Assembly (NCBI GenBank): GCA_012512925.1
Contig: JAAZDE010000017.1
Location: 1-34,369 of the forward strand
Direction of reading: 5' to 3'
Source of the DNA: Desulfuromonadaceae bacterium
GTDB lineage: Bacteria > Desulfobacterota > Desulfuromonadia > Desulfuromonadales > JAAYDE01
Length of the DNA: 34,369 bases
The notes under the pieces are model-generated. The model had not been told where the DNA came from, did not search any database, and saw only the letters and a list, made by a program, of their open reading frames with translations. Shown here one piece after another: positions 1 through 34,369 of the stretch. Each line of letters begins with the position of its first letter. Within the stretch, counting starts at the first letter, position 1. The position numbers and the translations under genes were made by a program.

Positions 1-222
1 CTCCACAACGAGGTCCCCGGCATCACCATACCCGATCCGGTGCGTGAACGCCTGAAAGGGAAGAGCGGCGAGGAGGGTGTGCGGGAAGGTCTGGCGGTCG
101 CCCGGGAGTTGATCGATGCTGCCCGGGGGAGAGCGGGAGGTTTTTATCTCATTCCTCCCTTCGGCAGGGTGGAGCCGGCCCTGGAACTGATCGATCATAT
201 CCGCAGTATCGCCGCCGGCTGA
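1..222 (+). CDS. C-terminal end of a methylenetetrahydrofolate reductase (MetF-domain) protein, 5'-truncated
   Basis: The reading frame is open from base 1 and stops with TGA at 220-222, giving the last 73 residues. The beginning (LHNEVPGITIPD), the middle (GVREGLAVARELI) and the end (GFYLIPPFGRVEPALELI) match the final strands and helix of the MetF TIM barrel. They resemble most closely the MetF half of the fused homocysteine S-methyltransferase/methylenetetrahydrofolate reductase proteins of the YitJ type. The enzyme would reduce 5,10-methylene-THF to 5-methyl-THF in the cytoplasm. Whether the missing N-terminus carries the homocysteine methyltransferase domain cannot be seen here. The following lipoprotein gene starts 22 bases downstream and may be co-transcribed. 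Confidence 0.8.
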   Translation, partial: LHNEVPGITIPDPVRERLKGKSGEEGVREGLAVARELIDAARGRAGGFYLIPPFGRVEPALELIDHIRSIAAG

Positions 223-244
223 CGCCGCGCAAAAGGAGTGAATG

Positions 245-667
245 ATGAGAGTTTTCGCACGGCTTGGAAGGGTGCTTTTGGCGGCGGCGATGCTGGTTTC
301 CTGTTCCATGCCGATGATGGAGAAGGGGAATCAGCTGGAGGTTTCGGTGCGCGATTATCTTCAGAGACTGCGCTGGAAGGATTTTTACGGCGCCGCCGTT
401 TTCATGAAGGAGGAGTACCGGGAGGATTTTCTGACCCGGATGAAGGGGATCGAGGGACTCCATTTGGTCAATGTTACCCTCATCCACATGGAACCAGGTA
501 ACAAGCAGGACGAGTATCAGACGGTGGCGACGATCGAGTATTACATCCTTCCCTCGCTGGTCCTCAAGGAAAAGGAACTGCGCCAGAAATGGGTCATCTT
601 CAAGGCCGACTCCTGGGGTTCCATGGCGGCCTGGATGATTGACTCCCCCTTTCCGGAATTTCCCTGA
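245..667 (+). CDS. Small putative lipoprotein of unknown function
   Basis: This encodes about 140 residues. Two ATG codons lie in tandem at 242 and 245. The ribosome binding site AAAAGGAG at 231-238 is better spaced from the second, so 245 is chosen. The N-terminus is a short basic stretch, then a hydrophobic segment ending in a lipobox (LVSC), so the mature protein should be a lipid-anchored exported protein. The rest is soluble and charged, with a pattern (short helical start, then several strands, WVIFKADSW near the end) reminiscent of small NTF2-like or DUF4878-like lipoproteins, but I do not recognise the family with certainty. It follows the MetF-domain gene closely and is followed by a long non-coding stretch. 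Confidence 0.7.
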   Translation: MRVFARLGRVLLAAAMLVSCSMPMMEKGNQLEVSVRDYLQRLRWKDFYGAAVFMKEEYREDFLTRMKGIEGLHLVNVTLIHMEPGNKQDEYQTVATIEYYILPSLVLKEKELRQKWVIFKADSWGSMAAWMIDSPFPEFP

Positions 668-1042
668 CGAGAGGGTGGAATGCCCTCACCGTGGTTCAGG
701 GGAGGCTGGAGGGGAGAGACCCATTATCCTTTCGGTCCCGAAACGTTTCCTCTGTTTTACCGCGGACCTTTTTTCCCGTCTTGCCATTCCCGCCTGGCCG
801 GGAAAAACCATTTACAACAATAGAACAATGTTTTATAAAGGTGATAGGTTGTTTATGCCGGAGGTCGCTTTTTTCGCCGGAAGAACAGAGGGGAAATGAG
901 CGGTTTAAATTTCGTGGGCAGGAAAAGGATAATTTTTCGTTTTTGCCGGTACCTTTTTTCCTTATAATGCTCCTCCCCGGTTTTTGGGAACAGCCATGCG
1001 GCGAAGTGAGCCGGATGCGAAGCCGTCAGCAAAGGAGTGACG
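668..1042 (+). other. Non-coding stretch upstream of the redox operon
   Basis: No convincing gene is present: the small open frames here have no ribosome binding site and no recognisable protein signature. The first part contains GGTCC at about 734 and GGACC at about 763 flanking a long loop and followed by a T-rich run, a weak terminator candidate for the lipoprotein gene. The second part is AT-rich and carries the TATAAT hexamer at 963-968. The transcript downstream of it would begin with a leader of about 70 bases, which includes a small CGGC/GCCG hairpin (999-1002 with 1010-1013) shortly before the NuoE-like ribosome binding site at 1031-1037. Confidence 0.5.
943..968 (+). promoter_or_regulatory. 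Putative sigma-70 promoter of the redox operon
   Basis: A perfect -10 hexamer TATAAT lies at 963-968 in an AT-rich context. The best upstream match to a -35 element, TTGCCG at 943-948, is only 14 bases away, which is short, so the -35 assignment is doubtful. The position, 75 bases before the NuoE-like start codon, suits an operon promoter. Confidence 0.35.
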
Positions 1043-1531
1043 ATGTGCCAGTGTGAAGCGAATGACCTTGAAAAGATTGACGCCATTGTCGGCAGGATTG
1101 GCGCGGACGCCACCAGGGCGATACCGGTTTTGCAGGAAATCCAGAAGGAATTCCACTACATTCCGCTGAAAGCCATCGAAAGGATCGCGGCCACCACGGA
1201 GATGACCGAGTCCCAGCTGTACGGGGTGGCGACATTTTATTCCCAGTTCCGCCTCAGTCCGGTGGGGGAGAAGATCATCAGGGTCTGTCACGGCACCGCC
1301 TGCCATGTCGGCGGCGCCGAAGGGTTGACGGAGGCGCTTGAGGCCAGGCTCGGCATTAAAAATGGCGAGACCACGGCGGACATGAAATACACCCTGGAAT
1401 CGGTGGCCTGTCTCGGCTGCTGTTCCCTGGCGCCGGTGGTAATGGCCGGGGACAAGACCTATGGCAAACTGGACAGGAAAAAAGTGGCCCGAATCATTGA
1501 CGATCTGGAAGGTGGTGGAGAATCCCGGTGA
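1043..1531 (+). CDS. NuoE-like [2Fe-2S] subunit of a bifurcating-type NAD(P)-linked oxidoreductase
   Basis: This is a 162-residue thioredoxin-like [2Fe-2S] protein of the NuoE/HydC/HndA family. The four cluster ligands are visible as Cys82-x4-Cys87 (VCHGTAC) and Cys123-x3-Cys127 (CLGCC, followed by the usual SLAPV). The N-terminal helical domain (IPVLQEIQKEFHYIP, YGVATFYSQF) is typical. ATG 1043 is chosen because the Shine-Dalgarno sequence AAAGGAG lies at 1031-1037; the in-frame GTG at 1037 sits inside it. The gene overlaps the NuoF-like gene by four bases, so the two are translationally coupled. The subunit carries electrons next to the flavin subunit in Complex I modules, NAD-linked hydrogenases and bifurcating complexes. 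The neighbours here, with no nuo membrane genes and no hydrogenase H-cluster gene, point to the last kind. Confidence 0.92.
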   Translation: MCQCEANDLEKIDAIVGRIGADATRAIPVLQEIQKEFHYIPLKAIERIAATTEMTESQLYGVATFYSQFRLSPVGEKIIRVCHGTACHVGGAEGLTEALEARLGIKNGETTADMKYTLESVACLGCCSLAPVVMAGDKTYGKLDRKKVARIIDDLEGGGESR

Positions 1532-3297
1532 GTGAGATGAGAAAAACCATCGTGGTGGGGATGAGCTCCTGTAACATCGCGGCCGGCGCCGAGAAGGTCT
1601 ACGGGATCATCAGGGAGAAAATGGCCGATGGCCTCGACGTCAACCTTTCCATAACCGGCTGTTTGGGACTCTGTTTCTGCGAGCCCCAGGTCCGGGTGAT
1701 CGACGAGGACGGCAGTGAACATCTCTACGTCGATGTGACTCCGGAGCGCATAACCGGGATCATCGACGAACATCTGAAAGGGGGGCGCCCCATTGCGGCC
1801 TGGGCCTCCGACTTGAACCAGGGGGCCATGGTCAAGCTCCTTGGCAAGCAACGGCGCATCGTGCTGGCCAACTGCGGCCGCATCAACCCCGAGAGGATCG
1901 ACGATTATCTGGCGCAAGGGGGCTACCAGGCCCTGGAGCGGGTGCTTCGCGAGAACCGGCCGGCAGCGGTTATCGACGAGGTGCTGGCCTCCGGTCTGCG
2001 GGGACGGGGGGGCGGCGGTTTTTCCACCGGCCTCAAATGGCGCTTCGCCTACAACAACAAGGCCGACAAGAAGTTTGTGATCTGCAACGCCGACGAAGGG
2101 GACCCCGGCGCCTTCATGGACCGCACCGTCCTGGAGAGCGATCCGCATGCCGTCCTCGAAGGGATGGCCATCGGCGCCTTCGCCACCGGCGCCGACGAAG
2201 CCTATATCTATTGCCGCGCCGAATATCCCCTGGCCGTGAAAAGGCTTGATCTGGCCATCGCCCAGGCGCGGGAGAGGGGTTTGCTGGGGAAGAGCATTCT
2301 CGGCACCCCCTTCAGCTTCGATATTCATGTCAAGGAAGGGGCGGGGGCCTTTGTCTGCGGCGAGGAGACGGCCCTGATGGCCTCCATCGAAGGGCGGCGG
2401 GGCATGCCGCGGATTCGGCCGCCGTTTCCGGCGGAAGCGGGCCTTTTAGGCAAGCCGACCACCATCAACAACGTGGAGACCTGGGCCAACATCCCCTGGA
2501 TCATCCGCCACGGGGCGGCCGACTTCGCCGCCCAGGGGACGGAGAAGTCGAAGGGGAGCAAGGTTTTCGCATTGGCCGGCAAGATCAAACGCGGCGGTCT
2601 GGTCGAGGTGCCGATGGGGATCACCCTTGACGAGATCATCCATGACATCGGCGGCGGGACGGGGAGCAAGAGGCAGGTCAAGGCGGTGCAGATGGGAGGG
2701 CCGTCGGGGGGGTGCGTACCCCGCCAGCTGTTCGACACCCGGATCGATTACGACGAGGTCGTCAAAACCGGCGCCATCATGGGTTCCGGCGGCATGGTGG
2801 TGATGGACGAGACCACCTGCATGGTCGATGTGGCCCGTTATTTCCTCAATTTCACCCAGCTCGAATCATGCGGGAAATGCACCTTCTGCCGCATCGGCAC
2901 AACCCGGATGCTGGAGATCCTGACCCGCATCTGCCACGGCCGGGGTAAGCCGGAGGACATTCCGATGCTGGAGGATCTGGCCGATCAGATCAAGCACACC
3001 AGCCTCTGCGGTCTCGGCCAGACGGCACCCAATCCGGTGCTGACCACCTTGCGCTATTTCCGGGACGAGTACGAGGAACACATCCACGAGAAGAGATGCC
3101 GCGCCGGCAAGTGCCGCGATCTCTGCAGCTTCGAGATCACCGATCGGTGCGTCGGCTGCACCCTCTGCGCCAGGAACTGCCCGGTCAACTGCATCGCCGG
3201 CGCTTCCAAAGAACTCCATGTCATCGACCAGAACCGATGCATCCGTTGCGGCGTCTGCCGCGACGTGTGCCCGTTCGACGCGGTCGCCGTCCGATAA
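1528..3297 (+). CDS. NuoF-like NADH/FMN subunit with extra N- and C-terminal iron-sulfur domains
   Basis: This encodes 589 residues in three parts. Residues 1 to about 110 are a thioredoxin-like ferredoxin domain (Cys15, Cys45, Cys49). Residues about 120-520 are the NuoF core, with the glycine-rich NADH/FMN region GRGGGGFSTGLKWR near 160, CNADEGDPGAFMDR near 185, and the [4Fe-4S] motif SCGKCTFCRIGT (Cys448, Cys451, Cys454) with a fourth Cys in TSLCGLGQ. The last 60 residues form a double [4Fe-4S] ferredoxin (CVGCTLCARNC and CIRCGVCRDVC). This long form is known from HndC, HydB of bifurcating hydrogenases and the Stn transhydrogenase; plain Complex I NuoF lacks both extensions. The start is GTG 1528, which overlaps the upstream TGA and has GGAG about seven bases before it. 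It should oxidise or reduce NAD(H) in the cytoplasm. Confidence 0.92.
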   Translation: MSEMRKTIVVGMSSCNIAAGAEKVYGIIREKMADGLDVNLSITGCLGLCFCEPQVRVIDEDGSEHLYVDVTPERITGIIDEHLKGGRPIAAWASDLNQGAMVKLLGKQRRIVLANCGRINPERIDDYLAQGGYQALERVLRENRPAAVIDEVLASGLRGRGGGGFSTGLKWRFAYNNKADKKFVICNADEGDPGAFMDRTVLESDPHAVLEGMAIGAFATGADEAYIYCRAEYPLAVKRLDLAIAQARERGLLGKSILGTPFSFDIHVKEGAGAFVCGEETALMASIEGRRGMPRIRPPFPAEAGLLGKPTTINNVETWANIPWIIRHGAADFAAQGTEKSKGSKVFALAGKIKRGGLVEVPMGITLDEIIHDIGGGTGSKRQVKAVQMGGPSGGCVPRQLFDTRIDYDEVVKTGAIMGSGGMVVMDETTCMVDVARYFLNFTQLESCGKCTFCRIGTTRMLEILTRICHGRGKPEDIPMLEDLADQIKHTSLCGLGQTAPNPVLTTLRYFRDEYEEHIHEKRCRAGKCRDLCSFEITDRCVGCTLCARNCPVNCIAGASKELHVIDQNRCIRCGVCRDVCPFDAVAVR

Positions 3298-3313
3298 GCG
3301 GTAGATATTTAAA

Positions 3314-5413
3314 GTGGAACGAATCACATTTGCCTTGGATGGAAAAAAACTGACGGTGGCAAAGGGAACGACGATTCTGGAGGCGGCCCGCGCCGAGGGA
3401 ATCTTCATCCCGACCTTCTGCCACAACGAAAAGCTGAAGCCCTTCGCCTCCTGTTTTGTTTGCGTCGTCGAGATCGCGGGACGGGCCGGCCTGGTTCCCT
3501 CCTGCTCGACGATGGCAGCCGAGGGGATGACGGTGGTCACCGATTCGGAGCGCATCCGCAAGGCGCGGCGCACCTGCGTGGAGCTGCTCCTCTCCGACCA
3601 CGAGGGGGATTGTCTCGGGCCCTGCATGACGACCTGCCCGGCGGGGATCGATATTCCGGGTTTCGTCAAGCATCTGGCCGAGGGGAACGACCGGGCGGCT
3701 CTGGAGCTGATCAAGCGCAATATGCCCCTGCCGGCCGTTCTGGGAAGGATCTGCACCCGCCCCTGCGAGGGGGAATGTCGCCGCAAACTGGTCGAAGAAC
3801 CGATCGCCATCTGCCAGCTTCACCGGTTCGCCGCCGATCGGGTTTCCGCTTCCGGAGTGGAATACATCCCCCGCAAGGCCCCCTCTTCCGGCAAGAGGGT
3901 GGCGGTGGTCGGGGCCGGCCCGGCAGGCCTGTCGGCTGCTTATTACCTGCATCTCCTGGGACACCGATGCACCGTTTTCGACATGCACGAGAAGGCCGGT
4001 GGCATGACCCGTTACGGCATCCCCAGCTACCGGCTGCCGCGGGAGGTCATCGAACGGGAGGTCGCGGTCATCAAAGAACTGGGGGCCGAATTCCGTTTCA
4101 ACACCCGTCTCGGGGTTGACATTACCCTCGACCGGCTCTGCGCCGATTTCGACGCTGTCTTTCTGGGTCTGGGCGCCCAATTGGCCAAGCCGATGAGCAT
4201 CAGGGGGGAAGAGACGGAAGGGGTCCTTTCCGGAATCGGATTTCTGGGGGCCTCTTCTCGAGATGAAAGTTTGAAGATCGGCCGCCGGGTGATGGTGGTG
4301 GGCGGCGGCAATACCGCCGTTGATGCGGCGCGCACCGCCCTGCGTCTGGGCGCCGGGGAGGTTTCAATCCTATACCGGCGCACCCGCGCCGAGATGCCGG
4401 CCTGGGAGGAGGAGATCCACGCCGCCGAGAAGGAGGGGGTGCGGCTCGATATTCTCGCGGCCCCCGTGGCCATCGACCAGGGGCCGGACGGTTTTCTGCA
4501 TGTCACCTGCATTGAGATGGAACTGGGCGAGCCCGATGCCTCCGGGCGGCGGCGGCCGATCCCCAAGCCGGGGAGTGAGCATCTGCGGGTGGTGGACAAT
4601 GTCATCGCCGCCATCGGCCAGGATGTGGATGCGTCGGACTGTTCCGGTCTCAGGCTGACCAAATGGCAAACCATCGACGCCGATCTTCACCGGGGGACGA
4701 CCAATATCGACAAGATCTTCGCCGGCGGCGATTGCGTCTCCGGCGCCGACATCGCCGTCACCGCTGTCGCAGCCGGCCGCCGCGCCGCAGTGTCCATCGA
4801 CCAGTATCTGCGCGGGGAAAAGGTGACGGGCGAGCCCGTGCTTTACAACCACACCATGGGCAGGATAACCGAGGTGGATTCCAGGGTGGCCGAAGGTTTT
4901 GACAAAGTGCCCCGGGCCGCCATGCCGGAGCGGGAGGTCGAGGAGCGTATCCGCGGTTTCGCCGAGGTGGAGACCGGTTTCAGCGAAGCCGCCGTCCGCC
5001 AGGAGGCGGCGCGCTGCATGGAATGCGGCTGCCGCGATGTCAACGAGTGCCGGCTGCGCTCCTATGCCACCGAATTCCACGCCGATCAGTTCCATTACCG
5101 GGGCCTGAAAAGGGTTTACGAGCGGGACGACAGTCATGCCGAAGTGGTCTACGACGCTCACAAATGCATCCAGTGCGGCAACTGCGTCCGTTTGAGCGAG
5201 GAGATTCTCGGCACTTCGGCCGTCGGTTTTACCGGCCGCGGTATCAGCGCCAGGGTCAGGCCGGCCATGGGGCGTCCCCTGGCCGAGGTCGACGGCAAGG
5301 GGATCGATCAGCTGGTGGAGAACTGCCCGGTGGGGGCGCTGATCCGCAAGGACGACCGGGTCGCTGCTCTGGAGCCTGAATTCAAGCGCCCCGAACCCCC
5401 TCACCCCGAGTGA
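3314..5413 (+). CDS. Fused NuoG-like ferredoxin domain and GltD/NfnB-like NAD(P)H flavoprotein
   Basis: This encodes 699 residues. Residues 1-80 form a NuoG/HydA-type [2Fe-2S] domain with the spacing Cys36-x10-Cys47-x2-Cys50-x13-Cys64. Next is a GltD-type iron-sulfur segment (Cys100, Cys104, Cys108, then Cys147, Cys151, Cys155; CPAGIDIPGFVKHLAEGN). Residues about 195-500 are the flavoprotein: FAD motif GAGPAG at 200-205, a second nucleotide motif VGGGNTAVDAARTA near 329 followed by YRRTRAEMP, and GGDCVSGADIAVTAVAAGR. The C-terminus has further cysteine clusters (CMECGC near 568, CIQCGNC near 618, then CP). The GltD/NfnB portion normally binds NADPH. The GTG start at 3314 has only a weak ribosome binding site. 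With the two upstream genes it gives the subunit set of the Sporomusa-type Nfn (Stn) transhydrogenase. Fe(III)-reductase-like SfrAB proteins are an alternative relative. Confidence 0.88.
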   Translation: MERITFALDGKKLTVAKGTTILEAARAEGIFIPTFCHNEKLKPFASCFVCVVEIAGRAGLVPSCSTMAAEGMTVVTDSERIRKARRTCVELLLSDHEGDCLGPCMTTCPAGIDIPGFVKHLAEGNDRAALELIKRNMPLPAVLGRICTRPCEGECRRKLVEEPIAICQLHRFAADRVSASGVEYIPRKAPSSGKRVAVVGAGPAGLSAAYYLHLLGHRCTVFDMHEKAGGMTRYGIPSYRLPREVIEREVAVIKELGAEFRFNTRLGVDITLDRLCADFDAVFLGLGAQLAKPMSIRGEETEGVLSGIGFLGASSRDESLKIGRRVMVVGGGNTAVDAARTALRLGAGEVSILYRRTRAEMPAWEEEIHAAEKEGVRLDILAAPVAIDQGPDGFLHVTCIEMELGEPDASGRRRPIPKPGSEHLRVVDNVIAAIGQDVDASDCSGLRLTKWQTIDADLHRGTTNIDKIFAGGDCVSGADIAVTAVAAGRRAAVSIDQYLRGEKVTGEPVLYNHTMGRITEVDSRVAEGFDKVPRAAMPEREVEERIRGFAEVETGFSEAAVRQEAARCMECGCRDVNECRLRSYATEFHADQFHYRGLKRVYERDDSHAEVVYDAHKCIQCGNCVRLSEEILGTSAVGFTGRGISARVRPAMGRPLAEVDGKGIDQLVENCPVGALIRKDDRVAALEPEFKRPEPPHPE

Positions 5414-5462
5414 TGTCGCGAGGTAGAGGGGCTGGTGCGGGAATCATCATGGGGAGGAGAAT

Positions 5463-5915
5463 ATGAGCAAGTGGAACTCGGTTGACGAGGTACTCGATTT
5501 CGCTATCGCCCGGGAGCAGGAAGCCGTCGATTTCTACTGTGGACTGGCGAAAAAGGTCGATTCACCGGCGCTGGGCGAATTGCTGCAGGGCTTCGCCGAC
5601 GAGGAGATGGGTCACAAGGAAAAGCTGCTCGGTGTCAAGGCCGGAGGGGCCCTCATCGGTGCGGACACCCCGGTGACCGACCTGAAAATGGCCGATTATC
5701 TGGTCGATGTCGAGGTCGGACCCGACATGAGCCTTGCCGAGATATTGATCGTGGCCATGAAACGGGAAAAGGCCGCCTTCAAACTCTATACCCGCCTCGC
5801 CTCAATGGTCAGCGATCCCAGGGTGCGCAAGCTGTTTCTGGCTCTGGCCCAGGAGGAAGCCAAACACAAGCTGCGTTTCGAGATCGAATACGACGAATAC
5901 CTGACGGAAGGCTGA
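5463..5915 (+). CDS. Ferritin-like (rubrerythrin-type) diiron protein without a rubredoxin domain
   Basis: This 150-residue helical protein has two Glu-rich helix pairs: AREQEAVDFY followed by DEEMGHKEKL, and MKREKAAFKLY followed by QEEAKHKLRFE. The two ExxH motifs and the two partner glutamates are the carboxylate and histidine ligands of a ferritin-like four-helix diiron site. No CxxC rubredoxin knuckle is present, so it is not a full rubrerythrin. Such proteins in anaerobes are linked to peroxide reduction or iron handling. The ATG at 5463 has a strong ribosome binding site (GGGGAGGAG from 5451). It lies 49 bases after the flavoprotein gene on the same strand, so it is probably in the same transcript, possibly protecting the iron-sulfur complex from oxidants. 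Confidence 0.82.
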   Translation: MSKWNSVDEVLDFAIAREQEAVDFYCGLAKKVDSPALGELLQGFADEEMGHKEKLLGVKAGGALIGADTPVTDLKMADYLVDVEVGPDMSLAEILIVAMKREKAAFKLYTRLASMVSDPRVRKLFLALAQEEAKHKLRFEIEYDEYLTEG

Positions 5916-5925
5916 ACGGCTGCAG

Positions 5926-5946
5926 AAAAACCGGCACCTGGTTTTT
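5926..5946 (+). terminator. Weak A/T-flanked hairpin after the ferritin-like gene
   Basis: AAAAACC at 5926-5932 pairs with GGTTTTT at 5940-5946 around a seven-base loop, just after the ferritin-like stop codon. The A-rich 5' side and T-rich 3' side are the usual form of a simple intrinsic terminator, but only two GC pairs anchor it. Confidence 0.35.
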
Positions 5947-5973
5947 TGGCCAGGATGCAGTGATTTTGGGGTC

Positions 5974-6000
5974 CGGGGGCGCGATATTGTTGCGCCCCCG
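5974..6000. terminator. GC-rich perfect hairpin between convergent genes
   Basis: CGGGGGCGC at 5974-5982 pairs perfectly with GCGCCCCCG at 5992-6000 across a nine-base loop. It lies just past the phosphofructokinase stop codon (minus strand) and downstream of the ferritin-like gene (plus strand). No T-run follows on either strand, so it may stabilise transcript ends or work with the weaker hairpin at 5926-5946. Confidence 0.5.
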
Positions 6001-6007
6001 AATCATT

Positions 6008-6970
6008 TCAGATGACCAGGGTTTTGGCCAGTTTCAGGATGACCTCGTCGATGGGGCGAGAGCCCGATTGGAAGACCTGCTCGAGGGGGGTGCAGCAGAC
6101 CCCGCCACAGGCCAGTCCGACCATGCTGCCACTTTGCCCCTGCAGCAGCCCTTCCACCGCCTTGACCCCGAAACGGGCTCCCAGCAGGCGGTCGAAGACC
6201 GAAGGAGAGCCGCCCCGCTGGTAATGGCCGAGGACCATCAGGCGGGTTTCAAAACCGATCTTGTCCTTGATCTGGTCGGCGATGTTCTGGGCCCTGGCGG
6301 CCCCTTCGGCGACCAGTATCAATGCGTTGTCCCGCCCCTCCCGGTAGCGGGATTTGAGACATTCGCAGATTTCATCCACCGAAAAAGGCGCTTCCGGGAT
6401 GATGGCGAATTCCGCCCCGCAGGCCACCGCCGCCGCGGTGGTCAGATAGCCGCAGTTGCGCCCCATGCACTCGACGACGAAGGCCCGGCTGTGGGAGGAG
6501 GCCGTATCCTTGAGACAGTCCACCGCGTAGATGATGTTGTTGAGGGCCGTATCGACTCCCAGCGACATGTCGGTAAAGGGGATGTCGTTGTCGATGGAGG
6601 CCGGAATGCCGATGGCCGGAATTCCCTTGCGGTGGAGGCTCTGAGCTCCCTTGAGAGAGCCTTCACCGCCGATCACGATCAGTCCTTCCACCCCAAGCCC
6701 CTGAAGATTCTCCGCCGCCAGTTTCTGCCCCGCTTCATCCATCATGGCCTTGCAGCGGGCGCTGTGCAGAACCGTCCCCCCCCTCTGCAGTATCCCGCTT
6801 ACCGAGCGGCTGCTCATGATCTGATATTGACGGTCGATAAGCCCCTGGTATCCCTTTTGTATTCCGACCACTTCGAGGTTTTCGGAAAGGGCCTTGCGGA
6901 CCACCGCCCGCACGCAGGCGTTCATCCCCGAGGAGTCGCCGCCGCTGGTCAACACCGCAATTCTTCTCAT
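6008..6970 (-). CDS. pfkA: ATP-dependent 6-phosphofructokinase
   Basis: This encodes 320 residues, the usual length of bacterial PfkA, which phosphorylates fructose 6-phosphate in glycolysis. Start ATG at 6970 (MRRIAVLTSGGDSSGMNA) is chosen over a longer open frame because a ribosome binding site (AAGGA) lies directly upstream and family members begin here. Visible motifs are GGDSSGMNACVRA near the N-terminus, GTVLHSAR (Arg72), IGGEGS (101-105), PASIDNDIPFTD (Asp127 catalytic), VVECMGRNCG, and HYQRGGSP near 290. Gly104 indicates ATP, not pyrophosphate, as donor. Two active-site positions differ from the textbook sequence in E. coli numbering: 103 is Glu instead of Asp and 125 is Ser instead of Thr. 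It is transcribed divergently from lon. Confidence 0.93.
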   Translation of the reverse strand: MRRIAVLTSGGDSSGMNACVRAVVRKALSENLEVVGIQKGYQGLIDRQYQIMSSRSVSGILQRGGTVLHSARCKAMMDEAGQKLAAENLQGLGVEGLIVIGGEGSLKGAQSLHRKGIPAIGIPASIDNDIPFTDMSLGVDTALNNIIYAVDCLKDTASSHSRAFVVECMGRNCGYLTTAAAVACGAEFAIIPEAPFSVDEICECLKSRYREGRDNALILVAEGAARAQNIADQIKDKIGFETRLMVLGHYQRGGSPSVFDRLLGARFGVKAVEGLLQGQSGSMVGLACGGVCCTPLEQVFQSGSRPIDEVILKLAKTLVI

Positions 6971-7021
6971 TGTTTTCCTTCCCGTCCGGTAAACGGACCA
7001 AAGCCTTCGGAACGATAAAAT

Positions 7022-7040
7022 GCGCTTACTGGTCAAGCGC
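7022..7040. repeat. Inverted repeat in the pfkA-lon divergent region
   Basis: GCGCTT at 7022-7027 and AAGCGC at 7035-7040 form a perfect six-base inverted repeat with a seven-base spacer, about 50 bases upstream of the pfkA start. It may be an operator for pfkA; nothing more can be shown. Confidence 0.3.
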
Positions 7041-7070
7041 CATGGATCAATTGTCATTGGCCCGGGTGGC

Positions 7071-7105
7071 TTGACAGCGGCTCGACTGTTGATAGTGTAA
7101 ACTAT
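7071..7105 (+). promoter_or_regulatory. Putative lon promoter with an overlapping dyad
   Basis: A perfect -35 hexamer TTGACA lies at 7071-7076. The region 16 to 21 bases further on (7093-7103, TAGTGTAAACT) offers only mediocre -10 matches. This same segment is a dyad, ATAGT at 7092-7096 and ACTAT at 7101-7105 with four bases between, so a dimeric regulator could sit on the -10 region. The remaining leader of about 115 bases before the lon start contains a further CGCCAAA/TTTGGCG inverted repeat around 7166-7194. Confidence 0.45.
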
Positions 7106-7220
7106 GTGGGAGGCAGTGCAATTGCGGCCATTCCCTTTTCCGGATAATGGTCGAATTTTTTTGGCGCCAAAGGACTGAGCCTCGTTTGGCGACCTCCCGC
7201 CGATCATTCAGAGAGTGCCC

Positions 7221-9536
7221 ATGCCCGACCGGAAGCTTAACCTGCCTCAGATTCTGCCCGTGTATCCCCTCCACGAGCAGATCTTTTTCCCTCATGAAGT
7301 GGCCTCCATCACCATTGGCGGCATGGCCATGCCGTTGATCGGTGAGGCGATCCGCAGCGAATCGATCATCGCTGTGACTTCCTTTTTCCGCCCCGGCAAG
7401 GGGGTTCCGGATTTTGAAGAGATGTCCAAGGTCGCCACCGCCGGGCGGATCAAACAGATCTTCCGGCTCAACGAGGGCAGCTGCAAGATCGTCTTCGAGG
7501 GACTGCAGCGTATCCGCATCGATAGTCCGGTGCAGACCTCCCCTTATGTTCTGGCCAGGGTCTACCCGATCCTGGAAACGCCTCTCCGGGGCCCGGTGGC
7601 CGAGGCGCTGGTCAAGAGCGTCAACGCCATGATGAAGATTCTCATGTTTTACGGCCATTCCCCGCTCAGCGACAGCCATCTCCCGGCCTCGAGTTCGGAG
7701 GCGGGGCAACTGGCCGACATGATCGTCTCATCCCTGGAGATGCCTGCCCTTGACAAGCAGCGGTTTCTGGAGACCCTGGAGCCGATGGAGAGGCTCCAGG
7801 GGGTACATGCACTTTTGGCCTCGCGCATCCAGAGAATGAAGCTGCAGGGCACGGCCGCATCCTCCATCTGTTCCGACCCGCAGAGGAACGAGCGGGAAAG
7901 TCAGGTCAAGGAACAGATAAAAGATCTGCAGGACGATCTGGCCGGGCGGGGAGACAAACACCCGGAGCTCGAACAGCTGCGGGAACGGATCGCCAGAAGC
8001 CGGATGCCCGAGGAATCGAGGACCATCGCCGACAAGGAGTTCACCCGTCTCGAGCGGCTCCATCCGGCGTCCCCTGAATATCATGTCTCCTTCAGCTATC
8101 TGGACTATCTCTGCAACATGCCCTGGGCGGAGGAGTCGGAGGATAATCTCGACATCGGCCATGCCGAGCGGGTTCTCAACGAAGACCATTATGACCTGGC
8201 GGATATCAAGGAGCGGATTCTGGAATTTCTCGCCGTCCGCTCGCTGCGTTCCTCCACCCAGGGATCCGTTCTATGTTTTGTAGGCCCTCCCGGGGTGGGC
8301 AAGACCTCCCTGGGCCAGTCGATCGCCCGTTCCCTGGGCAGGAAATTCATCCGCCTTTCTTTGGGCGGCATGAAGGATGAAGCGGAGATCCGGGGCCACC
8401 GGCGCACCTATATCGGGGCCATGCCGGGCCGGGTCATTCAGGACATCTGCCGGGCGCGGGTACGGAACCCGGTGTTCATGTTCGACGAGGTCGACAAGAT
8501 CGGCAAGGATTTCCGCGGCGATCCGTCGGCGGCCCTGTTGGAGGTTCTTGATCCGGAACAGAACCACGCCTTCACCGATTACTATCTGAACGTTCCCTTC
8601 GACCTGTCGCGGGTGATGTTCATCACCACCGCCAACACCGTTTATCCCATTCCCGCTCCGCTGCGGGACCGCATGGAGATCATTCAGCTTCCCGGCTACA
8701 GCAGCGAGGAGAAGACCGAGATCGCCTTCCGCCACCTGATCCCCAAACAGCGGAAGGAAAACGGCCTTTATGGGCTAAGAGTGGAGTTCGATCGGGAGGC
8801 CGTCGCGAGGATTCTCGATTTCTATACGCGGGAGGCGGGGGTACGGAATCTGGAACGGAGCATTGCCGCCATCTTCCGCAAAGTGGCCAGGGAAGTCGCC
8901 CAGGGGGGAAGGGGAACGGAGCGGATCCGTGCCGATATGGTGGAGGAATTGCTCGGCTCGCGAAAGTATTTCGCCGAAATCATCGGCCGCGACAACCAGG
9001 TCGGCGTGGCCACGGGCCTGGCCTGGACCGAGGCGGGAGGGGAACTGCTCTTTATCGAAACCTCCATCATGCCGGGACGACAGGATCTGATCATGACCGG
9101 CAATCTCGGCGTGGTGCTCCAGGAGTCGGCGCGGGCCGCCCTCTCCTTCATCCGCACCCATGCCGGGGAACTGGGAATCGAAGCCACGCGTTTCCAGGAA
9201 AACGACATCCATATTCATGTCCCTTCCGGCGCCGTTCCCAAGGATGGCCCTTCCGCCGGGGTGCCGATCGTGACCGCCCTGGTCTCCCTGCTCACCGGGC
9301 GTCCGGTTCGCCGCAACGTCGCCATGACCGGCGAGTTTTCCCTTTCCGGGCGCATACTGCCGGTCGGCGGGGTCAAGGAAAAGGTACTCGCCGCCCACCG
9401 TGCCGGCATTGCCACGGTCATCCTTCCCGATGAAAACCGCAGCAACCTGCGCGACATCGGCCTGCCCCTCCAGGAGGACATCCGCATTGTGTTCGCCGAC
9501 AATCTGGTTTCGGTACTGGAACACGCCCTCTGCTGA
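7221..9536 (+). CDS. lon: ATP-dependent protease Lon
   Basis: This encodes 771 residues, normal for bacterial LonA. The order is an N-terminal substrate-binding domain (LPVYPLHEQIFFPHEV onward), a coiled-coil linker (about 215-290), an AAA+ domain and a C-terminal protease domain. The AAA+ domain has Walker A GPPGVGKTS near 355 and Walker B FMFDEVDKIG near 420. The protease domain has Ser678 in PKDGPSAG and Lys719 in GGVKEKVLAAHR, the catalytic dyad. Start ATG 7221 is preferred over GTG 7215 because GAGAG lies just before it; the ribosome binding site is weak. Lon degrades damaged and regulatory proteins in the cytoplasm. One unusual point is the rather divergent N-terminal domain (Pro/Ser-rich stretch near residues 150-165). 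Confidence 0.96.
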   Translation: MPDRKLNLPQILPVYPLHEQIFFPHEVASITIGGMAMPLIGEAIRSESIIAVTSFFRPGKGVPDFEEMSKVATAGRIKQIFRLNEGSCKIVFEGLQRIRIDSPVQTSPYVLARVYPILETPLRGPVAEALVKSVNAMMKILMFYGHSPLSDSHLPASSSEAGQLADMIVSSLEMPALDKQRFLETLEPMERLQGVHALLASRIQRMKLQGTAASSICSDPQRNERESQVKEQIKDLQDDLAGRGDKHPELEQLRERIARSRMPEESRTIADKEFTRLERLHPASPEYHVSFSYLDYLCNMPWAEESEDNLDIGHAERVLNEDHYDLADIKERILEFLAVRSLRSSTQGSVLCFVGPPGVGKTSLGQSIARSLGRKFIRLSLGGMKDEAEIRGHRRTYIGAMPGRVIQDICRARVRNPVFMFDEVDKIGKDFRGDPSAALLEVLDPEQNHAFTDYYLNVPFDLSRVMFITTANTVYPIPAPLRDRMEIIQLPGYSSEEKTEIAFRHLIPKQRKENGLYGLRVEFDREAVARILDFYTREAGVRNLERSIAAIFRKVAREVAQGGRGTERIRADMVEELLGSRKYFAEIIGRDNQVGVATGLAWTEAGGELLFIETSIMPGRQDLIMTGNLGVVLQESARAALSFIRTHAGELGIEATRFQENDIHIHVPSGAVPKDGPSAGVPIVTALVSLLTGRPVRRNVAMTGEFSLSGRILPVGGVKEKVLAAHRAGIATVILPDENRSNLRDIGLPLQEDIRIVFADNLVSVLEHALC

Positions 9537-9595
9537 AAATCGATGTTTTGGCCAAAATCCGGCGGTGGTTTTTCTGTCGCGCCCTTTTCTGCGGT

Positions 9596-9624
9596 TTGAC
9601 CCTGATGTGGGAGCGGAGTAGAAT
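9596..9624 (+). promoter_or_regulatory. Sigma-70-type promoter for the M16 peptidase operon
   Basis: TTGACC at 9596-9601 and TAGAAT at 9619-9624 are separated by exactly 17 bases, close to the sigma-70 consensus. They lie 70 bases upstream of the M16 peptidase start and 60 bases after the lon stop codon. Confidence 0.6.
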
Positions 9625-9693
9625 AGGCCCAGTCGTTTGGATTGCGAAATTGTCGTCCAAGAATCCATCAAACATACAGGAAAGGGCGCTGTG

Positions 9694-11184
9694 GTGAAAT
9701 CAACAAGAATACTGGCTCTTTTTCTGGCGGGGCTGGCGCTGCTGGCTATCAATGTCCATGCCGACGGAGCGACCCTGGAGGAAAAGGTCAAGGAGTACCG
9801 GCTCAAAAACGGTTTGCGGCTGTTGATCGTCGAGAGGCCTGATTCGCCCACCTTTGCCGCCCATATCGCCATCGGTGTGGGTGCCGTGCATGAGACCAGC
9901 CGCAACCGCGGGGTAGCCCATCTCCTCGAGCACATGCTGTTCAAGGGGACCAAGACCGTGGGGACCACCGATTACCGGCGGGAGCGCCGGCTTCTGAAGG
10001 AAATCGAAAAGGTCGGCGAGGCTCTGGATGACCTGAAATTCCGTTCCCCGGGGGCCGGCCCCGAGACCGAAGAGTTGCGCCGCAGGCTGACGGTCCTGCA
10101 GGAGCAGCACAAGGAATTCGTGGTCAAGGATGAAGCGGCCCGCATCTACGCCGAAAACGGCGGCGTCGGCTTCAATGCCTATACCAGCCGCGATCTGACC
10201 GCCTATATCGTTTCCCTGCCCTCCAACAAGCTGGAATTGTGGGCCTTCCTGGAGTCGGACCGGATGAAAAACGCCGTCTTCCGGGAGTTTTACACCGAGC
10301 GGGAGGTGGTCATGGAGGAACGGCGCCGTTCCTATGACAGCGACCCCCAGGGCCTGCTGGTGGAAAACCTTCTGGCCGCGGCCTATACCGTCCATCCCTA
10401 CCGCAACCCGATCATCGGCTGGGAGTCGGACATTCCTTTTCTCACCCTGAGCAAAACCCGCCAATTCCATGACAAATATTATGCCCCCGTCAATACGGTG
10501 ATCACCCTGGCCGGAGATGTCGACGCCGACCGGGCGTACCGGATGGTGGAACGTTATTTCGGCGACATTCCTTCCGGAACGCCGGTGCCGCCGGTGGTCG
10601 ACGTGGAGCCTCGCCAGCGTGGCGAAAAGCGGATCGGGATCCGCTTCGAGGCGGAGCCCCGAATCATGATCGCTTTTCACAAACCGACTTTGCCGAGCCG
10701 TGAGGATTACGCCTTCGATCTCATCGACATGATCCTCGGCGATGGCCCCACCTCACGGCTTTACCGTTCGCTGGTGGTGGAGAAGAAGTTGGCCACTTCC
10801 GTTGCCACCTCGACCCTCCCCGCTTCCCGCTATCCCAACCTGTTCGTGGTTTCCGCCGCCCCCCGCCACCCCCATACCGTGGACGAGGTGGAACAGGCGG
10901 TTTACGAGGAGCTTTCGCGGCTGGCCGCCGAGCCTGTCGGCGCCGCGGAACTGGACAAGGTGCGCAACCGGCTGCGGGTGGACCGCCTGCGGCGCCTCAA
11001 GAGCAACAAGTCGCTGGCCGGCATGCTCAGCTATTTTCAGACCGTGGCCGGCGATTGGCGCTACGCCACCCGCTACGATCGGGAGATTGCCGGGATCGGC
11101 GCCGAGGATGTGCGACGCGCTGCCGCCGCCTATCTGCATCGTGACAACCGCACCGTTGCGGTGGTGACCCGAGGCGTCCCATGA
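9694..11184 (+). CDS. Secreted M16-family zinc metallopeptidase (catalytic partner)
   Basis: This encodes 496 residues. GTG 9694 is chosen because the ribosome binding site AGGAAAGGG (9678-9686) is seven bases away and the product then begins with a typical signal peptide (KSTRILALFLAGLALLAINVHADGA). The inverted zinc motif HLLEH is at His76, Glu79, His80. The third ligand is expected in the later FYTEREVVMEERRR segment. Between these lies an unusually long, charged helical insertion of about 60 residues (YRRERRLLKEIEKVGEALDD and the following QEQHKEF region), so this is a long-insert M16 variant. The C-terminal half has the second M16 fold (GDGPTSRLYRSLVVEKKLA). It overlaps the next gene by four bases (ATGA) and should form a heterodimer with it in the periplasm. 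Confidence 0.9.
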   Translation: MKSTRILALFLAGLALLAINVHADGATLEEKVKEYRLKNGLRLLIVERPDSPTFAAHIAIGVGAVHETSRNRGVAHLLEHMLFKGTKTVGTTDYRRERRLLKEIEKVGEALDDLKFRSPGAGPETEELRRRLTVLQEQHKEFVVKDEAARIYAENGGVGFNAYTSRDLTAYIVSLPSNKLELWAFLESDRMKNAVFREFYTEREVVMEERRRSYDSDPQGLLVENLLAAAYTVHPYRNPIIGWESDIPFLTLSKTRQFHDKYYAPVNTVITLAGDVDADRAYRMVERYFGDIPSGTPVPPVVDVEPRQRGEKRIGIRFEAEPRIMIAFHKPTLPSREDYAFDLIDMILGDGPTSRLYRSLVVEKKLATSVATSTLPASRYPNLFVVSAAPRHPHTVDEVEQAVYEELSRLAAEPVGAAELDKVRNRLRVDRLRRLKSNKSLAGMLSYFQTVAGDWRYATRYDREIAGIGAEDVRRAAAAYLHRDNRTVAVVTRGVP

Positions 11185-12617
11185 AAATACGTCTCCTCTT
11201 GTCCCTGTTGGCGGCTGTCTTCCTGCTGGCGGGCTGCCATTCGGGCTCGACCCGCATCAGTCGTCCCGAGCAGTTTCAATCACAGCCGCTGATTTTCCAG
11301 TTCCCTGCCGTGGACAGGTTCCGGACCGCCAACGGCATCCGCGTTTTTTTTCTCGAAGACCGTGAACTCCCACTGGTCAGCATCAGCGCCATGGTGGATG
11401 GCGGGTCCCTGGTTGATCCCGATGGGAAGGTCGGGCTCGGCGCGCTTTTTGCCGCCACTCTGCGCAGCGGCGGGGCCGGGCGCTACGCTCCCGATGCTTT
11501 TGACGATCTGCTGGAGGGCATGGCAGCGAATCTGGCCGTGGCCACCGACACCTATGCCACCCATTTCGAATTGTCCCTGCGCCGGGAGGATCTGGATAAG
11601 GGCCTGGCGCTGTTGGACGATCTGCTGCGGCGCCCCCTGCTGGACAGGGAACGGCTTGATCTGGCCAAAAAACGGATGGCGGAGGCGATCCGCCGCCGCG
11701 ACGATTTTCCCAGGGAACTGGCGCGGGACCGTTTCCGGCGGCAGGTCTACCAGGGGCATCCCCTGGGAAGGGAGCCGACCGTGGCCAGCGTGGAGCGGGT
11801 TTCCCGTTCCGATCTGGTTGCTTTCCACCAACGCCACTTCCATCCCGGCAATCTGTGGCTGGCGGTTTCCGGCGATATCGGTCTGGAGGAATTAAAGATC
11901 CTTCTGGACAAGACCTTTGGCGACTGGCCGGCGGCCGCTTTCACCGCCGCTGCCCCGGTTCCCCCGCCCCAGCCTCCCGAAAGAGAGCTGCTGCTGGCCC
12001 GGCGGAATCTGCCCCAGACCACCATCATCATGGGGGATCTCGGCATCGACAAGAACGCCCCCGATCTATTCGATGCTTTGGTACTCGATTTCATCCTCGG
12101 CGGCGGCGGGTTCAATTCGCGGCTGATGCGCCAGATTCGCTCCGACCGCGGCCTGGCTTACTCCGTTTATTCCCATTTTCAGGTCGGGAGGCGTCTTCCG
12201 GGGCTGTTCTGGGTGGGGTGTGAAACCCGCGCCGACGCTACCGTCGAGGTAATCCGCCTGATCCACGCCATTATCGAGGATCTGAGGGAAAATCGGGTGA
12301 GCGAATCGGAGCTGCGCCTGGCCCAGGAAAGCCTCATCAACTCCTTTGTCTTTGCCTTTGACGACCGGCATGCCGTCGTCGCCCGCGAGGCGCGCCTCGA
12401 TTTCTACGACTATCCCGCCGATTATCTGCGCACCTATCGCGACCGGATCGCCGCGGTTACACCGGAAGGGGTGCTGGCGGCGGCGCGGCGGCGGCTTGAT
12501 CCGCAGCGCTTTACCATCGTCCTGGTCGGGGATCCCGCGCTTTTCGATGCCGGGATGGAAACCCTGGGGATGCCGGTGCGGGAGATTCCCGCCGCCGGTG
12601 GAGCTGGAGCGAAATGA
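11181..12617 (+). CDS. Non-catalytic M16-family lipoprotein, partner of the upstream peptidase
   Basis: This encodes 478 residues. A hydrophobic N-terminus ends in a lipobox (LLAGC, Cys19), so the protein is lipid-anchored. The overall fold is M16, but the place of the zinc motif reads GLGALFAATLRSGG, with no HxxEH, so it cannot bind zinc in the normal way. The C-terminal half keeps the Arg/Tyr-containing substrate segment (NSRLMRQIRSDRGLAYSVYSHF) expected of the non-catalytic M16B subunit. Start and stop overlap its neighbours by four bases each (ATGA at 11181 and 12614), so translation is coupled. Such pairs make one active peptidase that degrades peptides in the periplasm or at the outer membrane. 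Confidence 0.88.
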   Translation: MKIRLLLSLLAAVFLLAGCHSGSTRISRPEQFQSQPLIFQFPAVDRFRTANGIRVFFLEDRELPLVSISAMVDGGSLVDPDGKVGLGALFAATLRSGGAGRYAPDAFDDLLEGMAANLAVATDTYATHFELSLRREDLDKGLALLDDLLRRPLLDRERLDLAKKRMAEAIRRRDDFPRELARDRFRRQVYQGHPLGREPTVASVERVSRSDLVAFHQRHFHPGNLWLAVSGDIGLEELKILLDKTFGDWPAAAFTAAAPVPPPQPPERELLLARRNLPQTTIIMGDLGIDKNAPDLFDALVLDFILGGGGFNSRLMRQIRSDRGLAYSVYSHFQVGRRLPGLFWVGCETRADATVEVIRLIHAIIEDLRENRVSESELRLAQESLINSFVFAFDDRHAVVAREARLDFYDYPADYLRTYRDRIAAVTPEGVLAAARRRLDPQRFTIVLVGDPALFDAGMETLGMPVREIPAAGGAGAK

Positions 12618-13243
12618 TTCTTTTCCAGGATCTGTTCGTCAATTTTTTCTTCCAGCTGTTCATTATCGTCGATCCGCTGTTGGCCCTGCCGGTCTTTCTG
12701 GCCATTACCCCCAACCGCACCCCCCAGGAGAGAAAGGTCATGGCACTGCGTGGTTCCGCCGTGGCTTACCTGGTAATCGCCTTTTTTCTGCTCTGCGGCG
12801 ACTTCCTTCTTGGCTACCTGGGAATCGGGACCAACGCCGTGCGCATCTGCGGCGGGGTGCTTCTCTTTCTGATCGGCCTGGAGATGCTCTACGGCAGACA
12901 GTCGCGCACCGAAACCAGCCTTCGCGAGGAGCGTCTCGCCGAGGAGAAGGAGGATGTATCGGTGACCCCTCTGGCCATCCCGTTGCTGACCGGGCCGGGG
13001 GCCATCGCCACGGCGCTGCTTTTCGCCGGGCGGACCGACACCATGACCGGGCTGCTGCTGCTCCTGGCCAGTTCCTTTCTGGTTTTCGCCGTTACCTTCG
13101 TCATCCTCTGGAAGGGAAAGCGCCTGGCCGATCTGATCGGTCAATTGGGCATGACGGTGGTGACCCGGGTCATGGGTTTGCTGATGGCCTTCATCGCCGT
13201 GCAGTACGTCATCGACGGAGTCAAGGGGGCTCTCGGCATCTGA
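12614..13243 (+). CDS. MarC (UPF0056) family inner-membrane protein
   Basis: This 209-residue hydrophobic protein has about six membrane helices. The opening FFFQLFIIVDPLLALPVFLAITP, the mid-protein loop and VTPLAIPLLTGPGAIATALLF, and the ending MGLLMAFIAVQYVIDGVKGAL are hallmarks of the MarC/YchE/YhgN family. The biochemical role of this family is not established, although the name came from the multiple-antibiotic-resistance locus. Its start overlaps the M16 lipoprotein stop by four bases, so it is part of the peptidase operon. Confidence 0.9.
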   Translation: MILFQDLFVNFFFQLFIIVDPLLALPVFLAITPNRTPQERKVMALRGSAVAYLVIAFFLLCGDFLLGYLGIGTNAVRICGGVLLFLIGLEMLYGRQSRTETSLREERLAEEKEDVSVTPLAIPLLTGPGAIATALLFAGRTDTMTGLLLLLASSFLVFAVTFVILWKGKRLADLIGQLGMTVVTRVMGLLMAFIAVQYVIDGVKGALGI

Positions 13244-13260
13244 GGCCCCAGGAATCGAAA

Positions 13261-13839
13261 ATGATCGGAGACTGTCTCGACAATTACCGCGCCCTGGTGG
13301 CCAGGGTGGATGAATTCAGCACCCGCATTTACCGGAAGTTCCCCGGAGAATTCCACTGCCGCCGCGGATGCGATGCCTGTTGCCGCCACCTGACCCTGTT
13401 TCCGGTGGAGGGGATGGCCCTGCGCGCCGCCTGGCGGCGGCTTCCCCCCCGGCAGCGGGATGACGTCTCCCGGCGGGTCGCTGCCGCCCCGGAGGACGGC
13501 CCCTGCCCGCTGCTGGAGGATCATGCCTGCCTCCTTTATGAAGCACGGCCGATTATCTGCCGCACCCATGGACTGCCGCTTCTGTACCGGGGCGAAGAAG
13601 AAGCCCAGGTTACCTGCTGTCCGCTTAATTTCCCGAATGTTACGGAGCTCCCCGGCACGGCGGTGGTCGATATGGAGGTGGTCAACGCCTCGCTGGACGC
13701 GGTCAACGGCTTGTTTGTCCGGGAGGTTTTCCGGCCCGGTTGCGATGCCGGAAAACGGCGGCCGATGGGGAGCTTTCTCCTGCCGGAAAGCGTAAACGAA
13801 GTCGCCTCATTTTTAGACTTGGAAAGGCCAGGGGAATGA
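13261..13839 (+). CDS. YkgJ-family cysteine-cluster protein
   Basis: This encodes 192 residues. A cysteine-rich start (CRRGCDACCRHLTLFPVEG) is followed by CPLLEDHACLLYEARPIICRTHGLPLLY and a later TCCPLN, the pattern of the YkgJ/UPF0153 family presumed to bind zinc or an iron-sulfur cluster. The exact reaction is unknown. ATG 13261 has AGGA (13250-13253) seven bases upstream and follows MarC by 17 bases. Its stop codon overlaps the start of the YihY-like gene (ATGA at 13836), which suggests coordinated expression with membrane proteins. A second, shorter YkgJ-type gene lies on the minus strand at 17009. Confidence 0.85.
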   Translation: MIGDCLDNYRALVARVDEFSTRIYRKFPGEFHCRRGCDACCRHLTLFPVEGMALRAAWRRLPPRQRDDVSRRVAAAPEDGPCPLLEDHACLLYEARPIICRTHGLPLLYRGEEEAQVTCCPLNFPNVTELPGTAVVDMEVVNASLDAVNGLFVREVFRPGCDAGKRRPMGSFLLPESVNEVASFLDLERPGE

Positions 13840-15188
13840 GTGCCGTAGAGAGGATTAAAAATCTTTTAAACAGCGGACGCCGTTATCTGGAGACGGGTCT
13901 GTGGGAAAGTGACGGGGGCAAATCCCCCGGGATCATCCGCTTTATCAAACAACTGGTGCGCATCGGAGTGGTTGTTTACCGGAAATTCATCGACGACAGC
14001 TGTCTGCTTCGAGCCTCGGCCCTGACCTATGCCACCCTGCTGGCCATCGTTCCCCTTTTGGCCCTGATGTTTTCCGTGCTCAAGGGCTTCGGGGTGCAGG
14101 GGGTTCTGGAGGGGGTCATCCTCAAACAGATCACCGTCGGCTCCGAAGAGATCGTCCGCGAGATCGTCACCTACATCAACAACACCAATGTCGGGCGCCT
14201 GGGAGCCGTGGGGCTGGTCGCCCTGCTGTTGACGGTAGTGGCGATGCTCACCAACATAGAACAGAGCTTCAATCACATCTGGGTGGTCCGGGAAACCCGC
14301 ACCTGGGTGCGCCGCTTCTCCGATTACCTGTCGGTATTGGTGGTCGGCCCGATATTCCTCTTCGCCGCCATCTCCATGACCACCACCCTGCAGAGCCACG
14401 CCTTTCTCCAGCGCCTTATCGACATGGCCTATGTCGGCGAGGTTATCCTGACCCTGTTCCAGGTGCTTCCCTATGTGGTAATGTGGGCGGCCTTCACCTT
14501 CCTTTACATCTTCATGCCCAACGTCAAGGTTCATATCTCCGCCGCGCTGATCGGGGGAATCGTCGGTGGCTCAATGTGGCAGCTGGCGCAGTGGGGCTAT
14601 GTTTACGCTCAGGTGGGGGTGGCCCGCTACAACGCCATCTACGGAACTATGGCGGCGCTGCCGATTCTCATGGTGTGGATCTATACCTCTTGGTTGATCG
14701 TGCTGATGGGAGTGGTGCTTACCTACGTAGTGCAGAATATCGACAGCATCCGCCGCGAGATCGCCGAGCGGGAGGTCGGTTTTATCTGCCGCGAGAAGGC
14801 GGCGCTGGCCATCATGGCCGTGATCATCCGTGGCTTCTACCGGCAGCAGGCCTGGACCTCCAGCCGCCTGGCAGGGCATCTGGGACTGCCGCCGCGGCTG
14901 CGACAGGAGGTGCTGGAAGAGCTGATCCGGCTCGGCTTCGTGGTCGAGGCGGTCGAAGAGAGCGGCGATGAGGGGCCGCTCGCTCCAGGGCGTCCCCCTG
15001 AAACGACGACCGTGGCCGAGCTGCTGCACACCTTCCGAAACCGCGGAGGTGAATTGCCCCGGCGCGTCGAGGCCACCGAATGGAAGGGCGCCGACCGGTT
15101 GGAAACCTGGCTGGAGAAGGCGGAAAAAGAAGCGCTGCAGGGGATGACGCTGAAGGATATGGCGTTGGAAGAGGAAGAAGGTCAATAG
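13836..15188 (+). CDS. YihY/BrkB-type membrane protein (formerly called ribonuclease BN)
   Basis: This encodes 450 residues. After about 45 soluble residues, six membrane helices run from residue 45 to about 300, with family motifs DDSCLLRASALTYATLLAIVPLLA, FNHIWVVRETRTW, YIFMPNVKVHISAALIGGIVGG and ARYNAIYGTMAALPILMVWIYTSWLIVLMGVVLTY. The last 140 residues form a soluble, charged region with a probable winged-helix-like part (YRQQAWTSSRLAGHLGLPPRLRQEVLEELIRLGFV). The older RNase BN label is not supported for this family; a transport or envelope role is more likely. The ATG at 13836 overlaps the previous stop. The gene ends seven bases inside the 3' end of lpxH on the other strand. Confidence 0.88.
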   Translation: MSAVERIKNLLNSGRRYLETGLWESDGGKSPGIIRFIKQLVRIGVVVYRKFIDDSCLLRASALTYATLLAIVPLLALMFSVLKGFGVQGVLEGVILKQITVGSEEIVREIVTYINNTNVGRLGAVGLVALLLTVVAMLTNIEQSFNHIWVVRETRTWVRRFSDYLSVLVVGPIFLFAAISMTTTLQSHAFLQRLIDMAYVGEVILTLFQVLPYVVMWAAFTFLYIFMPNVKVHISAALIGGIVGGSMWQLAQWGYVYAQVGVARYNAIYGTMAALPILMVWIYTSWLIVLMGVVLTYVVQNIDSIRREIAEREVGFICREKAALAIMAVIIRGFYRQQAWTSSRLAGHLGLPPRLRQEVLEELIRLGFVVEAVEESGDEGPLAPGRPPETTTVAELLHTFRNRGGELPRRVEATEWKGADRLETWLEKAEKEALQGMTLKDMALEEEEGQ

Positions 15189-15931
15189 CTATTGCTCAGC
15201 GGGCGATTCTCTTCTTCTGTCGGATAGCTGGTCAGGGTGATTTTCCCCTCATCGAGAATGGCGTAGGAGAACTGACTGATCCAATCCCCCAGGGCGAGGA
15301 TGGTTTCCTCTTCGCTTTCTTCCAGCCAGGGGAAATGGAAATGGCCGGTGATGACCAGGTCGGCGCCCTGTGCAAAGCGGCGCCGGGCATGCCGCCGGAG
15401 CAGGTTTTCCGGGTCCCAGCGTTTTTCCCTGGCGGCCCGTTTTTTGCGGCTGCGGCGTCCGGCCCAGCGGGCGATCTCCCAGGCCCAGTCGGGGGGAAAG
15501 ACGCTGAAGGCGGCGTAAAAAGGGGCGCAACGCAGGAAAGCGCGGAGCAGGCGGTAGGGGAAATCCTCCTCGTCCACCAGATCCCCGTGGGAAATGTGGA
15601 TGCGGCGCCCGTCCCGTTCCAGGAGCCCCTCGCGGGGGAAGACGGTGCAGCCCAGGGTTTTGGTAAAATAGGGTCCCATGCGGAAATCGTGGTTTCCCTC
15701 CACGAAAACGATTTCCGTGCCCTGTTCCCGCAGGCGGCGCAGCTGTTCCAGAAGGGGAACGTAAACGGCGAAGAGGGTGTGGCGGTAGCCCATCCAGAAT
15801 TCGAAGATGTCCCCCAGAAGGAAGAGTTCGCAGGGTTCTTCCTCGAGGGAGCGGAGAAAACCGAGGAGATGACGGTAGTTGAGGTCCCGTGGGTCTTTCA
15901 GATGGGCATCGGCGAGAAAATATCGTTTCAT
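15182..15931 (-). CDS. lpxH: UDP-2,3-diacylglucosamine diphosphatase (LpxH-type metallophosphoesterase)
   Basis: This encodes 249 residues. The metallophosphoesterase ligands are in order and at positions nearly identical to E. coli LpxH: Asp8 and His10 (LADAHL), Asp41 (LGDIFEFW), Asn80 (GNHDF), His115 (SHGD) and the GHFHFP motif near 210. The enzyme cleaves UDP-2,3-diacylglucosamine to lipid X in lipid A synthesis at the inner membrane face. E. coli LpxH has Arg in the GNRDF position where this protein has His, as in many other metallophosphoesterases, so a related phosphohydrolase role cannot be excluded. ATG 15931 starts directly at the phosphoesterase fold. No clear ribosome binding site precedes it. 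Confidence 0.8.
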   Translation of the reverse strand: MKRYFLADAHLKDPRDLNYRHLLGFLRSLEEEPCELFLLGDIFEFWMGYRHTLFAVYVPLLEQLRRLREQGTEIVFVEGNHDFRMGPYFTKTLGCTVFPREGLLERDGRRIHISHGDLVDEEDFPYRLLRAFLRCAPFYAAFSVFPPDWAWEIARWAGRRSRKKRAAREKRWDPENLLRRHARRRFAQGADLVITGHFHFPWLEESEEETILALGDWISQFSYAILDEGKITLTSYPTEEENRPLSNSY

Positions 15932-16011
15932 GAAGGGGAATTGTGGGGGAGTAGCGGTTCAAAGTCAAGTTTTGCCGGAAGTTGAAAAAGGAAAAGAGAG
16001 GAGAACGGAAA

Positions 16012-17040
16012 TTGATCGATCTGCGAAGCGATACGGTGACCCTGCCGACCAGGGAAATGCGTCAGGCGATGGCCGCGGCGGCCGTCGGGGATGATGTTTA
16101 CGGCGAAGATCCCACGGTCAACCGCCTGGAGGACTTGTCCGCCGACATGCTCGGTTTCGAGGCGGCCCTGTTCCTCTGCACCGGCACGCAAAGCAACCTG
16201 GCGGCCCTCATGTCCCATTGCGAGCGGGGGGATGAGTACCTGGTGGGCCAGCAGGCCCACACCTACAAATACGAGGGGGGTGGGGCGGCGGTGCTGGGCA
16301 GCATCCAGCCCCAGCCGCTGGAGTTCGCGGCCGACGGCACCATCGATCTCGACAAGGCGGCGCAGGCGGTCAAGGCCGACGACGTCCATTTCGCCAAAAC
16401 CCGCCTCTTCTGCCTGGAAAACACCCAGGGAGGGAAGGCGCTCCCCCTGGATTATCTGGCCCGCGCCGAGGAATTCGCCCGCAGCCGGAATCTCGCTCTT
16501 CATCTGGACGGGGCCCGGATCTTCAACGCCGCGGTGGCGAAAGGGGTCGGTGCCCGCGACATCGCCCGCCATTTCGATTCCGTTTCGGTCTGTCTTTCCA
16601 AGGGGCTGGGAGCGCCGGTGGGATCGGTGCTGTGCGGCTCGCGTTCCTTCATCGACAAGGCGCGGCGCTGGCGCAAGGTGCTTGGGGGGGGGATGCGTCA
16701 GGCGGGAGTTCTGGCCGCCGCCGGCATCGTGGCGCTCACTTCCATGGTGGAGCGCCTGAAAGAGGACCATGACAACGCCGCCCGGCTGGCGGCGGGTTTG
16801 ACCCGTATCGGCGAGGGTCTGTTGCGGGTCGAGGAGGTGAACACCAACATGGTCTTCGTCTCCCTGACGACGGGGGCCGCCGGTGAGCTGGCCGCTTATC
16901 TGAAGGGGCGGGGGATGCTGGTGACCCCGGCTCCCCGCATGCGCCTGGTCACCCACAAGGATGTCGACGCGGGGAAAATCGATGCCTTTGTCGAAGCGGT
17001 GACCGAGTTCAGGAAGGATTTTCTGGAACGGCGGTTGTGA
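16012..17040 (+). CDS. ltaE: Low-specificity L-threonine aldolase
   Basis: This 342-residue PLP enzyme splits L-threonine or L-allo-threonine into glycine and acetaldehyde. The start of the protein (IDLRSDTVTLPTREMRQAM, then GDDVYGEDPTVNRLE) and the PLP-binding lysine Lys197 in SVCLSKGLGAPVGSVL are typical. So are HLDGARIFNAAVA and VTPAPRMRLVTH. TTG 16012 is chosen because GAGAGGAG (15996-16003) lies eight bases before it; the longer open frame from TTG 15982 would translate the ribosome binding site. The 3' end overlaps the minus-strand YkgJ-type gene by 32 bases. It is divergent from lpxH with only 80 bases between. Confidence 0.9.
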   Translation: MIDLRSDTVTLPTREMRQAMAAAAVGDDVYGEDPTVNRLEDLSADMLGFEAALFLCTGTQSNLAALMSHCERGDEYLVGQQAHTYKYEGGGAAVLGSIQPQPLEFAADGTIDLDKAAQAVKADDVHFAKTRLFCLENTQGGKALPLDYLARAEEFARSRNLALHLDGARIFNAAVAKGVGARDIARHFDSVSVCLSKGLGAPVGSVLCGSRSFIDKARRWRKVLGGGMRQAGVLAAAGIVALTSMVERLKEDHDNAARLAAGLTRIGEGLLRVEEVNTNMVFVSLTTGAAGELAAYLKGRGMLVTPAPRMRLVTHKDVDAGKIDAFVEAVTEFRKDFLERRL

Positions 17041-17323
17041 AGATTCTGCGGACGCTTTTTTTGTCGACCCGATAGATCGGCTTGGAGCCGGTGTTGTAGG
17101 GGCATCCTTCGTAGTCGAAGCGGTCTTGGCGCCGCTCGCCGCAGACCACGTTGACGCTCAGGCGGGTGCCGATCCTCTTTTCGTAAATCTCGCACCAGGT
17201 GGTGCCGTCTTCATTGAAACGAAGATGACGGCACGGTGTCGTCGTCATGTGGCCGGCTTCGTCCGGCATGAAGCAGCATTGCCCGCAGCGCAGGCATTTG
17301 TCATCGCTCATGTTCTGGTCCAT
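17009..17323 (-). CDS. Small YkgJ-type cysteine-cluster protein
   Basis: This is a protein of about 104 residues with CLRCGQCCFMPDEAGHM near the start, then CRHLRFNEDGTTWCEIYEKR and CPYN, a pattern of the YkgJ/zinc- or iron-chelating family. The second half has CGERRQDRFDYEGCPYNTG. The function is unknown. The start is uncertain: ATG codons at 17323 and 17311 and a GTG at 17380 are possible, and none has a clear ribosome binding site; 17323 is a compromise. Its last 32 bases are also the end of ltaE on the other strand. Confidence 0.7.
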   Translation of the reverse strand: MDQNMSDDKCLRCGQCCFMPDEAGHMTTTPCRHLRFNEDGTTWCEIYEKRIGTRLSVNVVCGERRQDRFDYEGCPYNTGSKPIYRVDKKSVRRIFTTAVPENPS

Positions 17324-17420
17324 TGGCAAGGTTTCGGGGAGGCACCGGCCGGACCGGTCCGGCTCGGCCGCTTTCTTCACTGGTATAACGCAGGGATTGC
17401 CGGCCGGTCAACAGTGAGTT

Positions 17421-17436
17421 GAACCCCTGGGGATTC
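17421..17436. promoter_or_regulatory. Near-perfect 16-bp palindrome upstream of the MazG-like gene
   Basis: GAACCCCTGGGGATTC reads almost the same on both strands. It lies 80 bases before the MazG-like start and about 100 bases upstream of the minus-strand YkgJ-type gene, in the divergent promoter region. This form fits a dimeric operator, but no known regulator site is recognised. Confidence 0.35.
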
Positions 17437-17515
17437 AGTCACCTTTTCCCTTTCTTCCCCGGAGCCGATTTGGTAGATTTCCACCAGGCTGCAGCGGTTG
17501 CGCCGAGGAGGGAAA

Positions 17516-17890
17516 ATGAGCGACGCCACGACCACGCTTCGGGAGTTGAAGGAGCGCACTGCGGAATTTGTCAGGGAGCGGGACTGGGAACAGTTCCATA
17601 CGCCCAAGAACCTGAGCATGTCGATCGCCATCGAGGCGGCGGAACTGATGGAGCATTTCCAGTGGCTGACGGCGACGGAGTCCCGCAATCTCTCACCGCA
17701 GGCCCTGGCCGATATCGGCGAGGAACTGGCCGACATCGTCATATATGCCCTCTCCCTGTCCAACGCCCTCGGGCTCGATCTCTCCGAGACCGTTCTCGAC
17801 AAGATGGCCAAAAATATCCGCAAGTACCCTCGCGACCAGGTGCGCGGCAAGTCCCACAAATACACCTTTTATCAAACCGAGAACAAGTGA
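17516..17890 (+). CDS. MazG-like nucleotide pyrophosphohydrolase
   Basis: This 124-residue all-helical protein of the MazG superfamily has the metal-binding ExxE and ExxD pair: EAAELMEHFQWL followed by GEELADIVIYAL. The later helix SETVLDKMAKNIRKYP is also typical. It resembles the RS21-C6/dCTPase and short MazG-like proteins that hydrolyse (d)NTPs to monophosphates as house-cleaning enzymes. ATG 17516 has GAGGAGGG (17505-17512) before it. Directly downstream lies a Maf-family nucleotide pyrophosphatase, so the two house-cleaning genes probably form one transcript. The exact substrate is not predictable from sequence. Confidence 0.85.
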   Translation: MSDATTTLRELKERTAEFVRERDWEQFHTPKNLSMSIAIEAAELMEHFQWLTATESRNLSPQALADIGEELADIVIYALSLSNALGLDLSETVLDKMAKNIRKYPRDQVRGKSHKYTFYQTENK

Positions 17891-17937
17891 CCGCCATGCC
17901 GGATGCAACGGGTTGTGGAAAGGATGATTCCCCGCCG

Positions 17938-18522
17938 ATGAGAAAACTGGTCCTCGCCTCCACCAGCCCCTATCGCCGGGAACTGCTGGCCCGTCTCGGC
18001 ATCTCTTTCGAGGCGGCTGCCCCCCGCTTCGAGGAGGTGGTCGAGCAACGAGTCGCCCCGGAACTCCTGGTCAAGCATCTCGCCCTGGGAAAAGCCAAAA
18101 GCCTGTCCGAATGTTATCCCGACGCGCTGATCATCGGCTCTGACCAGATCTTCGTCAACCCTCGCGGCGCCAGGGTGGGGAAACCCGGCGGTTTCGAGGC
18201 GGCCCGCTGTCAGTTGGCGGAAATGTCGGGCAAGCGAAGCCTCTTCTACACCGGCATCGCTTTATACGATAGCGCCGAAGACCAATTCCTGGTCGATTTC
18301 ACCGTCACCACCGTTACCTTCCGCCAAATCAGCGACGCCGAGATCCGTTGTTACCTGTTGCGGGAGCGCCCCTTTGACTGCGCCGGCTCCTTCAAGATCG
18401 AGGGACTGGGAATCACCCTCATGGAAAAGGTGGAAGGGGATGATTATACCGCCCTGATCGGACTGCCGCTGATTCAGCTGAACCACATGCTGATTTCCAT
18501 GGGGATGAACGTTTTGAGCTAG
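17938..18522 (+). CDS. Maf-family nucleotide pyrophosphatase, YceF type
   Basis: This encodes 194 residues. LASTSPYRRELLARLGISFEAAAP at the start, IIGSDQ in the middle and CAGSFKIEGLGITL followed by ALIGLPL near the end match E. coli YceF closely, more so than YhdE. YceF-type proteins are reported to hydrolyse 7-methyl-GTP; other Maf proteins act on dTTP/UTP. Asp in GSDQ is the usual catalytic residue. ATG 17938 gives the standard family N-terminus (MRKLVLAST), although an in-frame ATG at 17896 exists and the ribosome binding site (AAAGGA at 17919-17924) is rather far away. It follows the MazG-like gene by 47 bases. Confidence 0.87.
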   Translation: MRKLVLASTSPYRRELLARLGISFEAAAPRFEEVVEQRVAPELLVKHLALGKAKSLSECYPDALIIGSDQIFVNPRGARVGKPGGFEAARCQLAEMSGKRSLFYTGIALYDSAEDQFLVDFTVTTVTFRQISDAEIRCYLLRERPFDCAGSFKIEGLGITLMEKVEGDDYTALIGLPLIQLNHMLISMGMNVLS

Positions 18523-18591
18523 ATTGGCGTACCTGTCCAGTCGCGAGCAGTTCTTGGCTTCCGGCTGGCAGTTTGAAGAGACCGCCCAATG

Positions 18592-18665
18592 ACTGGTGAT
18601 CCGTGACTTTTGCTTGGTAACCAGTAAAAAAAACCAATTACCAGTCACCAGTTACCAGCCACCAG
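18592..18665 (+). repeat. ACCAG heptamer repeats upstream of dnaE
   Basis: Bases 18638-18665 are four back-to-back heptamers, TTACCAG, TCACCAG, TTACCAG and CCACCAG. Upstream lie inverted copies: CTGGTGA at 18593-18599 and the self-complementary GGTAACC near 18616-18622. The block can fold back on itself. It fills most of the gap between the Maf-family gene and dnaE and has no coding potential. Similar ACCAG/CTGGT arrays are common as dispersed intergenic repeats in bacteria, but the family here is not identified. Confidence 0.65.
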
Positions 18666-18701
18666 CCTTTGCGAAGGCAAACTGTTGCAAAAGGTTTTAT
18701 A

Positions 18702-21700
18702 ATGTCTCAATCCTCTTTTGTCCACCTCCACTTGCATACCGAATACAGCCTGCTGGACGGCGCCATCAAGATCGATCGGCTGGTGGAACGGGCCAAGGAA
18801 TATCAGGTCCCGGCTCTGGCCATCACCGATCATGGCAATATGTTCGGAGTGATCGACTTCTATCTCAAGGTCAAAAAGGCGGGACTCAAGCCGATCATCG
18901 GCTGCGAGGTCTACGTCGCTCCCGAATCCCGTTTCGATCGGACCAAGACCCGCAGATCGGCGGAGGCTTCCTTCCATCTGCTGCTGCTGTGTCAGAATTA
19001 CACCGGCTACCAGAATCTCTGCTCGCTGGTTTCGGCGGCCTACCGGGAGGGCTTTTATTACCGCCCCCGCATCGACTGGAATCTGCTCAAGGAAAAGAAC
19101 CAGGGCTTGATCGCCCTCAGCGCCTGCCTGGGGGGGGAGATTCCCGACCTGATTCTGGCCAGGCGTCCCGAGGTCGCCCGCACCCGCGCCGCCGAGATGG
19201 CCGCCGTTTTCGACGACGGCCGCTTTTTCCTGGAACTGCAGCGCAACCAGATCCCCGAGCAGGAGATCGTCAACGAGGAACTGATCCGCATTTCGGGCGA
19301 TCTAGGCCTTCCCCTGGTGGCCACCAACGACTGCCACTACCTCGATCGCCGCGACGCCTACGCCCACGAAGTACTGCTCTGCATTCAGACCGGCAAGACC
19401 ATGGAGGACGAGGAGCGGATGCGCTTCCAGAACGACGGCTTCTACTACCGGTCTCCGGCGGAGATGAGGGAGCTGTTCGCCGACATTCCCGAGTCCCTCG
19501 ACAACACCCTGCGGATCGCCGAGCGCTGCGATCTGGAGATCCCACTCGGTTCCTACCATTTTCCCCAGTTCGAAAAGCCGGCCGACCAGACTCTGGAGCA
19601 GATCCTCGAGGAGAAGGCTCAATCAGGCCTTGATGAGCGACTGGGCGAAATCCGCAAGGTGCGTCCCGCTTTCTCCGCCGAGGAGGAGGATACCTACCGG
19701 AAGCGGCTCGAGGAAGAGCTTTCCTGCATCATCCAGATGGGTTTCCCGGGCTATTTCCTGATCGTGGCCGATTTCATCAACTGGGCCAAGGATCACGGCA
19801 TCCCCGTCGGTCCGGGGCGCGGCAGCGCCGCCGGCAGTCTGGTCGCCTTTGCCCTGCGCATCACCGACATCGATCCGATCCGCTACCAGCTCCTCTTCGA
19901 ACGCTTTCTCAATCCGGAGCGGGTCTCCATGCCCGATATCGATGTCGATTTTTGCATCCACGGCCGTGAGGAGGTGATCCGCTACGTCCAGGAAAAGTAC
20001 GGACGCGACAAAGTGGCCCAGATCATCACCTTCGGAACCATGCAGGCCAAGGGCGCCATCCGTGACGTGGGGCGAGCCCTCAACATGCCCTATGCCGATG
20101 TCGACCGGATTGCCAAACTGGTTCCGCAGCAGCTCAACATCACTCTGGAGAAGGCCCTCAAGGAGGAGCCCCGCCTGCGGGAGGCGATCGACAAGGAGCC
20201 GCGCTACCGGAAACTTTTTGATGTTGCCCTGGCCCTGGAGGGGTTGCATCGCCACGCCTCGACCCATGCCGCCGGAGTGGTCATCACTCCCAACCCACTG
20301 GAGGAGCATCTCCCCCTTTACACCGACCCCAAATCGGGTGGGCAGGTCACCCAGTACGCCATGGGCTTCGTGGAAAAGATCGGCCTGGTCAAGTTCGACT
20401 TTCTCGGCCTCAAAACCCTGACCGTGATCAGCAGCGCCATCCGCCTGATTCGTCAGGGCCGCAAACCCGATTTCGACCTGGGGTTGATTCCCGACGACGA
20501 TCCGGCCACCTTCCGGCTGCTGTCCGCCGGGGAGACCACGGGCGTGTTCCAGCTCGAATCGTCGGGGATGAAGGAGCTGCTGGTCAAGCTCAAGCCGAAC
20601 TGCTTCGAGGACATCATCGCCCTGGTCGCCCTCTACCGCCCCGGCCCCCTGGGCTCGGGAATGGTCGAGGATTTCATCCAGCGCAAGCACGGCAAGAAGG
20701 CGATCACCTACGAGTTCCCTCAGTTGGAGGCGGTACTCAAGGAAACCTACGGGGTCATCCTGTACCAGGAACAGGTCATGCTGGTTTCCCGCATCCTGGC
20801 CAACTACACCCTGGGTGGGGCCGATATTCTGCGCCGCGCCATGGGCAAGAAAAAGACCGAGGAAATGGCCAAGGAGCGGGACAAGTTCCTCAAGGGGGCG
20901 GCCGAGAACCGGCTCAACACCAAAAAGGCCGAAGCCGTTTTCTCCCTGATGGAAAAGTTCGCCGAGTACGGCTTCAACAAATCCCACTCCGCCGCCTACG
21001 CCCTGATCGCCTATCAGACTGCCTACCTGAAGGCTCACTATCCGGTGGAATTCATGGCCGCCCTGCTCACCGAGGACATGGAATCGACCGACAAGGTGAT
21101 CAAGAACATCGGCGAACTGCGTTCCATGGGAATTGCCGTCCTTCCCCCCGACATCAACCAGTCGGACAGCTCCTTCACCGTTCATGACAATGCCATCCGC
21201 TTCGGCCTGGGCGCCGTCAAGGGGGTCGGCTGCGCCGCTCTGGAATCGGTTCTGGAGCCGCGGCGGGAAAAGCCTTTTGCTTCTCTTTACGATTTCTGCG
21301 AGCGGGTCGATCTACGCAAGGTCAACAAGAAGGTGGCGGAGGCCCTGATCAAGTGCGGCGCCTTCGACGCCCTTCCCGGGCACCGCGCCCAGCAGCTGGC
21401 CGCTCTGGAGCATGCCATGGAGTTGGGGCAGAAGGCGCAGCGGGAGAGGGAGCAGGGGCAGGTCTCCCTGTTCGAGTCCTCGGTGATTGTGTCCAGCAAT
21501 GGTCAGGGGTACAATCGCCTGCCCGAGTTGGACGAATGGCCGGAAAAAAACAAGCTGGCCTTCGAGAAGGAGGCTCTCGGCTTTTATATCACCGGCCATC
21601 CCATGGCCCGTCATGAAGCGGCGGTCAAGCGCTACGCGACCTGTGAAGCTGCCGCCCTGAAGGAGCGGGGGGACCGCTCCGAGGTCTCCCTCTGCGGCAT

Positions 21701-22175
21701 TGTGACGGCTCTGCAGGAAAAGGTGACCAAGAAGGGGGACCGGATGGCCTTCGTCTCCCTGGAGGATCTCAGCGGATTCGCCGAGGTTCTCGTCTTCCCC
21801 GAGCTTTACCGGAAATGTTTCGAGGAACTTCACGGCGAGGAGGCGCTGCTGGTTCGCGGGGTGCTCGATGTCGGCGAAGAAAACTGCAAACTGATCGCCA
21901 ACGAGGTGACATTGCTGGAGGAGTACCGGAAACGGGAGACCCGGCGGGTTCACTTCCGGCTGAACGCCTCAACGGTGGAAGAGGAAATGCTGCGCAACTT
22001 CCGTGAGATCGTCCTCCGTCATCGAGGGAACTGCGAGGCGCTGGTGCATGTCGTGGTTCCCGAACACAGCGAGACCGTCATCCGCCTGCCCGATGGGATG
22101 CGGGTTTCGGCCGGGGGGGAGATACTGAAAGACAGTGAGAATCTTTTTGGCTATAATGTGATCACTTTTGAATGA
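18702..22175 (+). CDS. dnaE: DNA polymerase III alpha subunit
   Basis: This encodes 1157 residues, normal for DnaE of the bacterial replicase. The order is PHP domain (VHLHLHTEYSLLDGAIK, then AITDHGNMFG), palm with PGRGSAAGSLVAF and the catalytic pair Asp412/Asp414 in PDIDVDF, the third carboxylate in VKFDFLGLKTL, and the fingers. A helix-hairpin-helix region (AALLTEDMESTDKVIKNI onward) and a C-terminal OB fold (VSLCGIVTALQEKVTKKGDRMAFVSLED) follow. ATG 18702 has AAAAGG seven bases before it. There is no intein. The next gene, accA, starts 28 bases after the stop, which suggests co-transcription, as seen in several proteobacteria. Confidence 0.97.
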   Translation: MSQSSFVHLHLHTEYSLLDGAIKIDRLVERAKEYQVPALAITDHGNMFGVIDFYLKVKKAGLKPIIGCEVYVAPESRFDRTKTRRSAEASFHLLLLCQNYTGYQNLCSLVSAAYREGFYYRPRIDWNLLKEKNQGLIALSACLGGEIPDLILARRPEVARTRAAEMAAVFDDGRFFLELQRNQIPEQEIVNEELIRISGDLGLPLVATNDCHYLDRRDAYAHEVLLCIQTGKTMEDEERMRFQNDGFYYRSPAEMRELFADIPESLDNTLRIAERCDLEIPLGSYHFPQFEKPADQTLEQILEEKAQSGLDERLGEIRKVRPAFSAEEEDTYRKRLEEELSCIIQMGFPGYFLIVADFINWAKDHGIPVGPGRGSAAGSLVAFALRITDIDPIRYQLLFERFLNPERVSMPDIDVDFCIHGREEVIRYVQEKYGRDKVAQIITFGTMQAKGAIRDVGRALNMPYADVDRIAKLVPQQLNITLEKALKEEPRLREAIDKEPRYRKLFDVALALEGLHRHASTHAAGVVITPNPLEEHLPLYTDPKSGGQVTQYAMGFVEKIGLVKFDFLGLKTLTVISSAIRLIRQGRKPDFDLGLIPDDDPATFRLLSAGETTGVFQLESSGMKELLVKLKPNCFEDIIALVALYRPGPLGSGMVEDFIQRKHGKKAITYEFPQLEAVLKETYGVILYQEQVMLVSRILANYTLGGADILRRAMGKKKTEEMAKERDKFLKGAAENRLNTKKAEAVFSLMEKFAEYGFNKSHSAAYALIAYQTAYLKAHYPVEFMAALLTEDMESTDKVIKNIGELRSMGIAVLPPDINQSDSSFTVHDNAIRFGLGAVKGVGCAALESVLEPRREKPFASLYDFCERVDLRKVNKKVAEALIKCGAFDALPGHRAQQLAALEHAMELGQKAQREREQGQVSLFESSVIVSSNGQGYNRLPELDEWPEKNKLAFEKEALGFYITGHPMARHEAAVKRYATCEAAALKERGDRSEVSLCGIVTALQEKVTKKGDRMAFVSLEDLSGFAEVLVFPELYRKCFEELHGEEALLVRGVLDVGEENCKLIANEVTLLEEYRKRETRRVHFRLNASTVEEEMLRNFREIVLRHRGNCEALVHVVVPEHSETVIRLPDGMRVSAGGEILKDSENLFGYNVITFE

Positions 22176-22202
22176 ATTGGTTTCGGCGCCGGGAGGAAAT
22201 CA

Positions 22203-23156
22203 ATGCAGCATTATCTCGATTTTGAAAAACCGCTGGTCGAGCTGGAGAGGAAGATTCACGAGTTGAAGCAGTTTTCCGTCGGGGATGTCTCCATGGCTCC
22301 GGAGATCGAAAAGCTGGAGAAAAAGGCCGAACGGCTTCGCGGCGAGATATTCTCCAGACTGACCCGCTGGCAGCGCACCCAGCTGGCGCGACAGCCCAAC
22401 CGGCCTTTTACCCTCGATTACCTGCGTCTCATCTTCACCGAATGGTTCGAACTTCATGGCGATCGCCTTTATGGCGACGATCCGGCAATCGTCTGCGGCT
22501 TCGCCCGACTGGAGGGGGAGCCGTGCGCCGTCATCGGCCACCAGAAGGGGCGGGACACCAAGGAGAAGGTCTACCGCAACTTCGGCATGCCCCACCCGGA
22601 AGGCTACCGCAAGGCGATGCGGATCATGAAGCTGGCCGAGGATTTCGGGCTGCCCATCTTCACCTTCGTCGACACCCCCGGGGCGTTCCCCGGCATTGGT
22701 GCCGAGGAGCGGGGTCAGGCCGAGGCCATCGCCCACAATCTGCGGGAGATGGCCTCCCTGACGGTGCCGGTCATCACCACCATCACCGGCGAGGGGGGAT
22801 CCGGCGGCGCTCTGGCCATCGCCGTCGCCAACCGGGTGCTGATGATGGAATATTCCATCTATTCCGTCATCTCTCCCGAAGGGTGCGCCGCCATCCTCTG
22901 GGGGGACGGGACCCTCGGACCGCAGGCCGCCGAAGCTTTGCGCCTGACCGCCCAGGACATCGACAGCCTGGGGGGTGTCATCGACGGGGTGATCCCGGAA
23001 CCGGCAGGAGGGGCGCACAACGATCCCAAAACCGCCGCGGACCATGTTAAAGCCGCCCTCATACGTCATCGGGACGAGCTCAAGACCCTTTCCGCCGTCG
23101 AACTGGTGGAACAGCGCTATCAGAAGTTCCGGGCCATGACCCGCATGCAGAAATGA
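22203..23156 (+). CDS. accA: Acetyl-CoA carboxylase carboxyltransferase subunit alpha
   Basis: This encodes 317 residues, the usual AccA length. It has the N-terminal helical segment ([18 protein letters not shown]), then the crotonase-like carboxyltransferase domain: [86 protein letters not shown] and [11 protein letters not shown]. The subunit transfers the carboxyl group from carboxybiotin to acetyl-CoA with AccD in the first step of fatty acid synthesis. The ribosome binding site GGGAGGAAA (22191-22199) precedes ATG 22203. It sits just after dnaE and just before rlpA. Confidence 0.97.
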
Positions 23157-23166
23157 TCTGCCGAAA

Positions 23167-24003
23167 ATGCCGACAGACCACAGACCGGTGCACAAAAACC
23201 CTTTGAACCAAGCGGCGGCAAGAAGCTTTTATGCGCTGACCGGATCGTTGCCTCTGATCCGCTGGCTGGCGCCTGGGGCGGCTCTTCTTTTCATCACTTC
23301 CTGCGGCGGCGGGCCGACTTCGAGCGTTATCGAGACTCCGCAGACCCGGGGCCTTAAAGGGTGGGAGAAACCCTACATCGTCGCCGGACAGCGTTACGAT
23401 CCCCTGCGCCAACATGAGGGCTATGTGGAGGAAGGGATCGCCAGCTGGTACGGCCGGGATTTCCACGGACGCAAGACCAGCAACGGGGAAATCTACGATA
23501 TGCACGCTATGACGGCGGCCCACAAGACCCTGCCCCTGGGCATTTTCGTCAAGGTGCGCCATCTGGGCAACGGGCGCGAGATCGTGGTGCGTCTCAATGA
23601 TCGCGGCCCTTTTGTCAAGGGCAGGGTGATCGACCTCTCCTATTCCGCGGCCCGGCGCCTCGGCATCGACGATGCGGGTACCGGTCCGGTGCGGATCGAA
23701 GCCTTGGGCTACCGGGAGAAAGGGAATGGCGGCGCTCCGGTTTATCGTCCCCCCGCTTCCTATGTCGTCGGCAGTTACGCCGTGCAGGTGGGGGCCTTTG
23801 AAGCCCCGGTCAACGCTCACCGGTTGGCCGCCGAAATGAGGGACCGCTTCGGGGCCGCCACGGTCAGTGAAGGGTGGGCCGGCGGGCGCCGCTTCCACCG
23901 CGTCTGGGTTGGACGTTTCGACACCCTCGAGGCCGCCGAAATCGCCCGCCTTCGGTTGGAGCGAAACGGCTACCCCAGCAGTTTCGTCGTGGCGCTGGAA
24001 TGA
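23167..24003 (+). CDS. rlpA: RlpA-like septal lytic transglycosylase lipoprotein with SPOR domain
   Basis: This encodes up to 278 residues. A long polar N-terminus leads to a hydrophobic segment and lipobox (LLFITSC, Cys46), then a linker. A double-psi beta-barrel domain follows (EGIASWYGRDFHGRKTSNGEIYDMHAMTAAHKTLPLG and VVRLNDRGPFVKGRVIDLSYSAARRLGI) with the conserved Glu, His and Asp residues of active RlpA. A SPOR domain forms the C-terminus (YAVQVGAFEAPVNAHRLAAEM to FVVALE). It would cut naked glycan strands at the septum from its lipid anchor. The start is uncertain: 46 residues before the lipid-bearing cysteine is long, and the ATG at 23167 has no ribosome binding site. It follows accA by ten bases. 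Confidence 0.88.
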   Translation: MPTDHRPVHKNPLNQAAARSFYALTGSLPLIRWLAPGAALLFITSCGGGPTSSVIETPQTRGLKGWEKPYIVAGQRYDPLRQHEGYVEEGIASWYGRDFHGRKTSNGEIYDMHAMTAAHKTLPLGIFVKVRHLGNGREIVVRLNDRGPFVKGRVIDLSYSAARRLGIDDAGTGPVRIEALGYREKGNGGAPVYRPPASYVVGSYAVQVGAFEAPVNAHRLAAEMRDRFGAATVSEGWAGGRRFHRVWVGRFDTLEAAEIARLRLERNGYPSSFVVALE

Positions 24004-24124
24004 CGGCTTGGTCCGAAGCCCATTCACGGAGCCGCGCTTTACGCTTTCTTCCTCAAAATTGACCCTCCCTCCTGGAACGTATGGACCCTTTTGGAATCGC
24101 GCGGTTTTGAGCAAGCCACCTGAT

Positions 24125-24940
24125 ATGAAAACCCGCAAGATAAGCTCTGCGGCCCATCCCCTCATCCAGCAGGCCGCCGCCCTCGCCCGGCGGCGCCGGG
24201 AGGAGGAAAGCGGTCTTTTCTCCGCCGAGGGAAGCCATCTGGTGGAAGCCGCCCTCGAGGCCTCGGCACCGATTCGTCAGGTGTTTTTCAGCCTGGGGTA
24301 TCGGCGAAGTGAAGAAGGAGAAAGACTGCTATTGCGGGCGGAACGGGCGGGCGCCGAACTGATCGAGGTCCCGGATCACCTGCTGAAAAAAATCTGCGAC
24401 GCCGCCACCCCTCAGGGGATCATGGCAATGGTGGCCTCCTCCGCAACTCCTCTGAGCGCCCTTCCTCGGTCGGAAAACCCGCTGCTTGCCGTCTGCGACG
24501 CCATCAGCGATCCGGGCAACCTCGGCACCATCATCCGCATCGCCGACGCCGCGGGGGCCGACGGCGTCATTCTGCTTCCCGGCTGCTGCGCCCCCTACGC
24601 CCCCAAAGTGGTCCGGGCCACTTCCGGGAGTCTGTTCCACCTTCCGATGATTCGAGCGAATCCGGAGGAATTGACAGAATTCCTGGCCGGGCGCGGCATT
24701 CCCCTGTTGGCCACCGATTTGAATGGGGACATTTCCCTTTACGACGCCGATCTGAGGGGGCCCTGCGCCCTGGTGGTGGGTAATGAGTCGCGGGGGACCT
24801 CCCCCTTCCTGCTGGAAAGGGCGCAGCGGCGCCTCCGTATCCCCATGCCGGGAAAAGCCGAGAGTCTCAACGCCGCGGTAGCCACGGCGCTTTGTCTCTT
24901 CGAGGCGGTGCGCCAGAGGAGCCGGCCGCCGCAACCCTGA
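24125..24940 (+). CDS. SpoU/TrmH-family RNA 2'-O-methyltransferase
   Basis: This encodes 271 residues. After an N-terminal substrate-binding domain (ARRRREEESGLFSAEGSHLVEAAL), the SPOUT methyltransferase motifs appear in order: SDPGNLGTIIRIADAAGADGVIL, VVGNESRGTSPFLL, and IPMPGKAESLNAAVATALCLFEA. These form the trefoil knot that binds S-adenosylmethionine. It most likely methylates a ribose in rRNA, in the manner of RlmB/TsnR relatives, but the target is not predictable. ATG 24125 is chosen at the family N-terminus; its ribosome binding site is weak. It lies 121 bases after rlpA and converges with tgt. Confidence 0.9.
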   Translation: MKTRKISSAAHPLIQQAAALARRRREEESGLFSAEGSHLVEAALEASAPIRQVFFSLGYRRSEEGERLLLRAERAGAELIEVPDHLLKKICDAATPQGIMAMVASSATPLSALPRSENPLLAVCDAISDPGNLGTIIRIADAAGADGVILLPGCCAPYAPKVVRATSGSLFHLPMIRANPEELTEFLAGRGIPLLATDLNGDISLYDADLRGPCALVVGNESRGTSPFLLERAQRRLRIPMPGKAESLNAAVATALCLFEAVRQRSRPPQP

Positions 24941-25039
24941 CCGAAAACCGATAAAAACAAAGGAAATTTAACGGAATAGAGTTTGGCGAGAGGCGCCTGT
25001 GTCTTTTGCCAAGCTCCATGGTCTGTTTGATTCCGGAGG

Positions 25040-26149
25040 TTACTCCGAACGATTGTAGCCGGCCAGGAACTCCTCCTTGAAGCTGCGGAAGCGTTTCTGT
25101 TCGATGGCCTCGCGGCATTCCTTCATCAGCGTTTGGTAGAAATGGACATTGTGGATGGCGGCGAGGATGGCGGAGAGAATCTCGTTGGCGTTGTAGAGGT
25201 GATGCAGGTAGGCGCGGGTGAAGTTGCGGCAGCAGTAGCAGTCGCAGGAGTGGTCGACGGGGTAGAAGTCGCGGCGGTAGTTTCTCTTGGTGAGGCGGAT
25301 GCGGCCGCGGCGGGTGAAGAGGGTGGCGCTGCGGGCGTAGCGGGTGGGGATGACGCAGTCGAACATATCGATGCCGCGCTCCACCGATTCGAGGATGTCC
25401 TCCGGCAATCCCACCCCCATCAGGTAGCGGGGCTTGTCTTCCGGAAGGAAGGGGGCGGTGTACTCCACGACCTGCTTCAGCAGCTCCAGTCCCTCGCCGA
25501 CGCTGACGCCGCCGATGGCGTAGCCGGGAAAATCCATGGCCGTCAATTCCTCGGCGCAGTTTCGCCTCAGATCGGGATAGATCCCCCCCTGGACGATGCC
25601 GAACAGAGCCTGGTCTTTCCGTTCATGGCTTTTGAGGCAGACCCTGGCCCAGCGCAGGGTTTTGGCGATCGATTTGGCAACGTAGCCATGAGTGGCGGGG
25701 AAGGGGATGCATTCGTCGAAGGCCATGATAATGTCGGCGCCGAGGGCGTTCTGGATGGAGATGGCCTCCCTGGGGCCAAGAAAGATCTCTTCGCCGGTCA
25801 CCTCATGGCGGAAAAAGGCGCCATCCTCGGTGATCCTTTTGTTGGGCAGCGAGAAGACCTGGAAGCCGCCGCTGTCGGTGAGGATCGGACCCTTCCAGGC
25901 CATGAAGGCATGGAGTCCTCCCGCCTTGCGAACCAGGTCCTCTCCCGGTTTGAGGTGGAGATGGTAGGTATTGGCGAGAATGATCTGGGAACCGGTTTCC
26001 TCCACCTGGGCCGGAGTCATCGCTTTCATGGCGGCGTGGGTTCCCACCGGCATGAAGGCCGGGGTTTCGATGCTTCCGTGGGGAGTTTCCAGACGGCCGC
26101 GCCGTGCCTGGCAGGAAGCGTCCCGATGGATCAGAGTGAATTGGAACAT
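25040..26149 (-). CDS. tgt: tRNA-guanine transglycosylase (queuine tRNA-ribosyltransferase)
   Basis: This encodes 369 residues. It exchanges guanine 34 in tRNAs with GUN anticodons for preQ1, the first tRNA-bound step of queuosine synthesis. Motifs are FTLIHRDASCQARRGRLETPHG at the start, LTDSGGFQVFSL (substrate-binding Asp), GIVQGGIYPDLR, GGVSVGE, MGVGLPEDILESVERGIDMFDCVIPTR (nucleophile Asp) and the zinc site CDCYCCRNFTRAYLHHL. ATG 26149 begins at the family N-terminus, and the 76 extra residues of the longer open frame have no homology and cross AT-rich DNA. No good ribosome binding site is visible. No other queuosine gene is in the window. Confidence 0.95.
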   Translation of the reverse strand: MFQFTLIHRDASCQARRGRLETPHGSIETPAFMPVGTHAAMKAMTPAQVEETGSQIILANTYHLHLKPGEDLVRKAGGLHAFMAWKGPILTDSGGFQVFSLPNKRITEDGAFFRHEVTGEEIFLGPREAISIQNALGADIIMAFDECIPFPATHGYVAKSIAKTLRWARVCLKSHERKDQALFGIVQGGIYPDLRRNCAEELTAMDFPGYAIGGVSVGEGLELLKQVVEYTAPFLPEDKPRYLMGVGLPEDILESVERGIDMFDCVIPTRYARSATLFTRRGRIRLTKRNYRRDFYPVDHSCDCYCCRNFTRAYLHHLYNANEILSAILAAIHNVHFYQTLMKECREAIEQKRFRSFKEEFLAGYNRSE

Positions 26150-26370
26150 GGCCGTGAAATGGGTTGGGGGTGAGGGGCAGTCAAACCGGCGACACAAACG
26201 GTTGATGTCCTCTTGTAGCAGAAAAGCCGAGACGGGGCAACAGATGCCTTCCGCTAACCTTCGGCCCGGGCGGTTTTCTTTTTTGATCCTTTTCTGACAA
26301 TGCACCGTTTTGGCCGGCAGATCGAATTGACCTTGGCGAAAGTTGATTTTTTTATTTATTTTTACGGATA
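26150..26370. other. Non-coding stretch between tgt and the sdh control region
   Basis: No gene is visible. The stretch becomes strongly AT-rich from about 26270 and should include the tgt promoter on the minus strand, though no hexamer pair stands out. Confidence 0.4.
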
Positions 26371-26399
26371 TTGACATAAATAAAATAGTGTTTTATTTT
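26371..26399 (+). promoter_or_regulatory. AT-rich promoter-like site with a perfect inverted repeat
   Basis: TTGACA at 26371-26376 is followed 17 bases later by TATTTT at 26394-26399. Between and across them lies a perfect eight-base inverted repeat, AAATAAAA at 26378-26385 and TTTTATTT at 26391-26398, spaced by five bases. The site is 130 bases upstream of sdhC. It may be a second sdh promoter whose -10 region is covered by a regulator, or a binding site acting on the nearer promoter. Confidence 0.45.
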
Positions 26400-26455
26400 T
26401 ATGATAATGGAATGGCGTCACTCATGGTTGGCGTCGAATCAATTTGAAAGTATTC

Positions 26456-26484
26456 TTGACGGGATCTTTTTTTACCGTCATAAG
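26456..26484 (+). promoter_or_regulatory. Putative proximal promoter of sdhCAB
   Basis: TTGACG at 26456-26461 and CATAAG at 26479-26484 are 17 bases apart, four of six matches in the -10 box. They lie about 45 bases before the sdhC start codon and 30 bases before its ribosome binding site. Confidence 0.5.
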
Positions 26485-26527
26485 TTAGAGAGTGGTCCAA
26501 AGAATATTTCAGTCGGGGGACGACATC

Positions 26528-27202
26528 ATGTTCGCTAAGCTGTTCAAAAACTCGGTTGGCAGAAAACTGATTATGGCGGCCACCGGTCTCGGCATGATTG
26601 GTTTTGTGGTCATGCATCTGCTGGGGAACTTTTCCATTTTTCTCGGTCCCGAGGGCATCAACGTCTATGCCGCTCGGTTGCAGAGCCTGGGGCCTCTTCT
26701 TTGGGTGGCTCGGCTGGGGATACTTGCCATGGCGGCCTTCCATATCACCTTCGGGATCTGGTTGACGCTGGAGAACCGCCGCGCCAAGCCGGAAGCTTAC
26801 GCCGTCAGGAAACGTCAGGCATCGACCTTTGGCTCGGAGACGATGATCTACAGCGGACTGCTGCTGCTGACTTTCGTTGTCTTTCATCTGCTTCATTTCA
26901 CCCTGCGGGTTATATTTCCCGAAACTTCGAACCTGATCGATAGTGCCGGCCGTGCCGATGTCTTTACCATGGTGACCGAGAGCTTCCGCAAATTTCCTGT
27001 TGTGGTAATTTATCTCGCCGCCATGGCGGTGCTGTTTTTTCATGTTGGTCACGGTTTCAAGAGTCTGGTCCAGACCATCGGCCTGAACAACGACAAGACC
27101 CTGCCCCTGTTCGGCAAGGCCAGTCCGCTTCTCGCCCTTGTCCTGGTCCTCGGTTATATCTCCATCCCCATGCTGATTCTTTTCGGACTTGTCAAAGGAT
27201 GA
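26528..27202 (+). CDS. sdhC: Succinate dehydrogenase/fumarate reductase cytochrome b subunit (diheme type)
   Basis: This 224-residue membrane protein has five predicted helices, as in the single-subunit anchors of type B enzymes such as Wolinella FrdC and Bacillus SdhC. Candidate heme ligands are His30 (VVMHLLGNF), His72 (AAFHITFG), His120/His123 (FHLLHF) and His172/His175 (FFHVGHGF), consistent with two b hemes. It anchors SdhAB to the inner membrane and exchanges electrons with menaquinone. ATG 26528 is preceded by GGGGGA (26515-26520). The operon has no separate SdhD, as expected for this type. In Geobacter the equivalent complex works both as fumarate reductase and as succinate dehydrogenase, which may hold here. 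Confidence 0.9.
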   Translation: MFAKLFKNSVGRKLIMAATGLGMIGFVVMHLLGNFSIFLGPEGINVYAARLQSLGPLLWVARLGILAMAAFHITFGIWLTLENRRAKPEAYAVRKRQASTFGSETMIYSGLLLLTFVVFHLLHFTLRVIFPETSNLIDSAGRADVFTMVTESFRKFPVVVIYLAAMAVLFFHVGHGFKSLVQTIGLNNDKTLPLFGKASPLLALVLVLGYISIPMLILFGLVKG

Positions 27203-27221
27203 AAAGAAAGGAGCCTGATTC

Positions 27222-29875
<2,654 letters not shown>

Positions 29876-29904
29876 CGCCGATGGAGTAATAAAGGAGAAG
29901 GCTG

Positions 29905-29939
29905 CGGGAGCGGTGCGAATGGGCCGCTCCCGTTTTTTT
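29905..29939 (+). terminator. Strong intrinsic terminator of the sdhCAB operon
   Basis: CGGGAGCGG at 29905-29913 pairs perfectly with CCGCTCCCG at 29924-29932, ten-base loop, followed by seven T residues at 29933-29939. It is 30 bases past the sdhB stop. The start of the Cas6-like gene and its ribosome binding site follow immediately. Confidence 0.9.
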
Positions 29940-29951
29940 ATGGAGGACACC

Positions 29952-30878
29952 ATGGCTGTGACTCATCCCCCGCTGGGACAAGCGGAGTTTTCCCTGGTCC
30001 ATTTCACTCTTCGCCTGAGAGATAAGACCTTGCTCACCCCCCAGTTGCTGCTGGGGATGAGAAATGGCCTGAAAAAAGCGGCCCGCCGCCTCGACGCCGC
30101 CGCCGACGAAGACCGCGTCAAACTGATCGATCCCTCTGTTCCCTTCGATCCCTGGTCCTCCGGTACCTCGAAAAAGCCCGCTCCTCCCTTCGCCTTCCTT
30201 CCCCCCGGCCTGCACAGCCAGCAATATGCGGAGGGTGAGTCTGTCGCTCTGGCCTTCTGTTTCTGGGGGCGAGGCATCCAGAGTCTGCCACTCTTTGCCG
30301 AAATCGTTCGGGAAATGGGCGATCTGGGGCTGGAAAAAGGACTGGCGCGATTTGACCTGGTAGGGATCGACGCCGAGGACGCCACCGGCAGTTCCACCAT
30401 GATCTGGCGGGAGGATGAGGATTTCGAGGCGATGGCGCCGCCGATTATCCCCGTGGACTGGTGGCTGGAGAATCTGTCCATCCCCGAACAGCGCATGACC
30501 CTGCTCTTCCATACCCCGGCTCGCCTGATCTCCCAGAACAAACCCCTGTTCCAACCCGAATTCGGCGATATTTTCCCCTTCATGCTGCGGCGCGTGACCT
30601 CGACACTTCAACACTATTGTGACTTCACCATAAAAGTCGACGGCGGCCGGCTCGTCGAAATGGCCGGCGAATTGACCGCCACCCGTCAATCCCTTTCCTG
30701 GCAGGATTGGAAGAACATTGCCGGCCGGCAAGGGCCGAGCGCCGTCGGCGGCGTCGTCGGCGAACTGGTCGTCGAAGGGGAGGGGCTCAAGGAACTGTTG
30801 TGGATCGTCGCCCTCGGCTCCCTGCTCAATATCGGCAAAGGTGCCGCTTTCGGGGCGGGGAATTATACGGTGGAGTGA
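29952..30878 (+). CDS. Solitary Cas6-like RAMP endoribonuclease
   Basis: This encodes 308 residues. The second half matches the CRISPR Cas6 C-terminal family (PF10040 type): FHTPARLISQNKPLF, a FPFMLRRVTSTLQHY helix, WQDWKNIAGRQG, VGGVVGELVVEGEGL and the glycine-rich ending LGSLLNIGKGAAFGAGNYTVE. The N-terminal half resembles the same group (PPFAFLPPG, GESVALAFCFWGRGIQSLPLF, RFDLVGI). Cas6 cuts pre-crRNA, yet no other cas gene or repeat array lies here. Many relatives have His just before the terminal IGKG; here it is Asn, so cleavage activity is open to doubt. ATG 29952 has GGAGG (29942-29946) five bases upstream, while ATG 29940 abuts the terminator T-run. The gene has no visible promoter of its own. 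Confidence 0.82.
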   Translation: MAVTHPPLGQAEFSLVHFTLRLRDKTLLTPQLLLGMRNGLKKAARRLDAAADEDRVKLIDPSVPFDPWSSGTSKKPAPPFAFLPPGLHSQQYAEGESVALAFCFWGRGIQSLPLFAEIVREMGDLGLEKGLARFDLVGIDAEDATGSSTMIWREDEDFEAMAPPIIPVDWWLENLSIPEQRMTLLFHTPARLISQNKPLFQPEFGDIFPFMLRRVTSTLQHYCDFTIKVDGGRLVEMAGELTATRQSLSWQDWKNIAGRQGPSAVGGVVGELVVEGEGLKELLWIVALGSLLNIGKGAAFGAGNYTVE

Positions 30879-30929
30879 AAGGGGAGGAGGGAAGAGAGGC
30901 GCTCTGGAAGTCCTTGCCGTCATTCACGC

Positions 30930-31289
30930 ATGAAACCGGGCGGTTCGGTCCTTCTTGATGTGTATTCGCTAGCGGCATTTGACCAACGGGAAGAGGCAGC
31001 GACATACGAAATGAGCCTCCTCAACGGATTCTGGTCACCAAACAGGTACTATGGATTTCTAAACACCTTCAAATACGACGAAGAAAAGGTTGTCCTTGAC
31101 AAGTACACGATTGTCGAATCGGGTCGCACCAGAACGGTATACAATTGGCTGCAATATTTCACTCCTGAAGAACTGGAGAGGGAGTTTGTGGAGGACGGCT
31201 TTTCCATTGAGGCGCTCTATTCAGACGTCGCCGGAACCCAGTACGATCCCAATTCGAACGAATTTGCGGTCATCGCCAGGAGGTCATAG
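30930..31289 (+). pseudogene. C-terminal remnant of a class I SAM-dependent methyltransferase
   Basis: The 119 codons begin inside a methyltransferase fold at MKPGGSVLLDVYSLAAF, the loop and strand after motif III. They continue through NWLQYFTPEELEREFVEDGFSIEALYSDVAG to the usual end EFAVIARRS. The SAM-binding glycine loop and everything before it are missing, so the gene is headless. In the next frame upstream, bases up to the TGA at 30929-30931 read ALEVLAVIHA, which resembles the helix expected directly before KPGG; a frameshift near 30929 is therefore possible. No ribosome binding site precedes the ATG. Codon use is less GC-rich than in the core genes. It lies 51 bases after the Cas6-like gene and ends just before an attC-like site. 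Confidence 0.7.
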
Positions 31290-31295
31290 GCCGGC

Positions 31296-31367
31296 ACAGA
31301 ACAATGGCACGCACTCGGGCGGGAATTCCGCTGCGCTGCATTCCCGCCGGTGATGGCCACGTTAAGC
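31296..31367 (+). repeat. attC-like integron recombination site
   Basis: The 72-bp imperfect palindrome ends in GTTAAGC (31361-31367), which fits the GTTRRRY core of attC sites. The other end has AAC at 31300-31302, though the full inverse core ACAGAAC fits the consensus only partly. The arms pair in blocks, as in attC hairpins: AAC with GTT, TGGC (31305-31308) with GCCA (31356-31359), CAC with GTG, and a perfect nine-base stem GGCGGGAAT (31318-31326) with ATTCCCGCC (31340-31348). Short unpaired bases lie between the blocks. It begins seven bases after the methyltransferase stop codon, the position expected in a gene cassette. No integrase gene and no second site are visible. A plain hairpin terminator is unlikely because no T-run follows. 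Confidence 0.5.
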
Positions 31368-31547
31368 ATGTGAGTCCGAGTACGTGTAAAAATGAAAAAT
31401 AGTAGAATAAATGGTCTTGATGATAATGGGATCACTTTCTTTCTATTATTTACACTTCGTCCTTGTCATCGAACGCAAAAAATTTGGCAGAAAAAGTAGT
31501 CTGGCCTTACTAAGGTTACAAATCCTAATTTCCTTCTTTTTCAGAAT
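31368..31547. other. AT-rich stretch without a gene
   Basis: This is AT-rich DNA between the attC-like site and the dodecin stop codon. The only open frame (31411-31635, plus) has no ribosome binding site and overlaps dodecin antisense. Nothing else is seen. Confidence 0.4.
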
Positions 31548-31751
31548 TTATTCAATCTCAAATGATATCTTTGCGGTGATGCGATATTCGACAATTTTAT
31601 TGTCAACTACTTTGCCGCTTTTATCCTTAATATAAATCGATTTTATATTGCGAACTGTTTTAGACGCTTCTGTGATGGCATTTTGTGCCGCATCTTCCCA
31701 ACTTACTTTTGAATGGGCTAAAACTTCAATAACTTTTACAATATTTGACAT
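31548..31751 (-). CDS. Dodecin family protein, probably of the flavin-free (calcium dodecin) type
   Basis: This 67-residue protein has the dodecin pattern: VKVIEVLAHSKVSWEDAAQNAITEASKTVRNI and then KIVEYRITAKISFEIE. Dodecins form hollow twelve-subunit shells. The Trp that stacks on flavin in halobacterial and many bacterial dodecins is replaced by Ser38, and the Gln near the end is Arg57. This is the arrangement of the calcium dodecins such as mycobacterial SecE2/Rv0379, which have SWEQAA and YRIK in the same places. ATG 31751 (minus) has an excellent ribosome binding site (AAAAGGAG, six bases away). Codon use is much more AT-rich than in the core genes, suggesting transfer. Confidence 0.87.
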   Translation of the reverse strand: MSNIVKVIEVLAHSKVSWEDAAQNAITEASKTVRNIKSIYIKDKSGKVVDNKIVEYRITAKISFEIE

Positions 31752-31932
31752 GGCTTACTCCTTTTAAAATATAATTCTGTTGTATCGTGATAAAGAGTGA
31801 ATCAGGAAAATATTTTGAATTTCTTGTTGTCTACGTTGCATGTAAAAATCTACTATATGGTAAGTTAAAATTTTGCCGATAGGTGGATGATAAGGTTCAT
31901 GGTATCATAATATTTGGGATGTGCAATTTTGG
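31752..31932. other. AT-rich region upstream of dodecin
   Basis: No gene is seen. It should hold the dodecin promoter on the minus strand and forms the left flank of the RAYT unit; no target-site duplication is visible at the junction. Confidence 0.35.
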
Positions 31933-32016
31933 TGGGGTCGGACCAAGTCAACCCACTGAAAACAGAAGGAATTTTTTTAAAAAACTCCCTTAAAAATTGG
32001 TTATAGGCCGATTTTC
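31933..32016 (+). repeat. Left inverted end of the RAYT unit
   Basis: The outer block at 31933-31958 begins TGGGGTCGGACCAAG; the inner block TATAGGCCGATTTTC is at 32002-32016. The inner block overlaps a perfect eight-base hairpin, CGATTTTC at 32009-32016 with GAAAATCG at 32022-32029. Its inverted partner is at 32830-32913. Confidence 0.7.
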
Positions 32017-32091
32017 GGATAGAAAATCGTGACTGTAGGATTTCTCCTGGTTTTTTGTCATTTTACTTTTACTGGTCATGGGAGGAAAACC

Positions 32092-32883
32092 ATGGCGCGA
32101 GCCACCCGTCATTTCATCCTCGGCTGTATCTGGCACATAACCCACCGCTGCCATAAAAAGGAATTTCTGCTGAAGTTCGCCCATGACCGCTTCCGGTTTG
32201 TGTCATGGCTGTTGGAGGCCCGCCGGCGTTTTTCTCTCCAGATACTGAATTATGCGGTAACCTCCAACCATGTTCATCTTCTGGTGAAAGACAGCGGTAA
32301 CGCGAAATCCATACCTTCTGCCATTCAACTGGTTGCCGGTCGGACCGCCCAGGAATACAACCACCGGAAAGCTCGCAAGGGGGCGTTTTGGGAAGACCGT
32401 TACCATGCTACGGCCGTAGAATCCGGGGCGCATCTGCGGCGCTGCCTCGTTTATATCGATTTGAACATGGTTCGGGCAGGCGTGGTGAGGCACCCGGTAG
32501 AGTGGATTCACGGCGGCTATCACGAAATTCAAGGGAACCGCCGTCGGAACAGGCTTCTTTCCCTCGATATACTGGCGGAACTCACAGAAACAGGCAGTTC
32601 GGAAGAGTTGGCAAAATCTTATAGAGGATGGGTCGATGATGCGCTGACTTCCGGGGCCTTCCAGCGGGAGGAACATTGGACGAAAAGTCTGGCTGTCGGG
32701 AGCGATTTCTATGTGAAAAAGATTCAGACACTTCTGGGGGGCAGGGGGAAGGGTCGGGTTGTCGATACCGCGGCTGATTTCTTTTCCCTGCGGGAATCGC
32801 CACCCCTTTATGAAAGTAATTTTGACCCTGAAAATCGGCCCATAGAGCAAAATAAAGGCTATTTTTGGGATAAAATGGATTGA
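32092..32883 (+). CDS. REP-associated tyrosine transposase (IS200-like Y1 fold)
   Basis: This encodes 263 residues. The HUH motif is His60-Val-His62 in SNHVHLLVKD, and the likely catalytic tyrosine is Tyr89 in AQEYNHRKARKGAFWEDRYHAT. YIDLNMVRAGVVRHPVEWIHGGYHEI and the C-terminal helical extension are typical of the RAYT group, not of short IS200 TnpA. The enzyme would nick single-stranded DNA at REP hairpins. ATG 32092 has GGAGG (32081-32085) six bases upstream; the longer frame from 32029 lacks one. The last 18 codons overlap the inner and middle parts of the right inverted end, so the protein sequence at the C-terminus is partly set by the repeat. The gene is intact. Confidence 0.9.
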   Translation: MARATRHFILGCIWHITHRCHKKEFLLKFAHDRFRFVSWLLEARRRFSLQILNYAVTSNHVHLLVKDSGNAKSIPSAIQLVAGRTAQEYNHRKARKGAFWEDRYHATAVESGAHLRRCLVYIDLNMVRAGVVRHPVEWIHGGYHEIQGNRRRNRLLSLDILAELTETGSSEELAKSYRGWVDDALTSGAFQREEHWTKSLAVGSDFYVKKIQTLLGGRGKGRVVDTAADFFSLRESPPLYESNFDPENRPIEQNKGYFWDKMD

Positions 32884-32913
32884 AAAACAGCGAGTTGTCT
32901 TGGTCCGACCCCA
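32830..32913 (-). repeat. Right inverted end of the RAYT unit
   Basis: The inner block at 32830-32844 lies inside the last codons of the transposase gene, and the outer block at 32888-32913 lies just after its stop. Read on the minus strand, this end starts TGGGGTCGGACCAAG like the left end. Confidence 0.7.
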
Positions 32914-33127
32914 GAACCCCCGGGCATCGCTGAAACATTATGGTTTGCCCGCTCTTGGTTGAAGGCAAAAGCTGCAGGGGGAAGGCTGCCAGTTTTTTCA
33001 GGGAGCCCACTCTAGGATAGAATTGGACGTAAGTGAAATTTTTAAATTCTTCAAAAAGTAAGAACACCGTGTCAAACTCATCGAAATCATCCACGAAATG
33101 TCCCGCTACCGGAAACACGTGCGCAAT
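32914..33127. other. Degenerate stretch between mobile-element remnants
   Basis: No intact gene is found. Open frames on either strand lack ribosome binding sites and family motifs. A plus-strand segment around 33072-33120 reads like a short helical piece (VKLIEIIHEMSRYRKH), possibly the debris of a transposase, but it is too short to assign. Confidence 0.3.
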
Positions 33128-33193
33128 CCGATTTTACTGGACAGGGTTTCCGGTTTTGACTGGACAGTGATTCCGATTTTATCTGGACAGACA
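33128..33193. repeat. Three iterated repeats resembling an IS21-family element end
   Basis: Three copies of a CCGRTTTT...CTGGACAG unit lie at 33128-33144, 33150-33167 and 33173-33190, with a period of 22-23 bases. Read on the minus strand, they begin TGTCTGTCCAG, and each repeat starts CTGTCCAG. IS21-family elements carry several such repeats at each terminus and end in TG...CA; the CA at 33192-33193 would be the last bases. No istA or istB gene and no opposite end are in the window, so this is a solo end. Confidence 0.5.
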
Positions 33194-33473
33194 ATTTTTT
33201 CTTCTCTTCCTGCCTGGTTTAAAATTTTAGGTGTCCAGTCACTTGGTCTTTGACAACAATGCCGCACAACCGAATCCTGGCAACTTTTGGCCAATTGATC
33301 CCTGCCAACTAAAATCGGCCCTGGAGGGCTTTTCCTTCAGTCTCTTTTTTCCCTTGCCCAAGAGAAAAATCGAGCGTAATTTCTACCGTCCGGCGAACTT
33401 AGGTCGGCACAAGCAATTGCAGTTTTCTTTTTTCCCCTTGGAACCATGTAAATTTTACCCTCTTGAGCCTGTC
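33194..33473. other. Non-coding stretch before the radical SAM gene
   Basis: No gene is seen. A small GGCCC/GGGCT foldback at about 33317-33330 followed by T-rich DNA could be a weak terminator. A further CTGGACAC-like piece (GTGTCCAGT) at about 33231-33239 may be more of the same repeat family. The radical SAM promoter should lie here, but no clear hexamer pair is visible. Confidence 0.35.
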
Positions 33474-34369
33474 ATGCGCAGCGTCCTGGTTTTCTCTCCG
33501 GCGGCCAGCCCAACCTACGTCCCTTTGGGTCTGGCCACTCTGGCAGCATCCATTCAGAAAAACTGCAGCCTGCATACCATAAAACTTGTCGATGCCAATT
33601 TGCTGGTGTGGCAGCGATTGGCTGGCGAACATCCCGATGGAAACCGGCTGATCGATTTTCTGAATACCGATTCCCACCTTTTTTATGATCGGAGTGCTTA
33701 CCTTTCCCATAACCGCATCTGGGATCAGCTCCGTTCCCGGATGAATGTTCTGTTGGAAAAGGCGAAACGGTACGTCGAAAAGAACGAACTCGATGCCGGT
33801 CTGGAGATCTGTCTGCAGTCGGCGGTCGAGGAGGTGATGAACGTCGATCCCGAGCTGATTGGTTTTTCCGTGATGTATCTGGATCAGCTGAGCATGACCC
33901 TGGCCTTGGTGAAATACATCCGACGCAAGGATCCGTCCCGGCGGAGGAGAATCATTCTGGGCGGCGCCTCCATGCATGCCCTCAACGCAGAGGAGCTGCT
34001 GATAGCCTGTTCCGAGATTGATGGGATTGTTCTGGGGGAGGGAGAATCCTCCTTTGATGCCCTGTTGCGGAAGGAGCCGGCCGCAAGGACGCCGGGCCTG
34101 CTTTATCGTTCGGCTTCGGGAATTCAACATAATCCTCATTTTCCCGCAACATCCGTTCCGGAACCCGGGCAGGCTGACTTCCGCGCCCTTCCGATCAAAG
34201 ACTACTTTAATCCCAGCCCTGTGTTCCCGGTCGTTTTCTCGCGGGACTGCCCCTGGAAAAAATGCCGTTTCTGCGCCCATAATTTTTCCTTCGCCGGCTA
34301 TCGCAAAAAGCGGGTTCAGTCCTTTGTCGATGAGCTGGAATTACTCAACCGGCGCTTTAATGTCAGCCA
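33474..34369 (+). CDS. B12-binding-domain radical SAM protein, 3'-truncated by the window
   Basis: The frame is open from ATG 33474 to the window end (298 codons). The N-terminal third to half looks like a cobalamin-binding domain: VPLGLATLAASIQKN, DPELIGFSVMYLDQLSMTLALVKYIRR, IILGGASMHALNAEELL and DGIVLGEGESSFDALL. It is followed by the radical SAM cysteines in SRDCPWKKCRFCAHNF, a C-x4-C-x2-C spacing that is longer by one than the classic CxxxCxxC. Between them is a helical insert (residues about 60-120). B12-dependent radical SAM enzymes typically methylate or rearrange unreactive carbons; the substrate is unknown. The ribosome binding site is weak (TTGAG). Codon use returns to that of the core genes, so the accessory island ends here. 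Confidence 0.82.
   Translation, partial: MRSVLVFSPAASPTYVPLGLATLAASIQKNCSLHTIKLVDANLLVWQRLAGEHPDGNRLIDFLNTDSHLFYDRSAYLSHNRIWDQLRSRMNVLLEKAKRYVEKNELDAGLEICLQSAVEEVMNVDPELIGFSVMYLDQLSMTLALVKYIRRKDPSRRRRIILGGASMHALNAEELLIACSEIDGIVLGEGESSFDALLRKEPAARTPGLLYRSASGIQHNPHFPATSVPEPGQADFRALPIKDYFNPSPVFPVVFSRDCPWKKCRFCAHNFSFAGYRKKRVQSFVDELELLNRRFNVS

Follow-up and report, generated by a model that had tools for sequence, protein, structure and literature searches.

A Cas6-family protein is encoded in nearly every high-quality genome of the class Desulfuromonadia, where its gene occurs with or without CRISPR. At a probability of roughly 60%, we propose that a Cas6 was recruited once into the core genome of this class and that it is now a CRISPR-independent, probably non-cleaving protein with a binding role. 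Our starting point was the member of this family encoded in the window, by which we mean the whole stretch of 34,369 nucleotides that was analysed; it corresponds to contig C69 of a genome rated 100% complete, which comprises 2.6 Mb in 213 contigs. Cas6 is familiar as the enzyme of CRISPR maturation. If our proposal is true, this family would clearly exemplify how a protein from the effector side of CRISPR can be exapted for core physiology. The open literature that we searched, which leaves subscription journals mostly outside, contained no description of a stand-alone or domesticated Cas6 or of this Desulfuromonadia family.

The Cas6-like protein and its fold

The gene, whose presence we confirmed, is an ORF of 308 amino acids with an ATG start (29952–30878, forward strand); a further in-frame GTG lies upstream of this ATG, at position 29913. 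An earlier note on this DNA had described the product as a full-length Cas6-type RAMP protein, and our searches bear this out. A domain search, which might have placed the protein elsewhere, assigned it to the Cas6 family: the Pfam scan matched PF10040 over residues 185–305, the C-terminal half (E 3e-11; 44.3 bits, against a curated cut-off of 25 bits), and the PADLOC Cas6 profile PDLC01477 covered residues 12–308 with an E value of 1.5e-51. The NCBIfam scan of the same protein gave no match. The AlphaFold2 model, built with 45 aligned homologs (pLDDT 91.1, pTM 0.90), showed two RRM (RAMP) domains and the C-terminal glycine-rich loop, and it matched Cas6 structures end to end, over residues 1–308. 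The best structural match was the Cas6 domain of the Cas6-RT-Cas1 protein of Marinomonas mediterranea MMB-1 (6dd5; Z 20.8, rmsd 3.6 over 254 residues), and further matches were the Cas6 proteins of Streptococcus thermophilus (6fjw; Z 18.5) and Sulfolobus (4ill; Z 18.4) and the corresponding domain of the Thiomicrospira Cas6-RT-Cas1 (7kft; Z 18.2). The Cas6 domain of Cas6-RT-Cas1 was also the only clear sequence match of the window protein in the PDB. In those proteins, however, Cas6 forms a fusion with RT-Cas1 and belongs to a type III adaptation module, whereas the window gene is stand-alone and chromosomal. By profile and fold, the window protein lies within the Cas6 family, yet it has none of the maturase features that we tested, namely the RYSxRQ loop, the His before the glycine-rich loop, the four-Cys motif and the basic charge of the type III-linked PF10040 relatives.

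Distribution and independence from CRISPR

The scan of the main window ORFs against Pfam revealed no cas gene besides the Cas6-like one, and no array-like repeat family was found within the window, in agreement with the earlier note, which had seen neither cas neighbours nor an array. We then have to consider the genome as a whole. Profile searches of the window's own genome for Cas1 and RAMP PF03787 gave no match. The Cas10 profile gave one short match of 28.7 bits and weaker ones, but this profile also responds in control genomes, such as those of Bacillus subtilis and Lactococcus lactis; the two matches of the Cas3 profile were far below the cut-off and, like those of Cas10, of a sort that control genomes give as well. 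The searches thus gave no credible Cas10 or Cas3 in the genome, and the Cas10 plus Csm/Cmr gene set of a type III system was not found. Nor is the Cas6-like gene encoded with cas genes or an array, as assessed in the window for arrays and in the genome for Cas1 and RAMP.

We searched 98 relatives with the protein and obtained 83 positives, one of which (G001) was a different, CRISPR-type Cas6. Cas1 was missing from 66 of the 98 genomes and from 53 of the 82 carriers (Fisher p 0.25 for the gene versus Cas1); the carriers without Cas1 include the single-contig genomes G015 and G049. The Cas6-like gene does not track CRISPR, being present with or without Cas1. These results bear on the suggestion of the earlier note that the protein might process arrays elsewhere in the genome. 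Maturation of crRNA in trans would fit the family membership and the fold, as well as the Cas1 and arrays seen in some relatives, but we consider it extremely unlikely, given that the own genome lacks a Cas1 or RAMP match, that the gene is independent of Cas1 among the relatives, and that a type III-bearing relative can encode another Cas6 besides, one that is basic and has all the motifs (L069 in G051).

A survey of the order Desulfuromonadales covered 136 genomes, 84 of them high-quality. The gene, almost always single copy, was found in 74 of these 84, or in 74 of 75 once one family (f4) is set aside; the ten high-quality genomes without it are nine of family f4 and one metagenome-assembled genome (MAG). 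Carriers with a name, which identify the order as Desulfuromonadales, include Malonomonas rubra, Geothermobacter hydrogeniphilus, Pelovirga terrestris, Geoalkalibacter and Desulfuromonas. In the class, 172 of 187 high-quality genomes matched (about 172/178 without the lacking family), of which a few may be CRISPR-type Cas6, in a search that used an alignment including more distant orthologs. Named close-relative genomes gave no match when searched with the single window protein, and 50 loci when searched with an alignment. The Cas6-like gene is a vertically inherited, nearly universal gene of Desulfuromonadia. The class includes Geobacter, which is genetically tractable. The label "orphan" in the earlier note therefore does not fit a nearly universal class gene in a conserved place, which is no leftover of a lost CRISPR system; annotation with Pfam or PADLOC will label the family Cas6 and produce false "orphan CRISPR" calls in hundreds of genomes.

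Family f4 (G006, G026, G037, G046, G053 and others) includes several complete genomes, yet lacks both the Cas6-like gene and a zinc-ribbon gene that neighbours it elsewhere. The traits of this family could hint at the function of the Cas6-like gene.

Descent, motifs and charge

To place the family, we took 18 CRISPR-type relatives from the phylum together with their surroundings. Among their 118 neighbour proteins, 12 matched Cas10 and others matched Csm3, Csm4 and Cmr4, and array-like repeats occurred in 6 of the 18 loci. The best matches in other parts of the phylum reached at most 185 bits, versus 286–434 bits for intact copies of the order. An unrooted maximum-likelihood tree computed from 57 proteins placed the class family on one side of a branch (support 100/99), apart from the type III CRISPR Cas6 proteins, and within it the order Desulfuromonadales was a 100/100 clade. 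Since the tree is unrooted, it is by parsimony that we take CRISPR as the source and housekeeping as the derived state: the CRISPR type occurs widely in the phylum, and the other type is limited to one class. CRISPR-type Cas6 proteins with the four-Cys motif and the RYSxRQ loop also occur in the same order, as L034 (in G001) and L069; G051 carries L069 beside a core-type copy in one genome.

The type III Cas6 proteins (PF10040) encoded beside Cas10/Csm/Cmr in Desulfobacterota share with the window protein the Pfam family, a full-length alignment and the two-RRM fold. They also have in common the glycine-rich loop, Arg213-Arg214 and the W-x-DW segment, whereas the four-Cys motif, the RYSxRQ loop, the His before the glycine-rich loop, the basic charge and the cas/CRISPR neighbours belong to the type III proteins only. 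We compared these motifs in 39 order members, 28 Geobacterales-type sequences (including L202, which is CRISPR-like) and the 18 CRISPR-linked relatives. Arg213-Arg214 (30588–30593, forward strand) and Lys296 were present in 39/39 order members, the arginine pair being kept in the CRISPR relatives as well. Arg37, in the first helix of the N-terminal RRM (codon 30060–30062, forward strand), is Arg in 36 of the 39 order members and in 17 of the 18 CRISPR-linked relatives. The Cas6 signature at the C-terminus, the glycine-rich loop GKGAAFGAG of residues 295–303 (30834–30860, forward strand), is kept.

The RYSxRQ loop, which in the CRISPR-linked relatives comes after the W-x-DW segment (30699–30728, forward strand), is missing in the window protein; it is found in all 18 CRISPR-linked relatives but in 0/39 order members, and it is gone from the 28 Geobacterales-type sequences, bar one chance regular-expression match. 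The earlier note had read Asn in place of the usual His before the IGKG loop, and the alignment agrees: Asn293 (codon 30828–30830, forward strand) sits two residues before the glycine-rich loop (LLN-IGKG), at a position that is His in 15/18 CRISPR-linked relatives, 12/28 Geobacterales-type sequences and 1/39 order members. The Cys motif, present in 17 of the 18 CRISPR-linked relatives and mostly retained in the Geobacterales type, occurs in at most one of the 39 order members, a single one of which has a Cys-rich segment. The median pI falls from 9.3 in the CRISPR type to 7.3 in Geobacterales and 6.1 in the order, and the net charge is +10.5 in the CRISPR type versus -4 in the order (p 5e-9). 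This shift is not due to host composition alone, since the CRISPR-type copies L034 and L069, from two genomes of that same order, are basic.

We suppose that the core genome of an ancestor at the base of Desulfuromonadia acquired a type III CRISPR-type Cas6 (PF10040) on a single occasion, the entry point probably lying downstream of sdhCAB, and that the gene was then inherited vertically without a link to CRISPR. What remained would be the two-RRM fold in its entirety, along with the glycine-rich loop, the Arg213-Arg214 pair and Lys296. The RYSxRQ loop would have been lost first, in the whole class; the order Desulfuromonadales would later have lost the zinc motif of four Cys as well, together with the His ahead of the glycine-rich loop and the strong positive charge. 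Such a protein presumably no longer matures crRNA and has most likely lost RNA cleavage, and its part in general cell physiology may be to bind one host RNA or a protein partner. Because the loop, the His and the positive charge are gone, crRNA maturation is very unlikely and RNA cleavage doubtful.

Loss of motifs, by analogy with other Cas6 proteins, would not prove inactivity. PfuCas6nc (3UFC) and SsoCas6 have the Cas6 fold but lack the customary catalytic His, as the window protein does; they come, however, from CRISPR genomes, and CRISPR RNA is their known or presumed target, whereas the window family occurs without CRISPR. SsoCas6 is active without the His, via a network of basic residues (PMC3652601), and the Thiomicrospira Cas6-RT-Cas1 requires an active-site Arg, R37, for processing (PMC8102632). 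The helix Arg conserved in our family is a putative counterpart of this R37, although the sequence comparison between Arg37 of the window protein and R37 of 7kft gave no demonstrable equivalence. The gene is under purifying selection (dN/dS 0.07–0.31 in 14 close pairs, with dS saturated in some pairs).

The main rival of a binding role is that of an active sequence-specific endoribonuclease with an Arg/Lys-based active site that cuts host RNA, for example housekeeping or regulatory RNA. The whole Cas6 fold is retained, Arg37, Arg213, Arg214 and Lys296 are conserved, His-less Cas6 enzymes exist (PMC3652601), and selection is purifying, all of which would fit such an enzyme. We nevertheless regard it as unlikely, though a serious contender, as the RYSxRQ loop and His293 are gone, the overall charge is acidic, and the surroundings of the gene showed neither a conserved structured RNA nor an Rfam family. 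The earlier note had also considered that the protein might now have another RNA as its target. Judged from sequence, the acidic charge and the loss of RYSxRQ would lower the likelihood that the protein was simply reused to cut RNA and would be compatible with RNA binding. The authors of the SsoCas6 study argued that recognition and chaperone-like action may count as much as cleavage in the Cas6 family (PMC3652601), and it is this argument, with the losses of motifs and charge, that leads us to favour a binding role.

The sdh locus and its neighbours

The earlier note had placed the gene beside sdhCAB, and this is accurate. Directly upstream, on the same (forward) strand, are sdhC, for the membrane subunit of succinate dehydrogenase/fumarate reductase (26528–27202), sdhA, for the flavoprotein (27222–29135), and sdhB, for the iron-sulfur subunit (29135–29875), the last of which adjoins the Cas6-like gene. 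Divergent from them is tgt, for tRNA-guanine transglycosylase (25040–26377, reverse strand), a neighbour conserved across the class. The assignments of sdhC, sdhA, sdhB and tgt come from Pfam and synteny, and Geobacterales keep the same order around sdhB.

We carried out the synteny comparison with relatives that the earlier note had proposed. In the loci of the order, the divergent tgt adjoins the gene, and a zf-TFIIB zinc-ribbon gene, ftsH, eno, phoH and pgpH lie downstream; sdhCAB stands between tgt and the Cas6-like gene in 13 of the 39 loci examined (the window and 12 others). In Geobacterales-type families, the arrangement of tgt, pointing away, followed by sdhC, sdhA, sdhB and the Cas6-like gene in the opposite direction was found in 19 of 23 examined orthologs, and the remaining four retain ftsH downstream. 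In G. sulfurreducens, frdCAB corresponds to GSU1176–GSU1178 (PMC7894505), and the gene that follows on the same strand is predicted to be the ortholog of the Cas6-like gene. Since the sdh linkage is common to the order Desulfuromonadales and the Geobacterales-type families, it is ancestral, and the lineages without sdh at the locus appear from the gene order to have lost sdh but kept the Cas6-like gene. We consider it about an even bet that a single domestication of a CRISPR endonuclease, more than an order-level divergence ago, gave rise to a core, CRISPR-independent function of the whole class, carried out by a non-cleaving RNA- or protein-binding regulator ancestrally tied to the sdh/frd operon. 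Three loci from Geobacter-like MAGs (L126, L128 and L129) have the class-type gene in a different common neighbourhood (N25–N28), without sdh or tgt nearby.

The locus and the charge also bear on a protein-only binder, an RRM-fold scaffold or regulator, for example of SDH/FRD or other central metabolism, that has lost RNA binding. The acidity that sets the family apart from CRISPR Cas6 and the ancestral place 14–66 nt, or one terminator, behind sdhB would suit it; many lineages, however, kept the gene there after sdhCAB had left, which argues against dependence on the sdh linkage, and the glycine-rich loop and the arginines are retained. This possibility, distinctly unlikely in our estimate, is a sub-case of the binding role that we prefer and is indistinguishable from it here.

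The sequence has changed fast: proteins of the order are a median 33% identical to the window protein, versus 77% for tgt. Genes with a fixed partner do not usually change so fast, and this counts against our preferred binding role. Fast change is common in defence genes and, together with the ancestry, would agree with some other defence or anti-plasmid factor that reuses the Cas6 fold; the near-universal single copy, the fixed place and the slow loss are atypical for defence genes, no defence neighbours were seen, and we hold such a factor to be very unlikely.

Between sdhB and the Cas6-like gene lies an intrinsic terminator of the sdh operon, a hairpin with a T-run (29904–29940, forward strand) that ends 11 nt before the ATG, a gap that leaves no space for a promoter. 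Of 32 sdh-linked loci, 28 have a strong hairpin with a T-run shortly before the start codon, versus 4 of 35 other loci; in the sdh-linked ones the distance ranges from 6 to about 90 nt and is mostly below 30 nt. Given that the closest terminators lack room for a promoter, the arrangement suggests that the gene in sdh-linked loci probably owes its expression to transcription that reads through the sdh terminator. We also considered the leader hairpin as a target of autoregulation and rejected this idea, as the hairpin is a feature of the sdh-linked loci and thus represents the sdh terminator. An Rfam scan around 20 orthologs found no family, and the mean folding z of the upstream regions (-0.9) is accounted for by the terminators.

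In most of the order, the Cas6-like gene is followed by a gene for a conserved Zn_ribbon_TFIIB protein of about 105 amino acids (L052:9544–9888, reverse strand, and equivalents), which often has its own promoter-like box. We rejected an obligate operon or pair with this gene, as it is missing from the window's family and from other lineages that keep the Cas6-like gene; the lineages without it are family f1, genera g26 and g48, and family f4, where the Cas6-like gene is missing too. Its place in the window is occupied by an ORF of 119 amino acids (30930–31289, forward strand), 50 nt downstream of the Cas6-like gene, which has no Pfam family and resembles a SAM-dependent methyltransferase of which only the C-terminal end is left, the front part being missing. 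This apparent remnant suggests a rearrangement break beside the Cas6-like gene in the window lineage. Farther downstream are a dodecin gene (31548–31751, reverse strand; PF07311, E 8.7e-25) and, 1.2 kb from the Cas6-like gene, a RAYT-like gene (REP-associated tyrosine transposase, Y1_Tnp; 32089–32880, forward strand).
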